A stretch of DNA of 64,000 nt from Acetivibrio cellulolyticus CD2 (GTDB lineage Bacteria; Bacillota; Clostridia; Acetivibrionales; Acetivibrionaceae), in the NCBI RefSeq assembly GCF_000179595.2, contig NZ_JH556659.1:1282731-1346730 (forward strand). The letters are read 5' to 3'. Of this stretch, positions 1 through 64,000 are shown in pieces. Both the position numbers and the translations under genes were made by a program. The notes beneath the pieces are model-generated. The model ran no database searches. It was not told the origin of the DNA and was given only the letters and a program-made list of their open reading frames with translations. Positions within the stretch are counted from its first letter, which is position 1. Each line of letters starts with the position of its first letter.

Positions 1-2
1 GA

Positions 3-575
3 TATTCAGTTTTTAAAATTGGTAAAGAAAAGGGACTTGACTTGGATATTGAGAAGTTGAAACAAAGTCAGATTGGAGAAATTGTTGAAAAGATAGATAT
101 TAAAGAGGAATTTGAAGATATAAACAAGGATACTGACAATATTTTAAATAACAATGAAAATGCTTCTAATCAGAAAGCAGATGGAGATAAAGTTGACCAG
201 GAAAACAAGAATGAGAATAGCAGCAATATAGTAGACGATGGAGGAAAAAACTTATCTATCGATGGAATTAGTGATATCGATAACATTGAAGCTATTGAAT
301 CAGCAAATAAAGAAACTCAAAAGGTAATCGAAAGAATTCAGCAGCAAATAAATAGTGATGTAGTGTTTGAGACAGAAAAGGCAAACAAGGAAATATCCCA
401 AATTAAAATAAATAGCAGTCTTAGCTATGAAGAAAAAACTAAAAGAATAAGGCAAGTTGAAAACGATTTAAAGTCCAGAATCGATGAAATAAAGAGGATT
501 GGAAATGAGAAAGCTCAAATAGAATTAAACCAGCTTTACCAGAAATCGAATGATTTATTACCGGAACAAAAATAA
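3..575 (+). CDS. C-terminal part of a coiled-coil protein, cut by window edge
   Basis: The reading frame is open from the left edge, so the gene begins outside the window and its true start cannot be seen. The visible part is very hydrophilic: an acidic Asp/Asn/Glu-rich middle section, then about 90 residues rich in Glu, Lys, Ile and Gln with heptad-like spacing, suggesting a coiled coil. The first visible residues (KEKGLDLDIEKLKQSQIGEI) loosely recall the helical part of RsgI-type anti-sigma factors, which cellulosomal clostridia carry in many copies. That is a weak inference. The C-terminal coiled coil resembles the tail of the next gene (690-1847), so the two may be related or partners. 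No catalytic motif is visible. Confidence 0.6.
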   Translation, partial: YSVFKIGKEKGLDLDIEKLKQSQIGEIVEKIDIKEEFEDINKDTDNILNNNENASNQKADGDKVDQENKNENSSNIVDDGGKNLSIDGISDIDNIEAIESANKETQKVIERIQQQINSDVVFETEKANKEISQIKINSSLSYEEKTKRIRQVENDLKSRIDEIKRIGNEKAQIELNQLYQKSNDLLPEQK

Positions 576-689
576 TGTGTATTATTTTTGTTAGACTAGT
601 TTAATGGTAAATTAAATGTTATAATTGATTTTAAGTATTATTAGTTTTCGATATTATTTATTTTTAGATGGGGCATTGGGGGGATTAGA

Positions 690-1847
690 GTGAAAAGACT
701 TGGCGTTATAACAATCTTAATAGCAATTCTTATTAACACCATTGGTAGTAACGTTATGGCCAAGGATACTGAGAGAGAGTTTTCGCTATGCATGGCTGAA
801 AAAGATCAAGCATATGGTCATATTGGTAAAAAGTCTATCCAAAGTACTGAAGAAACAAATCCTGAAACTATTCAATTGGATGATGAAGTTTCACCCGAAA
901 ATAACACATGTGATAAAGATGATAAACAATCGTACTGGTTATCTGTTCATAATACATATAAACCTGAGGCAACGCCTTCATCTACTGGCCATAATTTAAC
1001 AACTCGGACACATGCTTCTGCAGATATACAGCAAGAACAGATCCCTTGTAATAGTAATAGACCCAAGATGTGGGCACAACCGTCTTCACAGGCACATATA
1101 CCTGAGGTGACGCCATCTAATATTGCTTGTAGACCTGAGGCGGCGCCAACTTTTAGTGGGTGTGATTCCGGTGGATGGCAACATCATTCTTGGAACGAAT
1201 ATAAACCAGAAGCAACGCCATCCAAAATTGATTGTAAACCTATTACAACACCATTTTCTGGTGGATGTGATTCCAGTGGATGGCAATATCATTCCTGGAA
1301 CGAATATAACCCAGAAGCAACACCTTCAAATAATGGATGTAATCCATTGGTACCACCTTCTAACACGCATAAGCCAGTAATCGCTTCAAGTGATAGAGAG
1401 AGACCAAGAGTATGGGTAACCCCACCTACTAATACATATAAGCAGGATCCACAAACTTATAACAACGATAAGCCTAAGAATGGGTTTGTACAACAACCTA
1501 GTGAAATTGAAAGTCGCAATTTTGATAGTACGGTTTTGCTTACAAAACCAAATTCAAGTAATGAACTTAGTTTGATAAACGCTGAACTTGAAAAGGCTAG
1601 GCAGAAGTTATCTGATATTAGGAATAAGGCACAGGGGCAAATTAACGCTGAGATAAAATCAACACAGGAAAAGATAAATGAGATTGGTAATAGAAAGGAT
1701 ATAAATTCAAAACAAAAGGATTCAAAGATTAAGAAATTCAAAGATGAGCTTGAGCTAAAGGTAAAACAAATTGAGAAAGATGCAACAAAACAGGTAAAGG
1801 ATGTTATTGAAAATCAAAATTCAAAAATTAGATCCATTCTTAATTAG
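690..1847 (+). CDS. secreted Pro/Thr-rich repeat protein with C-terminal coiled coil
   Basis: The GTG start at 690 follows a G-rich ribosome binding site (GGGGGGA). Residues 1-24 form a signal peptide (basic MKR, hydrophobic core, cleavage after VMA). The next 250 residues are low complexity, with repeated PEATPS-type units and two near-identical blocks of the form GCDSxGWQxHSWNEYxPEATPS, which look like internal duplications. The last 90 residues are a Lys/Glu/Ile-rich predicted coiled coil resembling the tail of the preceding gene. A strong terminator follows at 1875. No enzymatic domain is recognised. The protein is probably exported and extended, possibly envelope-associated; its function is unknown. 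Confidence 0.75.
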   Translation: MKRLGVITILIAILINTIGSNVMAKDTEREFSLCMAEKDQAYGHIGKKSIQSTEETNPETIQLDDEVSPENNTCDKDDKQSYWLSVHNTYKPEATPSSTGHNLTTRTHASADIQQEQIPCNSNRPKMWAQPSSQAHIPEVTPSNIACRPEAAPTFSGCDSGGWQHHSWNEYKPEATPSKIDCKPITTPFSGGCDSSGWQYHSWNEYNPEATPSNNGCNPLVPPSNTHKPVIASSDRERPRVWVTPPTNTYKQDPQTYNNDKPKNGFVQQPSEIESRNFDSTVLLTKPNSSNELSLINAELEKARQKLSDIRNKAQGQINAEIKSTQEKINEIGNRKDINSKQKDSKIKKFKDELELKVKQIEKDATKQVKDVIENQNSKIRSILN

Positions 1848-1874
1848 AATGAAAACTTTATAGTAAATAACTGA

Positions 1875-1915
1875 CGCCCCTATTTTAGAATTAAATCTCT
1901 AATAGGGGCGTTTTT
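1875..1915 (+). terminator. rho-independent terminator
   Basis: A perfect 10-bp stem (CGCCCCTATT / AATAGGGGCG) with a 16-nt loop is followed by TTTTT. It ends the transcript of 690-1847 and separates it from the convergent transpeptidase gene. Confidence 0.9.
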
Positions 1916-1955
1916 AATACTTTGAATGATTGGAAATTTGTAATATTAGAAAGTA

Positions 1956-3488
1956 CTAGTGAATAAAGACTGTTGTCTTTTCAGGGATATTGTTTGTGAA
2001 CCACTCACTTTCTTCAACTGGCATTCTTATGCAGCCTGCTGAAGCTACTGTTCCAAGAGTGCCGTCATATAATTCTCCATCCTTTTTTACTTTTACTGAA
2101 TGAAAGAAATATGACGAATAGAAGCCGACATAGTTTTTTACCCAGACACTTCCACCCGCATGCATCCATTTTCCTCGGTTACTGCTAATAGAATATGTAC
2201 CTTTTGGGGTTGGTGAAATGTTTTTACCTGAGGCACAGGGGATTTTTTTTTCAACTTCCCATTTACCATCATTACGAGTAAAGATATTAATAAGCTGTTT
2301 CTTAAGATCTACCCAAATAAGATAATCGGTTGGACTGCTTAATTTGAAATAGTTGTTTACAAAATACTCGGATTCTGAATCGGTAAGTCTTTCTTTCGAA
2401 GGCTCAAATTTAGTATCTATAGATAGATATTCTCTTTTGGTCCACCCTGATATATTACCACTTTTAACATAGTACCATTTATAGTCCTTATCTCTTACAA
2501 TTTCCACCTTTCCTTTTGGAAGATTGGTATTAACCTTTCCACCTATAGAGTAATATAGCGGCGTACGGTCATTAATAGAGCCATAAACAAAATGCTCTGG
2601 GACTAACTCTTCAATATTTCTTTGTGGTTTTACTGAGAGATTATGGTGATAAATATGTACGGTTTTGGTATTTGCACCCCAGAATATTTTCATTCCCAAA
2701 CCTTTAGATGCAGTTGACAGAGGAACATATATACGGTTATCTATATATTCTGTTTTAGTATCAATATATGTTGCACTTCCGTTAACATTTAAGATCCGGC
2801 TGTCGGGGAAGAATTCCAAATCCACTTTATGCTGAGTGAGTAAATCAAAATCGACAGAATTAACATAGGTTTTGTTATCTATGACTTTAATATCTTTTAA
2901 CTTAATAGGCTCTGAATTTGCATAATAGTATACGCTATTAGAAACACTCGTGGCTTCTTCGGTTGAGGATATGCTATCAATTTTAATTGTTTTATTGCTT
3001 GAATCAATAAAGGTTTCATAGCCAAATGTTTCTGCAATAAGACTCAGAGGCACAAAACTTATACCGTTTTTTATAATAGCTGTGTATATAAGATCAGTTT
3101 TTCTCCCATTCATAAATGCTTGTTTTTTGCCTACTGCCAGATGAAGGTATTTGCCGGCTTTTTCAAGCATTATAGTCTGATCTTCTGAAATCCAATCGAT
3201 ATTTATTTTGAGTGCTTTTGCCAATTCCTTTATAGGCACTAAGACTGCATCTTCTGAAACGATTGGTTCAGTTAATAAAGCACGGTCACTGACCATAACC
3301 TTATACGGCGCGTTTTTTTGATTTTCATCCTTGCCAAGGGGAATTTCTCCTGAGGATGACTCAATCACAACGCTGGAGTCTGCACTGTTCAATGCGTCTT
3401 CCAAATTATCTACCGACGCATAAACGATATTCAGAGGGGAAATCAACAAACAAAAAATAAGGGATGCTAGAGTTACAATTTTCTTCAT
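1956..3488 (-). CDS. L,D-transpeptidase with copper-amine-oxidase-like repeats and SH3-like domain
   Basis: A 510-residue exported protein. Residues 1-25 are a signal peptide (MKKIVTLASLIFCLLISPLN...). About residues 55-290 look like copper amine oxidase N-terminal-type modules, often found in clostridial wall proteins. An SH3-like section follows, and the C-terminal 130 residues form a YkuD L,D-transpeptidase domain. The catalytic motif SAGCIR places the nucleophile at about Cys486, with an upstream HSV histidine. The family cross-links or modifies peptidoglycan through 3-3 bonds. The frame stays open upstream to 3791, but the signal peptide fixes ATG 3488 as the start. The Shine-Dalgarno sequence lies unusually far upstream, with a hairpin between (see separate entry). 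Confidence 0.88.
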   Translation of the reverse strand: MKKIVTLASLIFCLLISPLNIVYASVDNLEDALNSADSSVVIESSSGEIPLGKDENQKNAPYKVMVSDRALLTEPIVSEDAVLVPIKELAKALKINIDWISEDQTIMLEKAGKYLHLAVGKKQAFMNGRKTDLIYTAIIKNGISFVPLSLIAETFGYETFIDSSNKTIKIDSISSTEEATSVSNSVYYYANSEPIKLKDIKVIDNKTYVNSVDFDLLTQHKVDLEFFPDSRILNVNGSATYIDTKTEYIDNRIYVPLSTASKGLGMKIFWGANTKTVHIYHHNLSVKPQRNIEELVPEHFVYGSINDRTPLYYSIGGKVNTNLPKGKVEIVRDKDYKWYYVKSGNISGWTKREYLSIDTKFEPSKERLTDSESEYFVNNYFKLSSPTDYLIWVDLKKQLINIFTRNDGKWEVEKKIPCASGKNISPTPKGTYSISSNRGKWMHAGGSVWVKNYVGFYSSYFFHSVKVKKDGELYDGTLGTVASAGCIRMPVEESEWFTNNIPEKTTVFIH

Positions 3489-3529
3489 GCAAATAAACAA
3501 GGCTATACCTTGTTGTCCTCCTTTCGTGC
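3489..3529 (-). promoter_or_regulatory. hairpin-bridged ribosome binding site of the L,D-transpeptidase gene
   Basis: Read on the minus strand, AAAGGAGG lies 27 nt before the ATG, too far for normal initiation. The spacer holds a perfect 7-bp inverted repeat (AACAAGG-TATAG-CCTTGTT). If it folds, the effective spacer drops to about 9 nt, an ideal distance. The structure is seen directly; the effect on translation is inferred. Confidence 0.55.
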
Positions 3530-4136
3530 ATTTGAAATGCAATAAATAAAATACATAGAACCATATGCTTGAAGATTTGGTTTTATGCATAGTTTGTAAT
3601 TTATTAAAATGTTGTGAAGCGATATTTAGATTCTGGTATTTCTCTTTGGTAAGAATATGTAAGAATGTTTTTACCAATCTGCTAGACTGGTGGATATGCG
3701 AAACAAAATGATGTATAGAAAAAATAATAGTTATAATGTAATAATATAATATTCTACACGTTTTTAAAGAAATCCTGCTTAAGTTATTCATTTATATATA
3801 TTAGAAATAGTTTAAATGTAAGAGAATAATACTGCATGTCAAAGTACACTGCAAGATAAAGTTACTTTGTATGAGTTTTTTGTAGTGCAAATAATATTAA
3901 TAAGTAATATTACAAACAATTGTAATAATAAAAAACCATTAATTAATATTATTTATGGTGCAATTTGTTAGGTTAAGTGATATAATAAGTAAAGATATTA
4001 TTCACACAAGACATTGAAGTAATTCATTTCAGCACAACATATCTATATTCGATTTATATGTCGCCACGCATCCAATGTACGTTTATATAATTTATTATAT
4101 AAATATATTTTCAAATTATTGTGGGAGGGAATAATA
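3530..4136. other. divergent intergenic region, AT-rich
   Basis: About 600 bp between the divergent transpeptidase and GH5 genes. The part up to 3791 is open on the minus strand in the transpeptidase frame, but without a signal-compatible start or coding character. The rest is very AT-rich with many TATAAT-like strings (for example near 3979 and 4090), so promoters cannot be assigned with confidence. No small gene or strong hairpin was recognised. Confidence 0.5.
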
Positions 4137-5804
4137 ATGAAAAAACTATGTTTTATCCTAGCAGTTATTACGTTACTGGCTGCTTCGATTCCGTCTTTTG
4201 TATTTGGAGAAGATCAATATCCTGGATTTAGCGTACAGGGAAGATTTCTTTATGACAAGGATGGCGAAAAGGTAATTCCTTATGGCGTTAATGAAATGTC
4301 CATTTGGGGAGATATCGATGGAGATGTAAAGCTTCCAGAGATAAAAAAGACTGGCGCTAATACTGTTAGACTTGTTTGGAGTATTACAGCGCCTGCAAGA
4401 AAGTTGGATATTTTGATTTATAATTGCCGGATAAATAACATGATACCTATGATTGAGGTTCATGATGCTACTGGTGATTTTAGCAAACTTCAGACACTTG
4501 TAGATTATTGGACAAGCCCTGATGTAGTGAACGTATTAAAGAGACATCAGGAATACCTCCTTATAAACATAGGTAATGAAGTTGGACAGGATGTATCGAA
4601 AGCTGATTTTATCGCGGGTTATACAAAAGCAGTTACAAGAATGAGAGAGGCAGGAATTCACGTACCATTGGTAATTGACGCCTGCAAATATGGTCAGGAT
4701 ATTAATATGCTTCAATCAGCAGGTCCGGATCTTATTAAAGCTGACCCCGATCAAAATCTTATGTTCTCTATACATATGTGGTGGCCTTACATGTGGGGAC
4801 ACACTGACCAGGAAGTAGTTAATGAGATTAAAGAATCTGTTGATATGGAATTGCCGTTGATAGTTGGTGAATTCGGACATCAGTGGGAAGCTTCAACATC
4901 AGGAGCAATACCTTATAAGACAATTCTAGAGCAGTGTCATTTGAATGATGTAGGATATCTTGCATGGTCATGGGGACCAGGAAACACTCCGCAAACATTC
5001 TTGGACATGACAACGGATGGTACTTTTGCTACCCTCGTAGATTGGGGTAAAGAAGTTTGTATAAATAATACACATAGTATAAAAAATATTTCTGTGCGTC
5101 CTGCTTCTATGCTGAAAGAGCCTTCAACAACCCCTCCTGAAGTGAATATACCTGCAGGCAGCGTTGCAACTAATAAGAAGGTATATGCTTCTTCTGTTGA
5201 ATCAAACAGCACCAATGCAGCAGAAAATGCTGTAGATGGAAACATAGCTACAAGATGGGCTTCACAGTATAGTGACCCTCAGTGGATCTATGTAGATCTT
5301 GAGAAAGAATATGAAATAGAAAGAATATACATTGAATGGGAAACAGCGTATGCAAGTCAGTATAAGATTCAGGTATCCAACGATGCAACCAGTTGGACTG
5401 ATGTTGTAACGCAGTTTAATGGAGATGGGGATATTGACGATATCACATTGAGTACTACTGCAAAAGGAAGATATGTAAGAGTTTACTGTACGCAAAGGAA
5501 GACATCTTATGGAGATTCGATATTTGAATTTGGTGTATATCCAAAGGGTGGAAGTGTTGTAACACCAACTCCAACAAGCACTGTAACACCTACTCCAACC
5601 AGAAATATCTTGCTTGGAGATGTAGATTTTAATGGATTTGTCAATTCACTTGACTTTGGTAAGATAAGAATGTATTTGTTGGGAATGATCCAACTTACAC
5701 CGGAAGAGCTAGAAGCTGCTGATGTAGATAAAGATGGAAAGGTTACCTCGATAGATTTTGGTAAGATAAGAATGAATTTGTTAGGTTTGCGATCTGCATT
5801 CTAA
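4137..5804 (+). CDS. cellulosomal GH5 endo-beta-mannanase-like enzyme with CBM32 and type I dockerin
   Basis: A 555-residue secreted enzyme. The signal peptide covers residues 1-24 (cut after VFG). A GH5 catalytic domain spans about 25-320: the acid/base is likely Glu148 in NIGNEVGQD and the nucleophile Glu245 in IVGEFGHQW. After a Pro/Thr linker, residues 340-470 form an F5/8-type C (CBM32-like) domain, then a TPTPT linker and a type I dockerin with two duplicated 22-residue segments (DVDFNGFVNSLDFGKIRMYL and DVDKDGKVTSIDFGKIRMNL). The order GH5-CBM32-dockerin matches the Man5A type of C. thermocellum, so beta-mannan hydrolysis within the cellulosome is likely. Substrate is inferred from architecture. 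ATG 4137 is chosen for the GGGAGGG site just upstream. Confidence 0.88.
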   Translation: MKKLCFILAVITLLAASIPSFVFGEDQYPGFSVQGRFLYDKDGEKVIPYGVNEMSIWGDIDGDVKLPEIKKTGANTVRLVWSITAPARKLDILIYNCRINNMIPMIEVHDATGDFSKLQTLVDYWTSPDVVNVLKRHQEYLLINIGNEVGQDVSKADFIAGYTKAVTRMREAGIHVPLVIDACKYGQDINMLQSAGPDLIKADPDQNLMFSIHMWWPYMWGHTDQEVVNEIKESVDMELPLIVGEFGHQWEASTSGAIPYKTILEQCHLNDVGYLAWSWGPGNTPQTFLDMTTDGTFATLVDWGKEVCINNTHSIKNISVRPASMLKEPSTTPPEVNIPAGSVATNKKVYASSVESNSTNAAENAVDGNIATRWASQYSDPQWIYVDLEKEYEIERIYIEWETAYASQYKIQVSNDATSWTDVVTQFNGDGDIDDITLSTTAKGRYVRVYCTQRKTSYGDSIFEFGVYPKGGSVVTPTPTSTVTPTPTRNILLGDVDFNGFVNSLDFGKIRMYLLGMIQLTPEELEAADVDKDGKVTSIDFGKIRMNLLGLRSAF

Positions 5805-5837
5805 ACGTATATACAAAACTTAATTTTAAGTTAAGAA

Positions 5838-5877
5838 AACTTCTGCTTATGATAGATAATTAAGCGGAAGTTTTTTT
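5838..5877 (+). terminator. rho-independent terminator
   Basis: The stem AACTTCTGCTTA / TAAGCGGAAGTT (one G-T pair) is followed by a run of seven T. It ends the GH5 transcript. Confidence 0.85.
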
Positions 5878-5982
5878 GTGAAATTCTGTTTTATTGAAGA
5901 ATAAATGATGAAGTAATATTTAAGCTATTCCTTAATAACTTGCTTGGGACTTTTTGTTTACTACAGTAAATATTTTGTTTTG

Positions 5983-6013
5983 CGAATAAAATTTAGTCTT
6001 ATTTGTCATAATA
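5983..6013 (+). promoter_or_regulatory. sigma-G-type promoter upstream of gerC copy 1
   Basis: CGAATA, 18-nt spacer, CATAATA. This fits the forespore sigma-G pattern (GAATA ... CATNNTA) and lies at the same relative place as the promoter of the intact gerA gene at 7393. Confidence 0.6.
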
Positions 6014-6042
6014 TTACTAAAAATAGTTTGGAGTATATCTAA

Positions 6043-6128
6043 ATGAAACTCCCATTGCCCTTAAAACAAGGGTATAAGCAGATAATGTTGTGACGAAAAA
6101 AGAAAAGCAAAACCCGGAATTTAGGTGA
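6043..6128 (+). pseudogene. gerA scar: start and end of a gerA gene fused by an internal deletion
   Basis: The stretch begins with the gerA-like ribosome site and ATGAAACT seen at 7453, then jumps to sequence matching the last codons of gerA (8867 onward: CCAATTGCCCCTAAAACA, then GCAGATAATGTTGTGACG to the TGA). About 1.5 kb is missing and a second smaller gap lies between the two 3' pieces. It is what remains of a second gerA copy upstream of gerC copy 1. Confidence 0.8.
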
Positions 6129-6134
6129 TATATA

Positions 6135-7310
6135 ATGAAAAGGTTATTATTAGTACTTACTATACTGGCAAATATGTTTTTAGGCGGATGTATATCGGAA
6201 GAATTGACTGATATTGGGATAGCCGTTTCTGTAGGAATTGATAAGTCAGAGGATGGTTATTTAGTTACTTATCAAGTAATGAATCCAAAAGCAATTTCAT
6301 CAAAGGCTCCCAATGAGGCGCCTGTTGTGTTATATACAGAAAGTGGAAAGGATCTGTTTCAGATAAAGAGGAAGATTACGCAACAATCTCCAAGAAAAAT
6401 GTACCATTCGCACTTGAGAACTGTTATTTTTAGTGAAGAAATTGCAAAAGAAGGTATCAAAGACATGATGGACTTTTTTGTCCGTGGACACGAATACCGT
6501 ACTGACTTTTATTTTCTTATAGCAAAAGGAACAACCGCACATAATATTTTGAAAGTCATAACGCCTTTTGAAACGGTACCACAAATGGAAGTATACAATG
6601 CTCTTGAGAAGTCTGAGAAAAATTGGGCCCCAACAAAAACCATTAAAATTTATGAACTTATCAACAAGATTATTTCTGACGGAGATAACCCGGTAATACC
6701 TGGTGTTGAGATTATTGACCCCAAAGATAAATCCGATTCCAATGACAACTTAAAACTGAGTGATGCTACTAAATTAAGGGTAACAAGCTTGGGTGTATTT
6801 AAAAAGGATAAGTTTGTAGGCTGGCTGGCTGAGGATGAAAGCAGGGGTTACAACTATATACGTGGAAATGTAGAAACTACAGCGGGATATATTGAATATG
6901 AACAAAACCGTATATCTTTTGAGGTTGTTAAAGCAGACGAAAAAAGAAAAGTTTATATGTTAAATGGTAAACCAGCTATAAATGTTGAAATTAATTTGAC
7001 ACATAATATTTCTGCCATCACAGGTAATTTAGACTTAACAGACGAAGATATTGCTAAAAAAGTGAATGATGCGGCGGAAAAAAAGTTGAAAATGGTTATA
7101 AATAGTTCATTGAAACGGGCAAAAGAGGATTTTGGGTCAGATATTTTCGGTTTTGGTGAAGATATACACAGAGCTTATCCAAAACTGTGGAACGATATAA
7201 AGGATGATTGGAATAATGAATTTATTGAGCTTCCGGTAAATATTGACGTAAAAGTCAAATTGAATGGTTTGGGTGCTAGCACTAAATCTGTTTTTTCGAA
7301 AGGGGATTAA
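6135..7310 (+). CDS. gerC: Ger(x)C family spore germination lipoprotein, copy 1
   Basis: 391 residues, with a lipoprotein signal ending in the lipobox LGGC (Cys18). The body matches the Ger(x)C family, the lipoprotein C subunit of spore germinant receptors anchored at the outer face of the inner spore membrane. It is nearly identical to copy 2 (9043-10218) over the first 235 residues and the last 60, but differs clearly in residues 236-335. It follows a deleted gerA scar and a sigma-G-type promoter, so it is probably expressed in the forespore without its own A subunit. The ribosome site GGTGAT and ATG 6135 match copy 2 exactly. Confidence 0.9.
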   Translation: MKRLLLVLTILANMFLGGCISEELTDIGIAVSVGIDKSEDGYLVTYQVMNPKAISSKAPNEAPVVLYTESGKDLFQIKRKITQQSPRKMYHSHLRTVIFSEEIAKEGIKDMMDFFVRGHEYRTDFYFLIAKGTTAHNILKVITPFETVPQMEVYNALEKSEKNWAPTKTIKIYELINKIISDGDNPVIPGVEIIDPKDKSDSNDNLKLSDATKLRVTSLGVFKKDKFVGWLAEDESRGYNYIRGNVETTAGYIEYEQNRISFEVVKADEKRKVYMLNGKPAINVEINLTHNISAITGNLDLTDEDIAKKVNDAAEKKLKMVINSSLKRAKEDFGSDIFGFGEDIHRAYPKLWNDIKDDWNNEFIELPVNIDVKVKLNGLGASTKSVFSKGD

Positions 7311-7392
7311 AAGTGCAAAGATAAGATTGTATTTGTTTGGAATGACTACTGATTTTTTTGTTCATTTACGTCCATTCCAAATATGTTAAATA

Positions 7393-7423
7393 TGAATAAA
7401 TTTTAGTAAAATTTGTGATACTA
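7393..7423 (+). promoter_or_regulatory. sigma-G-type promoter of the gerA operon
   Basis: TGAATA, 18-nt spacer, GATACTA, lying 30 bp before the gerA start. It matches the forespore sigma-G consensus and is conserved with the duplicate at 5983. Confidence 0.65.
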
Positions 7424-7452
7424 TTACTAAAATTTGAGTGGAGCATATTTGG

Positions 7453-9036
7453 ATGAAACTATTTAAAAATAGTAAGGGAAGAAGAAATTCAACAGATAGC
7501 ACCTGCACAGCCAATTGTATAAGTGAGGGGCTAGATGAGAATGTTGATAAAATTAAAAAAGAATTTGGAAATCCGAGTGACCTGGTTATAAAAATTTTTG
7601 AACCGGATAATTATGATGGCTTGAGATATGCAAATATATATATTGAAACTCTTATAGATAAGGTAAGTATTAATAGCCTTTCGACTAGTATGAATGAAAT
7701 TTTAAAGCCAAAGAATACTCTTGAAAATTCAACACCCGAAGAGTACTTTAGAATATTTAGAAATTATTTTTTAAGTTTTAGAAAGTCAGAAGAAGGTTCT
7801 GATTTTGATAATTTATTTACCAATCTATTATCGGGAAAAACAATACTTTTAATTGATGGGTATGACAGGTTTATTTCTATCGATATTTTTTCAACGGAGA
7901 GCCGCTCTGTTGAAGAGCCTACCACTCAAAGCGTAATTAGGGGACCAAAGGAAGGATTTATAGAAAAAGTAGATGTAAACATTTCGCTGGTCAGAAAGAG
8001 ACTTAAAACCAAAGATTTAAGAGTTGAGAATTTGATTTTGGGAAGTGTAACACATACAAGAATTTCGTTAATGTACATTGATAAAATTGCAAAAAAAGAT
8101 ATTGTTGATGAAATAAGACGCAGGCTTAATAAGATAAAAATTGACGCTATCTTAGACAGCGGAAATATAGAAGAATTAATCAAGGATGATAGGTGGTCTG
8201 CTTTTCCGGAATTATTAAACTCAGAAAAACCCGATTCTGTTGCTGCGAATCTGCTAGAGGGAAGAGTTGCCATTTTTGTGGATGGAAGTCCGTATGTTCT
8301 TACAGCACCGGCACTGTTTGTTGAATTCCTTCAGGTGAGTGAAGATTATTACCACCATTTTTTAGTTTCTACATTCATCCGCATATTAAGGTATTCTGCT
8401 ACTTTTCTTACACTATTTGTTCCGGCACTATATATTTCATTACTTACATTCCACCAGGAGATGATTCCAACACCTTTGCTGATAAGCATTGCTTCACAGC
8501 GTGAAGGCGTTCCGTTCCCTGCTTTTATTGAAGCAATTTTGATGGAGTTGGTGTTTGAAATCCTAAGAGAAGCGGGAATAAGAATGCCAAGGGTTATTGG
8601 TCCTGCTATTTCAATTGTTGGTGCCTTGGTTTTAGGTCAGGCTGCCGTTGAGGCCGGGATAATATCTGCGTTTATGGTAATAATAGTGTCAATTACTGCT
8701 ATTTCAAGCTTTGCAATACCAAATTACTCGTTGGCTAATGCTATAAGGCTAATAAGGTTTGCGTTAATGGTGATGGCAGGGATTTATGGATTATATGGCG
8801 TTTTTATGGGATTTATTGCATTACTCCTTCATTTGTGCAAGTTGAAATCAATTGGGATTCCCTATATGACTCCAATTGCCCCTAAAACAAAATATGCCAC
8901 AAAAGATACCATTATAAGGTATCCTTTATGGTCGAATAAAACAAGGCCAGCAGGAATTAGTGGGTTAAACGTGCCAAGGGTAGAAGCAGATAATGTTGTG
9001 ACGAAAAAAGAAAAGGAAAATCCGGAATTCAGGTGA
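7453..9036 (+). CDS. gerA: GerA family spore germination protein (A subunit)
   Basis: 527 residues, the usual length of GerAA/GerBA/GerKA proteins. A hydrophilic N-terminal domain of about 280 residues is followed by several membrane helices (from LRYSATFLTLFVPALYISL onward) and a short charged tail. The conserved family stretches PTPLLISIASQREGVPFPAF and EILREAGIRMPRVIGPAISI are present. The A subunit joins B and C subunits in the nutrient germinant receptor of the inner spore membrane. ATG 7453 is chosen because GGAG lies 9 nt upstream; a GTG at 7438 is also in frame. gerC copy 2 follows after 6 bp, and two gerB genes lie downstream. Confidence 0.93.
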   Translation: MKLFKNSKGRRNSTDSTCTANCISEGLDENVDKIKKEFGNPSDLVIKIFEPDNYDGLRYANIYIETLIDKVSINSLSTSMNEILKPKNTLENSTPEEYFRIFRNYFLSFRKSEEGSDFDNLFTNLLSGKTILLIDGYDRFISIDIFSTESRSVEEPTTQSVIRGPKEGFIEKVDVNISLVRKRLKTKDLRVENLILGSVTHTRISLMYIDKIAKKDIVDEIRRRLNKIKIDAILDSGNIEELIKDDRWSAFPELLNSEKPDSVAANLLEGRVAIFVDGSPYVLTAPALFVEFLQVSEDYYHHFLVSTFIRILRYSATFLTLFVPALYISLLTFHQEMIPTPLLISIASQREGVPFPAFIEAILMELVFEILREAGIRMPRVIGPAISIVGALVLGQAAVEAGIISAFMVIIVSITAISSFAIPNYSLANAIRLIRFALMVMAGIYGLYGVFMGFIALLLHLCKLKSIGIPYMTPIAPKTKYATKDTIIRYPLWSNKTRPAGISGLNVPRVEADNVVTKKEKENPEFR

Positions 9037-9042
9037 TATACA

Positions 9043-10218
9043 ATGAAAAGGTTATTATTAGTACTTACTATACTGGCAAATATGTTTTTAGGCGGATGTA
9101 TATCGGAAGAATTGACTGATATTGGGATAGCCGTTTCTGTAGGAATTGATAAGTCGGAGGATGGTTATTTAGTTACTTATCAAGTAATGAATCCAAAAGC
9201 AATTTCATCAAAGGCTCCCAATGAGGCGCCTGTTGTTTTATATACAGAAAGTGGAAAAGATCTGTTTCAGATAAAGAGGAAGATTACGCAGCAATCTCCA
9301 AGAAAAATGTACCATTCGCACTTGAGAACTGTTATTTTTAGTGAAGAAATTGCAAAAGAAGGTATCAAAGACATGATGGACTTTTTTGTCCGTGGACACG
9401 AATACCGTACTGACTTTTATTTTCTTATAGCAAAAGGAACAACCGCACATAATATTTTGAAAGTCATAACGCCTTTTGAATCGGTACCACAAATGGAAGT
9501 ATACAATGCTCTTGAAAGATCTCAGAAAAATTGGGCACCAACAAAAACCATTAAAATTTATGAACTTATCAACAAGATTATTTCTGACGGAGATAACCCG
9601 GTAATACCTGGTGTTGAGATTATTGACCCCAAAGATAAGTCCGATTCCAATGACAACTTAAAACTGAGCGATGCTACTAAATTAAGGGTAACAAGCTTGG
9701 GTGCATTTAAAAAGGATAAGTTTGTAGGCTGGCTGACTGAGGATGAAAGCAGGGGTTACAACTATATTGTTGGAAATGTGGAAAGTACAGCAGGATATGC
9801 TGTATATGAAGAAAACCGTATATCTGCTGAGGTCTTTAATGTGAAAATGAAAAGAAAAGTTTATATATTAAATGGTAAACCAGCTATAAATGTTGAAATT
9901 AATTGGATACAGGATATTTCTGCCATCACAGGTGATTTAGATATAACAGACGAAGATGTTATTGAAAAATTTAATGTTAAGGCTGAAGAAAAATTGACAA
10001 ATCTTTGCAAAGATGTATTAAAAGCGGCGAAAGAGGATTTTAGAACAGATATCTTCGGCTTTGGTGAAGATATACACAGAGCTTATCCAAAACTATGGAA
10101 GGATATGAAGGATGATTGGAATAACGAATTTACTGAGCTTCCGGTAAGTTTTAAGGTAAAAGTCAAGTTGAATAATTTGGGAGCTAGCACTAAATCTGTT
10201 TTTTCGAAAGGAGATTGA
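9043..10218 (+). CDS. gerC: Ger(x)C family spore germination lipoprotein, copy 2
   Basis: 391 residues with the same lipobox LGGC. This is the intact operon copy: it starts 6 bp after gerA and is followed by a small membrane protein and gerB. The near-identity to copy 1 in the first 235 residues includes silent positions, pointing to recent duplication or gene conversion. Residues 236-335 diverge (for example ISAEVFNVKMKRKV here against ISFEVVKADEKRKV). The role is the lipoprotein subunit of the germinant receptor. Confidence 0.92.
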   Translation: MKRLLLVLTILANMFLGGCISEELTDIGIAVSVGIDKSEDGYLVTYQVMNPKAISSKAPNEAPVVLYTESGKDLFQIKRKITQQSPRKMYHSHLRTVIFSEEIAKEGIKDMMDFFVRGHEYRTDFYFLIAKGTTAHNILKVITPFESVPQMEVYNALERSQKNWAPTKTIKIYELINKIISDGDNPVIPGVEIIDPKDKSDSNDNLKLSDATKLRVTSLGAFKKDKFVGWLTEDESRGYNYIVGNVESTAGYAVYEENRISAEVFNVKMKRKVYILNGKPAINVEINWIQDISAITGDLDITDEDVIEKFNVKAEEKLTNLCKDVLKAAKEDFRTDIFGFGEDIHRAYPKLWKDMKDDWNNEFTELPVSFKVKVKLNNLGASTKSVFSKGD

Positions 10219-10220
10219 AA

Positions 10221-10460
10221 GTGAATATTGTAACTATCTTGGCAGTATTGGTTTTTGCTGTAATATTGTCTTTCATAGAAGTGCCTAAAATGCTTAAAAA
10301 CAAATCCTACAGAGAGTTTTGGAGTTTTTCAATTTTGCTGCTTTTGGGTGTTACTCTGACCATTCTAAAAAGTCTGGGTGTGCCGTTGTCCAACCCATCC
10401 GACTGGGTAGCATGGGTATTTTCACCGGTATCGGATTTGATAAAGCCGATTTATAAATAG
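10221..10460 (+). CDS. small two-helix membrane protein of the ger operon
   Basis: 79 residues with two predicted membrane helices (TILAVLVFAVILSFIEV and FWSFSILLLLGVTLTILKSL). The GTG at 10221 has AGGAG 7 nt upstream, inside the end of gerC, so it is probably translationally coupled. Small membrane proteins of this kind occur in ger operons and may act as a D-type accessory subunit; that role is inferred from context only. After gerC copy 1 only the first bases of this gene (AAAGTG) remain, marking the duplication edge. Confidence 0.75.
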   Translation: MNIVTILAVLVFAVILSFIEVPKMLKNKSYREFWSFSILLLLGVTLTILKSLGVPLSNPSDWVAWVFSPVSDLIKPIYK

Positions 10461-10479
10461 ATATGAAGGGATATTACAG

Positions 10480-11595
10480 ATGAATAAAATTATAATATCA
10501 AGCCGCCAATTGGGGATTTTACTGTCAGGTGTTATGTTTGGTTCTGCTCCACTTTTAATTTCATCGAGTGTTGCAGCTTTGGCAGGGCCTGATTCATGGA
10601 TATCTATAATTATTGCAACCGTTGTTGGATTGCTTGTTGTTTGGATCAATACTATTCTAGCTCAATTGCATCCTGGGAAAACAATTTTAGAGGTTATACA
10701 GATAGTATTGGGTAAATGGCTTGGCGGTTTTATGGCTGTTTGCTTTGTCTTAATAACCTTTATCACAGGAACTCAAGTTGCATGGTATGTGGGAGACTTT
10801 TTTACAACAATGTATATGGCAGGAACATCGAGTTATTATATAAATATTTTATTTGTAGCTGTATTGGCAATTGCACTACTATATGGTTTGGAAGCAATGT
10901 TTAGGGCAACTGAAATTATTTTTATGCTTGGTTTTCCACTCATGACTATATCTCTGATTATGCTTGCTCCTCAAGTTAAAGTAGATAACCTGTTGCCAAT
11001 TATGGAAAATGGAATAGGTCCTGCAATTAAGGGTGTAATTCCAATTATGAGCTTTGTTATCATGCCAATTATATTGTTAAATATGGTTTTTCCAGCTAAT
11101 ATAGTGGATTTCAAAAAGGCCAAAAAAGCAATGTTTGTAGGTTATTTTTTGGGGATAATTGTTTCGGCTTTTGCAATTATGTTTTGTGTTTTAGTCTTAG
11201 GTAGCACTGTTACTGCAAATTTACGTTTTCCGCTGTTCACGGTAACAAAGGAAATCAATGTAGGTACTATATTTTCAAGAGTTGAGGCCTTAGTTGTATT
11301 TGTCTGGATTGTAACTAATTTTATTTCTACTTATGCTTTTTTATATGCAAGTATTAAAGGGTTATCCCAACTTTTAAAGCTTAAGGATTATAAAACACTG
11401 GTTTTGCCTTTTTGTTTAATTGTAGCTGTCTACTCAGGAATTATATATGATAATGTTCCATATGAGATAAGGTGGGACAGTGAGGTTTGGACTCCTGTGT
11501 CGTTTACTTTTGGCCTTTTTCTGCCGTTATTGCTGCTGATTGTTTCTTTGATAAGAAAAAAGTTTAATAAGCAGCAAGAAGGTTGTAGTAGATAG
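10480..11595 (+). CDS. gerB: GerB family germinant receptor permease, paralogue 1
   Basis: 371 residues with about ten hydrophobic helices, the size and layout of the endospore germination permease family (amino acid/polyamine permease-like fold). This B subunit forms the membrane part of the nutrient germinant receptor and binds small-molecule germinants in studied homologues. It follows the small membrane protein by 19 bp. A second B paralogue of equal length follows at 11689, with about half of its residues identical by eye and the same start MNKIxIS. Confidence 0.9.
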   Translation: MNKIIISSRQLGILLSGVMFGSAPLLISSSVAALAGPDSWISIIIATVVGLLVVWINTILAQLHPGKTILEVIQIVLGKWLGGFMAVCFVLITFITGTQVAWYVGDFFTTMYMAGTSSYYINILFVAVLAIALLYGLEAMFRATEIIFMLGFPLMTISLIMLAPQVKVDNLLPIMENGIGPAIKGVIPIMSFVIMPIILLNMVFPANIVDFKKAKKAMFVGYFLGIIVSAFAIMFCVLVLGSTVTANLRFPLFTVTKEINVGTIFSRVEALVVFVWIVTNFISTYAFLYASIKGLSQLLKLKDYKTLVLPFCLIVAVYSGIIYDNVPYEIRWDSEVWTPVSFTFGLFLPLLLLIVSLIRKKFNKQQEGCSR

Positions 11596-11688
11596 CTTTA
11601 TATGAAAATTGTTCAGATAAGACCGCTAATTGTCAAGAAAAGGTGCAAAGTGTATTGGTTTTGAACACAGTGAAAGGGTGAGTCATGA

Positions 11689-12804
11689 ATGAATAAAATT
11701 AAAATATCAAACCATCAATTAGCAATTCTAGAGTCTATTATAGTAGTTGGTGCTACACCACTTATAATTCCGTCCCTTGTTGCATCTGTAGCGGGAAAGG
11801 ATTCCTTGATTTCTGTAATTATTGCAATTGCAGTAGGATTGCCGATTGTTTGGATTTATACTTACTTAGCAGGATTATATCCGGAAAAAACTTTTGTAGA
11901 GATTATGCAACTATTGCTTGGCAAATGGTTTGGAGGTTTTATAGCACTTAATTTTGTCTTTATAGCACTATTGTCAGCTGCTCATCTTATATGGTACATA
12001 GGCGATTTTTTTACAACTGTGTATATGACTGGAATATCTAGTTATTATATTAATATTTTATTTATAGTTGTTATGGCAATTGCTCTTATATATGGTCTAG
12101 AAGTTATAGCCAGGGTTAGAGAGATACTATTTTTATTTACTTTTCCTCTCTTTATTGTAGTTATATTATTTATTATTCCAAAGTATAAAATTGATAACTT
12201 ATTACCAGCTTTGGAAAATGGCATAGTTCCTGCAGTTAAAGGCATATTCCCAATACTGAATAGTACTGTTTTTCCTAGCTTGTTTTTATTGATGATTTTT
12301 CCCGCTAACATCAAAAATATAAAGGCAGCAAAAAAATCAATTTTTAAAGGTTATCTGTTAGGAATGTTTGAATTACTTGGTATCATTATGATGTGTCTTT
12401 TAGTTATGGGAGGTGAACTTACTGCAAACTTGCGATATCCACTTTTTACCGTTACAAAGGAAATAGATGTTGGCACGATATTTTCACGGCTTGAAGCCTT
12501 AATCGTAATTGTCTGGTTGGCTGTTGGTTTTTATGCGGCACTTATTGGTTTTTATGCCGGGGCTTTTGGTTTATCACAGGTTTTAAAACTTAAGGATTAT
12601 AAGAAAATTGTTCTGCCGCTATTATTAATAGTAGCTGTTTATTCAGGGTTTATATATAAGAATGTACCTTATCAAATCAATTATGACCAGCTGGTTAGGA
12701 CTCCTTCTTCCATAGCTTTCGGGTTTGTTCTGCCCGTAGTGCTGTTGATTATTGCATTAATAAGGAAAAAGCTAGAAACTAAAAAAGCATCCAATAAAAA
12801 ATAA
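11689..12804 (+). CDS. gerB: GerB family germinant receptor permease, paralogue 2
   Basis: 371 residues, a multi-helix membrane protein aligned end to end with the preceding gerB. Shared stretches include SSYYINILF, NLRFPLFTVTKEI against NLRYPLFTVTKEI, and GTIFSR. It probably gives the receptor an alternative B subunit with another germinant specificity. The start at 11689 follows GAAAGGGTG; an ATG four bases earlier gives only ATG-AAT-GAA-TAA. A 93-bp gap separates it from gerB 1. A long inverted repeat follows the stop codon. Confidence 0.9.
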   Translation: MNKIKISNHQLAILESIIVVGATPLIIPSLVASVAGKDSLISVIIAIAVGLPIVWIYTYLAGLYPEKTFVEIMQLLLGKWFGGFIALNFVFIALLSAAHLIWYIGDFFTTVYMTGISSYYINILFIVVMAIALIYGLEVIARVREILFLFTFPLFIVVILFIIPKYKIDNLLPALENGIVPAVKGIFPILNSTVFPSLFLLMIFPANIKNIKAAKKSIFKGYLLGMFELLGIIMMCLLVMGGELTANLRYPLFTVTKEIDVGTIFSRLEALIVIVWLAVGFYAALIGFYAGAFGLSQVLKLKDYKKIVLPLLLIVAVYSGFIYKNVPYQINYDQLVRTPSSIAFGFVLPVVLLIIALIRKKLETKKASNKK

Positions 12805-12872
12805 CTTCCGCTATAATTTTGCTACAACACGCATGCTTTGCATGAGTGCCGCGCAAAAAAGTGGAAGTTATT
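12800..12872. terminator. long stem-loop after the ger operon
   Basis: A perfect 10-bp inverted repeat (AATAACTTCC / GGAAGTTATT) encloses a smaller hairpin (GCATGC-TTT-GCATG). Its position between the ger operon and a minus-strand gene suggests a terminator for both, though the T-run is poor. Confidence 0.5.
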
Positions 12873-12967
12873 ATTCATTCATGCCTTAATACAATTAGAA
12901 TAGCAACGAAACTGTTAAAAACGTGGAGTTACTTCTGGATATATGTGGAACAAATGTCCTGGGGTTT

Positions 12968-13123
12968 TTATTCCGTGGGTTTTGCTTTTTCATGTCCATA
13001 CTTTGCCTTACCTTGAATTTCCGGAACAGGCGGTAAATCGTTTTTGGGTATGTGCAATTTGTGGTTACTTTCTGTACCATGCGGTTCCTTTGGGTCAGGC
13101 CTTCTCATACCAGCTTTAGCCAT
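12968..13123 (-). CDS. 51-residue conserved-looking small protein
   Basis: This gene is short but well supported. ATG at 13123 is preceded by GAGGAGT with an 8-nt spacer, and the frame runs 51 codons to TAA. The product is basic and Pro/Lys/His-rich, beginning MAKAGMRRPDPKEPHGTESN, with no hydrophobic segment and no Cys. From memory, proteins with this start occur in other clostridia, but no family name can be given. Neighbouring germination genes make a spore role conceivable, with no direct evidence. Confidence 0.65.
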   Translation of the reverse strand: MAKAGMRRPDPKEPHGTESNHKLHIPKNDLPPVPEIQGKAKYGHEKAKPTE

Positions 13124-13478
13124 TTTTTTCACTCCTCATAAAAATCAACTATTTGTTGTAAAATAGTTTTCCATATCTAAAAAAATATATTCTTCATCTC
13201 TAAAAAAGGATGGGGTTTCTAAATATTTCAGCTACTCCGTAACTATTTTGTAACCTAGAAATTTTTGGTGGGATTTATAATTATGTTGTTCAATATTTTT
13301 ATTGTTTTTATCTTTCAACTAGTAGTTAGTCCGGGGTAAGTGTGGTATAATAAAAAAATGTTTATTGCAAGATATAATAAGTTTGGATAGGAAGCCAAAT
13401 TATGAACTTTTGACTCAAGAAATTTGCGAAGCCAATATTTGTTATTACCAATACTGCATTTACAGGAGGAAGTCATAT
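13124..13478. other. intergenic region with the promoter side of the TPR gene
   Basis: AT-rich sequence between the divergent small gene and the TPR gene. TATAAT at 13347 may be a -10 element. The reading frame upstream of 13479 is open back to 13365 but lacks a ribosome site. A partial copy of the ATTTGCGAAGC repeat lies near 13421. Confidence 0.4.
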
Positions 13479-14264
13479 ATGTTTGGACAAATGAAAGCCG
13501 AAATTTTGTTTTCGAAAGCTCAGAAGCTTGTAAATCAAGAAAAGTTTGATGAGGCAATTGATTTATTTGATAAGGCCATAGCATTAAACGAAAAGGATAG
13601 TGCTGTATATATCCATAAAGCTCTTGTTATATCAGGAAAAGATCGTTACACTGAGGCGGTTGAACTTGCAGAAAAAGCAATTTCTTTAAAGCCTGACAGC
13701 CCTGTATATCATGCGTTTTTGGGAATGATACATTATGATAACGAAAACTATGTGGAAGCTTTAAAGTATTTTAAAAAGTCGAATGAAATGGATTCTGAGA
13801 ATGCGCAGACTTTGTGCCTGGAGAAGGTCGCAAATATTGCTTTAGGTGAGATTGAAGAGCCGATTTCCGTGTTGAAAAAGAAAATTCTTCTTACTAATTC
13901 AGAATGCAAAAGCAGGCTGCTGGTTTTACTTGAAAGAAAGCTTTTAGAGCAGGATGACAATGACGAATATAATGTTTTAGCCAAAAAACATTTTGAGAAT
14001 GAGACATTGACTATGTCAATTCTATTTGGAATTATGTATTTTGAAATGAAAGAGTATCAAAAAGCAGAAAATAACCTTTTGGCATCATTGGAAACTACAC
14101 CAGGTGTTATTAATTATTATTATCTGGGGTTGTGCAATATTAAAAAATGCGATTATAAGAAAGCTCAATACTGGTTTAAAAAGGCCATGGCCTTTAAGAG
14201 TATTTTCAATATGAAGCAGCGTTTTGATTATTTGTTTGAGGAATTTGCGAAGCAAATGTCCTAA
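13479..14264 (+). CDS. tetratricopeptide repeat protein
   Basis: 261 residues made largely of TPR-type helical pairs: FSKAQKLVNQEKFDEAIDLF, then AVYIHKALVISGKDRYTEAV, then VYHAFLGMIHYDNENYVEAL, with further degenerate repeats near the C-terminus. No signal peptide is seen, so it is probably a cytoplasmic protein-interaction scaffold of unknown partner. AGGAGG 9 nt before ATG 13479 fixes the start; an upstream in-frame extension is not used. The last residues (EEFAKQMS) are encoded by a dispersed 30-bp repeat, so the repeat seems to have supplied the gene's end. Confidence 0.85.
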   Translation: MFGQMKAEILFSKAQKLVNQEKFDEAIDLFDKAIALNEKDSAVYIHKALVISGKDRYTEAVELAEKAISLKPDSPVYHAFLGMIHYDNENYVEALKYFKKSNEMDSENAQTLCLEKVANIALGEIEEPISVLKKKILLTNSECKSRLLVLLERKLLEQDDNDEYNVLAKKHFENETLTMSILFGIMYFEMKEYQKAENNLLASLETTPGVINYYYLGLCNIKKCDYKKAQYWFKKAMAFKSIFNMKQRFDYLFEEFAKQMS

Positions 14265-14330
14265 AATCGAGGGGACTAAATGTCCACGAGATTTTGTCTG
14301 GAGGAATTTGCGAAGCAAATGTCCTAAAAT
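14238..14330. repeat. two direct copies of a dispersed palindromic repeat
   Basis: Two identical 30-bp copies (14238-14267 and 14301-14330) share GAGGAATTTGCGAAGCAAAT and continue GTCCTAAAAT. The core is a hairpin, ATTTGC-GAA-GCAAAT. A second hairpin (GGGGACTAAATGTCC) and TCCACGAGATTTTG lie between them. Related copies occur at 23799-23889 and, inverted, at 51280-51329. Confidence 0.8.
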
Positions 14331-14350
14331 GACTGTAAAGGAGCAGTGTG

Positions 14351-14854
14351 ATGTTTTTACTTTTCGGATGGGGAAAGCAAACCATAAAAAGTCATGGTCC
14401 GGTGTTTAGAAGTCACTGCGACCGTTGTAATAATGAAGAGTTATGGCAATTGTATACAAGGAGAACGTGGTTTACTTTGTTCTTTATACCTGTAATTCCG
14501 TATTCGACTGAACACCTGGTAGTTTGCCCGGTTTGCTCGTATGGTGCAGTGATAACCAGTACTAAGTTTGAAGAGTTGAAGGCTGTTGCGGAGTGCAATA
14601 TGGATTTGGTAAACAAAAAGATTACTGAAGATGAGCATAGGAATAGGATAGGTCATTTAATGCAGGAAAAAAACAACAAGCATATTGCAAATAACAGTTA
14701 TGAGTTATCTGGAAAGACTGAAACACAGATCAATTATTTAAGGCAGATGGAAGAATTAAGACGTGCTAAAGAAGAAGCTGCACATCTTGATAACAATCAG
14801 TCTGTAGAAAGCAACATTGATGATAGAAAGAATAATAGCGGTCAAATTCAATAA
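14351..14854 (+). CDS. zinc-ribbon protein
   Basis: 167 residues. The N-terminal 75 residues hold two Cys pairs (CDRC near 22 and CPVC near 59) separated by hydrophobic sequence (TLFFIPVIPY), the pattern of small zinc-ribbon proteins in Firmicutes. The rest is charged and helical. ATG 14351 lies 7 nt after AAAGGAG; an alternative GTG at 14348 is closer than usual. Function is unknown. It sits directly after a dispersed repeat pair and seems to be a single-gene unit. Confidence 0.75.
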   Translation: MFLLFGWGKQTIKSHGPVFRSHCDRCNNEELWQLYTRRTWFTLFFIPVIPYSTEHLVVCPVCSYGAVITSTKFEELKAVAECNMDLVNKKITEDEHRNRIGHLMQEKNNKHIANNSYELSGKTETQINYLRQMEELRRAKEEAAHLDNNQSVESNIDDRKNNSGQIQ

Positions 14855-15184
14855 ATAGCTATGGTTTTTAAATCATAGCTATTTGTAAAAATCAGAACAC
14901 TTTTCTGGAAATTATTTTAGATGTCCTAATATTTCCCTTCAGAGATAAAAAATTTATTGAAATAGTTTTTTCTACACAGTAACTCTTTTCTTGGTTTTAT
15001 TATATATTAAGTATTACTTTAAAAAAACAGTATCACTGTAAATGAATTTAGGGGATAAAAGAAACATAAGTATTTAAATGATTGTAAAAGTTTAGAAGAG
15101 TCGGCAATTAAGTTGAAGTTTGTAGAAAAATGTGGTATATTGAACAAAAATATGTATGTATATGAAGGGAGGAAATTTTATCAA

Positions 15185-18100
15185 ATGTATAAAAGCAATA
15201 TGATGTATGAAACAGTATACAAATCCCTTTCGCTTAAGCATGCAATAATCTTTGTTTTTATTATAATGACTGTACTTCAAAGCACACCTGTTCTTGCCTA
15301 CAACATTATAGATTCAGAACAGGAAAACGATAAATCAACGATTAGAGTAATTAATGGACTTATAGATATAAATGATAACGTTGAAGATGATAGCTCAATG
15401 GACGAGGCTGGCAAAATTTTGACTAACCAATTGGGGCTTAATCGTATAAACGAGGATAGAAGAAAAAAAGGTTTGTCTGAATTCAGCTCAAAGGATGTTT
15501 GTAAATTTGGGGACGAAATTGTAAAAAAGGATACAGGCAGTACACCTTCAATAAAAGCGGGTATTTCGTTTGCTTCCAAGTACGAAGAGATTACGATGGA
15601 TTCTTTACCATCTTCTGTAGACAACAGCCAGCTTCAAGCTTTTCCCCCAATTGGCGACCAGGGACAATTAAATTCCTGCGTTTCCTATTCAACTACTTAC
15701 TATCAGATGACGCATATGTTTGGACTGGCTTTAGGGTGGGATGTCAAAAATGATACTGAAAATATAAGAAAGTTTTCACCTCAATGGACTTTCAATTTAA
15801 CAAATGCAGGAGAGAACTGCGTATATGGCCTTGACAGTACATTTTTGCTTTTCTCAAAATGCGGAGCAGCTTTATGGAACGAATTTCCCTACTACTCTAT
15901 GGATAGCAGTCAGCAAAACTACATGAGGTGGCCAACGGATGCTTCTGTTTGGAGAAACGCATTAAATTATAGGATTGAGGACTTTGGATATGTAAGAATA
16001 TGGGACGGTTCACAAACTCCGGTTAAGGATCCTCATGACCCTGATCTAAATAAAGTAAAACAGCTTTTGAATAACGGTTATGTTCTCACTTTCGAAACCA
16101 ATATATCGAAATGGAGATTCTCCCAAATTAGTGATGACAAGTCTATAAATGAAGATGATGCTTTTATAGGTGAGAATATTGCCCATATGACGGATATAGC
16201 TACAGTGAAAGTGGATGGCCATGCTATGACTTTGGTTGGGTATAATGATAACATATGGGTAGATATTAATAAGAACGGCTATGTTGAAGAGGGAGAGAAA
16301 GGAGCCTTTAAGATAGCAAATTCATGGGGGACATCAGAAGAACTTATATCGAGTGACGGCAATTTTTCATGGTATTCAAATGAAGGATTTATCTGGCTAT
16401 CATATGATGCCTTAAATAGTGTATCGTCTGTGCCGGATTGCCCTATTTCTGAACGTAGAAATGCAATTAATGGAGGAAATAAAGCTTACTGGATTTCTCC
16501 AAAGCAGGTATCTACTCCAAAGCTGTTGATAGAGTACACGTTGAATCATGCAAACAAGTATGAAATTGAGACTTTGTTTGGTTACTCAAATTACAATAAA
16601 AAAAGTCCTGATTCATTCATTGATCCTTACAATATTAATCTGCTAACTTCATCGCCTTCTATAAAATCAAGTTTTGATGGAACTTCTTATGCATGTGATG
16701 CAACTCTGGTGTTTGACATTAGTGAACTATACGACAGGTATGATAGTAAAAAAGGGAATTTATATATTACAGTGCGGGATAAAATTGAGGGCAATCCATG
16801 TACATTGAAGGATATAAAAATAATTGATAACGTTAGTGGGCATACATATAATTATGGTGGGAAACTTCCGGTAAGTTTTGATAACACTTCAATTACGATT
16901 GGACCTTTTAACTTTAAAAAGGAAGTATCATCTCTAAAAGGTTTTAAACTGAGTTCGTCAGATATGCAAACAAAGCGCAATTATCCGGCTGTTGCTTCAG
17001 CCGATAACATGGTTTATGTGATTGGTGGGATTGATGATATAGGTAATTTCTTGAATACTGTTGAAGTTTATAACCCTGAAACTGATACATGGACAAAAAA
17101 GGGTGATATGAACGGTGAACAATTTGATGTGCCTTATGCAGTTTCTGTTAATAACAGGATATTTGCAATAAGAAAGCTTTCTGATGGTGAAGGCGTAATT
17201 GAAGAATACAATAGTGATTGCGATAAATGGAAGGTTAAAAGCCAGATAAGTTATTGGGAGAGTATGGATGTAATACAAACAAACGAAAAAATCTACATTG
17301 TCGGAGCAAATGACATTTATTCTAATGAAGACGTAGTATTCAAAATTGATGAATATGACACTTCTACCAATACGGTATCAGAAGAAACCTATATGGAAAA
17401 AGGATGGATACCAATTTCTACAGCTGCTTTAGATGGTAAAATATATGTATTCGGTTGTAGGAGATATAATCCTCAAATAGCTTTACAGGTAGGGGATAGC
17501 CCTTATGAGTATGATATGAGATTAAGGGTCTATGATACACAGAATAATAGTTGGGATGTTGGTGAAGAGGTGGATTTTAATGCCAGTAGGGGTATTGTTG
17601 AGCTTAATGGCAAGTTCTATGGATTATATTATGATTTGAGTGAGAATGCGGTAAGAATTTGTGAATATGATACCGCAAGAAATATTACAACATTTCTCTC
17701 AGGTAATTGTATGAATAGGTCAAATTTTGGGTTATGCTCCTATAAAGACAGTATTATTCTTGTCGGGGGCAAAGCAAATACTTCTGCAACTGAGATAGAC
17801 AGCATTACAGATATTGTAGAAATAATTACTATTGACCCGAAAAAGATACCACCTGTTCTTGAACCGCCCGAAAATTTGATTTTAGCTGCAACCGGACCAA
17901 GAACTGCTACAGACCTTGGATTGGTAGACACAATCGGAAATTCTGATGTGATAGTTACAAATAATGCTCCAGAGGCGTTTCCGATTGGTACAACATATGT
18001 TCTTTGGAGGGCAGAGGATTCAGAAGGAAATATTACAAAGGCTATTCAAGAAGTTACTGTGGTTATTGATATGAATGAACCTGACTTGATCGTTCCTTCT

Positions 18101-18505
18101 GATATTGTCGTTGGAACAAATGCAGATAAAAAATATGTGAATATTGGAACAGCAACTGTTAGGAATGAAGTTGAAGTTACTATTATAAATGATGCTCCTC
18201 AAATATTCCCGATAGGAAAGACAATTGTAAATTGGACTGCTGTAGATAATTTTGGAAGGATGACTTGCGAACTCCAGACAGTAAACGTATATAAATATGG
18301 TGATGTGGATGGAAATGGCGTAGTAAATACAATAGATTTTGCATTTTTAAGGATATATTTACTGGGGCTTGTTTCTAAAATACCTGGAGAGCTTGGAAAA
18401 TATGCTGCGGATGTAGATGGAAGCTCAGATATTACTTCAGTAGATTTTGCTCTGATGAGGCAGTATTTGCTAGGGTATATAAATAAGTTTCCAATTGGGG
18501 ATTAA
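15185..18505 (+). CDS. dockerin-bearing papain-like cysteine peptidase with kelch and HYR modules
   Basis: 1106 residues. A hydrophobic signal segment lies at about 15-38 (cut near VLAYN). Residues 145-410 form a C1A papain-like peptidase: Gln159 and Cys165 in GDQGQLNSCVSYS (same Gln-to-Cys spacing as papain), His in VDGHAMTLVGYND, and Asn in KIANSWG. About 590-900 carries kelch-type repeats (VYVIGGIDDIG, VEVYNPETDTW, IILVGGKAN). Two HYR-like domains follow, then a type I dockerin with two calcium-loop segments (DVDGNGVVNTIDFAFLRIYL, DVDGSSDITSVDFALMRQYL). It is probably docked on the cellulosome and degrades or processes protein outside the cell. ATG 15185 follows AAGGGAGG by 12 nt. Confidence 0.88.
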   Translation: MYKSNMMYETVYKSLSLKHAIIFVFIIMTVLQSTPVLAYNIIDSEQENDKSTIRVINGLIDINDNVEDDSSMDEAGKILTNQLGLNRINEDRRKKGLSEFSSKDVCKFGDEIVKKDTGSTPSIKAGISFASKYEEITMDSLPSSVDNSQLQAFPPIGDQGQLNSCVSYSTTYYQMTHMFGLALGWDVKNDTENIRKFSPQWTFNLTNAGENCVYGLDSTFLLFSKCGAALWNEFPYYSMDSSQQNYMRWPTDASVWRNALNYRIEDFGYVRIWDGSQTPVKDPHDPDLNKVKQLLNNGYVLTFETNISKWRFSQISDDKSINEDDAFIGENIAHMTDIATVKVDGHAMTLVGYNDNIWVDINKNGYVEEGEKGAFKIANSWGTSEELISSDGNFSWYSNEGFIWLSYDALNSVSSVPDCPISERRNAINGGNKAYWISPKQVSTPKLLIEYTLNHANKYEIETLFGYSNYNKKSPDSFIDPYNINLLTSSPSIKSSFDGTSYACDATLVFDISELYDRYDSKKGNLYITVRDKIEGNPCTLKDIKIIDNVSGHTYNYGGKLPVSFDNTSITIGPFNFKKEVSSLKGFKLSSSDMQTKRNYPAVASADNMVYVIGGIDDIGNFLNTVEVYNPETDTWTKKGDMNGEQFDVPYAVSVNNRIFAIRKLSDGEGVIEEYNSDCDKWKVKSQISYWESMDVIQTNEKIYIVGANDIYSNEDVVFKIDEYDTSTNTVSEETYMEKGWIPISTAALDGKIYVFGCRRYNPQIALQVGDSPYEYDMRLRVYDTQNNSWDVGEEVDFNASRGIVELNGKFYGLYYDLSENAVRICEYDTARNITTFLSGNCMNRSNFGLCSYKDSIILVGGKANTSATEIDSITDIVEIITIDPKKIPPVLEPPENLILAATGPRTATDLGLVDTIGNSDVIVTNNAPEAFPIGTTYVLWRAEDSEGNITKAIQEVTVVIDMNEPDLIVPSDIVVGTNADKKYVNIGTATVRNEVEVTIINDAPQIFPIGKTIVNWTAVDNFGRMTCELQTVNVYKYGDVDGNGVVNTIDFAFLRIYLLGLVSKIPGELGKYAADVDGSSDITSVDFALMRQYLLGYINKFPIGD

Positions 18506-18680
18506 TAAAAAACTCATATTTGTTTTACATAAAAAACAGGTATTTTGCAAAAAGTGTAGAATATATAATTGATTATAATTATTATTTCTAACGCTTTTCT
18601 TTTTTTACTCAATTGTATATTTAGGCGGTTATAAATGGTAAATGGGTGTTTTGAATTTCTATCTCAGGAGGATAAAACCT

Positions 18681-20213
18681 ATGAAAGATAATATATCTAG
18701 AGGTAAATCCGATCTGTTTCGCGAAAATGAGCTAAATTCTAATAGATTTTTATCAAAATATATAGCAATTGCAACTACAGTTGCAGCAATAGTTACTGTT
18801 TTGTTGTTTATTGGGGTTTTACCTAATGAAATTCAATTTTTTAAAACAGCAATGATCATTATTGTCGCACTGGGATACAGTATTCCATTGATTGTATCTG
18901 TATTTAAAATTAATAAATTAAGTATAAAATATTATGTTATAAATATTATAATATTTTGTCTTGGTATTTCTAATGTTTATTCAGGTGGGGTTCAAGGAAT
19001 TATATGGGCTGGACCGCTTATGTTTGCAAGCTTGTTCTATTCAATTAGATTTACAGTGTACTCGTCATTCTTGACGATTGCGGCCATAAATATCAGCTTT
19101 TTGCTTGGTAATATGTATTATCCTGAAGTTTTCGGTAGTTCGTGGTATATAAGGTCTATCGAAGTAACAATTGAGTATTTAATTTGTGCAGTAGTTGCTA
19201 TTGGAATGACAAAAAGGGTAAGAGAACTTATTACGGATCTAGATAAAAATCAAAATGAGCAGAGTAATGTTTTAGAGAAGATTATGGGGATAACCAAGAA
19301 GTCTTCGGTAGTTTCATCTGAATTGGGCCGCTCGGTTTTAGAGCTTAATGGAATTACTTACGAGACAGTGCAAACTAATGAGCAGATAGCATCTACATCA
19401 ACACAAATAGTATCAAATTCCGGACAGACTTCTGACGATATAAACGGAGCAGTTGAGGCTGCTGTTAATATATCGAAGGACTTAAAAAGAGTTGCTGATG
19501 AAAATATTTTTATAGCAAGTGTTTCACAGCAGGTTTGTATTATGACCGAGAGCAAGAGAGAGTTAATTAAGACTGCTGTTAACGAAATGAAGATAATCGA
19601 TAGTACTACTCAGGACAGCAGAAATATTATATATAATCTAAGGGAAAAATCCAGCAGGATTGGAAGTATAATTGAGGTTATTACAGGAATAGCGTCACAA
19701 ACTAATCTCCTTGCATTAAATGCGGCAATAGAATCAGCCAGAGCAGGAGCGGCGGGAAAGGGTTTTGCTGTAGTGTCTGAAGAAGTACGAAAACTTGCAG
19801 AACAGTCGCAGAAAGCTTCTAAAGATATTGCAAATATGATTAAGGAAATTCTGGAGGACACTGAGAGAGCTGTAGAAACTATTGATGAAAGCTCAAGGCT
19901 GGTTGAAAAGAGTAATCAGGTTATAACTGAAGCGGGAGAAGCATTTGAGATGGTAACAGTTGCAAATAGAGAGGTTAGCGACAAGATCCAGGCTGTAAGT
20001 GAGCTCACACAAAATGTCTCAAATAACGGAGAAAAGATTGTTGAACTTGTTCAGAATGTAAAAGACATGAATAGCAAAAATCTTGAACAGGTAAAGGGAA
20101 TTGCATCTTCTGCTGAAGAACAGCTTAATACTATGGGAAAAGTAACTGCTGCGGTTCACAAAATAACGGATATTACACATGTATTGGAAGAGATTTCGAG
20201 CGATGAAGAATAG
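18681..20213 (+). CDS. methyl-accepting chemotaxis protein with a multi-helix membrane sensor
   Basis: 510 residues. The N-terminal 190 residues hold about six hydrophobic helices with only short loops and no clear extracellular ligand domain. The C-terminal half is a cytoplasmic signalling coiled coil with the conserved hairpin tip [20 protein letters not shown] and [17 protein letters not shown]. It should signal to CheA/CheW, encoded 8 kb downstream. The sensing input is probably in or at the membrane. AGGAGG 9 nt before ATG 18681 fixes the start; an in-frame upstream start at 18642 lacks this. Confidence 0.9.
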
Positions 20214-20604
20214 AAAATAATATGAGTTTTTTAGAATTGGCAAGCCCTGGATGAGATCTGGGGCTTTTTGATTAGCCTCTTGGTTTGAAATGAAAGAGGC
20301 TAAAAACACAGGGAATCTATGTCCCGGAGTTTTTATTTTAAGGAATAAGAGAGCATGTTACTTCAGATTTCTCAGCTTTAATGATTTATAACTTTTATTT
20401 TTGTTACGGAATATGTTAAAATTACTTAATAGTTGAAAGAATTTTGAGATAAATAGTGTAAGCTTTAAAACATTATTACATATTAAATAATTGGTGGAGG
20501 TAATTTGTTCTACTGTTTGTATTATCTGTAAAATGTTGTGCTTTGTCTATTTATTTTATATAATTATTTCGATAACAAAGACTTAAATACTGCGAGGTAC
20601 CAAA
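20214..20604. other. intergenic region with terminator hairpins
   Basis: The region contains a terminator at 20242-20269 (AAGCCC...GGGCTTTTT), a second hairpin at 20275-20300 (GCCTCT / AGAGGC), and a further weak GGGA...TCCC hairpin before TTTTTATTTT. The remaining AT-rich stretch before nadK holds no recognised gene. Confidence 0.6.
20242..20269 (+). terminator. rho-independent terminator of the chemoreceptor gene
   Basis: Stem AAGCCC / GGGCTT with a 13-nt loop, followed by T5. Confidence 0.75.
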
Positions 20605-21474
20605 ATGGTAAAAGTAGGCATAATTGCAAATAGAGATAAGGATATAGGACTTAAGATTACTTCAGTGCTTTTAGAGAGTTTACTGGCAAATGGAGCAGAA
20701 CCTGTAATGGACGACAGTCTGGCAGCCGATATTGGGTTTACGGTAAATAATCTTAATGAAGATGAAGTTATTTTAAAGTCAGACATAATGGTGTGCCTTG
20801 GCGGTGATGGAACTTTTCTTAAGTCGGCAAGAAAGGTTTTTAGCAAGAATATTCCTATACTGGGGATAAACCTTGGTAGTTTGGGTTTTTTGCCCGAGGT
20901 TGATAAAAATGAAATAGATCCTGCGGTAAAACGTTTAGTTAAAGGTGAATACGATATTGAAGAGAGAATGATGCTCGAAACGACAATTATCAGGGATGAT
21001 AAAGAAATTATGAAGGACATTGTCTTAAATGATGTAGTTATTTCAAGAGGTTGGATGTCAAGAATACTTCACCTGAAAACTTATATAAACGACCAGTTTG
21101 TTGACTTATACCCCGGAGATGGATTGATTATATCTACACCGACAGGGTCTACAGCTTATTCTCTTTCAGCAGGAGGACCTATAGTAGAGCCTGACGTAAG
21201 TCTTATTATAGCTACTCCGATATGTCCTCACCTTCTTTACTCCAGATCAATTATTACAACGGGAGAGAGAGTACTTAAGGTGCTGGTTGTGGAAAATAAC
21301 TGTCATGGGGCAATGGTGACAGTGGATGGACAAAATGGATATGAGTTGATGGGTGGAGACAATATAATAACAAGAAAGTCTTCTAGATGCTTAAAAATGG
21401 TTAGACTAAGTGACAGGAATTTTTTTGATGTATTAAGAAGCAAAATATATGATAGAGGAGAAAAAATAAAATAG
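20605..21474 (+). CDS. nadK: NAD kinase
   Basis: 289 residues. The enzyme phosphorylates NAD to NADP. Family motifs are clear: the GGDGTFLKSAR nucleotide-binding loop near 65-75, GINLGSLGFLPEV, and the substrate motif TPTGSTAYSLSAGGPIVEP near 180. Length fits the family. It heads the nadK-argR-recN-spoIVB-spo0A order common in Firmicutes; argR begins 1 bp after its stop codon. Confidence 0.95.
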   Translation: MVKVGIIANRDKDIGLKITSVLLESLLANGAEPVMDDSLAADIGFTVNNLNEDEVILKSDIMVCLGGDGTFLKSARKVFSKNIPILGINLGSLGFLPEVDKNEIDPAVKRLVKGEYDIEERMMLETTIIRDDKEIMKDIVLNDVVISRGWMSRILHLKTYINDQFVDLYPGDGLIISTPTGSTAYSLSAGGPIVEPDVSLIIATPICPHLLYSRSIITTGERVLKVLVVENNCHGAMVTVDGQNGYELMGGDNIITRKSSRCLKMVRLSDRNFFDVLRSKIYDRGEKIK

Positions 21475-21475
21475 T

Positions 21476-21940
21476 ATGAAGTATAATAGACAGGCAAAGA
21501 TTTTGGAGATAATAGAAGCAGAAGTAATTGAGACACAGGAGGAAATAGCTGATAGACTGAAAGATCTGGGGATGGATGTTACACAGGCTACAATATCCAG
21601 GGATATAAAGGAGCTTAGGCTTATAAAAGTCATGGCCTCGGATGGTCGTTACAAGTATGCGCCTTTTTCTAAAACCGAGAATGTTGTTTATAACAGGCTT
21701 ATGACTATCTTTGCTGAATCTTATGCTTCAAGTGACTATGCAAATAATATTGTAGTGGTAAAAACATTGCCAGCTATGGCGCAAGCTGCAGCATCAGCAA
21801 TTGATTCTTTAAAATGGCCTGAAATTGTTGGATCAATAGCCGGAGATGATACTGTAATGATAATATGCAGGGCGGAGAAAATAGCAGAGGAGCTTGTAAA
21901 TAAGTTCAATAAGATGGCGAAGGATATGGGACGTAATTAG
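21476..21940 (+). CDS. argR: arginine repressor ArgR
   Basis: 154 residues, full length. The N-terminal winged helix (residues 1-70, including TQEEIADRLKDLGMDVTQAT and SRDIKELRLIKV) binds ARG boxes. The C-terminal domain with GSIAGDDTVMIICR is the arginine-binding oligomerisation domain. It represses arginine synthesis and activates catabolism in homologues. It starts 1 bp after nadK, so the two are co-transcribed. Confidence 0.95.
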   Translation: MKYNRQAKILEIIEAEVIETQEEIADRLKDLGMDVTQATISRDIKELRLIKVMASDGRYKYAPFSKTENVVYNRLMTIFAESYASSDYANNIVVVKTLPAMAQAAASAIDSLKWPEIVGSIAGDDTVMIICRAEKIAEELVNKFNKMAKDMGRN

Positions 21941-22060
21941 CTGCTTTTTCTCGTGGACTAAAGATATACAAATGTGAAATGGATAAATTTAATGAGTTCT
22001 GATGATAAGTAGTTTGTTTACATAGCGTTTTCAATTAATTGAAAAAGTGAGGTAAAATTT

Positions 22061-23788
22061 GTGCTTCAACAATTACAAATACAAAACATAGCTATTATTG
22101 ATAAGGTTGAAATTGAACTTGGAGATGGTTTGAACGTATTAACCGGTGAGACTGGTGCGGGAAAGTCAATTATAATTGACTCCATAAATGCTATATTAGG
22201 TGAGCGGCTTTCCAAGGATTTGATAAGGGCTGGTAAGGATAAAGCTGCAGTTGAAGCTGTATTTACAATTGATGACGATAGGCTAAGCGGTTTGTTGGGG
22301 GAATATGGAATAGAGCCTGAAGAAGATGGAACGTTAATTATTTCCCGGGAATTTACTTTGAGTGGTAAGAATACTTGCAGGATTAACGGGAAGATTGCAA
22401 CTGTTTCTATGCTAAAGCAGATAGGGGAAATGCTGATTGATATTCATGGGCAGCATGACAACCAGTCTTTGCTTAGAACCGAAAGCCATATAGATTTATT
22501 GGATTCATTTGCAGATGAAAATATCCATAATTTAAAGAATAACTATTTGGAAAAGCTTTCACAATACCAGGAAATAAAAAATAGACTAAAAAGTCTGTCA
22601 GGAGATAAAAATGACAGGGAGAGAAAAATTGATTTCTTAAAGTTTCAGATAGATGAGATAAAAAAGGCAAGGCTTAAACCTAACGAAGAGGAGGATTTGA
22701 ACAAACAGAGAATAATCCTTCAGAATGCAGAAAAGATTATCAATACGTTGTCTAGAGTATATGAATTGGTTGGAATAGGCAACAAAACGGAGAAATCGGC
22801 TTCAGATACCATTGGAGATGCATTGTCTCTTATGGGTGAGATCTCTAAGTTAGATGAAAGGTATGCAGCGGTTTTAAAAAGGCTTGAGGGCGTATCATTC
22901 GAGGTTGAAGATATTGTCTGTGAGATAAGAAGCAACAGGGATGAGGTTGAATATAATCCGGAACTGTTGGAACAGATTGAAGAAAGGCTTGACCTGATCT
23001 ATAAGTTAAAAAAGAAATATGGGGTATCAATAGAGGAAGTCTGTGCATTTATGGCAAATGCGCAGAAAGAGCTTGATGAAATATTAAACAATGAGGAACT
23101 GGTTAATAAATTGAGTGCTGATCTAAAAAGGGCAGATGATGAGCTATATAGCCTGGCTGAAGAGATCAGTGCAAAAAGGAAAAATGCTGCGGGACTATTG
23201 GAGAATAAGATAGGTTCAGAATTAAACGACCTTGAGATGAAAAATGCAAGGCTTAAAGTGAATGTTGAATTTGATGATACCACTGGTGAAAGTGGTGCTA
23301 GAAAGTATAACCAAAATGGATTGGACAAGGTTGAATTTTTAATTTCGACAAACGCGGGTGAGCCACTCAAACCTTTAGCGAAGATAGCTTCAGGCGGTGA
23401 AATGTCACGTATTATGCTTGCGATTAAAACAATCCTTGCAAAGGTAGATAAAATCTCTACTTTGATATTTGATGAAATTGACATTGGTATCAGTGGAAAG
23501 GCTGCTCAGAAGGTAGGAGAAAAGATGTCTTATATATCAAGAAACCATCAGGTCATTTCCGTTACTCATTTAGCGCAGATTGCCTGTATTGCAGATAATA
23601 ACTATTATATTGAGAAATCAACAAACGCTGAGAGCACAAGTACAATGGTAAGAAAGCTAAACGAAAATGAAATAAAAACCGAAGTTGCAAGAATAATTGG
23701 TGGTGCAAACATTTCGGATATAACAATAAAGCATGCGGAAGAAATGATCAACTATGCAAAGAAATATAAGAATGATAAGGTCACGTGA
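22061..23788 (+). CDS. recN: DNA repair ATPase RecN
   Basis: 575 residues of an SMC-like ATPase acting at double-strand breaks. The Walker A motif GETGAGKSI is near residue 30, followed by a coiled-coil arm, the ABC signature LASGGEMSRIMLA region (seen as IASGGEMSRIM), and Walker B STLIFDEIDIGISG near 475. The start is GTG with GTGAGGT upstream. It follows argR by 120 bp. No LexA box was recognised upstream. Confidence 0.95.
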   Translation: MLQQLQIQNIAIIDKVEIELGDGLNVLTGETGAGKSIIIDSINAILGERLSKDLIRAGKDKAAVEAVFTIDDDRLSGLLGEYGIEPEEDGTLIISREFTLSGKNTCRINGKIATVSMLKQIGEMLIDIHGQHDNQSLLRTESHIDLLDSFADENIHNLKNNYLEKLSQYQEIKNRLKSLSGDKNDRERKIDFLKFQIDEIKKARLKPNEEEDLNKQRIILQNAEKIINTLSRVYELVGIGNKTEKSASDTIGDALSLMGEISKLDERYAAVLKRLEGVSFEVEDIVCEIRSNRDEVEYNPELLEQIEERLDLIYKLKKKYGVSIEEVCAFMANAQKELDEILNNEELVNKLSADLKRADDELYSLAEEISAKRKNAAGLLENKIGSELNDLEMKNARLKVNVEFDDTTGESGARKYNQNGLDKVEFLISTNAGEPLKPLAKIASGGEMSRIMLAIKTILAKVDKISTLIFDEIDIGISGKAAQKVGEKMSYISRNHQVISVTHLAQIACIADNNYYIEKSTNAESTSTMVRKLNENEIKTEVARIIGGANISDITIKHAEEMINYAKKYKNDKVT

Positions 23789-24340
23789 GCACATCACATC
23801 CACGAGATTTTGATTCATAAGTAAATTCGTATTATTAGGGCTGGCGAATGTCAGCTCTTTTTGTATTTGAGGAATTTGCGAAGCAAATGCTCAACAAATC
23901 TTTTAATCATTTCAAAAAGGTTCGTAAAATACTTCTTTTTTACTGATTTCAAACTATTAATGCAGTTTTTGGGTGAATAAATAAGTTTATATTAGGTTAA
24001 TTTAAGATTAGCGTTTTATAACAAACTTAATGTTAGGATAATGCACGGTAAGAACATATGAATTGTATTTTAAATATTATAAATTATCAGAAGTTTGTAA
24101 ATATTTTAGTTTATAAAGAAATATTCATCACGCTTTAAGGGCGCTTGACAATAAATAATACCTCCTTTTCTTGTGGATTATTTCGAAGGAATAAGGCTTG
24201 AAGAGAAAATTTAAGAGGCGGTTGTTATTTAAAGTCCCTCTATTACAAGGCGTGATATTTATTTGAGTAAAAAGAAGGTCTTTCCAAGAAGGAAATCAGG
24301 GTACAGTTAACATAAAAAGGCAGCAGGAGAGTGAATCGCT
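23789..24340. other. intergenic region: repeat pieces and a terminator
   Basis: Contains a terminator-like hairpin at 23849-23870 (GGGCTG...CAGCTC, TTTTT) that ends recN. It sits between two pieces of the dispersed repeat (TCCACGAGATTTTG at 23799 and GAGGAATTTGCGAAGCAAAT at 23869). The remaining 450 bp upstream of spoIVB is AT-rich with no gene recognised; a forespore promoter is expected but could not be assigned. Confidence 0.55.
23799..23889. repeat. dispersed repeat, third copy split by a terminator hairpin
   Basis: TCCACGAGATTTTG (14 bp) and GAGGAATTTGCGAAGCAAAT (20 bp) match the units at 14238-14330 exactly, in swapped order and 56 bp apart. Confidence 0.7.
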
Positions 24341-25660
24341 ATGAAATATATAAGGTCTACAAGAGGAAAGTTGAGTATATTCCTTGCAATTTGTTTTATA
24401 ATTTTAGCAGTAACATATATAAGAGCGGTATTGGATCTGCCAAACCAATTAACGCTATATGAAAGTCAGGGAAATGTATATAATTTGGAAAGTCCGTTTT
24501 TTATTGATATACAAGCCGACAAGAAGGATATTATCAAACTTGAGAATAACGATTCAACAAAGAAGATTCCAGTAAAACTGTTTAATCCAATATTGATAAA
24601 GCCCCAAAGGATGGGAACAGTAAATATAAGCATGAGGATTTTAGGATTAATACCAATAAAAACAATGCAGGTGGATGTGGTTCCATACCGTGAAGTTATT
24701 GCATGCGGCAATACAATAGGAGTAAAGCTGAAAATTGAGGGAATTCTTGTGGTCGGTATGTCTGATATTGAAACTATTGAAGGAAAAAAGGAAATACCCG
24801 CAAGGAAAGCGGGAATTAAGCCTGGTGATTTGATTCTGGAGGTAAGCGGAAAGAAAATTGATAATACGGAAGACTTGATAACAGAGATTGACAATAGCAA
24901 TGGAGAGGGGATAAAAGTAAAATATAAGAGGGGAAATAAAGTAGCAGCTTTAACAGTAAAACCAATAAAATCGGTTGAAGACAATAAGTATCATGTAGGA
25001 ATGTGGGTAAGGGACAGTACTGCAGGGATTGGAACATTGACGTTTTATGATCCCAAAAGTAATGGGTTTGGGGCTTTAGGTCATGGAATAACCGATATTG
25101 ATACAGGTGCGCTTATGCCTGTTGAGAATGGGGAGATTGTAGAGTCTAATATTTTGACAATTATTAAAGGAAGGTCCGGAAATCCTGGGGAATTAAAAGG
25201 TGTACTTATTGAAGAAAAAAGGGAGTTAGGACTTATTAAGATTAATAGTCCTTATGGGATTTATGGAACTTTAAACAAAGATGCTCTTGGAAAATTCCCA
25301 AACAAATTATACCCTGTTGGGCTTCGGAGTGATGTAGAAGTAGGTAGAGCTACAATTTTAGCCAATATTGACGGGAAGACTATAGAAGAGTATGAAATAG
25401 AGATTCAGAAGATTTCAAAGAATACCACAAACAGGCAGAAAGGAATGGTCATCAGGATAAAAGACAGCAGGCTTTTAGAACAAACAGGGGGAATAGTGCA
25501 AGGTATGTCAGGGAGCCCAATTATTCAAAATGGAAAGTTGATAGGAGCTGTAACACATGTGCTTGTAAATGACCCCACAAGGGGATATGGAATTTTCATT
25601 GAAAATATGTTGAAAAATGTGGTTAATGATAGGCAATATAGCATGGAGCTAGCTTCTTAG
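24341..25660 (+). CDS. spoIVB: SpoIVB serine peptidase
   Basis: 439 residues. One N-terminal membrane anchor (LSIFLAICFIILAVTYI), a PDZ domain near 130-220 (ARKAGIKPGDLILEVSGKKI), and a C-terminal S55 peptidase domain with His in LGHGITD and Ser in GMSGSPIIQNG. In the known pathway this forespore-made protease cuts SpoIVFA to trigger pro-sigma-K processing in the mother cell. It is followed by a terminator and spo0A, the usual order. Confidence 0.95.
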   Translation: MKYIRSTRGKLSIFLAICFIILAVTYIRAVLDLPNQLTLYESQGNVYNLESPFFIDIQADKKDIIKLENNDSTKKIPVKLFNPILIKPQRMGTVNISMRILGLIPIKTMQVDVVPYREVIACGNTIGVKLKIEGILVVGMSDIETIEGKKEIPARKAGIKPGDLILEVSGKKIDNTEDLITEIDNSNGEGIKVKYKRGNKVAALTVKPIKSVEDNKYHVGMWVRDSTAGIGTLTFYDPKSNGFGALGHGITDIDTGALMPVENGEIVESNILTIIKGRSGNPGELKGVLIEEKRELGLIKINSPYGIYGTLNKDALGKFPNKLYPVGLRSDVEVGRATILANIDGKTIEEYEIEIQKISKNTTNRQKGMVIRIKDSRLLEQTGGIVQGMSGSPIIQNGKLIGAVTHVLVNDPTRGYGIFIENMLKNVVNDRQYSMELAS

Positions 25661-25685
25661 AATATGGTAAAAGTAAATTCATATT

Positions 25686-25719
25686 TCCCGGAAATTCGTT
25701 TATTTCCGGGATTTTTTTT
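25686..25719 (+). terminator. rho-independent terminator of spoIVB
   Basis: Perfect 9-bp stem TCCCGGAAA / TTTCCGGGA followed by T8. Confidence 0.92.
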
Positions 25720-25791
25720 ATTCCAGTTAAATGAGATTTACTTGAAATTGAAAAGTGAAAATGCCAGCTGTTGTAGCTATTGAGGGCAAAA

Positions 25792-25867
25792 TTGTCAAAA
25801 AACAGATAGCTGCTTCAAAAGCGAATTGTTAAAAAATAGAATTTAAGTTCTTGTAATTTTGTCGAAT
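25792..25867 (+). promoter_or_regulatory. two 0A-box-like sites upstream of spo0A
   Basis: TTGTCAAAA at 25792 and TTTGTCGAAT at 25858 match the Spo0A binding core TGTCRAA. The second overlaps the likely promoter (TATAAT near 25876). They suggest direct autoregulation of spo0A. Confidence 0.6.
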
Positions 25868-25933
25868 GATAAATATAATATAACTATAGCATTTTGAGTT
25901 AGTTTTTTACAAAAGTTAAGGGGGAGAGGTAAA

Positions 25934-26740
25934 TTGTCTTCAAAGAAAATTCAGGTAGTAATTGCAGACGATAACAGGGAATTTGGTGATATATTATATG
26001 AGTATCTTAACAACCAAAATGATATTGAAGTAGTTGGTGTGGCTAGGGATGGTTTAGAGGCTTTTGAACTTATTACATCCAAGATGCCTGATATAGCTAT
26101 TTTAGATATTATTATGCCCCATTTAGACGGTTTGGGTGTACTTGAGAAGATAGGTACAACTCCAATTAGTAAAAGGCCATTGTTTATAATATTATCTGCC
26201 GTTGGACAGGATAAAATAACTCAGAGAGCTTTATCTTTGGGCGCTGAATATTATGTAGTAAAGCCTTTTGATATGGATGTTTTAGTGTCTAGAATTCGTC
26301 AACTGAAGAATGTTAATCAGGCTAACGTGATAAGAACCGATTATGGAAATGAAGTTAAGCCTCCATATCAGCCAATTGCACCAAGAAATCTTGAAGTTGA
26401 AGTAACGAGCATTATGCACGAAATTGGTGTACCTGCACATATAAAGGGATATCAGTACTTAAGGGATGCAATAATGATGGTTGTTAAAGACCTTGATGTA
26501 ATCAACTCAATTACAAAGCTGTTGTATCCTTCAATTGCAAGGGAGTATAATACAACTCCAAGCAGGGTTGAAAGAGCTATAAGACACGCTATAGAAGTTG
26601 CCTGGAGTAGGGGACAAGTAGATACAATAGACTCCTTGTTTGGTTATACGGTTAACCTTGGAAAGGGAAAGCCTACAAATTCAGAGTTTATTGCAATGGT
26701 GGCTGATAAGCTGAGACTTGAAATGAAGATTGCAAATTAA
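25934..26740 (+). CDS. spo0A: sporulation master regulator Spo0A
   Basis: 268 residues. The N-terminal receiver domain has the acidic pair in IADDNRE, the phospho-acceptor Asp in [12 protein letters not shown] and the Lys in VVKPFD. The C-terminal domain carries the Spo0A recognition helix [18 protein letters not shown]. Phosphorylated Spo0A binds 0A boxes to start sporulation. The start codon is TTG after GGGGGAGAGG. Two 0A-like boxes lie upstream, and a bidirectional terminator follows. Confidence 0.97.
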
Positions 26741-26813
26741 TTTTTTGGTTAGAATACCTAAGGAATGGCTGGAGTTGTATTCTTCGACATCTCTGCTAAT
26801 ATATTTGGAATTC

Positions 26814-26849
26814 AAAAAACACTCTAATTATTGATTAGGGTGTTTTTTC
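26814..26849. terminator. bidirectional terminator
   Basis: AAAAAACACTCTAAT / ATTAGGGTGTTTTTT forms a stem with one G-T pair, flanked by an A-run and a T-run. It serves spo0A and the convergent hydrolase gene. Confidence 0.9.
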
Positions 26850-26852
26850 TTA

Positions 26853-27566
26853 CTATAAGTCTTTTATCACTTCTGCAACATTAAATCCTGATTGTATTGC
26901 ATAAATTCTTTCAAAGTTCTGGTCAAGGTGCATGCAACATATTTTGGACCTGAGTGAAGGTTTGACATATTCTATAAGTTTACCGATGTATAGATGTGGA
27001 TTACCTGTATAATCTAAACTGCAGGTGTCTTGATATAAAATATCTATATAGCCGTTTTCGAGACTATTCAAAATTGAGTCGCTTATTTTGTTTGAATCTC
27101 CGCTGTAGAATATTGAGTGATTTTCGCATTTGATCAATATACTATAAGAGGGTATCCTTTCAACATGTGAAGATGGGATAAAAGTCAAATCAGCAGAACT
27201 TAAGAATTCATCTGATATCTTTATTTGTGGACTGGATAAAATTTCATAAAATTCAGCATTTACGCCCATGTTATCCAGAATTGAACTTAGTAAATGGGCA
27301 TCAGGGAAAAATATTCTAGGCTTACAGTTAAGTGCATAATGAGAATAGAAAATTAGTTCTCCAAGACTCCCAATGTGATCCGGATGAGTGTGTGTTATAG
27401 CTATGTAAAGATAACTAACATCTGATAATAAACCAAGTTTTTGAAGTCTGCTAAATACTGTGCTCCCGCAATCAATTAAAAGAATACTGCAATGTTTCTT
27501 AATAAATGCGCTAGTATTACCTAAAGTTGTGTTAAATGCACTGCCGATACCAAGAAATTTTAGCAT
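26853..27566 (-). CDS. metallo-beta-lactamase-fold hydrolase
   Basis: 237 residues. The metal-binding motif THTHPDHIGS lies near residue 58, with further ligands in FYSGDSN (Asp, near 155) and a late His, as in RNase Z-like or phosphonate-type MBL enzymes. The length is short for RNase Z and there is no signal peptide, so it is probably a small cytoplasmic hydrolase of unknown substrate. It is transcribed toward spo0A and separated by a shared terminator. Confidence 0.85.
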   Translation of the reverse strand: MLKFLGIGSAFNTTLGNTSAFIKKHCSILLIDCGSTVFSRLQKLGLLSDVSYLYIAITHTHPDHIGSLGELIFYSHYALNCKPRIFFPDAHLLSSILDNMGVNAEFYEILSSPQIKISDEFLSSADLTFIPSSHVERIPSYSILIKCENHSIFYSGDSNKISDSILNSLENGYIDILYQDTCSLDYTGNPHLYIGKLIEYVKPSLRSKICCMHLDQNFERIYAIQSGFNVAEVIKDL

Positions 27567-27872
27567 AAGTTATTACCTCGATAGAAATTATTTTTTGTGC
27601 AGCATTACAGAAGCTAATTTAAAAAAAGGGATGTAAATAAATGTATAACTTTTTATTAGACCTAATTAAAGTATAATAAAATTCTGTGCAAACTTCAAAC
27701 ATAATATTATTTTATTTAATATTGGCGTTAGTTCATAGTTTTGTTTACATATACCTATTAAAACTATGTTATATAATGGAAAACAATAAAAACTTTAATT
27801 TTACTATTCAGGATATGCTTTTTTTTTCCGATTAATAATTGAAAATATAAATTGCATTGGAGAGTGAATAAG

Positions 27873-28226
27873 ATGAAAAGAGTTCTTGTTGCTGATGATG
27901 CAACATTTATGAGAACTTCCTTGAGAATGATGCTCGAGAGGAATGGCTTTGAAGTGGTAGGTGAGGCAGAAAATGGTTTGGTTGCCGTGAATAAATATAA
28001 GGAGATAAATCCAGATATTGTAACTATGGATATAACAATGCCTATTTGTGATGGAATAAAAGCTGTGCAAATGATAAAGGAATTTGATCCCAATGCAAAA
28101 ATAGTTATGATCTCCTCAATGGGTCAGGAATGTTTTGTTAAAGAAGCTATTATATCAGGAGCTAAGGGTTTTATAGTTAAGCCATTTAAGGAAGAATATG
28201 TTGTTGAAACCCTGTCAAAGCTCTAA
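27873..28226 (+). CDS. cheY: CheY-type response regulator
   Basis: 117 residues, a lone receiver domain. The acidic pair is Asp8-Asp9 (VADDATFMR), the phospho-acceptor Asp53 (VTMDITMP), and the conserved Lys lies in FIVKPFKEE. It is the likely CheA-phosphorylated output that binds the flagellar switch. ATG 27873 has GGAGAG at proper distance; the frame is open to 27852. It precedes cheA-cheW-cheR-cheB. Confidence 0.9.
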   Translation: MKRVLVADDATFMRTSLRMMLERNGFEVVGEAENGLVAVNKYKEINPDIVTMDITMPICDGIKAVQMIKEFDPNAKIVMISSMGQECFVKEAIISGAKGFIVKPFKEEYVVETLSKL

Positions 28227-28312
28227 AAGTTTAATTATATTTATAGTCAAAATAACCCTCTTTTTTATGAAAGACCGCAATTTAAATACTAATATAACTG
28301 AGGTGATATGAA

Positions 28313-30439
28313 TTGGCAGATAATATGGACCGTGAGCCAATGCTGGAAATGTTTATTTTTGAAACATATCAGTTGATTGATCAACTAGAACAGTTGCTTC
28401 TAAACTGTGAGAAGGAAAGTGGCTTTGAAGATTCGATTAATGAAATTTTCAGAATTATGCATACGATCAAGGGTTCAGCAGCAATGATGTTATTTGACAA
28501 TATCTCAACTCTGGCTCACTCTATGGAAGACTTGTTCTTTTACCTGCGCGAAGAGCATCCAAAGAATGTTGAATCATCTAAAGTAATAGATACAGTATTT
28601 GAATGCGTTGATTTCATAAAGGGTGAAACTTCAAAGATTGAAAATGGTTTTGTGTCCGATGGAAATTCGGATGCGCTAAAATCAAAAGTTACTGAATATC
28701 TTGAATATCTAAAGGAATCGAATCCTTCCGCAAACAATTCCAGATATGGATCTCAGAAAAGTAAAAAGGATACAGAGACTTTAGATAAGAAATATTATGT
28801 CGCTTCAAGTAAAAGTTCAAAAAGTCCTATGAATAATAAGTATGAGGCTGTTTTTTTCTTTGAAGACGGATGTGAGATGGAAAACATAAGGGCTTTTTCG
28901 GTTATACATGATTTGGAGGAAATAGCGGAAGTTATCAGTTATGTTCCGGATGATGTAATGGAAAGTAATGAAAGTGTCCAGGTGATAAGAAATGAAGGGT
29001 TTAAAATCGTTTTTAAGACTGATTTAGGGATTGATGCTATTAAACAGCGACTTTATCAGACAGTCCTTTTAAAGGAATTACAGGTGTTTCTGACAGATGA
29101 TTCTTTAGATGGTTTTGAAATCGAAAACAATAAAGATGATTATATTGATCAGGAAAGGGTAACTTCGAGTTCCCAAAAGCTGAAAAACATATTGCTTGAA
29201 GATATTAGCGAGATTCAATCACCCGAAGACGATAAAAAGCTGGAAAAAAGCCTTAATGAAAAAGAGAATGCAAAATCAACCGGAAAGCAAAGTGTAATAA
29301 GTGTAAATATTGGCAAGTTGGACTTGCTTATGGATCTGGTTGGTGAGTTAGTTATATCTGAAGCAATGGTTACACAAAATCCAGATTTAGCTGGGCTGGA
29401 GTTGAACAACTTTAGCAAGGCGGCAAGACAGCTTAATAAAATAACCACTGAGCTTCAGGATATAGTCATGTCAATACGTATGGTGCCTTTGTCAATGACT
29501 TTTCAAAAAATGAACAGAATTGTAAGAGATATGAGCAAAAAGCTTGATAAATCGGTTGAGCTTGAAATAATCGGAGAGGAAACAGAAGTTGATAAGAATA
29601 TAATAGAACGATTAACTGATCCTTTAATACATTTAATAAGAAATTCAATAGACCATGGAATTGAAAAGGCGGACCAGAGGATCCAGAAAGGTAAGTCACC
29701 TACAGGTAAATTGGTTTTAGAAGCCAAAAATGCAGGTGGAGAAGTTTTGATAATTGTTAAAGATGACGGAAAGGGTTTGGATAAAGAGAAAATTCTGCAA
29801 AGAGCAAGAACAAATGGTCTTATATTTAAGCCTGAATCGGAACTATCTGATAAAGAAATATATTCCTTCATCTTCCTACCGGGTTTTTCAACAAAAGAAA
29901 ACGTTACAGAGTTTTCGGGCCGTGGAGTTGGAATGGATATAGTTACAAAAAATATTGAAACGGTAGGAGGAACAGTAAATATAAACAGCGCTCCAGATGA
30001 AGGCACAACATTTTCCATAAAGTTTCCGCTGACACTTGCAATTATAGATGGGATGATAATAGAAGTAGGATGCAATAAGTATACTATTCCTATGGTATCA
30101 ATATTAGAGTCTTTCAGAGTCGCTAATGAGGCAGTAATTGAAGATGAACAGGGAAATGAAATGATAATGGTAAGAGGCGAATGCTACCCAGTTCTTAGGC
30201 TACATAGACATTATCATATTGATACTTCAGTGAAAGAATTTACAGAGGGAATAATGATTATGGTAGAAAATGGGGATAAAAGAATTTGTATTTTTTCGGA
30301 TGCACTTTTAGGAGAACAGCAGGTTGTTGTGAAAGCACTGCCTAAATACATCAAAAAGGTAAAAGGTATAGCAGGTTGTACTCTTTTAGGTGATGGGGAC
30401 ATAAGTCTGATATTTGACATGGATGAACTTATCGGTTAA
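28313..30439 (+). CDS. cheA: chemotaxis histidine kinase CheA
   Basis: 708 residues. The P1 phosphotransfer domain has His50 in IMHTIKGSAAMM. A variable P2-like section, the P3 dimerisation helices (near 335-420), the P4 ATPase (NSIDHGIE, DDGKGLD, GRGVGMDIV) and a CheW-like P5 domain at the C-terminus follow. It takes signals from chemoreceptors and phosphorylates CheY and CheB. The start is TTG at 28313 after GAGGTGAT. Confidence 0.96.
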   Translation: MADNMDREPMLEMFIFETYQLIDQLEQLLLNCEKESGFEDSINEIFRIMHTIKGSAAMMLFDNISTLAHSMEDLFFYLREEHPKNVESSKVIDTVFECVDFIKGETSKIENGFVSDGNSDALKSKVTEYLEYLKESNPSANNSRYGSQKSKKDTETLDKKYYVASSKSSKSPMNNKYEAVFFFEDGCEMENIRAFSVIHDLEEIAEVISYVPDDVMESNESVQVIRNEGFKIVFKTDLGIDAIKQRLYQTVLLKELQVFLTDDSLDGFEIENNKDDYIDQERVTSSSQKLKNILLEDISEIQSPEDDKKLEKSLNEKENAKSTGKQSVISVNIGKLDLLMDLVGELVISEAMVTQNPDLAGLELNNFSKAARQLNKITTELQDIVMSIRMVPLSMTFQKMNRIVRDMSKKLDKSVELEIIGEETEVDKNIIERLTDPLIHLIRNSIDHGIEKADQRIQKGKSPTGKLVLEAKNAGGEVLIIVKDDGKGLDKEKILQRARTNGLIFKPESELSDKEIYSFIFLPGFSTKENVTEFSGRGVGMDIVTKNIETVGGTVNINSAPDEGTTFSIKFPLTLAIIDGMIIEVGCNKYTIPMVSILESFRVANEAVIEDEQGNEMIMVRGECYPVLRLHRHYHIDTSVKEFTEGIMIMVENGDKRICIFSDALLGEQQVVVKALPKYIKKVKGIAGCTLLGDGDISLIFDMDELIG

Positions 30440-30550
30440 CAGCACAAAAACATTCTTTAAATTTAGTTTTAGAGTTTTTCATCTACGACATTATACATTT
30501 TAGGGTAAAGTTTAATTCTGATAATAAACAAAAAATGGAGGTTTGAGGAA

Positions 30551-31045
30551 ATGGCGGATGTATTGGATGAACTGCATGAAATTGTAGAAGATACGCAAAA
30601 AGGTAGATTCTTGACCTTTGTAATAGGAAAAGAAGTTTATGGAATTGAGATAAAATATGTTACTGAAATAATTAATATTCAGAAGATAACGGAGGTACCT
30701 GAACTTCCCGACTACATCAAAGGTATTATCAACCTTAGAGGAAAGATAATTCCAGTACTTGATGTCAGGGTGAGGTTCAAGAAGGAACCAAAAGAATATA
30801 ATGACAGAACATGTATTATAGTTGTTGACATAGCTGATATTTCGGTAGGACTTATTGTTGATAGCGTTGCAGAGGTGACGACGATAACAGAAAATGACAT
30901 TGTACCTCCACCTGATGCAAATACGGGTTTTAACAACAAGTATATTAAAGGTATAGGAAAAATCGGCGATGAAGTAAAGCTTTTGCTAGATTGCAGCAAA
31001 CTTCTCAGCGATGAGGATTGTGAGAGCTTAATAAAGATTTCTTAA
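30551..31045 (+). CDS. cheW: chemotaxis coupling protein CheW
   Basis: 164 residues, a single CheW domain with characteristic VPELPDYIKGIINLRGKIIP and a late GIGKIGDEVKLLLD. It couples chemoreceptors to CheA. GGAGG lies before ATG 30551. It sits between cheA and cheR in one direction, so it is likely in the same operon. Confidence 0.95.
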   Translation: MADVLDELHEIVEDTQKGRFLTFVIGKEVYGIEIKYVTEIINIQKITEVPELPDYIKGIINLRGKIIPVLDVRVRFKKEPKEYNDRTCIIVVDIADISVGLIVDSVAEVTTITENDIVPPPDANTGFNNKYIKGIGKIGDEVKLLLDCSKLLSDEDCESLIKIS

Positions 31046-31097
31046 ATGTTTGCAAAGGATTTCATGATTCTAAAATAAATTATAAATGGTGAGAACT

Positions 31098-31916
31098 ATG
31101 CTAACTATTACGGATAAAGAGTTTATACAGCTTTCTGAGTATATTAAGGCAAATTATGGTATTAACCTTAGTGATAAAAAAAAGGCTCTTGTTGTCGGAA
31201 GACTCCAAAATATCTTAATGGAAAAAAGTTTTGAAAGTTTTTCGCAGTATATAGAATATGTAATGAAAGATAAAACAGGTGAAGCAGTTAAAACACTTAT
31301 AAGTAAGATTACAACAAATCACACTTACTTTATGAGGGAATCTGAACACTTCCAATATTTCAAAAACGTTGCGCTAAAATACTGGTACGAAAAGCTAAAG
31401 AACTCAAAGGACTTAAGAATATGGAGTGCAGGTTGTTCGTCCGGTGAAGAACCTTATACTCTTGCTATGATTATTGCAGACTTTTTTGGTAATGAGAAAT
31501 CACTTTGGGATACAAAAATACTGGCAACAGATATATCATCAAGAGTATTGAGTGAGGCACAAAATGGTGTTTATTCTAATGAAAGTTTGGAAGCTGTGCC
31601 TAAAATATGGAGGAATCAATATTTTCAAAGGTTTGATAATCAGAACAGTATTGTTGTTGACAGCATTAAGAACGAGGTTATTTTTAGAACATTTAACCTT
31701 ATGAATACAACCCTTCCATTCAAGAAAAAGTTTCATGTAATATTTTGCAGGAATGTAATGATTTATTTTGATTCTGAAACTAAAAGAGAGTTAATAAACA
31801 GGTTCTATGAACAGACTGAATATGGAGGTTATCTCTTTATTGGTCACTCTGAATCACTAAACCGTGAAGAAACAAAATTTAAATATATAATGCCTGCAGT
31901 ATATAGAAAGGAATAG
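31098..31916 (+). CDS. cheR: chemoreceptor methyltransferase CheR
   Basis: 272 residues. An N-terminal helical domain is followed by a SAM-dependent methyltransferase with WSAGCSSGEEPYTLAM (SAM loop), NHTYFMRE, and VIFCRNVMIYFD. It methylates glutamates on chemoreceptors. ATG 31098 is preferred because GGTGAG lies just upstream; an in-frame ATG at 31086 has none. Confidence 0.95.
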   Translation: MLTITDKEFIQLSEYIKANYGINLSDKKKALVVGRLQNILMEKSFESFSQYIEYVMKDKTGEAVKTLISKITTNHTYFMRESEHFQYFKNVALKYWYEKLKNSKDLRIWSAGCSSGEEPYTLAMIIADFFGNEKSLWDTKILATDISSRVLSEAQNGVYSNESLEAVPKIWRNQYFQRFDNQNSIVVDSIKNEVIFRTFNLMNTTLPFKKKFHVIFCRNVMIYFDSETKRELINRFYEQTEYGGYLFIGHSESLNREETKFKYIMPAVYRKE

Positions 31917-31921
31917 TTAAC

Positions 31922-32962
31922 ATGGAGCTTAAAAAAACAAATATTAAAAGGAAAATTAAAGTTTTAATAGTTGACGACTCCATTCTTTTTAGGGAAACGC
32001 TGGCAAAAGGAATCGGTCAGGATGCTGCAATTGAAGTCGTTGGAACTGCAGCTGACCCATACAGTGCAAGAGATAAAATAATAGAATATGAGCCAGACGT
32101 TATGACTCTTGATGTTGAGATGCCTAAGATGAGTGGAATTGAGTTTTTAAGGCGTTTAATGCCTCAATACCCTATTCCTGTTGTGGTTGTAAGTGCTGTA
32201 AGTGATAATGTATTTAATGCTTTAAATGCAGGTGCTGTTGACTTTGTAACAAAACCTAATGTGAGTAGCCAGATGAGTATGCAATCTTTTATAAACGAGC
32301 TCATTATAAAAGTAAAAATTGCTTCAACCGCCAAAGTTGGGCGCTGGAAGTTTGAAGCTCCGATAAACAGAGAGTTAACACGAAGTGATAGGCAGCAAAC
32401 TGATAAGATACTTGCCATAGGTGCTTCAACTGGTGGAACAGAAGCAATATACAGTGTTTTAAAGTCCATGCCCAAAGATATTCCGGGAACGGTTATAGTA
32501 CAACATATGCCACCGGTTTTTACCAGGATGTATTCGGAAAGACTTAATAATTCATGCTTAATGGAAGTAAAGGAAGCGGAAACCGGAGATAGGGTTTTAC
32601 CTGGAAGAGTCCTTATTGCACCGGGTGACTTTCAGATGAGACTTAAAAAGGTAGGAAATATTTATATGGTTGAGTGCTTTAAAGGTGAAAAGGTAAATGG
32701 TCACTGTCCTTCAGTAGATGTTTTGTTTGAATCCGTTGCAAGGGTCGCAGGGAGAAATGCTGTAGGAGTAATACTTACAGGCATGGGAGGCGATGGCGCA
32801 AAAGGACTGCTAGCTATGAGAAAAAGTGGTGCGCGGACGATAGGACAGGATGAACAAAGCTGCGTTGTATATGGAATGCCTCGTGTGGCGTATGAAATAG
32901 GCGCAGTTGAAAAGCAGGTTACATTGGATTCAGTTTCAAATACGATATTTTCAATGCTTTAA
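31922..32962 (+). CDS. cheB: chemotaxis methylesterase CheB
   Basis: 346 residues. Receiver domain (VDDSILFRE; phospho-acceptor in VMTLDVEMPKMSG), then a linker and the esterase domain with the triad Ser in IGASTGGTEA, His in VQHMPPVFT, and Asp in GMGGDGAKGL. It removes methyl groups or deamidates receptors, opposing CheR, whose gene ends 5 bp upstream. Confidence 0.96.
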   Translation: MELKKTNIKRKIKVLIVDDSILFRETLAKGIGQDAAIEVVGTAADPYSARDKIIEYEPDVMTLDVEMPKMSGIEFLRRLMPQYPIPVVVVSAVSDNVFNALNAGAVDFVTKPNVSSQMSMQSFINELIIKVKIASTAKVGRWKFEAPINRELTRSDRQQTDKILAIGASTGGTEAIYSVLKSMPKDIPGTVIVQHMPPVFTRMYSERLNNSCLMEVKEAETGDRVLPGRVLIAPGDFQMRLKKVGNIYMVECFKGEKVNGHCPSVDVLFESVARVAGRNAVGVILTGMGGDGAKGLLAMRKSGARTIGQDEQSCVVYGMPRVAYEIGAVEKQVTLDSVSNTIFSML

Positions 32963-33001
32963 GGAATAACCGAAATATTACTTTGAATTTTTCAGCATTC
33001 C

Positions 33002-33052
33002 TAAGCATATCACAGGGATTATTTTGTTCCGCTGCGATATGCTTAACTTTTT
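33002..33052. terminator. terminator of the che operon
   Basis: The 10-bp stem TAAGCATATC / GATATGCTTA is followed by ACTTTTTT. It lies between cheB and the convergent MerR-type gene. Confidence 0.75.
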
Positions 33053-33636
33053 TAAATTGTTTTTTTCTTCGACAATACTCTAGAAAGGCGGCTGAAGAAA
33101 CCTCCTTTGTTTCTTTCACGCCATAATCCCAAAGAACGGTCTACATTTTCAAAGTGCTTGTCCAGTTTACTTTCAATTTTTCTTATATTGTTTTCCATGC
33201 AAGCTCCGAGTTCAAGCTTTGTTTTAGTAAGCTCCCTGTTTATCTGATCCCTGGCATCAGCCACTTCATTAGAAAAGCTTAGAGTAAGGCGTTCACCAAA
33301 TTCATTGAAAAAATTTTTAATATCTATAATGTTTTCACTCGATTCAACAGGAGTCATAGAGGTGAACCCGTTTTCTGATACAACAGGTGGAGGCTCATTT
33401 ATGACGCTTTCGCACTCAAGTATTTTTTTAATTGCCTTAATTTCAAGACCATCATCCCGCATAGTCTTTATCTGAAACATTACATTGGCATATTCGGGTG
33501 TGTAATAACGCCTGCCTCTGCTATCCTTTGGGATGTTCATATTGAACTCCTTTTCATAATACCTTAAAGCGTGGTCGGTTATTCCAAGACGCTCACTTAA
33601 TTCAGTAATGGTATACCTGTCTTTAAGAATTTCCAC
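33052..33636 (-). CDS. MerR-type DNA-binding protein with coiled-coil C-terminus
   Basis: 194 residues. The first 75 form a MerR winged helix (YTITELSERLGITDHALRYY, then GRRYYTPEYANVMFQIKTM). The rest has no Cys or ligand pocket signature; it is a charged helical region (SNEVADARDQINRELTKTKL) ending in a basic tail (LSRVLSKKKTI). This layout, HTH plus coiled coil plus basic end, resembles chromosome- or membrane-organising MerR relatives such as RacA as much as a metal sensor. The start is GTG after GGAGGGAG. Confidence 0.8.
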   Translation of the reverse strand: MEILKDRYTITELSERLGITDHALRYYEKEFNMNIPKDSRGRRYYTPEYANVMFQIKTMRDDGLEIKAIKKILECESVINEPPPVVSENGFTSMTPVESSENIIDIKNFFNEFGERLTLSFSNEVADARDQINRELTKTKLELGACMENNIRKIESKLDKHFENVDRSLGLWRERNKGGFFSRLSRVLSKKKTI

Positions 33637-33824
33637 TTAAGACTCCCTCCAGTTTATTAATTGTAATGATGAAATAAACATCGAAACAATATTCCATCTA
33701 CTCCTTAATTAAAAGCTTCAGACATGTTTAAATATACTTATCACGGCGCTTATGTAGCCTTGTATAAGTTGGAAAGCAAATACTATGATAGCACTATTAT
33801 GAAATAGTGTAAATAACTTGATGA

Positions 33825-34838
33825 TTATTTACGCAATATTTCCAGAGAGTTATTTATATCCTTTGGAATGGGCGCAACAAGTTGAAGATTTTTTTTAGTT
33901 AGGGGATGAATAAATTCCACTTTGTAGGAATGAAGTGCTTGTCTTTCAATAATATTAAGCTCTGGATGGAATTCTAAGTTTTGGGTAATAGAGTTCTCAT
34001 TACTGGAAATGCTGTTTCCTATTTCATAATATATATCATCACCATCCGTACGACTCATGAGTTCTGGGGTTTGGGAAATATCTAAAAATGGGTATAGGGT
34101 ATCGCCTATAAGTGGATGACCAATAGCCTGGCAATGTACTCTTATCTGATGAGTCCTTCCTGTCTCCAGACGGAATTTTAATAGTGAGGTATTGTTAAGA
34201 ACTTCCAGCGTTTCGAAATGAGTTACAGATCTATCTCCTGACAGAGATACATGCCTTAACATAATACTACCCTCTTTGCGTTCTATGGGCAGATCAATGG
34301 TACCCCTTGTATTCTTAAGAATTCCGTAAACGATTCCGATATATTCCTTAACAAACGTTTTTGTATTCATTTGGCGTATTAGTGACTCCTGAGAAAAAGA
34401 GTTTTTGGCAAATATAATAATGCCTGAAGTATTCCTGTCAAGCCTTATTACAGGACGGATTTTTTTGGCTACACCACTTTTTTGAAGGTGGTATGCTACA
34501 GCGTTAGCAAGAGTACCATCAGGGTGGGAACAGGTGGGGTGAACGACAATATCGGGAGCTTTGTTTATAACAATAAGACAATCGTCCTCATAGATAATAT
34601 CTATGGGGAGGTCTTGCGGAACTAAACCTTCCAGCTCTTCATCATATTCAATTTCGACTTCGATAACGTCGCCGCTTTTAACAACAGCGTTGACAAATAC
34701 AGGTTGTTTGTTGCATAGTATCTTGCTTTGGTATTTGAGCTTTTTTATCAATCGTTCGGAAATATCCAGCTTGCTTTTTAATATGTATTTTACAGCTTTG
34801 CCGTTGTCATTATTATCAGCGGTATATTTTATAATCAA
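33825..34838 (-). CDS. RluA family pseudouridine synthase
   Basis: 337 residues. An N-terminal S4-like RNA-binding part is followed by the RluA/RsuA catalytic domain; the catalytic Asp lies in RPVIRLDRNTSGIIIFAKN, with RTHQIRVHCQAIGHPLIGD downstream. It isomerises uridine in rRNA or tRNA; the exact site cannot be told. The start is TTG 34838 after GGGGTGAT. Confidence 0.92.
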   Translation of the reverse strand: MIIKYTADNNDNGKAVKYILKSKLDISERLIKKLKYQSKILCNKQPVFVNAVVKSGDVIEVEIEYDEELEGLVPQDLPIDIIYEDDCLIVINKAPDIVVHPTCSHPDGTLANAVAYHLQKSGVAKKIRPVIRLDRNTSGIIIFAKNSFSQESLIRQMNTKTFVKEYIGIVYGILKNTRGTIDLPIERKEGSIMLRHVSLSGDRSVTHFETLEVLNNTSLLKFRLETGRTHQIRVHCQAIGHPLIGDTLYPFLDISQTPELMSRTDGDDIYYEIGNSISSNENSITQNLEFHPELNIIERQALHSYKVEFIHPLTKKNLQLVAPIPKDINNSLEILRK

Positions 34839-34984
34839 GTTTAATCACCCCGTTAATAATATTATAGCATTGTGCATTATTCAAGTCCTAATTAGGCAAA
34901 TTGATTTTTATATAGTATTTGCTTATAATGCAATGTATTAGTATAATGAAATAAGAAAATTCATGTATTGGATGGTGTATTTTT

Positions 34985-35803
34985 TTGAATCATAACTCAG
35001 ACGAAGATAAAAAAGGGATATATTTGTATCCTGACAGGAATGAGTCGATTACATTAAATCTTATTCGAGAGAGTGAACCTTATCATAATTACTGGGATAA
35101 AAGTGAAGGTAAAATACTTGATATCGCAATAAAAAGAATTAAGCAATTAGGGTTGGATGGCACTATGCTTGATGCTGGATGTGGTATGGGACGATTGACT
35201 TTAAAGTTTGGTAAATACTTCAGAGAAATACATGCTTGCGAGCCAGATACAGAACGTTATAGCGTTTTTTGCAAAAATATAAACAAGTGGGATATGTCTC
35301 ATAAGGTAAAGCCATATTTGGGTGGCGCTGAAAAATTGGAATTTAGCGAATACTTTGACATAATTATTTGTAGTCATGTTATTCAGCATATTCAGGAAGA
35401 TATTGCGGAGAAAATGATGGCCTCATTTGGAAGAATGCTAAAGGAAAATGGCTTATTGTTTATTACAACAACGCATTCTCTTGAAGATAGGGTAGTATTT
35501 TGTGAAAGTTATATGAGTCAGAGTGGAGAGCGTATTGAGACAGAAATTAGTCAGGAAAGATTTAATAACTTAAATAATGAGGCGGGAATACTGCCTATCA
35601 AGTTTTTTGCATGTGATAATATTAAAGAGCTTATTGAGAAGCATGGTTTTGATATGATTGACTTTAGAGTATATCACAATAGCACAAGTAGCAAACTTTT
35701 AGACAGTATTTTTGGTATAGATTCTTTGATAAATTTAAATAGTGGTTTGAGGAAGCGCTACGGGAGGGATTTGTTTGTCTGGGCAAGAAAAACAACAAAA
35801 TGA
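34985..35803 (+). CDS. class I SAM-dependent methyltransferase
   Basis: 272 residues. The SAM-binding motif MLDAGCGMGRLTLKFG is near residue 63, with motif II DIIICSHVIQHI and post-motif LKENGLLFITTTHS. The substrate is unknown. The TTG start at 34985 has a weak ribosome site. The end overlaps the next reading frame by 29 bp, so the two are probably coupled. Confidence 0.85.
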   Translation: MNHNSDEDKKGIYLYPDRNESITLNLIRESEPYHNYWDKSEGKILDIAIKRIKQLGLDGTMLDAGCGMGRLTLKFGKYFREIHACEPDTERYSVFCKNINKWDMSHKVKPYLGGAEKLEFSEYFDIIICSHVIQHIQEDIAEKMMASFGRMLKENGLLFITTTHSLEDRVVFCESYMSQSGERIETEISQERFNNLNNEAGILPIKFFACDNIKELIEKHGFDMIDFRVYHNSTSSKLLDSIFGIDSLINLNSGLRKRYGRDLFVWARKTTK

Positions 35804-36083
35804 CATACTAAATAAAGAATTGATTGATGCACAAATAATCTTTCTGCAAAGTGCAAATATTAACTTCAGACTCACAGATAAAGAAAAAATCGAGAATAAG
35901 CTGAAAAAGTTTTTTTGCGATCCCACATGGAAAAACGAAAGTAATTATAGTAACTGTTTTGAAGATTACAAAAATATACTTTTTAAAAATAACTTGAACC
36001 CACATAACTTGATAAAACTTAGATTAGGGTGTTTTAAATTTTCTATTGAGTATTTTCAAGCTAACAAAAAAATGAAAAAGTAA
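35775..36083 (+). CDS. N-terminal part of a possibly frameshifted protein
   Basis: 102 residues, hydrophilic, not assigned to a family. TTG 35775 lies inside the end of the methyltransferase gene, 8 nt after GGGAGG, so expression by coupling is plausible. The frame ends 11 bp after a run of seven A (36066-36072). A shift of -1 in that run continues, without a stop, into the 376-residue frame that starts at 36134. The two may therefore be one gene of roughly 496 residues, by programmed slippage, by mutation, or through a sequencing error in the homopolymer. Confidence 0.6.
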   Translation: MSGQEKQQNDILNKELIDAQIIFLQSANINFRLTDKEKIENKLKKFFCDPTWKNESNYSNCFEDYKNILFKNNLNPHNLIKLRLGCFKFSIEYFQANKKMKK

Positions 36084-36133
36084 ATAAAAAAGAGGATAAG
36101 AGTTTTCAAAATATAAACGAAGTATATAAAAGA

Positions 36134-37264
36134 GTGTATGAAGTAGAGATTTTTGCCTTTATTTATCCCGATTTAGATATTATTAACCTGCTTTATAGTA
36201 TTCCAATTAAAAAGATATCAATAGATGAGTTTATATTTGTTCGAAAGGTAATCCAGTTTGATAAAAAGCCAATAACTTTAATAAATAAAGATTTTTTTAA
36301 AGAAGAAAATAAAGAAGAAAAGTATACTTTTTCTGATTTTTCTGAAATATCTAAAAAAATTTATATAATATTTATGGAAATATCAGAGTATAAAAAGTTC
36401 GGAAATAAATACATAATGTCAAATCGCGCTAAGTCAAAGTTTGCTTTAGAAAAAGAAGAGTATTACAAGCAGGCCTTTGAAGAGATAAAAAAATTTAGTT
36501 TGATGATGATAGAGGTTAGAGACTTAGAGGGAATTGATAAATGTGATTTGCATTCAGAAGATTTCATGAAAAAGTTCTCTAGGAAAATATACGGATTGAT
36601 GGTTTGTGATGAGGGGTGGCGTTTTGTGCCTTTGCAATGTTCATCAAGTGCTCTTGAGAAGTGTTTTTGTTCAAGAGATTATTTTTGTGTTTTTGCATCT
36701 AATGTAGGAGTGTTGGAGATAAATTTAATAGAATCTGATAATTATAAAAAGTATAATGCTTCACAGAAGAAGATTGGAGAAGTATTTAACGATAAGGATA
36801 CGATAAAATTATTAGAACCAGCAAATTATGCAGGTTTGAATAGTGGAGCATTGCTTGCAATGGAGAGAGCGACAATGTTGCATGTAATTATTGGAGCAAA
36901 CATGACAAAAGATTATTGCAAAGCAAAATTGGGTGATAGGAAGATAATCTGTAACAGAAGAAAGATGATTGAAGCAATTGATTTGGTTATGAATATAAAT
37001 ATAAGCGAGATGTCTACCTTAACTGATATGATAATGGACAAGCTTGGAATATACAAATATGTTGAAAGGGTAAAGGAAAGATTAGATCTGGAAGAAGATG
37101 ATAATATGATAATTTATCAGAAAAGTATTAATAGTTTTATGAAATTACTGACTCTTGTTGGCTTGATTATTGCTTTTTTTAGCTTGGTTGTTTCTTTACT
37201 TAGTGCGGATATGATAAGAGACAAATTGATTGAATGTTTGAGCTATATTACATCAAGTAAATAG
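36134..37264 (+). CDS. protein with a C-terminal membrane helix, possibly continuing 35775-36083
   Basis: 376 residues from GTG 36134, though the frame is open back to 36065 with no start codon. No ribosome site is seen before GTG 36134, which supports entry by frameshifting from the upstream frame. The body is hydrophilic and unassigned; a hydrophobic helix lies near residues 337-360 (LLTLVGLIIAFFSLVVSLLS). It is probably a membrane-anchored cytoplasmic protein. Context beside a methyltransferase does not define its role. Confidence 0.6.
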   Translation: MYEVEIFAFIYPDLDIINLLYSIPIKKISIDEFIFVRKVIQFDKKPITLINKDFFKEENKEEKYTFSDFSEISKKIYIIFMEISEYKKFGNKYIMSNRAKSKFALEKEEYYKQAFEEIKKFSLMMIEVRDLEGIDKCDLHSEDFMKKFSRKIYGLMVCDEGWRFVPLQCSSSALEKCFCSRDYFCVFASNVGVLEINLIESDNYKKYNASQKKIGEVFNDKDTIKLLEPANYAGLNSGALLAMERATMLHVIIGANMTKDYCKAKLGDRKIICNRRKMIEAIDLVMNINISEMSTLTDMIMDKLGIYKYVERVKERLDLEEDDNMIIYQKSINSFMKLLTLVGLIIAFFSLVVSLLSADMIRDKLIECLSYITSSK

Positions 37265-37523
37265 TATTCAACAAAGTATGGCAATAAAATCAAAGGTAGA
37301 ATTTGTATTAAGAAAAGTCAAAATAGCCCATAAATGATTGGACGAACTAAGACAAAATTCAATAGAACATTGAAATGGAGGATTTGTTAAGTTCGTGGCG
37401 AATTATAAATACAGTTTAGTCATAAGCTTTTATTTTTGCTTTAAATGGATATTGAAATATAAAAAAATATGTTAATATAAAATACAGTTTTGTGAAAAGT
37501 AAACTGAAATGTGAGGAAAAATA
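37265..37523. other. intergenic region
   Basis: About 260 bp of AT-rich sequence before the PLP enzyme. No gene, strong hairpin or repeat was recognised. Confidence 0.4.
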
Positions 37524-38810
37524 ATGATATCTAGGATTGCAGATTATTTAGCAAGTGAGTTTAATATATGTGATAAAGTGCTTGAAATTACAAAGGATGC
37601 TGAGAAGATAATTTCACTTGAGTTTCAAAAGATTGACCGGGTGAAGGAATATAACCAGTTAAAAGTAATAAGGGCAATGCAGGTAAATAATTTAAGTGAC
37701 ACTCATTTTCCGGGTACGACGGGATATGGTTATGATGATAAGGGCAGAGATGTTTTAGATGACGTATACAGAGATGTGTTTAAGGCTGAAGATGCGCTTG
37801 TGAGACATCAGATAGTGTCTGGAACTCATGCTCTTGCTCTGTGCCTGTCTGGAATTCTAAGGCCGGGTGATGAACTCCTTTGTGCAACAGGTAAGCCTTA
37901 TGATACGTTAGAAGAGGTTATAGGCATAAGAGGAGAAGGCGGAGGATCACTTAAAGAATTTGGAGTTACATATTCACAGGTTGAGCTTTTGGAAAACGGT
38001 AAGCCTGATTTGGAGGCAATTGGGAAGAGCATAAATGATAGAACCAGAATGGTACTTGTTCAAAGATCAAGAGGCTATGCATGGAGACAGTCACTCTTGA
38101 TTGAGGATATTGAAAGGACTATAAAGTTTATAAAAGGCATTAAAAATGATATAGTTGTAATGGTTGATAACTGTTACGGAGAGTTTGTTGAGGAACGCGA
38201 ACCCATAGAAGCAGGTGCTGATCTGGCTGCGGGATCACTCATAAAAAACCCCGGGGGCGGACTTGCTCAAACCGGAGGTTATATAGTTGGAAGGAAAGAT
38301 TGTGTAAGTAAAGCAGCATACAGGCTTACTACACCTGGTCTTGGGAAAAAGGTAGGTTCATCTTTAGGGCACAACAGGTTAATGTTTCAAGGACTTTTCA
38401 TGGCACCTCATGTTGTAGGCGAAAGTTTGAAAGGGGCAGTGCTTTGTTCTGCGGTTATGAAAAGCCTTGGTTTCGAAACCAGTCCAGGTATAAGTGATGT
38501 TCGCGGCGATATTATCCAAGCGGTGAAGTTTAATAATCCGGACAGCCTTATAGCATTCTGTCAAGGTATTCAGAAAGGTTCTCCTGTAGATTCGTATGTT
38601 ACTCCAGAACCGTGGGACATGCCCGGATATGATAGTCCTGTCATAATGGCGGCAGGTGCATTTATTCAGGGATCTTCTATCGAACTCAGTGCCGATGCAC
38701 CAATAAAGCCTCCATACATTGCATATATGCAGGGAGGTCTTGTGTACGAGCATGTTAAGCTTGGTATTATGATAGCCATTCAGAAGATGCTTGATAAAAA
38801 GCTGATTTGA
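37524..38810 (+). CDS. PLP-dependent enzyme, methionine gamma-lyase/aluminium-resistance family
   Basis: 428 residues. The protein matches the PLP-fold family often annotated as methionine gamma-lyase-like or aluminium resistance protein, which sits beside division and translation genes in Firmicutes. Visible features are the N-terminal DTHFPGTTGYGYDD, HQIVSGTHALAL, VDNCYGEFVE and the likely PLP Lys in GSLIKNPGGGLAQTGGY. Substrate is not certain. GAGG precedes ATG 37524. The division cluster follows. Confidence 0.85.
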   Translation: MISRIADYLASEFNICDKVLEITKDAEKIISLEFQKIDRVKEYNQLKVIRAMQVNNLSDTHFPGTTGYGYDDKGRDVLDDVYRDVFKAEDALVRHQIVSGTHALALCLSGILRPGDELLCATGKPYDTLEEVIGIRGEGGGSLKEFGVTYSQVELLENGKPDLEAIGKSINDRTRMVLVQRSRGYAWRQSLLIEDIERTIKFIKGIKNDIVVMVDNCYGEFVEEREPIEAGADLAAGSLIKNPGGGLAQTGGYIVGRKDCVSKAAYRLTTPGLGKKVGSSLGHNRLMFQGLFMAPHVVGESLKGAVLCSAVMKSLGFETSPGISDVRGDIIQAVKFNNPDSLIAFCQGIQKGSPVDSYVTPEPWDMPGYDSPVIMAAGAFIQGSSIELSADAPIKPPYIAYMQGGLVYEHVKLGIMIAIQKMLDKKLI

Positions 38811-38870
38811 GGAAATTGCTAAGCAGAAGTCGTGAAATAGATAACCAACTATAAGATAGGAGGGAGCAAT

Positions 38871-40139
38871 ATGGCTGAAATTGAGAAGTCTGTCACTACA
38901 AGAAGGATAAAGCTTGGAAGTATTTTGATAGTATTGTTTTTGCTGTTATATATCCCTTCTGTGATATTTTGGGTTTATGGTAAGAATGTAAGTACTGATA
39001 TTGTAAGAATGGGTGAAATTGAGGACTCTGTAAGTATAGATGCTGTTATAGTCAGGGATGAGGTTGTTTTGAATTCACCTGTAGGAGGAAAATGTATCAA
39101 GGAAATAAACGAGGGTGAAAAGGTAAAGTCTAATGCAAGGATAGCTACGGTGCTTAACGGTTCTTCAGAAAAGCTTCTCCAAGAATTAAAGCAGCTGGAT
39201 TTGAGAATAATAGATGCACAGGAGAAAAGAAATGAGAATTTGGAACTTTTCTCAGACGACTTAGAGAAGATTGAAAATGAAATTGAGGAAAAACTGAAGC
39301 AGGTAATCTTGCTTGGCAATACTAATGAATTATCGGAAATTGAAGGAATAAAAAAGGAAGTTGATGAATTAATTCAAAAGAAGGCTGCGATTGCAGGGGG
39401 ATTAAGCTCACCAGATGCACATATAAAATCACTTCTGGATGAAAAAAAATCTTTGCAGCAAAGAATAAGTGCGAATACAAAGGACATTACTACATCCACG
39501 TCGGGTGTGGTTTCCTATATGGTTGATGGCTATGAAGGTATACTAACTCCTGACAAGATAAGTGATTATACATTAGATGATATTGACAATATTGAAGTAA
39601 AAGGAACCCAAAAGGATATTGAAGAATTGGGTGTGGAAGCAAACAAACCCTTTGCAAAGCTCATAACAGGCATCGAATACTATCTGGTAATGCCTGTCGA
39701 TACCAAAAAGGCAAATGGATTTAAGGTGGACAATGTTATAAACATAAGACTAAACGAATTTGATAAGGTCATTAAGGGAGATGTCTTTTTTAGGTCTAAT
39801 AATCTTAATGGAAAGAGCATACTTGCAGTGAAGGTAAGCAATGCACTTAGTGAAACTGCCGCTTTAAGAAAGGTAAACATTGATTTGATAAAGAGTCAAT
39901 ACAGCGGCTTTAAGGTACCTTTGCGAAGCCTGACTAATGTAGACCTTGACAAAAAGATTGCAGAGCTTTGCTTGGTAAAGGCAAACCACGCAAGGTTTGT
40001 AAAAGTGAAAATTGTCGGTAAAAACGAAGAATTTGCAATAGTCGAAAATGCGGATTTGGCAGGAGAGTACAGTGTTAGCTTGTATTCTAGTTATATAGTT
40101 AATCCGGTTAATATTGAGGAAGGGCAGACAATAAACTGA
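38871..40139 (+). CDS. HlyD-like membrane-anchored protein of the division cluster
   Basis: 422 residues with one N-terminal membrane helix (LGSILIVLFLLLYIPSVIFWVYG), a lipoyl/HlyD-like beta segment near 50-85 (AVIVRDEVVLNSPVGGKCIK), and a coiled-coil hairpin near 100-190. No partner ABC transporter is nearby. The same type of gene precedes yggS-sepF in related clostridia, so a role at the division site is possible but inferred. The ribosome site is AGGAGG. The stop codon overlaps the yggS start (ATGA). Confidence 0.75.
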   Translation: MAEIEKSVTTRRIKLGSILIVLFLLLYIPSVIFWVYGKNVSTDIVRMGEIEDSVSIDAVIVRDEVVLNSPVGGKCIKEINEGEKVKSNARIATVLNGSSEKLLQELKQLDLRIIDAQEKRNENLELFSDDLEKIENEIEEKLKQVILLGNTNELSEIEGIKKEVDELIQKKAAIAGGLSSPDAHIKSLLDEKKSLQQRISANTKDITTSTSGVVSYMVDGYEGILTPDKISDYTLDDIDNIEVKGTQKDIEELGVEANKPFAKLITGIEYYLVMPVDTKKANGFKVDNVINIRLNEFDKVIKGDVFFRSNNLNGKSILAVKVSNALSETAALRKVNIDLIKSQYSGFKVPLRSLTNVDLDKKIAELCLVKANHARFVKVKIVGKNEEFAIVENADLAGEYSVSLYSSYIVNPVNIEEGQTIN

Positions 40140-40846
40140 TGAACGAGGATTTTGAATATATAAAAAAGAACCTGGACATTATCAGGGGAAAAGTTGAAAG
40201 AGCTGCAATTAAGAGCGGAAGAAAGCTGGAGGATATCACAATAATTGGAGTATCCAAAACAGTTGAACCTGAAAAGATTATTAGGGCAATTGATGAGGGA
40301 ATAACTGAATTAGGTGAAAATAGGGTTCAGGAATTGACAGAAAAGTACGATATTATTAATAGGAGTTGTAATTGGCATTTAATTGGACATCTGCAAACAA
40401 ATAAGGTAAAATATGTTGTGGATAAAGTAAAAATGATCCATTCAGTTGATAGATATGATCTTGCTCTTGAAATTCATAACAGGGCTAAAAAGATTGGAAA
40501 AGTAGTCGATATATTGGTGCAAGTCAATATTTCCGGTGAGAAATCAAAATTTGGAGTTTCTCCTGATGGCGCTTTAGAACTAATCAAACAGATAGTTACG
40601 CTGGAAAACGTAAGGGTTAGAGGGTTTATGACAATGGCCCCTTTTGCATCAAATCCTGAAAAAGTAAGAAATGTTTTTTCGGGTTTGAGAAAATTGTCTA
40701 TTGACATTGAAAAGGAAAATATTAATAATATAGTTATAGATTATCTTTCCATGGGTATGAGTAATGATTATGAAATTGCAATTGAAGAAGGTGCGAATTT
40801 AGTGAGGATAGGTACTGCATTGTTTGGACAAAGGCAGTATCTTTAG
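40139..40846 (+). CDS. yggS: YggS/PLPBP family pyridoxal phosphate homeostasis protein
   Basis: 235 residues, single TIM-barrel domain. The PLP lysine lies in IIGVSKTVEPEKI; further motifs are LGENRVQEL, WHLIGHLQTNKVK and FMTMAPFA. The family controls free PLP levels and amino acid balance. It overlaps the preceding gene by one base and belongs to the conserved yggS-sepF-yggT-ylmH-divIVA cluster. Confidence 0.95.
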   Translation: MNEDFEYIKKNLDIIRGKVERAAIKSGRKLEDITIIGVSKTVEPEKIIRAIDEGITELGENRVQELTEKYDIINRSCNWHLIGHLQTNKVKYVVDKVKMIHSVDRYDLALEIHNRAKKIGKVVDILVQVNISGEKSKFGVSPDGALELIKQIVTLENVRVRGFMTMAPFASNPEKVRNVFSGLRKLSIDIEKENINNIVIDYLSMGMSNDYEIAIEEGANLVRIGTALFGQRQYL

Positions 40847-40896
40847 ATATGTTTTATAAAAGTATTTTACAAAAGATAAACAGGAGGTAATTTAGT

Positions 40897-41355
40897 ATGT
40901 CAAAATTATTTAACAAGGTTCTCAATTTTGTTGGTTGGGAGACTGAAGAAGACGAAGAAGAGTTAATTGAAAAAGAAGAGGAACTTAAGGAAGAGACTGA
41001 AAAGCCACAATTTATTCAGACAATAAACAAAAGGCCTTCTCCAGGAAAGGTTGTGAACATTCATTCTTCAACACAGTTTAAAGTTGTTGTTGTGCAGCCG
41101 GAAAATTTTAATGATGCACAAGACATCTGTGATCATTTGAAGAATAAGAAGCCTATAGTTATCAACCTTGAAGGACTTGAAAAGGATCTTGCTCAAAGAA
41201 TTATAGATTTCTTAAGTGGAGCTGTTTATTCTCTCGATGGAGCAATTCAAAAAGTTTCTAATGAGATATTTATTATTGCTCCGTATAATGTTGACATTAT
41301 GGGAGATTTTAAAGGAGAGATAGCAAATAAGACAGCTTTCCCATGGGCAAAATAA
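40897..41355 (+). CDS. sepF: cell division protein SepF
   Basis: 152 residues. An acidic N-terminal linker follows the likely amphipathic membrane-binding start (MSKLFNKVLNFVGW). The C-terminal SepF domain (VVVVQPENFNDAQDICDHL, then RIIDFLSGAVYSLDGAIQKV) polymerises and tethers FtsZ to the membrane. Good ribosome site AGGAGG. Confidence 0.95.
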   Translation: MSKLFNKVLNFVGWETEEDEEELIEKEEELKEETEKPQFIQTINKRPSPGKVVNIHSSTQFKVVVVQPENFNDAQDICDHLKNKKPIVINLEGLEKDLAQRIIDFLSGAVYSLDGAIQKVSNEIFIIAPYNVDIMGDFKGEIANKTAFPWAK

Positions 41356-41367
41356 TGGAGGATTTAG

Positions 41368-41634
41368 ATGTATACTCTTATAAAAGCACTTGATACATTA
41401 CTTTATGTAATAGAAATGGCATTAGTTATACGTGCTGTTTTATCGTGGATTCCAAACTTATCAAGAGAGAATCCGTTTGTTAATCTTTTGAATCAGGTTA
41501 CCGAACCGGTTTTGAATCCAATTAGATCGTTGATTGAAAAGTCTTCTTTTGGTAGGAATTCAATGATAGATTTATCACCTTTGATTGCTTTTTTGATTAT
41601 CGAAGTGTTAAGAAGGATATTGTGGGGTCTATAG
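41368..41634 (+). CDS. yggT: YggT family membrane protein
   Basis: 88 residues with two membrane helices (DTLLYVIEMALVIRAVLSWI and SPLIAFLIIEVLRRILWGL) around the conserved NPFVNLLNQVTEPVLNPIR. Small protein of the division cluster, role not established. It starts 12 bp after sepF with GGAGG. Confidence 0.92.
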   Translation: MYTLIKALDTLLYVIEMALVIRAVLSWIPNLSRENPFVNLLNQVTEPVLNPIRSLIEKSSFGRNSMIDLSPLIAFLIIEVLRRILWGL

Positions 41635-41703
41635 CATACATAAGTTAAGTATTAACTTATCTAGGTAGTGCATTCTATTACAATAGATATTGGACGTTTG
41701 AAT

Positions 41704-42495
41704 ATGAATAGGGAAGAAATACTAAAAAGGATTTCAAAAAGTGAAGATAAACTGGTTGTAGCAAAAGTACTTGACAAGTTATTGTTATCTGAAAAGACTA
41801 ACAAATTGGCGATTACGGATTTTTTGGACCCACACCTTCAAAGTGTTGTGTCAAAGTGTTTGGAATCTAATAATGTCGGTAATTATTTGTTTTATGGAGG
41901 CTATGATGGGGCAGAGAGGGCTGTAGTGGCTTTCTGCCCCAGTAATATGCCATTGATTCAGGAGCCGGAGTTAGCCGGCCTTTTTAAAGTTCTGAAGATA
42001 AGTTTAATGCATAGAGAAAATATGACTCACAGAGATTACCTTGGTTCTTTGATGGGATTGGGAATTAAAAGGGAGAAAATTGGTGATATTCTTGTTAAGG
42101 ACGAACACTCTCTGGTAGTTGCACTAAATGATATTGCAGATTTCATCAGGCACAACTTGGATAAAGTAGGCAATGTAAAAGTTGAAGTTGAATATTTGGA
42201 TGTAGAAAGCCTTAATACTTATGAGCAAAAAGTTAAGGAGATCCGAACGACAGTAGCATCCCTGCGGCTTGATTCTGTTGCAAGTGCAGGATTTGGAATG
42301 TCGAGAAGTAAAATTGCCGACTTTATAAAAGCAGAGAAGGTCAATCTAAACTGGGAAACCACTCCAAGCTTGACTAAATTGGTTAAAGAGGGAGATTTGA
42401 TTTCTATCAGAGGGAAAGGCAGAGTTGTACTGCAAGAAATAGGTAAGACCACTAGAAAAGACAGAATAAGTGTATGCTTAAAGAAATTTATATAA
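41704..42495 (+). CDS. ylmH: YlmH RNA-binding S4-domain protein
   Basis: 263 residues from ATG 41704. The central region has TDFLDPHLQ and FYGGYDGAERAVVAFCP; the C-terminal S4 domain has VASLRLDSVASAGFGMSRSK. In Bacillus, YlmH helps rescue stalled ribosomes. An in-frame GTG at 41668 would add 12 residues; ATG is preferred by analogy, as neither site has a strong ribosome site. Confidence 0.9.
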   Translation: MNREEILKRISKSEDKLVVAKVLDKLLLSEKTNKLAITDFLDPHLQSVVSKCLESNNVGNYLFYGGYDGAERAVVAFCPSNMPLIQEPELAGLFKVLKISLMHRENMTHRDYLGSLMGLGIKREKIGDILVKDEHSLVVALNDIADFIRHNLDKVGNVKVEVEYLDVESLNTYEQKVKEIRTTVASLRLDSVASAGFGMSRSKIADFIKAEKVNLNWETTPSLTKLVKEGDLISIRGKGRVVLQEIGKTTRKDRISVCLKKFI

Positions 42496-42508
42496 AGAGG
42501 TGTTTGGA

Positions 42509-42970
42509 ATGAATTATACTCCTAATGATTTACAAAACCTTACTTTTAAAAAGAGTGCAGTTGGCGGGTATAAGGAAGATATGGTCAATGAAGTGCTGGA
42601 TAAAATTATTGAGGACTATACCGGCTATATACACGAAAACAGGGAACTTAAGGATAAGTTGGAGGCCTTGAATCAGGCTATTCAGCACTATAAAAGTATC
42701 GAAGAATCCCTGCAGAACACTTTGATAGTTGCGCAGCAAACCAGCGAAGATATTAAAAAGAACGGATACCAGAAAGCTGAAAATATAGTTAAAGAAGCGG
42801 AAATTAAGGCACTTAAAATAATTAGCGATGCAAACCAGGAAGTTGTAAAGATAAAGTATGAATATGAAGATACAAAAAAGAAGCTGCATATTTATAAGAG
42901 TAAGGCAGAGTCACTGCTGCATTCTCAACTTGAAGTGTTAAGATCAATAATTGATGACCATGAGGCTTAG
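42509..42970 (+). CDS. divIVA: DivIVA family protein
   Basis: 153 residues. The N-terminal lipid-binding domain (MNYTPNDLQNLTFKKSAVGG then YKEDMVNEVLDKI) is followed by a long coiled coil. DivIVA marks curved membrane at poles and septa. ATG 42509 lies after AAGAGGTG. It is the last gene of the division cluster. Confidence 0.93.
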   Translation: MNYTPNDLQNLTFKKSAVGGYKEDMVNEVLDKIIEDYTGYIHENRELKDKLEALNQAIQHYKSIEESLQNTLIVAQQTSEDIKKNGYQKAENIVKEAEIKALKIISDANQEVVKIKYEYEDTKKKLHIYKSKAESLLHSQLEVLRSIIDDHEA

Positions 42971-43025
42971 AAATATAGGGCTTTGAAACGTTATAGTGAA
43001 AAGTTTTAAGGGGTGAAAGAAAACA

Positions 43026-44105
43026 GTGATTAAGCTAAACATAAACTTAAGTGAGAGAAGTTATCCCATATACATAACAACTGATTACAGTGAGTTGGGA
43101 AAAAGTTTGCATAGCGCAAGATTAACTGGAAAGATGGTTTTGATAACCGATACAAATGTTGAGAAATATCAGGCTGATTTATGCCTTGAAGCCTTAAGGG
43201 GGTATGACTGCGAAGTACATAAATTTGTCATACCAGCAGGTGAAAAGAGTAAAAAACTCGAAACAATCAGTGAAATCTACAAGTTTTTAATAGATTTAAA
43301 GCTGGATAGGAACGCTACTCTTATTGCACTTGGAGGTGGAGTAGTGGGCGATATAACTGGATTTGCTGCCGCTACATTTCTAAGAGGAGTTAATTTTGTT
43401 CAGATTCCAACATCACTTCTGGCTCAATCTGATAGCAGTGTAGGTGGCAAGGTTGGTGTTGATTTTAATGGCAGCAAAAATATTATCGGTGCATTTTATC
43501 AGCCTAGGTTTGTATACATAAATGTAAATTCACTTAAAACTCTGCCAAAAAGAGAACTTCAATCGGGACTTGCAGAGGTAGTAAAGCATGGAATTATACA
43601 GGATCCGGATTTCTTTGAATATATAGATTATAATACGAATAAGATATTTAGCTTTGATGAAGGTGTGTTACAGTATCTTGCAAAGATAAACTGCTCAATA
43701 AAAGGAAATGTAGTTGAAAAGGATGAAAAGGAAAGCGGAATAAGAGCAAACTTAAACTTTGGACATACGATTGGACACGCTATAGAAACGGTTATGAATT
43801 TTGAATTGCTTCATGGTGAGTGTGTTGCTTTAGGTATGGTAGGAGCTTTTAAAATGGCGCAATATCTTGAAATCGTTGAAGAGGATTTAGTGGATAAGGT
43901 TAAGGATACGTTAAGAAAGATAGGTCTTCCTGTAAGACTTGATGATATAGATGCGGATAAGGTATATAATCAAATGTTCTTCGACAAGAAGGTAAAGGGA
44001 AATAAACTTACATTTATACTTCCGAGAAAAAGAATCGGAGAAGTAATCCAGTGTACTGTTGATGACGAGAAACTCATAAAAAAGGTGATTTCTGATCTGG
44101 CATAA
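43026..44105 (+). CDS. aroB: 3-dehydroquinate synthase
   Basis: 359 residues. AroB converts DAHP to 3-dehydroquinate in the shikimate pathway. Motifs: GGGVVGDITGFAAATFLRG, PTSLLAQSDSSVGGKVGVD, and metal-binding His in NFGHTIGHAIE and LHGECVALGM. The start is GTG 43026 after GGGGTG. A strong terminator follows at 44213. Confidence 0.96.
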   Translation: MIKLNINLSERSYPIYITTDYSELGKSLHSARLTGKMVLITDTNVEKYQADLCLEALRGYDCEVHKFVIPAGEKSKKLETISEIYKFLIDLKLDRNATLIALGGGVVGDITGFAAATFLRGVNFVQIPTSLLAQSDSSVGGKVGVDFNGSKNIIGAFYQPRFVYINVNSLKTLPKRELQSGLAEVVKHGIIQDPDFFEYIDYNTNKIFSFDEGVLQYLAKINCSIKGNVVEKDEKESGIRANLNFGHTIGHAIETVMNFELLHGECVALGMVGAFKMAQYLEIVEEDLVDKVKDTLRKIGLPVRLDDIDADKVYNQMFFDKKVKGNKLTFILPRKRIGEVIQCTVDDEKLIKKVISDLA

Positions 44106-44212
44106 ATAAACTTTAGTTACATATTTTTGTTTTGATGTAAAGGTATATAATTTGGTTAATTTAGTACTGAAACAAAACTAAAATTCTTTTGAAAATTGGA
44201 AGTTTAAATTAT

Positions 44213-44251
44213 TAAGCGGCTTTGGAAAGATGAATTTTCCAAAGCCGCTTA
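44213..44251. terminator. strong terminator after aroB
   Basis: The stem TAAGCGGCTTTGGAAA / TTTCCAAAGCCGCTTA is perfect over 16 bp and followed by TTTTAAT. Confidence 0.92.
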
Positions 44252-44384
44252 TTTTAATGTTATGGAAATTATGATTGTTTTATATTACTTATGCCAAATA
44301 GTTATGTGTGCAAAATATAACTTTGGTCATAATTTTTCAGCTATTCTCTAATTAAAAATAAAAACAGTTGAAGTAATATTTCAA

Positions 44385-45416
44385 TCAATCCTTATACTTA
44401 GGTATGTTTTCATTAAATGGAGGATAAATAATACCTTTATCTGTTATTATCGCAGAGATATATTTATTAGGTGTAACATCAAAAGCCGGATTTCTGACTT
44501 TGATTCCTTCTGGTGCTATTCTGACGCCTTTTATATGAGTTACTTCATCGCTGTTTCTTTCTTCTATTGGTATTTCATCTCCGCATTCTATTGAAAAGTC
44601 AATTGTAGAAATTGGAGCCGCGACATAGAAAGGAATATTATTTTCTTTCGCAAGAACTGCCACAGAATATGTTCCGATTTTGTTTGCCGTATCCCCATTT
44701 AACGCTATTCTGTCTGCACCAACTATTACGCAGTCAATTAAACCTTCTTTCATGAAATGGCCTGCCATGTTGTCACATATGAGTGTAACAGGTATATTGT
44801 CCTCCATAAGCTCCCATACAGTCAGCCTTGAGCCCTGGAGATATGGTCTTGTCTCATCAGCGAAGACATTTATGTTTTTGCCTGCTTCATGAGCAGAACG
44901 TATCACTCCGAGTGCAGTGCCGTGATCGCATGTAGCCAATGCTCCCGCATTGCAGTGTGTAAGTATGGTGAAATTCTCTTTTATCAATTCATTTCCGAAT
45001 TTGCCTATTGCTCTATTCGAATCGATGTCTTCCTTTTCCATAAGGCATGCTTCAGCTTCAATAATTTTTATTATTTGGTCAATAGGCTTGTCCATATTGA
45101 AAACAGCCTTGTTATATACCCTGTCAACGGCCCAAAACAGGTTTACTGCTGTTGGACGAGTGCTTTTAATTAAATCACAAGCTTTTTTCAGTTCGGTAAA
45201 AAATTGTTCGGTTGAGCTGATATTTATTGAATTGGCTGCGACAACTATTCCATATGCAGCAGTAACACCAATAGCTGGAGCACCCCTTACTATCATGGTT
45301 TTAATTGCATCAGCTATCTCTTCATATGTTGAAAGCTCAACTATTTTATGTTCTGTAGGCAGCTTTGTCTGGTCGACAAGCTTTAACACTCCGTTACAAA
45401 ATTCCAAAGTTTTCAT
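44385..45416 (-). CDS. mtnA: S-methyl-5-thioribose-1-phosphate isomerase
   Basis: 343 residues of the eIF2B-like isomerase family. MtnA converts methylthioribose-1-phosphate to methylthioribulose-1-phosphate in methionine salvage. Motifs: [68 protein letters not shown]. It follows mtnP by 18 bp on the same strand, giving consecutive steps of the pathway. Confidence 0.96.
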
Positions 45417-45434
45417 ACTTTTTCTCCTAACTCC

Positions 45435-46217
45435 TTATTTACAGCATTTGCAGTTGATGTTGGATGGATCAATTCTCTTAATCACTTCAAATAGAAGCTT
45501 TTTAATTCTTTCATTGTTGTCTGCAAATACCTTTAATACCTCTTCCTCGGTAACCGGAGCAATGTCGTCACGACCTTCCAGACCCGCATCATAATCAGTT
45601 ATTAAAGATATGTTTGCATAACAGATACCCATTTCTCTAGCTAAATAACATTCGGGATACTGTGTCATGTTTATAACTTCCCAGCCCATCTTATTAAACC
45701 AACGGCTTTCGGCTACTGTAGAGAATCTAGGACCCTGTATTACTACTACTGTTCCTTTTTCATGTATTGTTATTCCGAGGTCTTTTCCGGCTTGAATGGC
45801 CAATTTTCTGAGTTCAGGGCAATATGGGTGAGCCGGACTTGGATGCTTTGTCTCAGGACCGTCAAAAAATGTATCCTTACGGCCAGACGTTCTGTCTACA
45901 AATTGATCGCACACAACAAAGTCTCCTGGCTTTATTTCAGCCTGAAGGCTTCCTGAAGCTGTAGGTGCTAAAATCTTTTTTACCCCCAGTTGTTTCATAG
46001 CATAAATATTTGCTCTGTATGGTATCATATGGGGTGGAAGATGATGTTTTTTGCCGTGGCGTGGCAAAAATGCTATTTTCTTTCCTTCAAAGGTTGCAAT
46101 TGCAAATTTGTCACTGGGTTTTCCATAAGGTGTATCAATTTCAACTTCTTCTACGTTTTCCAAAAAAGAATAAAAGCCCGAACCGCCAAAAACTCCTATA
46201 TCGACATTGTATTCCAT
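45435..46217 (-). CDS. mtnP: S-methyl-5'-thioadenosine phosphorylase
   Basis: 260 residues, purine nucleoside phosphorylase family. It splits methylthioadenosine into adenine and methylthioribose-1-phosphate, the substrate for MtnA. Motifs: FGGSGFYSF, FLPRHGKKHHLPPHMIPYRA, APTASGSLQ, QGPRFSTVAESRWF and the CNMTQYPE-type region (INMTQYPECYLAREMG). Ribosome site AGGAGG. No SAM riboswitch was seen upstream. Confidence 0.95.
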   Translation of the reverse strand: MEYNVDIGVFGGSGFYSFLENVEEVEIDTPYGKPSDKFAIATFEGKKIAFLPRHGKKHHLPPHMIPYRANIYAMKQLGVKKILAPTASGSLQAEIKPGDFVVCDQFVDRTSGRKDTFFDGPETKHPSPAHPYCPELRKLAIQAGKDLGITIHEKGTVVVIQGPRFSTVAESRWFNKMGWEVINMTQYPECYLAREMGICYANISLITDYDAGLEGRDDIAPVTEEEVLKVFADNNERIKKLLFEVIKRIDPSNINCKCCK

Positions 46218-46462
46218 GATAAACCTCCTATAAAAATTGATGTTTTGTATAAAGATAATGATGTGAAGATTATAACTTCCACTGTTGTTTTTTCTTTAGT
46301 ATTATTTGATACCAAATAGTCACTTTGAAAAAGTGGAAATAATATTTTTCACTTTCCTTAATTATATTATAAATATTTTTAGTTTCAATTAATTTAAGCA
46401 TTATTTTGAAATTTTATAACTTGATTGTGTATAAATAATTATGCTTAAGGAGGATACTAGAG

Positions 46463-47104
46463 ATGGATAACATGCAAATGGAATTTTTTAAAAAAATGCT
46501 TATGACTCAAGGCAAGGACGTTGAAGGTACGATAAACTCAATGAAAGAACATGGAATTGGAGAGCAGGAGGGGGATGAACCTGACGAACTGTCAAGCTAT
46601 GATAATCATCCCGCGGAACTTGGAACAGCTCTCTTTGAAGCAGAAATAAACAACGCGCTTAAAGTTCATGAGGAACATTTATTAAAGGATATACATGATG
46701 CTTTAGGAAGAATATATGATGGAACTTATGGAAAATGTGCTTTTTGCGGAAAGGAAATTGACAGGGAAAGACTTGAAGCGCTGCCCTATACAAGATTATG
46801 TATAGGGTGTGAGACGAGCAAGGCGGTAACCATGGAAAATTTGGACAGACAGAGGCCGGTAGAGGAATTGATATGGGATGCACCACTTGGAAGAAAGTAC
46901 CTCAATAAAAGAGAAGATGATGAATTTGAAGGCCTTGATCAATTTTTTGATCTTGTTAAATATGGGTCTTCGGATACACCACAGGATATGGGCGGCTACC
47001 ATGATTATGAAGAGTTTTATACCAATGAAATAGACAGGCAGGGAATTGTAGATGATATGGATAGAGTATCGAATGAAGCTTATAAAAGACAACTTCCCGA
47101 TTAG
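46463..47104 (+). CDS. DksA/TraR-type C4 zinc-finger protein (YteA-like)
   Basis: 213 residues. A helical N-terminal half is followed by a C4 zinc finger (GKCAFCGKEI then LCIGCE) near 93-117, as in Bacillus YteA/YocK. Unlike DksA it has a long C-terminal tail. It might bind RNA polymerase or be a stress or sporulation factor; the function is not established. GGAGG precedes ATG 46463. A small acidic gene follows. Confidence 0.88.
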   Translation: MDNMQMEFFKKMLMTQGKDVEGTINSMKEHGIGEQEGDEPDELSSYDNHPAELGTALFEAEINNALKVHEEHLLKDIHDALGRIYDGTYGKCAFCGKEIDRERLEALPYTRLCIGCETSKAVTMENLDRQRPVEELIWDAPLGRKYLNKREDDEFEGLDQFFDLVKYGSSDTPQDMGGYHDYEEFYTNEIDRQGIVDDMDRVSNEAYKRQLPD

Positions 47105-47121
47105 AAAAGGAGGTGATTTTA

Positions 47122-47316
47122 TTGGGTGAAAAGGATATATTCATTGAAATTAATAGACTTCTAGAGGATCAAGGTATGGATTTAAGGATAAATGACATGG
47201 ACGAATTGACAGATTTTCTGGAAGAATATGAGGCGGATGAAAGCGAAGCCAGTGAAGTTTATGAAGAAATTCGCGAATTATATGATCAACTTCTTATGGG
47301 AGCAGGTATGTGGTAG
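47122..47316 (+). CDS. small acidic protein
   Basis: 64 residues, very acidic, predicted helical (DIFIEINRLLEDQGMDLRIN). TTG 47122 is chosen because the near-perfect ribosome site AGGAGGTGAT ends 4 nt upstream; other in-frame starts overlap that site. It is probably co-transcribed with the preceding zinc-finger gene, 17 bp away. Function is unknown. Confidence 0.7.
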   Translation: MGEKDIFIEINRLLEDQGMDLRINDMDELTDFLEEYEADESEASEVYEEIRELYDQLLMGAGMW

Positions 47317-47329
47317 GAAGTAAAAAGCA

Positions 47330-47369
47330 AAAGGCTGAAAAGTGATATTAAATACTTTTCAGCCTTTTT
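47330..47369 (+). terminator. rho-independent terminator
   Basis: Stem AAAGGCTGAAAAGT / ACTTTTCAGCCTTT, 14 bp, then TT. The A- and T-rich sides may let it act in both directions. Confidence 0.9.
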
Positions 47370-47384
47370 CCATTTCAATAAGTA

Positions 47385-47636
47385 CTACATTGTTCCACTG
47401 AATTGGTTTTTAACCTGTGTTATATCATTTGGATTTGCTGGTTGTGCAGGTTGGTAAAAACCTTTTTGTTCCGCCAATTTAAATAAGTCATACTGGAATG
47501 TTTCGCAGTTATTTCTGATCTGCTGTATAGCTTGACGGAGCTGTGGATTTTGGGTTTGAGTAATTACGTTTGCATACCCTGTAACGCTGCTGTTAATCTG
47601 TGATAATAGGTCATTCACCATTTCTTTTTCTTGCAT
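47385..47636 (-). CDS. CotF-like spore coat protein
   Basis: 83 residues. Matches the short spore coat CotF family: Gln/Asn-rich helices (QEKEMVNDLLSQINSSVTGY, QNPQLRQAIQQIRNNCETFQ), aromatic end KGFYQPAQPANP. It is likely laid down on the spore surface during sporulation. It follows another small CotF-like gene by 13 bp in the same direction. Confidence 0.8.
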   Translation of the reverse strand: MQEKEMVNDLLSQINSSVTGYANVITQTQNPQLRQAIQQIRNNCETFQYDLFKLAEQKGFYQPAQPANPNDITQVKNQFSGTM

Positions 47637-47649
47637 ATTTAATTCCTCC

Positions 47650-47835
47650 TTAGCTTAAGAATGACAATAATTGTTGTTTAGTGTTTCTTGCATCTTGTGC
47701 GGATTTTTGAAACATCTGCTTTATCTGCGGATCTGTGGCTTGTTGAGCATAAGTGTCCAGTTTTTTAGCTGATGTTTCATGAGACCCTATAAGGTGTCTC
47801 AAATTTTGAAGTTCCTGTTGGTTTAATTGGTTCAT
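47650..47835 (-). CDS. small CotF-related spore coat protein
   Basis: 61 residues, Gln-rich helical pair (NQLNQQELQNLRHLIGSHET and DPQIKQMFQKSAQDARNTKQ). Similar short proteins lie beside cotF genes in clostridia. The ribosome site GGAGG is on the minus strand before ATG 47835. Confidence 0.75.
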   Translation of the reverse strand: MNQLNQQELQNLRHLIGSHETSAKKLDTYAQQATDPQIKQMFQKSAQDARNTKQQLLSFLS

Positions 47836-48081
47836 AGATAATCTCCTCCTTATCAGATCGTAGTACTTTTCAAATTCTCAAGCACCATAGTTATTTTCTT
47901 TAAATCAACAAAAAATATACAGAAAATATTTAAACAGAAAATAATATTTTCGTCATTTGCTTCACAAAATTCGTCAGATAGGCTATTCCAAAAATCAGAA
48001 GTTATATTTTAAGTGGATTGATTTTTTGACATATTAATATATAATAGTTACTACATAGTAAAATACGGGAGATACATAATA

Positions 48082-48726
48082 ATGAATGAAAGCAATAAAA
48101 TCAAGTATTTTGAGTATATTCCGTCAAAACCAAATGAGAGTATGATTCTTACAAGGCTTGGTTATCAGAAGACCACTACAGTTTTTAGTGATGAATATAA
48201 AGAAAAGCTAAATGAGATTATAAAGTCAGGTATTTTACTCTGCAATACCAAGGGTGTTTTCGGAAGATATGAGATTATCGAAAAAAGCGAGAAATATGTG
48301 AAGCTGGAAAATGGCGTGGTTTTTGAAAGCGCTAGTCTGGCAAAACTTTTAAATAAAAGTATTGAGGTTGTTTTGATGGCCTCTACTGTTGGTAAGGAGA
48401 TCACAGATAAAATACATTTTGAAGTTGAAAGCGGAGATGCTTCGCTTGGCGTTATCCTGGATTCTGTAGCATCACAGACTGCGGATGCGGCGCTTAACTG
48501 GATGGTTGACTTCATAAATAAATTGATAAGAAGAGAAGGAAAAAGCCTTACCAGGACAAGGTACAGCCCGGGATATGGAGATCTTCCGTTAATAAATCAA
48601 AAAAAGATTTTTGACACTTTAGGTCTGGAGAAGCTTGGACTTAATATTACTGAAAGATATATGCTGCTACCTGAAAAATCTGTAATTGCAATAGCTGGAA
48701 TAGAAGGGATTGATTCTGATGAATAA
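48082..48726 (+). CDS. methionine synthase activation-domain protein
   Basis: 214 residues. Resembles the C-terminal reactivation domain of B12-dependent methionine synthase, here a separate gene. The motif RTRYSPGYGDLPL is near residue 153, as in MetH activation domains, which bind SAM to remethylate cob(II)alamin. It overlaps the metH start by 8 bp, consistent with coupled translation and a two-piece enzyme. Confidence 0.88.
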   Translation: MNESNKIKYFEYIPSKPNESMILTRLGYQKTTTVFSDEYKEKLNEIIKSGILLCNTKGVFGRYEIIEKSEKYVKLENGVVFESASLAKLLNKSIEVVLMASTVGKEITDKIHFEVESGDASLGVILDSVASQTADAALNWMVDFINKLIRREGKSLTRTRYSPGYGDLPLINQKKIFDTLGLEKLGLNITERYMLLPEKSVIAIAGIEGIDSDE

Positions 48727-51136
48727 GATACAATTTTTAGATTATTTAAAAGAGAATATAATGGTTCTTGATGGAGCTACGGGAACTGAACTTCAAAAGA
48801 GGGGAATGCCTAAAGGAACATGTCCTGAAAAATGGGCAATTGAAAACCCTGAGGTTATTGTAAACGTGCAAAGGGATTATATAAAAGCAGGATCTAATGC
48901 TGTATATACATGCACTTTTGGGGGCAATAGAATAAAACTTGCAGAGTTCGGGCTGGGTGACCAGACTGTAGAGATAAATACAAAGCTGGCAAGACTGGCC
49001 AGGGAAGCTGTTGGAGATAACGGTTTTGTTGTAGGAGACCTTGCTCCAACAGGACGTTTTGTCAGACCTTTTGGAGATATGCCTTTTGAGGAGTGTGTTG
49101 AAGCATACAAGGAACAGGTTAAAGGCCTTTTAGAAGGTGGAGTGGATTTCTTTGTCATTGAGACTATGATGGATATACAGGAGGCGAGAGCTGCGCTTCT
49201 GGCAGTTAAGGAAAGCTGCGATCTGCCCGTATGTGTAAGTATGACGTTTGATGAAAACGGACAGACGCTGACAGGTACGGACCCAATAACTGCATTAATA
49301 ACTTTGCAAAGTCTTGGCGCTGATGCTGTAGGCTGCAATTGCTCAACCGGTCCTAAAGACATGATTAAGATCATTAAAGCAATGAAGCCCTATGCAAAGG
49401 TTCCATTGTTGGCAAAACCAAATGCCGGACTGCCAAAGCTGATTGATGGTAAAACTGTTTTTGATATGGGGCCGGAAGAATACGGGACATATGTAGAAGA
49501 GTTTCTTAATAGCGGAGTTAACCTTCTTGGTGGATGCTGTGGCACTTCGCCTTTGTATATTGAGCAGATACGTAAAAACATAAATGGTGCAAAGCCTATT
49601 GAAATTATAGCAGAAAAAATAAGTGCGGTTACATCTGCAAGAAGAACAGTTTTTACAGGATTTGGTGAGCCAACTGTTGTGGTAGGTGAAAGAATTAATC
49701 CTACCGGCAAGAAGAAGCTTCAGGAAGAGCTAAGGGATGGAAAAACCTCTGAGGTCAGGAGGTTTGCAGTAGAGCAGTTGGAAAAAGGTGCAAATGTACT
49801 TGATGTCAATGTTGGGATGCCAGCGATAGACGAGAGGGAGACAATGGTTAAAATAGTCGAGCTTCTTGTGCCTATGGTTGATGCCCCGCTGTGCCTTGAT
49901 TCATCTTCGCCGGAAGTACTTGAAGCTGCTCTTAGAATATATCCCGGCAGGGCTTTGATCAATTCGATATCTGCTGAAAAAGCAAAATTGGAAAAGCTAT
50001 TGCCTGTAGCTGCAAAGTATGGAGCTATGTTTATCCTTCTTCCGTTAAGTGATGAAGGAGTACCTGCAACTGCCGAGGAAAGATATGAGGTTATTAACAG
50101 GGTATATGATATAGCTTCGAAGTATGGATATGGAAAGAACGATATAGTAGTGGATGGTCTCGTTATGACGGTTTCTTCGGATCAGAAGGCTGCCATTGAG
50201 ACTTTAAAGGTAATAGATTGGTGTACGAACACTTTCGGATGCGGTACTATTTTAGGCCTTTCAAATGTATCATTTGGCTTACCGGAAAGGAACTGGGTAA
50301 ACAGTGCTTTTCTTGCTATGGCGATGGGAAGAGGACTAACAATGGCTATAATGAACCCTTCAAGTGATATTCTTATGAGTATCAAAATGGCGGGAGACGT
50401 TCTTACGGCAAAAGACAAAAACAGCTTAAGATATATTGAGTATTTCGGCAAAAGTTCTCAAACCAAACCTGCTGAAGCTGTAAAAAAGGCAGAACAAAGC
50501 TCAAATCAGAAGATTTACGAGGCTGTTGTAAGAGGAGACAGGGAAAATGTAAGAGCTTATATAGAAGCAGGACTAAAAGAAGGACTAGAACCTTCATATG
50601 TGGTAGATAGTTGCTTGATTCCGGCTATCACTCATGTTGGTGACCTCTATGACAAAAAGGAATATTTTTTACCACAGCTTATTCAAAGTGCTGAGACTAT
50701 GAAGGAAGCTTTCGGATATATTGAGCCTATGCTTAAGAAAGACTGCAATGGAGAAAATGCTAAAGCCGGAATTGTTATTGCAACTGTTAAGGGTGATATA
50801 CACGACATTGGTAAGAACATTGTAGGGTTGATGTTAAAGAACTATGGATTTGAAGTTTATGACCTTGGAAAGGACGTTACAGCTGAAGACATAATAAGTG
50901 CTGCAAAAGAGAAAAATGTACGTATAATCGGGTTATCAGCTCTGATGACTACAACAATGATGGAGATGAAAACAGTAATAGAACTGGCTAAAAAAGAAGG
51001 CTTAAGTACAAAGTTTATGGTGGGTGGAGCTGTTGTAACCGACAGCTTTGCGAAAGAAATAGGGGCGGACGGCTATTCGGAAGATGCTTATAGTGCTGTA
51101 AAGCTTGCCAATAAACTTTTGGAATGCAATAAATAA
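48719..51136 (+). CDS. metH: B12-dependent methionine synthase, lacking the activation domain
   Basis: 805 residues. Order: homocysteine-binding barrel (1-290; zinc Cys in NCSTG and LGGCCGTSP), pterin-binding barrel (about 315-575), B12 cap helices, and the B12-binding domain with DIHDIGKNIV (axial His). The SAM activation domain of full-length MetH is absent and supplied by the overlapping upstream gene. It methylates homocysteine from methyltetrahydrofolate. An in-frame TTG at 48710 is an alternative start. Confidence 0.94.
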   Translation: MNKIQFLDYLKENIMVLDGATGTELQKRGMPKGTCPEKWAIENPEVIVNVQRDYIKAGSNAVYTCTFGGNRIKLAEFGLGDQTVEINTKLARLAREAVGDNGFVVGDLAPTGRFVRPFGDMPFEECVEAYKEQVKGLLEGGVDFFVIETMMDIQEARAALLAVKESCDLPVCVSMTFDENGQTLTGTDPITALITLQSLGADAVGCNCSTGPKDMIKIIKAMKPYAKVPLLAKPNAGLPKLIDGKTVFDMGPEEYGTYVEEFLNSGVNLLGGCCGTSPLYIEQIRKNINGAKPIEIIAEKISAVTSARRTVFTGFGEPTVVVGERINPTGKKKLQEELRDGKTSEVRRFAVEQLEKGANVLDVNVGMPAIDERETMVKIVELLVPMVDAPLCLDSSSPEVLEAALRIYPGRALINSISAEKAKLEKLLPVAAKYGAMFILLPLSDEGVPATAEERYEVINRVYDIASKYGYGKNDIVVDGLVMTVSSDQKAAIETLKVIDWCTNTFGCGTILGLSNVSFGLPERNWVNSAFLAMAMGRGLTMAIMNPSSDILMSIKMAGDVLTAKDKNSLRYIEYFGKSSQTKPAEAVKKAEQSSNQKIYEAVVRGDRENVRAYIEAGLKEGLEPSYVVDSCLIPAITHVGDLYDKKEYFLPQLIQSAETMKEAFGYIEPMLKKDCNGENAKAGIVIATVKGDIHDIGKNIVGLMLKNYGFEVYDLGKDVTAEDIISAAKEKNVRIIGLSALMTTTMMEMKTVIELAKKEGLSTKFMVGGAVVTDSFAKEIGADGYSEDAYSAVKLANKLLECNK

Positions 51137-51173
51137 TTCTGTTGAATTCTTGGTAAAGACATATTTTTTCTAT

Positions 51174-51220
51174 ATTGAACGCACAAAAAGTTTACATCAG
51201 AAATTGTGCGTTCAATATTT
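51174..51220 (+). terminator. rho-independent terminator of metH
   Basis: Perfect 13-bp stem ATTGAACGCACAA / TTGTGCGTTCAAT followed by ATTTTA. Confidence 0.88.
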
Positions 51221-51279
51221 TACTCCTTGCTTTTTGATTTTGGAATAATTCTTGCTTTCTTCAATGAATAAAAATCTAT

Positions 51280-51329
51280 GGGGCATTTAGCCCCTATCGA
51301 TTTTAGGACATTTGTTTCGCAAATTCCTT
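51280..51329 (-). repeat. dispersed palindromic repeat, inverted copy
   Basis: Read on the minus strand: AAGGAATTTGCGAAACAAAT, then GTCCTAAAATCGATAGGGGC and TAAATGCCCC. This matches the unit at 14238 over 50 bp with few differences, and the GGGGC/GCCCC hairpin is kept by paired changes. Confidence 0.75.
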
Positions 51330-51368
51330 GAATAAAAAATATAATTTTTCAAAAAATAATTTCAAACG

Positions 51369-51397
51369 TTGACACTATATATTGTGTGTGGTAAAAT
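51369..51397 (+). promoter_or_regulatory. housekeeping promoter of the nrdD riboswitch transcript
   Basis: TTGACA, 17-nt spacer, TAAAAT. Near-consensus sigma-A promoter 20 bp before the riboswitch. Confidence 0.8.
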
Positions 51398-51418
51398 TAG
51401 CTATAACAAAATATAGTT

Positions 51419-51660
51419 AAAACATAGGTGACCAAAAACATTTGGTTGAAAAGGGAAGCAGGTGAGATTCCTGTGCGGTCCCGCCGCTGTAATGAGGAGT
51501 TGTTTCATTGATACCACTGGTTGAGCAACATTAACTGGGAAGGGATGAAACACCGATGATTCTAAGTCAGAAGACCTGCCTTTGTACCACGCCTTTAACT
51601 CTACGGATGATAGGGGGTGTATGGATTCGATTTTCAAATTGGCCTTAATCAAGGCTTTTC
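51419..51660 (+). ncRNA. cobalamin riboswitch controlling nrdD-nrdG
   Basis: The leader has the conserved cobalamin-aptamer strings GGGAAGCAGGTGAGATTCCT, CCGCCGCTGTAATG and the B12 box AAGTCAGAAGACCTGCC (51564-51580). A terminator hairpin GCCTT-AATC-AAGGC followed by TTTT lies at 51642-51659, so the likely mode is premature termination when cobalamin is plentiful. It is 140 bp before nrdD. Confidence 0.93.
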
Positions 51661-51800
51661 AAGTTTTCATATCTTATTATCTATTTTGGGGATAAAAGCG
51701 TATTTTTGTGAAACCAGTATCATTTAGTACACTTGATTTCATTGTGTTTAATATAAATTGTCCCAGCTACACCAGAAAAATAAAAATAGGAGATGTTCTA

Positions 51801-53891
51801 ATGATTAAAACAATTATTAAAAGGAACGGAAGAGAAGAAAAATTTCAGCCGGAGAAAATTACATGGGCAATTTTCAAGGCTGCATCAGCATGTGGAGGAG
51901 ACGATTTTACTAAAGCGGAAGGCATTTGCAGGCAGGTTATGGATTTGGCTGAGCTTACATATAAAGATACGACACCAACAGTAGAAGAAATACAGGATAC
52001 TGTTGAGAAGGTTTTAATAGAAAACGGTCATGCTAAAACAGCGAAGGCTTTTATATTATACAGGGAAAAGAGAAAAAGTGCCAGGGATCTTAATGCTCTT
52101 GTAGGAGCAACAATAGATATGTTTTCGGACTATCTTGGAGACAGGGATTGGAATATAAAAGAGAATGCCAATACCCAGAAAAGTGTCAATGGCCTTAATA
52201 ACTATGTAAGAGAGACCTTTACCAAAAAGTACTGGCTGCATGAGATATACCCTTCTGAAGTCCGGGAAGCACACGAAAATGGTGACTGCCATATTCATGA
52301 TCTGGGCTTTTTCGGTCCGTATTGTGCCGGGTGGGACTTAAGACAGCTTTTACTTGATGGATTCGGCGGGGTTGAAGGAAAAGTAGAGAGCAAACCGGCC
52401 AAGCATCTAAGGTCGTTTTTAGGCCAAATCGTAAACTCGACTTTCACTACACAGGGTGAAACAGCCGGGGCTCAAGCATGGTCCAGCATTGATACGTATT
52501 GTGCGCCATTTATACGTTATGATAATATGACCTATGATCAGGTAAGACAGTGCCTTCAAGAATTTATATTTAATATAAATGTTCCTACAAGAGTAGGGTT
52601 TCAGTGTCCTTTTTCCAATTTGACCTTTGATATAACTGTGCCATCCACACTCAAAGATGAACCGGTTATAATTGGAGGAAGTTACATGGATGAAAGTTAC
52701 AAGGATTTTCAGAAGGAAATGGACATTTTCAACAGGGCATTTTGTGATGTAATGTTAGAGGGAGATTCAAAGGGCAGAGTATTTACTTTCCCGATTCCTA
52801 CTATTAATATCACAAAAAGTTTTGACTGGAACAATCCTGTAGTTGATGAATTTATGAAAATAACTTGCAAATACGGCATTCCTTACTTTGCAAATTATGT
52901 AAATTCGGATCTTTCTCCGGAAGATGCTGTTTCAATGTGCTGCCGTCTGAGACTTGATACGACTGAACTGAGGAAAAGGGGCGGAGGTTTGTTTGGAAGT
53001 AATCCGCTTACAGGTTCGGTAGGAGTCTTTACAATAAACCTTGCTAGAATCGGATACCTTTCAAAGTCAGAAAGTGAGTTTAAAGCAAGGCTATGGAAGA
53101 TTGCAAATATAGGAAAGACATCTTTGGAGATTAAAAGAAAAATTATAGAACAGCAATCGGAAAAAGGCTTGTACCCTTATTCCACGCATTATTTAAGACA
53201 TGTTAAGCAAAGAACAGATGAATTTTGGTACAACCATTTCAATACAATCGGTATTATTGGGATGAATGAAGCACTGTTGAATTTTATGAATAAGGATATA
53301 ACTACAAAAGAAGGTCAGGCGTTTTCAATTGAAATAATGAATTACCTTAGAGAAGTACTTGTAGATTTCCAAAATGAGACCGGGCATTTTTACAATCTCG
53401 AAGCTACTCCGGCAGAAGGTACTTCTTACAGACTTGCTCAACTTGACAAAAAGAAGTATCCAAACATTATCACAGCCGGAAAAGATACGCCATACTATAC
53501 AAATTCGACGCAGCTTCCGGTTGAATATACTGATGACATATTTGAAGCATTAGAACTCCAGGATGAACTCCAATCGCTCTATACAGGCGGAACAGTCCAG
53601 CATTTGTATCTTGGCGAAAGCATAGAGGATATTGAAGTTTGCAAAAAGCTTATTCAAAAGGTATTTGTAAATTATAAAATGCCATATATATCTATAACAC
53701 CAACATTCAGTATATGCGCAGACCATGGTTATATAAAAGGTGAGCATTATACCTGCCCTGAATGTGGAGCAAATACGGAAGTATGGTCAAGGGTAACAGG
53801 ATATTTAAGGCCTGTAGCTAACTTTAACATCGGAAAGAAAGAAGAATATACAGGTAGAAAGAAATTTGTATTGGCGGAGAAGATATCATGA
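51801..53891 (+). CDS. nrdD: anaerobic (class III) ribonucleotide reductase
   Basis: 696 residues. An N-terminal ATP-cone (IIKRNGREEKFQPEKITWAI) is followed by the glycyl-radical reductase domain. At the C-terminus lie a zinc-type motif (YTCPECGANTE) and the glycyl radical region SRVTGYLRPVANFNIGKK. It makes deoxyribonucleotides under anoxia and needs NrdG, whose start overlaps its stop. Preceded by a cobalamin riboswitch, so it is probably turned off when a B12-dependent class II enzyme can work. AGGAGAT fixes ATG 51801; the frame is open to 51708. Confidence 0.95.
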   Translation: MIKTIIKRNGREEKFQPEKITWAIFKAASACGGDDFTKAEGICRQVMDLAELTYKDTTPTVEEIQDTVEKVLIENGHAKTAKAFILYREKRKSARDLNALVGATIDMFSDYLGDRDWNIKENANTQKSVNGLNNYVRETFTKKYWLHEIYPSEVREAHENGDCHIHDLGFFGPYCAGWDLRQLLLDGFGGVEGKVESKPAKHLRSFLGQIVNSTFTTQGETAGAQAWSSIDTYCAPFIRYDNMTYDQVRQCLQEFIFNINVPTRVGFQCPFSNLTFDITVPSTLKDEPVIIGGSYMDESYKDFQKEMDIFNRAFCDVMLEGDSKGRVFTFPIPTINITKSFDWNNPVVDEFMKITCKYGIPYFANYVNSDLSPEDAVSMCCRLRLDTTELRKRGGGLFGSNPLTGSVGVFTINLARIGYLSKSESEFKARLWKIANIGKTSLEIKRKIIEQQSEKGLYPYSTHYLRHVKQRTDEFWYNHFNTIGIIGMNEALLNFMNKDITTKEGQAFSIEIMNYLREVLVDFQNETGHFYNLEATPAEGTSYRLAQLDKKKYPNIITAGKDTPYYTNSTQLPVEYTDDIFEALELQDELQSLYTGGTVQHLYLGESIEDIEVCKKLIQKVFVNYKMPYISITPTFSICADHGYIKGEHYTCPECGANTEVWSRVTGYLRPVANFNIGKKEEYTGRKKFVLAEKIS

Positions 53892-54571
53892 GAATAGCCG
53901 GATTACAAAAGAATTCCTTTGTAGATTATCCGGGTAAGATGTGTGCTGTTCTTTTTACTCCCGGCTGCAATATGGATTGTTTCTATTGCCATAATAGGGC
54001 TTTGGTAGAAGGTGGACATGAAAATATAACTGATGCAGACGAAGTTTTATCATTTTTAGAAAAAAGAAAGGGGTTCCTTGAAGGAGTTGTTGTGAGCGGG
54101 GGAGAGCCGACACTCCAAAAGGGGCTCCTGCCCTTTTTAAAAGATGTAAAAAGGCTGGGATACTCAATAAAACTTGACACAAACGGAACTAATCCGGATG
54201 TGGTTGAGAATGTTTTGCATAAAGGACTTATTGACTATATTGCAATGGATTTTAAGGCACCGTATGAGAAATATAATGAGATCTGCAGAACGGAAGTTGA
54301 TATTGGAAATGTTATGAGAAGTGTGGATTTATTGATCAACAGCGGCATAGATTATGAGTTCAGAACAACTCTTGCACCCGGACTTGATTCTAAGGATATC
54401 GTAGAGATTGCGGAGGAAATAAGCGGAGCAAGGCTTTATGTCCTGCAAAAATGCCGAAATGGGAGCACTGAGGGAATCGGGTACAGTGCAGAGTCTGTTG
54501 CTTATCTGGTTGGAAGGATAAATCGAATTGTTAAAAGAGTTGAAACAAGGGGCATAACTTTTTGTGCATAG
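53888..54571 (+). CDS. nrdG: anaerobic ribonucleotide reductase activating protein
   Basis: 227 residues, radical SAM enzyme with the cluster motif CNMDCFYCHNRAL (CxxxCxxC) near residue 27 and VVSGGEPTLQKG. It installs the glycyl radical on NrdD. ATGA overlap with nrdD indicates coupled translation. Confidence 0.95.
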   Translation: MRIAGLQKNSFVDYPGKMCAVLFTPGCNMDCFYCHNRALVEGGHENITDADEVLSFLEKRKGFLEGVVVSGGEPTLQKGLLPFLKDVKRLGYSIKLDTNGTNPDVVENVLHKGLIDYIAMDFKAPYEKYNEICRTEVDIGNVMRSVDLLINSGIDYEFRTTLAPGLDSKDIVEIAEEISGARLYVLQKCRNGSTEGIGYSAESVAYLVGRINRIVKRVETRGITFCA

Positions 54572-54637
54572 TGTTTGGAAATTTTTTTTATTAAATTATT
54601 AATTTTGTTCTAAAACAGATTTATACTTTTATTATAA

Positions 54638-54651
54638 CGAACAAATGTTTG
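54638..54651. promoter_or_regulatory. LexA/SOS box upstream of the integrase gene
   Basis: CGAACAAATGTTTG fits the Gram-positive LexA (DinR) operator CGAAC-N4-GTTYG. It lies 27 bp before the integrase ATG, next to a TTGTTC / TATTAT promoter candidate (54605-54635), so SOS control is likely. Confidence 0.7.
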
Positions 54652-54677
54652 GGTAGTAAAGTGTAGGTGTTAGTTTT

Positions 54678-55733
54678 ATGTTTGTGCATGTAAAGAAGTA
54701 TTCAGAAGGTTTTTTGTCTGTTAAGTTTCCATATTCAGTGGAGAATGTTGAAAAAATTAGAAAAGTTGATGGACGGAAGTGGATTGAATCTGATAAAATA
54801 TGGGTAATTCCAGATAATGAGGATAGGATAAAATTATTATACAGGTTATTTGGTAAGGATAATGTCTTTTTCGAAAATTATGAGTACGACAAAGATACAA
54901 TGATAGCATTGAAAAATGAGTTGAAAATTAGAAACTATAGTGTAAAAACACAAAAGGCTTATTTAGGGCATGTAAGAAGATTACTACAGTTTCATAAGAA
55001 ATGTATAGATAATATAGATAAAGATGATATAAAATTGTATCTATTGAGATTAGTTGATGCAAATAAATCAGCGGCTTATATTGACCAAGCTGTAAGTGCA
55101 TTCAAATTTTTGTATATCGATTTAAAAAATATTGATGACGTTGATTTTGATATCAAACGACCAAAAAGAGAACAAAAGTTACCTAGTGTATTGAATACAA
55201 ATGAAGTATTTAAGATTATTGAATCAGTTGATAATTTAAAGCACAGGGCAATTATTATGCTAATTTATTCAGCGGGATTAAGAGTGAGCGAGGCTGCTAA
55301 CTTGAGGATTGAAGATATCGACAGTAAAAGAAATTTGATTCATATTAAGGGTGCAAAAGGTAAAAAGGACAGATATACTCTTTTATCAAATGCGATGTTG
55401 GAATTATTAAGACAATACTTTAAGATATATAGACCAGAGTGTTGGTTGTTTGAAGGACAAAACGGAGAAAAACATATAACGGTTAGGAGTATACAGAAGG
55501 TTTTTGAAAAAGCAGCATTTAAAGCAGGTGTAAAGAAGAAAGTGTCAGTTCACACTTTAAGACATTCTTTTGCAACTCATTTACTTGAGAATGGAACTGA
55601 TTTGAGATATATACAGGAATTGCTTGGTCATGCAAGTCCATCAACGACGGAAATATATACACATGTTAGCGAAAGAGATTTTGCTAAAATTCAAAGTCCA
55701 TTAGACCGGATTATGAACAAAGTTAAGTTATAG
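54678..55733 (+). CDS. integron-type tyrosine recombinase of unusual form
   Basis: 351 residues. The catalytic set is complete: Arg202 (YSAGLRVSEAANL), Lys in KGAKGKKDR, His292 and Arg295 (VHTLRHSFATHLL), His318 (LLGHAS) and Tyr327 (IYTHV). The end SPLDRI resembles IntI proteins. The roughly 20-residue extra segment that IntI carries before the HxxR box is absent. Residues 1-65 form an unusual N-terminal extension (KWIESDKIWVIPDNED), and the core-binding domain spans about 70-160. It is followed directly by an attC cassette array on the same strand, and a LexA box lies upstream, so it most likely inserts and excises the cassettes. A plain XerC/D role is the alternative. Confidence 0.85.
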   Translation: MFVHVKKYSEGFLSVKFPYSVENVEKIRKVDGRKWIESDKIWVIPDNEDRIKLLYRLFGKDNVFFENYEYDKDTMIALKNELKIRNYSVKTQKAYLGHVRRLLQFHKKCIDNIDKDDIKLYLLRLVDANKSAAYIDQAVSAFKFLYIDLKNIDDVDFDIKRPKREQKLPSVLNTNEVFKIIESVDNLKHRAIIMLIYSAGLRVSEAANLRIEDIDSKRNLIHIKGAKGKKDRYTLLSNAMLELLRQYFKIYRPECWLFEGQNGEKHITVRSIQKVFEKAAFKAGVKKKVSVHTLRHSFATHLLENGTDLRYIQELLGHASPSTTEIYTHVSERDFAKIQSPLDRIMNKVKL

Positions 55734-55813
55734 TTACATATACGAAAAAATTTTCGCTAATGCAAGGGGAAATTTTGCATAGACGTAATTGATACGGATA
55801 TGGAACGTTATAC
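55734..55813 (+). other. candidate attI site
   Basis: The stretch between the integrase stop and the first cassette ends in GAACGTTATAC, where cassette 1 begins at G^TTATAC (55807/55808). It lacks the R''/L'' partner boxes of an attC site, as expected of attI. It holds hairpins CGAAAA-AA-TTTTCG and TGCAA...TTGCA. Confidence 0.6.
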
Positions 55814-55893
55814 AAAACCACACGAAAAGGACGCGCATCCATGCGCTAAATTTTTGAGAAGTTCTTTGTAGATTTCATTCAGGAGGATGTGGC

Positions 55894-56388
55894 ATGGAAG
55901 AATACTATAAGTTTGTATTTATTTTAGACAGTAAAGAATACTATTGCATTTGGTTCTCAGGTGAAAAAGATGGTTTTGTAACTGATGGGGATAAGTTAAA
56001 ATGCTTTTATGATTTTGACCAACTTCAGACTTTTGCATTAGATAATAATATAGAAGTTTTTGACGAAGGATCAGAATTATCTATAAATCTTGCCCAAAAG
56101 TGGGATGATCAAAAAGGGGAAAACGTTGACTGTAAATATTTTTTGCATTATTGGAATATGATGTCTGATTTATCATATTCGGTGAAAGAAAGCTTTTATG
56201 GAGATAACAAAAATAGTACGTTAAACAAATTATATGATAAACTATTTTGGGGTAGTAATCTTCCAGCAGTTACTCCCGAAGGAAAGGAATATATTCCAAT
56301 ATGGTCAAAAAAAGAGCTCGATGAACTAAATAAAGTTGTTAAAGATGGGTTGCGTTTAATTAATTCATATTTAGAGATTAAAGTATAG
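55894..56388 (+). CDS. cassette 1 protein, unknown
   Basis: 164 residues, acidic, no signal peptide or membrane helix, rich in aromatic residues (EEYYKFVFILDSKEYYCIWF). No family recognised; small acidic proteins of this kind can be immunity-type or stress proteins, but nothing here shows it. AGGAGG lies 7 nt before ATG. The cassette runs from 55808 to 56577 and is duplicated next door with about eight changed residues. Confidence 0.75.
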   Translation: MEEYYKFVFILDSKEYYCIWFSGEKDGFVTDGDKLKCFYDFDQLQTFALDNNIEVFDEGSELSINLAQKWDDQKGENVDCKYFLHYWNMMSDLSYSVKESFYGDNKNSTLNKLYDKLFWGSNLPAVTPEGKEYIPIWSKKELDELNKVVKDGLRLINSYLEIKV

Positions 56389-56450
56389 TCGTAACAACTT
56401 TAGGGAATGACATCCGTGTCATTCTCCGGCTTCGCGGGTCGTGTGGCTTC

Positions 56451-56583
56451 GTATAACAAGTCCATTTGAGTAAAGGGCATGCTTACGGGTCATCCTGCCC
56501 ACATCGATTCATCGGGCTTACGCCGCTCACGGGTATTCCTTACGGGTCCGATTCATCGACGTCTCAAATGGCGAACGTTATAC
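56451..56583 (+). repeat. attC1
   Basis: R'' GTATAAC (56451), L'' CCATTTGAG, L' CTCAAATGG (56563), R' GTTATAC (56577). Both box pairs are perfect complements. The tip GGC-TTAC-GCC is a small hairpin. R'' also pairs with the head of its own cassette (TTATAC at 55808). Tail hairpin at 56406-56423 (TCCG loop); head hairpin of cassette 2 at 56603-56616 (TCCA loop). Confidence 0.9.
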
Positions 56584-56663
56584 AAAACCACACGAAAAGG
56601 ACGCGCATCCATGCGCTAAATTTTTGAGAAGTTCTTTGTAGATTTCATTCGGGAGGATGTGGC

Positions 56664-57158
56664 ATGGAAGAATACTATAAGTTTGTATTTATTTTAGACA
56701 GTAAAGAATACTATTGCATTTGGTATTCAGGTGAAAAAGATGGTTTTGTAACTGATGGGGATAAGTTAAAATGTTTTTATGATTTTGACCAACTTCAGAC
56801 TTTTGCATTAGATAAAAATATAGAAGTTTTTGATGAAGGATCAGAGTTATCTATAAATCTTGCCCAAAAGTGGAATGATCGAAAAGGGGAAAAAGTTGAC
56901 TGTAAATATTTTTTGCATTATTGGAATATGATGTCTGATTTATCATATTCGGTGAAAGAAAGCTTTTATGGAGATAGCAAAAATAGTACGTTAAACAAAT
57001 TATATGATAAACTATTTTGGGGTAGTAATCTTCCAGCAGTCACTCCCGAAGGAAAGGAATATATTCCAATATGGTCAAAAAAGGAGCTCGATGAACTAAA
57101 TAAAGTTGTTAAAGATGGGTTACGATTAATTAATTCATATTTAGAGATTAAAGTATAG
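56664..57158 (+). CDS. cassette 2 protein, near-identical copy of cassette 1 protein
   Basis: 164 residues differing from the cassette 1 product at about eight positions (for example WYSG for WFSG, NDRKGEKV for DDQKGENV). The same ribosome site and start are used. Non-coding flanks and attC are nearly identical too, so the whole 770-bp cassette was duplicated, most simply by re-insertion of an excised copy. Function unknown. Confidence 0.75.
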   Translation: MEEYYKFVFILDSKEYYCIWYSGEKDGFVTDGDKLKCFYDFDQLQTFALDKNIEVFDEGSELSINLAQKWNDRKGEKVDCKYFLHYWNMMSDLSYSVKESFYGDSKNSTLNKLYDKLFWGSNLPAVTPEGKEYIPIWSKKELDELNKVVKDGLRLINSYLEIKV

Positions 57159-57220
57159 TCGTAACAACTTTAGGGAATGACATCCTTGTCATTCTCTGGT
57201 TTCGCGGGTCGTGTGGCTTC

Positions 57221-57354
57221 GTATAACAAGTCCATTTGAGTAAAGGGCATGCTTACGGGTCATCCTGCCCACATCGATTCATCGGGCTAAAGCCGCTCAC
57301 GGGTATTCCTTACGGGTCCGATTCATCGACGTCTCAAATGGCGAGACGATCTCC
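57221..57354 (+). repeat. attC2, with a GAT instead of GTT core at R'
   Basis: R'' GTATAAC (57221), L'' CCATTTGAG, L' CTCAAATGG (57333), R' GATCTCC (57348). The tip hairpin is GGC-TAAA-GCC. R'' matches the head of cassette 2 (TTATAC), while R' carries the head of cassette 3. Tail hairpin 57176-57193; head hairpin of cassette 3 at 57371-57388. Confidence 0.85.
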
Positions 57355-57439
57355 GACATATCCTGATTTTTTCGCCATCCATGGCGAATGTTTTTAGGGA
57401 AAGGCTTCGGAGATGAACAAACTTTAGGAGTTGGTGTAC

Positions 57440-57832
57440 TTGAAAAAAGAAATAACAGCAATTTACATATGTTGGGTTTTTGTATCTGTGCTATTTTTAA
57501 CTTATTTAGTTGTTAAGTTTTATCCTACTTACAAAGATAATGAGATTCCGTTATCTACAGATATTACAATGATTGTTTTTTTACCTGCATACTTTTCAAT
57601 GCTATGGTTGGTAGTACACTTAAAAAGCTTTTTTATAAGAAAGCAGAGGATTGATGTGATAATAAGTATTATAATATTATTAGTTGCTTTTATATATTCT
57701 ATATTAATAATGGATTTTAGTTTTATAACAAATGTTTTTATTTCATTTATTGGACTTACAATAGGATTTATACATTATTTTATAACGGAAGTTTTATTTA
57801 GGAAAAGTGTTTTAAATACACGTTTAGCCTAA
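57440..57832 (+). CDS. cassette 3 membrane protein
   Basis: 130 residues with four hydrophobic helices (near YICWVFVSVLFLTYLVV, MIVFLPAYFSMLWLVVHL, IISIIILLVAFIYSILIM and VFISFIGLTIGFIHYF). TTG 57440 lies 9 nt after AGGAG, better than earlier in-frame TTG/GTG codons. No family recognised. The cassette spans 57349-58078. Confidence 0.65.
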   Translation: MKKEITAIYICWVFVSVLFLTYLVVKFYPTYKDNEIPLSTDITMIVFLPAYFSMLWLVVHLKSFFIRKQRIDVIISIIILLVAFIYSILIMDFSFITNVFISFIGLTIGFIHYFITEVLFRKSVLNTRLA

Positions 57833-57914
57833 AAGGTTAATAAGAAGTTATCTTAGGGGTTTTATGAGGAATTTCCGTCCGTGGAAATTTCTGAATTACG
57901 GGTCAGGATACATC

Positions 57915-58084
57915 GGAGATCAATGCATCTCAGTAAAGGCTGCGATAGTAAGAGCAAGAAGTATTCCTCTGCAGTAAATTCATGTAGTAAGGCTCCGCCT
58001 CATCCTCTCATGGGCGCAGTTGCGCGCTGACGCGGGACATCCTTACGGGACCATTCGAGGACGACTGAGATGCCGACGATATAT
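57915..58084 (+). repeat. attC3, with a GAT core at R'
   Basis: R'' GGAGATC (57915) is the exact complement of its cassette head GATCTCC. L'' GCATCTCAGT pairs with L' ACTGAGATGC. R' is GATATAT (58078). Tip hairpin GCGC-AGTT-GCGC. Tail hairpin 57870-57889; head hairpin of cassette 4 at 58101-58118. Confidence 0.85.
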
Positions 58085-58205
58085 GGAATTCCCTGCATTG
58101 CCGCCCCATCCGGGGGCGGGTTTTTAGGGAATTGCTTTGAAGATATAAAAATGTATTTGAATCTGAGCTATAATAGTTGGTTAGCAACCGACAGTGATTA
58201 TTTCT

Positions 58206-58442
58206 ATGATAGTAGAAATCGATGGTTATTATAATAGTTCGATTGTATATGGTAGAAAGTGTACAAAAAAGGCTTTAAAAGAAATGTATTTAAAAGCATT
58301 AAGCTTAACTGTAGATATTAGAGATTTACCAGGGATTTTTTGCAGGCTATATAACTTTGAGGAATTTCCATATACTTCGGAAATATTTGTAGATTATGTT
58401 ATTGATACTGATACAAATTTAATATATAAACCAAGATACTGA
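58206..58442 (+). CDS. cassette 4 protein, unknown
   Basis: 78 residues from ATG 58206 (GTG 58194 is an alternative); neither has a clear ribosome site. Soluble, mixed composition (MIVEIDGYYNSSIVYGRKCT), ends in DTNLIYKPRY. No family recognised. The cassette spans 58079-58736. A further open frame at 58502-58702 is attC sequence, not a gene. Confidence 0.5.
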   Translation: MIVEIDGYYNSSIVYGRKCTKKALKEMYLKALSLTVDIRDLPGIFCRLYNFEEFPYTSEIFVDYVIDTDTNLIYKPRY

Positions 58443-58571
58443 ATTTGTATAAGAAGATTATTATTTTTTGCTTACTGATTTAAGGAAGAGTTGCTACAAA
58501 TTTGTTGAAAAAAGTTTTTGTAAGGCTCGGACATCCGTGTCCTCGTCTGGCTTCGCGGGGCAGGGAACTCC

Positions 58572-58742
58572 ACATATCAAAGCGTATTCGCAAGGGTGCG
58601 GTAGAGAGAGGACATGAAGCAGGGCTCTGTAAGTCATCCCATGTAGTATGCCGCACCGCAGCTCTTCACCGGCACAAGTGCACCAAGGAAGAAGGGCTTT
58701 GAGGGTCCGGTTCAGAGCCGCCGCATACGCCAGACGTTATCG
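58572..58742 (+). repeat. attC4
   Basis: R'' ACATATC (58572) pairs with the head of its cassette, GATATAT, with one mismatch. L'' GCGTAT pairs with L' ATACGC. R' GTTATCG (58736). Tail hairpin 58529-58542 with TCCG loop. Confidence 0.82.
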
Positions 58743-58810
58743 GAAATGCGGTGCTTTTTCACCTGTATCAAGGTAGCTGCAAAATGAAAAGGAAATGAGG
58801 CGTTCTAAGG

Positions 58811-59233
58811 ATGAGTGAAAGAAAGGAAATGATAAAATATTTAAAAGATGAAGTTGTTCCAGTTTTACGAAATAAGGGATTTAAGGGAACATTTCCACAT
58901 TTCAGAAGGCCGACAGAAACGCATATTGATTTGATGACTTTTCAATTCGATAAATGGGGCGGCGGCTTTGTTATTGAACTTGCAGTTTGCCCGTTAACAG
59001 GAGTTACTTTATACTGGGGAAAGCAGATAGCTCCATCAAAAGTTACAGCACATGATGTAAATAAAAGATATAGATTAGGTTCAAGCAACTTGAATTCTGA
59101 CTATTGGTTTCGGTATGATGAGGGTGTTTTGTTTGGAAATAAATTCTTGAAAGTCACAAAAAGTGTTATTGATAAGCTAGAATTGGCAGAGCAGTGGTTT
59201 AATGAGTTAAGTTCAGAGATAAATTTTCAATAA
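58811..59233 (+). CDS. cassette 5 protein, DUF4304-like
   Basis: 140 residues resembling DUF4304 proteins: an N-terminal helix with LRNKGFKGTFPHFRR, then a beta-rich domain with HIDLMTFQFDKWGGGFVIEL and a closing amphipathic helix. Proteins of this family are often found beside toxin or immunity genes and in cassettes; the function is not known. ATG 58811 follows a weak TAAGGA site. The cassette spans 58737-59454. Confidence 0.7.
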   Translation: MSERKEMIKYLKDEVVPVLRNKGFKGTFPHFRRPTETHIDLMTFQFDKWGGGFVIELAVCPLTGVTLYWGKQIAPSKVTAHDVNKRYRLGSSNLNSDYWFRYDEGVLFGNKFLKVTKSVIDKLELAEQWFNELSSEINFQ

Positions 59234-59295
59234 CACCAGTAAAAATAGAATGAGGGCAGTTTTTTTCGGGTATGCCTCTGGGGGCACCGCACATC

Positions 59296-59460
59296 CGATA
59301 ACAAGTCCATTTGCGTAAAGGGCAAAGCATGGAGAATGTTCGATGAAGTAGGAGCATGAGGTCATCCTGCCCTCATCGAAGAATCGGGTGCAAGCACCGC
59401 CTACGAAGAAGGGCTCTGTAAGTCCGATTCTTCGACGACGCAAATGGCGAGACGTTCTAC
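59296..59460 (+). repeat. attC5
   Basis: R'' CGATAAC (59296) matches its cassette head GTTATCG exactly (8 bp counting CCGATAAC / GTTATCGG). L'' CCATTTGCG / L' CGCAAATGG perfect. R' GTTCTAC (59454). A distal arm CGAAGAATCGG / CCGATTCTTCG and a tip GGTG-CAA-GCACC complete the fold. Head hairpin of cassette 6 at 59476-59493. Confidence 0.92.
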
Positions 59461-59603
59461 GACATGGGAGGAAGACGGCACATCCATGTGCCGATTTTGA
59501 AAGCAAGGCTTTGGAGATTTTGCTAATTCACTTATGTTATATTATCAACTTAAGATTAAAACTGTGAAGTTAGAAAATTTATATACTATGAGGATTGAAA
59601 GTA

Positions 59604-60182
59604 ATGAAAAAATTGATTAGTTTAGCTTTAATTGTTGTAATTATGCTGACGTTTACAGCGTGTAAAAGTGCGGAAAATCATACTTCACCTATACCAGCTA
59701 AAATTTATTACGATTATCTAATTTCTTTAGGAGAGATTGAAACGGAAAGGTCTCCAACTACTGGTGGTGGTCTTGAACGATGGAATGTGCATAAATTATA
59801 CTATTATGTAGATGATTTTAACGATGATGGAATTATTGATTTAGCTATTTCAAACGAAAAAAGCGACAGTAACGGTATTGAAATTTATACATATAAGAAC
59901 GGACAGGTTAAAAAGTTGTTTTCAAAGGGTATGCCTTATAGTGCCGGCACTGAAATATTTACTCTTGCAAAATATGATGATACATATGGAATAAAATATC
60001 TTAGGCTTAATTCATTAGGGGATTTTTCTTTTTTTCGTATTAGTAAAGACGCAACTATTGAAGAAATGTTTAGTGGTGGCCTTTATGATATTGATGGTAA
60101 TGTACTGGATACATCTACTTCATATGATAAGATTGACCCAATAACTTTTTATAGCATTGGAGAATTAAAGAAAATGTTTTAG
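59604..60182 (+). CDS. cassette 6 lipoprotein
   Basis: 192 residues. A lipoprotein signal peptide (MKKLISLALIVVIMLTFTAC) ends in a lipobox, so the mature protein should be anchored outside the membrane. A calcium-loop-like stretch DDFNDDGIIDLAI is similar to FG-GAP/EF-hand repeats. ATG 59604 has GAGGA about 9 nt upstream; the frame is open to 59595. Function unknown. Exported cassette products are unusual enough to note. The cassette spans 59455-60495. Confidence 0.75.
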   Translation: MKKLISLALIVVIMLTFTACKSAENHTSPIPAKIYYDYLISLGEIETERSPTTGGGLERWNVHKLYYYVDDFNDDGIIDLAISNEKSDSNGIEIYTYKNGQVKKLFSKGMPYSAGTEIFTLAKYDDTYGIKYLRLNSLGDFSFFRISKDATIEEMFSGGLYDIDGNVLDTSTSYDKIDPITFYSIGELKKMF

Positions 60183-60328
60183 ATGGTAATAATCAGCGAA
60201 TAAAATTAAGTATTTTAGGTACCAAGATTGAGGTATAATCTTTATATAAAGTGAAGTAAGTGGATAAGGATACTTTGCTAGAGGCCGCATCATCCGTGAT
60301 GCTCTTGCTTCGCGGGTCCTCCCACGAC

Positions 60329-60501
60329 GTAGAACAATCCATCTAGCGCAAGGGGCACGGAGGGAAAGTTCATGTAGAAGGGCTACGCGGGATTATCATG
60401 GAGAATGCGTGCCCACAGCTCTTCGCGGATGCAGTCGCATGCTAACGCGGGACATCCCTCTGTAGACCGCTCAGAGCCGTCGCAGATGGGCGACGTTATC
60501 G
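60329..60501 (+). repeat. attC6
   Basis: R'' GTAGAAC (60329) matches its cassette head GTTCTAC exactly. L'' CCATCT / L' AGATGG. R' GTTATCG (60495). Tip ATGC-AGTC-GCAT. Tail hairpin 60287-60302 (TCCG loop); head hairpin of cassette 7 at 60518-60536. Confidence 0.9.
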
Positions 60502-60591
60502 GAAAGATGAGGCAAGGCCGCATCGTCCTGATGCGGATTTGCTAGGGAATGACTTTGAAGTTTTTTGAGTATCTACTTAGGGAGGAATTAG

Positions 60592-61245
60592 ATGTTAAAA
60601 GCTGTTATTTTTGATATGGATGGTGTTATAGTAGATAGTGAACCTATTCATTTTGAGGTTGATAAAAGAGTACTGAAAAAATGCGATTTTATTGCTAACG
60701 ATGATATTTTAAATCCATATGTTGGAGTTTCAAATCCAGAAATGTGGAAGGATTTAAAAGAGAAATATAACTTAATTCTGAGTGTGGAAGAATTATTGAA
60801 ATTGCAGTCTGAATTAAAAATTGAAGTATTGAATGAAACAAAAATAGAAGCAATAGATGGAATTAAAGAATTATTAAATGAACTAAAGCAGAATAAAATT
60901 ATTACAGCAGTGGCATCTTCTTCACCAAGATTTTTTATTGAAGCCATATTAGAAACGATAAGAATAAGAGAATATTTTAAAGTAATATTAAGTGGTGAAG
61001 AAGTTCAAAGAGGAAAACCATACCCAGATGTTTTTTTAAGAACTGCGGAAATGTTAAGAGTTAATCCACAAGAATGCGTAGTCATTGAGGATTCTAAAAA
61101 CGGTGTGAAAGCTGCTTTGTCTGCAGGAATGAAATGTATTGGATTTGCTAATTTGAATTCTGGCTCACAGGATTTATCAAGTGCATCAACAATAGTTGAT
61201 AGTATTTGTAAGATAAATTATAATTTTGTGATAAGTATCATGTAG
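60592..61245 (+). CDS. cassette 7 HAD-family phosphatase, beta-phosphoglucomutase-like
   Basis: 217 residues. HAD motif I FDMDGVIVDSEP (nucleophile Asp near residue 9), motif II region VASSSPRFF, motif III Lys in QRGKPYPDVF, and motif IV VIEDSKNGVKAA. The cap is of the beta-phosphoglucomutase type. It probably dephosphorylates or isomerises a sugar phosphate; the substrate cannot be told. GGGAGGA lies 6 nt before ATG 60592. It is the only clear metabolic enzyme in the array. The cassette spans 60496-61470. Confidence 0.9.
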   Translation: MLKAVIFDMDGVIVDSEPIHFEVDKRVLKKCDFIANDDILNPYVGVSNPEMWKDLKEKYNLILSVEELLKLQSELKIEVLNETKIEAIDGIKELLNELKQNKIITAVASSSPRFFIEAILETIRIREYFKVILSGEEVQRGKPYPDVFLRTAEMLRVNPQECVVIEDSKNGVKAALSAGMKCIGFANLNSGSQDLSSASTIVDSICKINYNFVISIM

Positions 61246-61303
61246 GTTAATATATAGGAAGCGACATCGTGTCGCTTTCTGGTCTCTGGGGGCCTCATCC
61301 ATC

Positions 61304-61476
61304 CGATAACAATGCATGGCAGTAAAGGTGCGGGATAGAAGGTCATGGAGTAAATTCTCTGGAGAAGGAGCATGAAGCATGCCGCACCACATTCCATCGT
61401 CGGGTGACAAGCACCGCCTTCGAAGAAAAGCTCTGCGGGTCCGACTCTGGAACGTCTTCCATGCGAGACGTTAGCT
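61304..61476 (+). repeat. attC7
   Basis: R'' CGATAAC (61304) matches its cassette head GTTATCG exactly. L'' GCATGG / L' CCATGC. R' GTTAGCT (61470). Distal arm CATTCCATCGTCGG / CCGACTCTGGAACG. Tail hairpin 61261-61275 (GCGACA-TCG-TGTCGC). Confidence 0.9.
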
Positions 61477-61534
61477 GCAATCGGACGCAGATCGAGCCTC
61501 AATGAACAGATTAAAATATTTTTTAAGGGGTTAT

Positions 61535-61969
61535 ATGAATATTAAGTTTATTAGAAAAGTTATTAAAAGCATATTTGTTTTAATTGGTATTTTAACTGTA
61601 TTATATTTTACTATATATTTTTTGGGGAATTTAATAATGCACGATGAGGATAGAATAGTGAAGGAAGTTGTCGCACCTAATAAAGTAGAAAAAGCAGTAG
61701 CATTTCTTAGAAGAGGTTATGATACAACGACGTTGAATGTCTCTATTTTAAATAAAGACAAGAAAACTTCTGATGATAACTATGGACCCTTCGGTAACAC
61801 GTTTTCTATTTTTGTTCTTGAATCAGAAAATTATGACCTTGATTATTTTGATCTCGAATGGGTCAGTGATAAAAAACTTAGGATACAGTATAAAGAATCA
61901 GAAGAATACAATTTAAATATAAAGGTTACACATAGGTACGAAAATGATATTGAGTATATTGTTAAGTAA
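61535..61969 (+). CDS. cassette 8 single-pass membrane protein
   Basis: 144 residues from ATG 61535, which follows AAGGGG by 4 nt; ATG 61502 would add 11 residues. One N-terminal membrane helix (SIFVLIGILTVLYFTIYFLG) is followed by a soluble domain (AFLRRGYDTTTLNVSIL) that weakly recalls DUF5412 proteins. Topology suggests the soluble domain is outside. Function unknown. The cassette spans 61471-62204. Confidence 0.65.
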   Translation: MNIKFIRKVIKSIFVLIGILTVLYFTIYFLGNLIMHDEDRIVKEVVAPNKVEKAVAFLRRGYDTTTLNVSILNKDKKTSDDNYGPFGNTFSIFVLESENYDLDYFDLEWVSDKKLRIQYKESEEYNLNIKVTHRYENDIEYIVK

Positions 61970-62038
61970 TGATATTTAGTAGAATTGTTTAAGGGGCACA
62001 TATTCTATGTGCCTCTGAGTCACGGGACGTCCGACTCC

Positions 62039-62210
62039 AGCTAACAAAAGATTCACACAAGGGCTCGAAAGAAGAGCATGTAGCAGTCCTCTGTAGCATG
62101 AACATGAAGAAGGACTCGCCACATTCCTTCACCGGGCGGTCAAGCCGCCGCCAAAGAAGAAGGGCTCTGCGGGTCCGGTTCAGGAACGTCGTGAATCAAA
62201 AACGTTGTAC
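62039..62210 (+). repeat. attC8
   Basis: R'' AGCTAAC (62039) matches its cassette head GTTAGCT exactly. L'' GATTCAC / L' GTGAATC. R' GTTGTAC (62204). Tip GGCGG-TCAA-CCGCC type. Tail hairpin 61995-62013 (GGCACATA-TTC-TATGTGCC); head hairpin of cassette 9 at 62226-62243. Confidence 0.9.
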
Positions 62211-62299
62211 GAAATCAGACGATTACCGTGCATCCATGCACGGATTTTTAGGGATTGACTTTGGAGCATTACGATAAAGGATTTGTAAGAGGTGAACTT

Positions 62300-62776
62300 A
62301 TGACTAGAGTATCTGATGATGAAGTGTTTGAATATGATATATTATGGTTTGCAGTTGATTCTCAAAACGAAATTGCTCAATTTGATTCAGGCGTATATGG
62401 GCTTTTACCAGAGAGCGTGCGTGGTTCATTAGAGGACTTGGAGAGTATAGCTTGTTTTATTTTAGAGAAGTTAGATGATACATCACAAACAAAAGTAAGT
62501 GAAAATGTGTTTGATAGAGTTATTTTGAAGGATTCAAGAGAAGTTACAAAAAAATCTTACTTTAAACATTCACTTGAATTTTCTCGGAAAGGCTTGTATT
62601 CCTATGAATCATATGATTCTAAACCAACTTCATACCAGTATTTTAGAGTCAGTATGCCCGATAATCCACTAAAACTAAGTGACTTACCTGAAAAATATAA
62701 ATGTATTCTTGAGAAGTACAGGCTTGAAGAATGTGTTTTTAGTGAAATGGAGTTAATAACTATTAAGGAAAAATAA
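62300..62776 (+). CDS. cassette 9 protein, unknown
   Basis: 158 residues from ATG 62300, chosen for AGAGGTG just upstream; an in-frame TTG at 62255 would use part of the conserved cassette-head box as coding sequence. Acidic, soluble, no signal peptide; includes FDSGVYGLLPESVRGSLEDL. No family recognised. The cassette spans 62205-63120. Confidence 0.65.
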   Translation: MTRVSDDEVFEYDILWFAVDSQNEIAQFDSGVYGLLPESVRGSLEDLESIACFILEKLDDTSQTKVSENVFDRVILKDSREVTKKSYFKHSLEFSRKGLYSYESYDSKPTSYQYFRVSMPDNPLKLSDLPEKYKCILEKYRLEECVFSEMELITIKEK

Positions 62777-62961
62777 TTTACTGTTTTTAGTAAGAGATTT
62801 TTTCCATTTGTAGATGGAGAAATTAAATATACATATTAAATTTATATCGTGCTGTTTCGGGAGTTAATAGAACAGCCTGAATTAGAGAATGTAGTTTTGT
62901 TGAAGGAGATTTAAGGAGGTCACATCCGTGTGCCCTTCTGAGACTAGGGTCGTCTGACTTC

Positions 62962-63126
62962 GCACAACAAGTCCATTTGCGTAAAGGGCAAAGCATGTAG
63001 AAAATTCTCTGGAGCAGGAGCATGAAGTCATCCTGCCCTCATCGAGTCATCGGGTGCAAGCACCGCCTACGCAGAAGGGCTTTGTAAGTCCGATTCCTCG
63101 ACGAAGCAAATGGCGAGACGTTAGGT
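62962..63126 (+). repeat. attC9
   Basis: R'' GCACAAC (62962) pairs with its cassette head GTTGTAC with one mismatch. L'' CCATTTGC / L' GCAAATGG. R' GTTAGGT (63120). Tip GGTG-CAA-GCACC as in attC5. Tail hairpin 62918-62935 (TCCG loop). Confidence 0.9.
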
Positions 63127-63646
63127 GAAATCCACTGCGATTTGCAACTACTGTGAGGTTTAAGCTTTATTGTTTAAGCATGTACCTGATGATGGAAAGA
63201 TTTTTTTGATTTTATTAGAGGTCAGGCTAGGGTATCATCTTAAAGTTTGATGAGATTGATTTTGACATACTTGAAAGTTATTGAGATTATAAGAGATTCT
63301 ACATAATTAAGCATTGATGATGATTATTATTTATTATATTACTTAGGGCATTTTGAAAAACATAGCTCACATTAGGTTTAGAACAGGTTAAAGGATTTAT
63401 GATTTATTTATTTTTGTGGAATATTGTAGCACTGTGCTAAAGATATAAGTAAGGTAAAGGATAAAGGATTTAAAGAGTTTTAGTATTTGTGGTTTACTGA
63501 ATGTGAAAGCTTGAGGATATAAATTAGAGACATAAGGTCGTTAGAGTAAGTTTGTTTTTGTGGCTATTGGAAGGTAATTTGTGTATAATTAAGAAATAGA
63601 GTAATTAAGGTTTGTTAGGGAAAGGCTCCGCGGGGCAGTGGACTCC
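63121..63646 (+). other. cassette 10 body without a recognisable gene
   Basis: About 525 bp of AT-rich sequence between the cassette head (TTAGGTG) and its attC. No frame of useful length with a ribosome site was found on either strand; ATG 63180 stops after nine codons. It lacks both flanking hairpins. It may be a decayed gene or carry a small RNA or promoter. Confidence 0.5.
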
Positions 63647-63819
63647 ACCTAACAATCCATGACCGTAAAAGTGCGGGTAAGAAAATTCAAGAAGTAAGCC
63701 TCTGTAGACCGAGCATGAAGTGTGCCGCACTACATTCCATCGTCGGGTGACAAGCACCGCCTACGAAGAAAATCTCTGCGGGTCCGACTCTGGAACGTCG
63801 GTCATGGGAGACGGTGCGA
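63647..63819 (+). repeat. attC10, R' core interrupted after the G
   Basis: R'' ACCTAAC (63647) matches its cassette head GTTAGGT exactly. L'' CCATGACCG / L' CGGTCATGG perfect. Distal arm as in attC7. The spacer GAGAC and the G at 63813 are present, but GTGCGAC follows in place of TTRRRY. Confidence 0.85.
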
Positions 63820-64000
63820 CACGAGGTCGCACAGATAAATGTTTAGCTACATTAAGTAGTATAAACCTGTTATTCCGTTAACAGTAATCTGACAACGGTG
63901 CGTAGGTGGTAACACCTTGGGTTCTAAGCTGTTGCGACAATGCAACCCTTTCTCGAAAGAGAAGAACTGGAATCCGTGAGGAATCTGGAATTCTGCTAGC
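63814..64000 (+). mobile_element. possible group II intron 5' end, or head of cassette 11
   Basis: The sequence starts GTGCGACACGAGGTCGCAC, agreeing with the group II intron 5' consensus GTGYG and forming a stem. The following 170 bp are GC-richer and hairpin-rich without coding frames (GGTGCGTAGGTGGTAACACC, TTCTCGAAAGAGAA), as in intron domain I. It begins exactly at the attC10 crossover. The window ends before any reverse transcriptase or 3' end. If not an intron, it is cassette 11 with a GGT core. Confidence 0.5.

Follow-up and report, generated by a model that had tools for sequence, protein, structure and literature searches.

Our analysis identified an integron-like array of gene cassettes, located on a clostridial chromosome, in the window, by which we mean the whole 64,000-nucleotide stretch of Acetivibrio cellulolyticus CD2 DNA that was analyzed. 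Integrons are gene-capture devices known for spreading antibiotic resistance. We estimate a probability of roughly 0.7 that this array is operated by a recombinase related to XerA and IntI that lacks the I2 domain and carries a predicted HARP/XPB-DRD-like domain, and that its cassettes are moved as folded bottom-strand hairpins. Judged from its sequence, the array looks, and likely works, like an integron and its cassettes are likely swappable, and the recombinase likely grips folded DNA with a domain other than I2. We infer from these features an SOS-inducible integron branch in which folded bottom strands would be recombined without I2; our literature search found no description of an SOS-inducible, I2-less integron branch.

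The recombinase gene (54678-55733, + strand) encodes a 351 amino acid protein with a predicted HARP-like N-terminal domain (approximately residues 1-66), a SAM-like domain, and an XerA-type catalytic domain, ending in an SPLD-type C-terminus. Its tyrosine-recombinase catalytic residues are intact, with R202, K227, H292, R295, H318, and Y327 invariant across 66 aligned sequences, and the IntI-specific I2 insertion is absent from it in the alignment. The protein scored 238.4 bits against the XerA-type profile NF040815 (cut-off 220), and fell under the cut-offs of the XerC (198.7 vs. 335.15 bits) and XerD (193.3 vs. 329.6 bits) profiles. Against the IntI profile TIGR02249 it reached 218 bits (cut-off 265) in a match split into two stretches, whereas true IntIs scored 523 and 509 bits. 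A 47-row tree whose root was placed on three Xer-like proteins of the host, and whose IntI sampling is narrow, puts the recombinase group and IntI together on the side away from those proteins. With regard to the N-terminus, 10 of 16 such domains matched PF07443 (HARP) at E ≤ 1 (best 3.4e-4), and the predicted fold gave weak matches to XPB DRD, UvsW, and 4o66 (HARP), the last ranking just 30th and 15th in the VIA and Foldseek lists. Identity as a phage or a plasmid element was considered and rejected, as zero phage records matched the recombinase at 1e-50, a single plasmid match reached 41%, and zero plasmid DNA matches were obtained.

A Gram-positive LexA-type SOS box (CGAACAAATGTTTG; 54638-54651, + strand), found by pattern search, lies 40 nt upstream of the recombinase start. 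The same pattern occurs at seven further places in the genome, three of them 28-52 nt upstream of a Y-family polymerase, uvrA, and ssb, and a Gram-positive SOS-type box precedes the recombinase gene in five of seven close relatives. Downstream of the gene, the attI region (55734-55807, + strand), recognized by its sequence and by the motif at the equivalent place in homologues, contains an imperfect inverted repeat (TACGAA-N6-TTCGCTA, 55741-55759), the crossover being placed after 55807. A cassette-start motif directly follows the recombinase in 15 of 21 distant relatives; among eight loci examined as a set, the strict motif was found in two and a relaxed motif, by eye, in four more, the other two being a contig that ends too early and a locus without the motif.

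The array begins directly 3' of the recombinase gene and comprises ten cassettes lying head to tail on the + strand (55808-63813) with ten attC-like sites (56451-63813), an arrangement proposed in the initial annotation and confirmed here by site position, covariation, and a covariance model. The gene content of the cassettes is mixed. Cassette 1 (55808-56577; attC 56451-56577) carries an ORF of 164 amino acids (55894-56388), and cassette 2 (56578-57348; ORF 56664-57158; attC 57221-57348) is a 97% near copy of it. Cassettes 3 (57349-58078; attC 57915-58078), 4 (58079-58736; attC 58572-58736), 8 (61471-62204; attC 62039-62204), and 9 (62205-63120; attC 62962-63120) carry ORFs of 133 (57431-57832), 82 (58194-58442), 155 (61502-61969), and 173 (62255-62776) amino acids, respectively, which, like the ORF of cassette 1, have no family match. 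A DUF4304 protein is encoded in cassette 5 (58737-59454; ORF 58811-59233; attC 59296-59454, bottom-strand fold z = -4.17 vs. shuffles), and a HAD hydrolase in cassette 7 (60496-61470; ORF 60592-61245; attC 61304-61470). The ORF of cassette 6 (59455-60495; ORF 59595-60182; attC 60329-60495) gave weak lipoprotein and FG-GAP matches under the cut-offs, and cassette 10 (63121-63813; attC 63647-63813) has no convincing ORF. The idea that the cassettes hold known defence genes was rejected, as PADLOC returned zero matches for eight proteins. Beyond the right edge of the window, past a group II intron with an assembly gap, the array continues with two complete cassettes and one partial cassette; cassette 11, past the intron, is a 97% copy of cassette 10.

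According to the initial annotation, each cassette starts with the complement of its own R'' box, and this was found at six of six positions in eight of the ten cassettes and at five of six in the other two. R'' and the next R' indeed often differ: a full match was seen in only one of ten comparisons (the duplicated pair of cassettes 1 and 2), the intron being the downstream sequence in the case of cassette 10. Across 46 cassettes of six arrays, the own-end match was equalled in none of 10,000 permutations. The first bases of these cassettes are TT in 36 and AT in 10, so that the core departs at times from the G^TT originally proposed and reads GWT. The logic of circular cassettes holds, and a whole cassette that is common to two species (96% identical, with different neighbours) is bounded at the crossovers. 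Most cassettes have in addition a 7-nt box outside R, termed O, which pairs the cassette's own two ends and of which 30 distinct versions occur among 41 cassettes. This pairing includes a near-invariant G.T wobble that can form on the bottom strand alone, an indirect sign of strand preference; an O-type terminal box was not found in the single Vibrio array that served as canonical control.

Base pairs of the attC sites covary strongly: for each of the 16 predicted pairs, both partners are changed in one or more of the 46 sites. A covariance model built from 46 of the 48 listed sites (leaving out the L025 sites at 2919 and 17739) gave 45 matches across the host genome at E ≤ 0.1, of which the weakest has an E-value of 1.6e-5. 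Gapless-stem scanners gave frequent chance matches (shuffled means of 0.7-17 per locus); their matches were kept by eye where R'', AA, an L stem, and a CG-type end were present, and the covariance model was relied on thereafter. An extrahelical base in the L helix was found in one of 48 sites, compared with 12 of 12 Vibrio sites, although gapless-stem detection favours bulge-less sites. Among held-out sites (82 matches, less two cut at the stretch end, leaving 80, and 11 with unclear ends), the bulge was present in one of 69, these matches coming from the model built on the gapless-stem sites.

The cassettes could instead be ordinary double-stranded circles that undergo a Xer/dif-like reaction, in which the O and R boxes serve as double-stranded arms for the recombinase and the hairpin at attC is incidental. 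A recombinase above the XerA-type cut-off and without I2 would suit this alternative, as would the near-perfect 16-nt palindromes (e.g., TACGACATATGTCGTA) that 6 of 20 relatives carry in their attI regions. We nevertheless consider it unlikely, because the inner attC stem pairs, distant from the crossover, covary across the 46 sites, because the mismatch at position 10 is a wobble on the bottom strand alone (37 of 41 and 38 of 39 cassettes), and because a double-stranded arm could do without the L and inner stems.

Less probable still is a canonical IntI acting in trans, from a plasmid or a gene since lost, with the adjoining recombinase unrelated to the arrays. In its favor, 12 of the 19 site-bearing genomes of the order (e.g., G017 and G044) have no close recombinase. 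Against it, attC-type sites accompany the recombinase (7 of 8 carriers vs. 12 of 50 other genomes; Fisher p = 0.001, genomes non-independent), the sites have no L-helix bulge, most recombinases examined have a cassette-start motif behind them, and none of 58 genomes of the order had an IntI above cut-off, in a search whose controls also gave none at the 1e-40 threshold. The absence of IntI is thus drawn from the domain break seen in the host's own genome together with the scores of true IntIs (509-523).

At least 7847 proteins, among the 8000 candidates scored, match the recombinase at E ≤ 1e-40, not all of them necessarily at arrays. At the level of the phylum, a search of 12 distant relatives turned up arrays next to the recombinase in only 4. 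Bacillota may harbor a second, phylum-wide kingdom of I2-less integrons acting on folded single-stranded hairpins, in which a branched-DNA-binding domain of HARP type and the O box would replace I2 and the extrahelical base and capture would proceed without I2. We hold this broader reading tentatively, at slightly below even odds, and weighed it lower because the lists of sites and recombinases overlap poorly in the phylum.

The group II intron starts at 63814 (63814-64000, + strand; Rfam RF02012 at 63866-64000) and runs past the window. It points the same way as the cassettes, and its 5' end coincides exactly with the crossover point, between ACG and GTGCGAC; its 3' junction, outside the window, lies between CTACCCGAC and TTAGGTG. 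Its target suggests that it belongs to group IIC. Like group IIC-attC introns, it occupies a cassette recombination site. Known examples insert into the bottom strand at R'' (TTGT/T) in the opposite orientation, as described in PMC7923331, where one same-orientation group IIC case is also cited, whereas the intron at 63814, with its Rfam match on the + strand, did not show such an insertion: it shares the orientation of the cassettes and splits R' precisely at the G/TT boundary. A static array, whose repeats spread through duplication or homologous recombination, or by way of introns, and whose complementarity is a relic, would fit the tandem near-copies (cassettes 1/2 and 10/11) and the group II introns found within arrays of two species, but is very improbable given that own-end complementarity with so many O boxes would be difficult to maintain unless selection acted on each cassette as a whole, and that the cassette common to two species ends at crossovers.

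For the favored reading, an integron-like array with an I2-less recombinase, we propose that DNA damage would, in the closest relatives, switch the recombinase on through LexA. The bottom strand would be extruded from a circular cassette, and its O, R, and L helices would stack into a long hairpin, since what is usually an A.C mismatch on the top strand becomes a G.T pair on the bottom one. In place of the contact between I2 and the bulge, the HARP-like domain may help to recognize this branched hairpin; one strand would be exchanged with attI and the product then resolved by replication.

IntegronFinder 2.0 reportedly found one complete integron in Firmicutes. If the broader reading is true, detectors requiring the IntI domain miss a whole group. 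IntI is told from other recombinases by I2 in PMC9024848, and PMC9668308 treats I2, or patch III, as defining for IntI and describes an archaeal survey that found IntI with a profile of this domain. PMC7790495 holds that integron integrases owe single-strand recombination to the gain of the I2 helix and that I2/patch III is needed for cassette capture. On the broader reading, hairpin cassette capture would have arisen, or have persisted, in the absence of the very domain credited with creating it. With a natural cassette system that has neither I2 nor its partner base, the origin of integrons could be put to a direct test, and Gram-positive bacteria could turn out to contain a large reservoir of mobile genes so far unseen.

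Compared with known systems, the N-terminal domain shares with the HARP domain of SMARCAL1, the XPB DRD, and the UvsW N-domain a bbabba fold (predicted) and conserved Y, G, W, W, and P residues, but the sequence similarity is weak and its partner is a recombinase rather than a helicase. Unlike XerA, XerC, and XerD, the recombinase sits at a cassette array, and it falls short of the XerC and XerD cut-offs. Canonical integron as a full label was rejected because the system has no I2 and nearly all its sites are without the L-helix bulge. Further differences are the HARP-like domain, the additional O box, the GWT core, and the Gram-positive LexA-type motif, the LexA sites found in PMC3108266 being all E. 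coli-like. In addition, transcription of the recombinase gene runs towards the array and attI lies at the 3' end of the gene, whereas the gene is divergent in the Vibrio control; spirochaetes are known to have IntIs in reverse orientation (PMC9668308). Of the complete-looking integron described in the initial annotation, the recombinase, attI position, and mixed cassettes hold up, but with no IntI-specific domain, almost no L-helix bulge, and an added terminal box it is not just a complete integron of the ordinary sort. With integrons (class 1 and sedentary chromosomal; TIGR02249) the system nonetheless shares a tyrosine recombinase with an SPLD-type C-terminus, an attI, a single-orientation array, attC sites of the R''-L''...L'-R' type, self-complementary cassette ends, and, as predicted in close relatives, SOS control of the recombinase.

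The recombinase gene (54678-55733) is followed by 74 nt, ten cassettes and a group II intron, within a window that spans 1282731-1346730 of a 1,349,091-base contig of the 6.16-Mb host draft genome; past the window's end lie two further complete cassettes and one broken off by the contig end. When nine products were searched (the recombinase and eight cassette proteins), two of the cassette proteins reached the Pfam cut-off, as a DUF4304 protein and a HAD hydrolase. A cassette without an ORF is present in two copies that are 97% alike (window 63121-63813 and 11931-12615 of the fetched locus L019), with the intron and an assembly gap between them. In addition, a 32-kb host contig (C10; L159/L160) carries attC sites in both orientations and probably represents another portion of this array, or of a different one. 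Short hairpins with an ATCC-type loop lie near the start and near the end of several cassettes (window 55832-55846, 56409-56420, 58103-58117, 62227-62242 and others), with TTTTTAGGG..GGAG-like or CTTCGCGGG motifs after them. At these hairpins, which could possibly act as an insulator or 5' UTR element, all Rfam families stayed below their gathering scores. Elsewhere in the window (51409-53891), a cobalamin riboswitch lies immediately 5' of an apparent anaerobic (class III) ribonucleotide reductase gene.

The attC set comprised 48 sites of 79-167 bp taken from five genomes, including two loci of Pseudobacteroides cellulosolvens and a second locus of the host, and 46 were aligned. From this alignment RNAalifold predicted two stems (L and inner), and for each of the 16 pairs at least one sequence has both bases changed. 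A covariance model built from the 46 sites hits 45 positions of the host genome (contigs C3, C7, C8, C9 and C10) and, within the order, has matches in 19 of 58 genomes. Three loci from different relatives (L150, L163 and L166; cassettes G017 c5, G040c c2 and G007b c7) have cassette bodies that are 82-97% alike until about R'' and differ in their attC interiors, the attC loop having seemingly been exchanged.

Our analysis of cassette ends showed that a cassette's own start pairs with at least 5 of 6 R positions in 41 of 46 cassettes. Pairing with the cassette's own end continues beyond R into the O box (positions 11-17), of which the 41 cassettes have 30 different sequences; the O match is perfect in 31 of the 41, compared with 1.8% when ends were swapped. 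Position 10 is never Watson-Crick paired (0/41) and has A against G in 37/41, so that the top strand has an A.C mismatch where the bottom strand has a T.G wobble. In the array of the window, each of the 12 complete cassettes combines a 7/7 O match with the position-10 wobble. In a held-out set of 51 cassettes from other arrays of six genomes, unused in deriving the rule, R was paired in 39 and unpaired in 12; among the 39, O was perfect in 23 and position 10 was A/G in 38. In a control Vibrio sp. integron (11 rows, one mispaired), end pairing stops at about position 10 and no O match was found.

Wobbles in 28 distinct well-matched terminal stems are bottom-only in 42 cases versus top-only in 3 (14 versus 3 without position 10); in held-out stems without position 10 the counts are 20 and 8, and inside O itself 3 and 3. 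DNA folding of the circle form made the bottom strand more stable in 37/41, and folding of the array form gave no strand preference (bottom 23/41). Because of the excess of bottom-only wobbles and the preference of the folded circle form, we infer that selection acts on the bottom strand as folded in the excised circle.

Against the XerA-type family NF040815, the recombinase reaches 238.4 (cut-off 220); against the integron integrase family TIGR02249 its score is 218.3 (cut-off 265), in a match split into two stretches. Alignment with an IntIA-like protein and IntI1 showed that the block including the IntI-specific insertion I2 is absent; each of the 32 TIGR02249 matches in the host genome ends before or begins after this block. 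True IntIs score 523 and 509 bits on TIGR02249 in unbroken matches; the scores of seven relatives are 202-233. In canonical attC sites, extrahelical bases are docked by the I2 helix of IntI (PMC7790495). When one bulge was allowed on the '' side, with a gain of two or more pairs in the L helix counted as positive, the helix was lengthened in 12/12 Vibrio sites versus 1/48 clostridial sites and 1/69 held-out clostridial sites. A tree of 47 rows, rooted on three host Xer-like proteins, with narrow IntI sampling and flagged long branches, places IntI (16 rows) and the recombinase group with two IS-associated relatives (28 rows) on separate, well-supported sides. In an integron-like subgroup, the insertion has been reported as "not fully conserved", and arrays do not appear to be described for it (Smyshlyaev et al., PMC8138268). 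Locus L020 (9176-10500) has an IS-like pair, composed of a XerA-type recombinase without the predicted N-terminal HARP-like domain and an apparent transposase ORF interrupted by attC-bearing DNA. On a Chryseobacterium plasmid (L155, 4968-6011), the gene for a 41% relative of the recombinase precedes small genes that share one orientation.

An SOS-type box lies upstream of the recombinase in 5/7 close genes and 0/13 distant genes. Host copies precede the genes for a Y-family polymerase (28 nt), uvrA (52), ssb (42) and the recombinase (40); genome-wide, the motif was not enriched in the host relative to a reversed control. The LexA sites reported before integrases are all E. coli-like, a Firmicutes motif having also been searched (PMC3108266).

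Comparison of 98 cassette bodies identified four pairs from different genomes that are alike along more than half of the body. The clearest (95.8% identity, 878 bp) is found in Acetivibrio alkalicellulosi and Herbivorax sp., which have the same genus code and recombinases with 72% identity; the likeness begins 2 nt ahead of one crossover and ends 2 nt past the next, and the flanks are dissimilar (55% over 60 nt). Across genus codes, the host and A. alkalicellulosi share a body (91.7% identity, 662 bp), with likeness continuing 52 nt into the preceding attC. Within the window's array, cassettes c10 and c11 are 97% alike from crossover to crossover. In two species (window 63814-64000; L025 5897-8261), a group II intron splits R' precisely at the ACG/TT boundary and lies in cassette orientation, unlike known IIC-attC introns, which enter the bottom strand, at R'', and point the opposite way.

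In the attI region, the motif G[TA]TA..[TC]GA[AC]A lies within 300 bp 3' of the recombinase in all 13 distant relatives of the first set and, in strict form, in 2 of 8 added later (four more have a relaxed form by eye); it is upstream of the recombinase in 0/20 genes. Two of the seven closest relatives have the strict cassette-start motif, and the rest have variant starts by eye. Among 398 genomes sampled from the phylum, 22 carry the recombinase (E<=1e-75) and 13, the host's own included, match the attC model under strict filters with seven candidates scored per genome; the two sets overlap in only 4. At E<=0.01, the model found sites at 4 of 12 phylum-level recombinase loci fetched; in one of these (G400), inspection by eye showed that the four cassettes pair at O and obey the position-10 rule. 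The system thus extends past the order, where the recombinase may not always be accompanied by an array.

For Firmicutes, the IntegronFinder 2.0 article reports a single complete integron, in Limnochorda pilosa, and a few arrays without an integrase (PMC9024848). Among the open-licence papers listed in literature searches, none describes a system such as this one, as judged by title and start of abstract. We file it as an integron by working principle, outside the IntI family.
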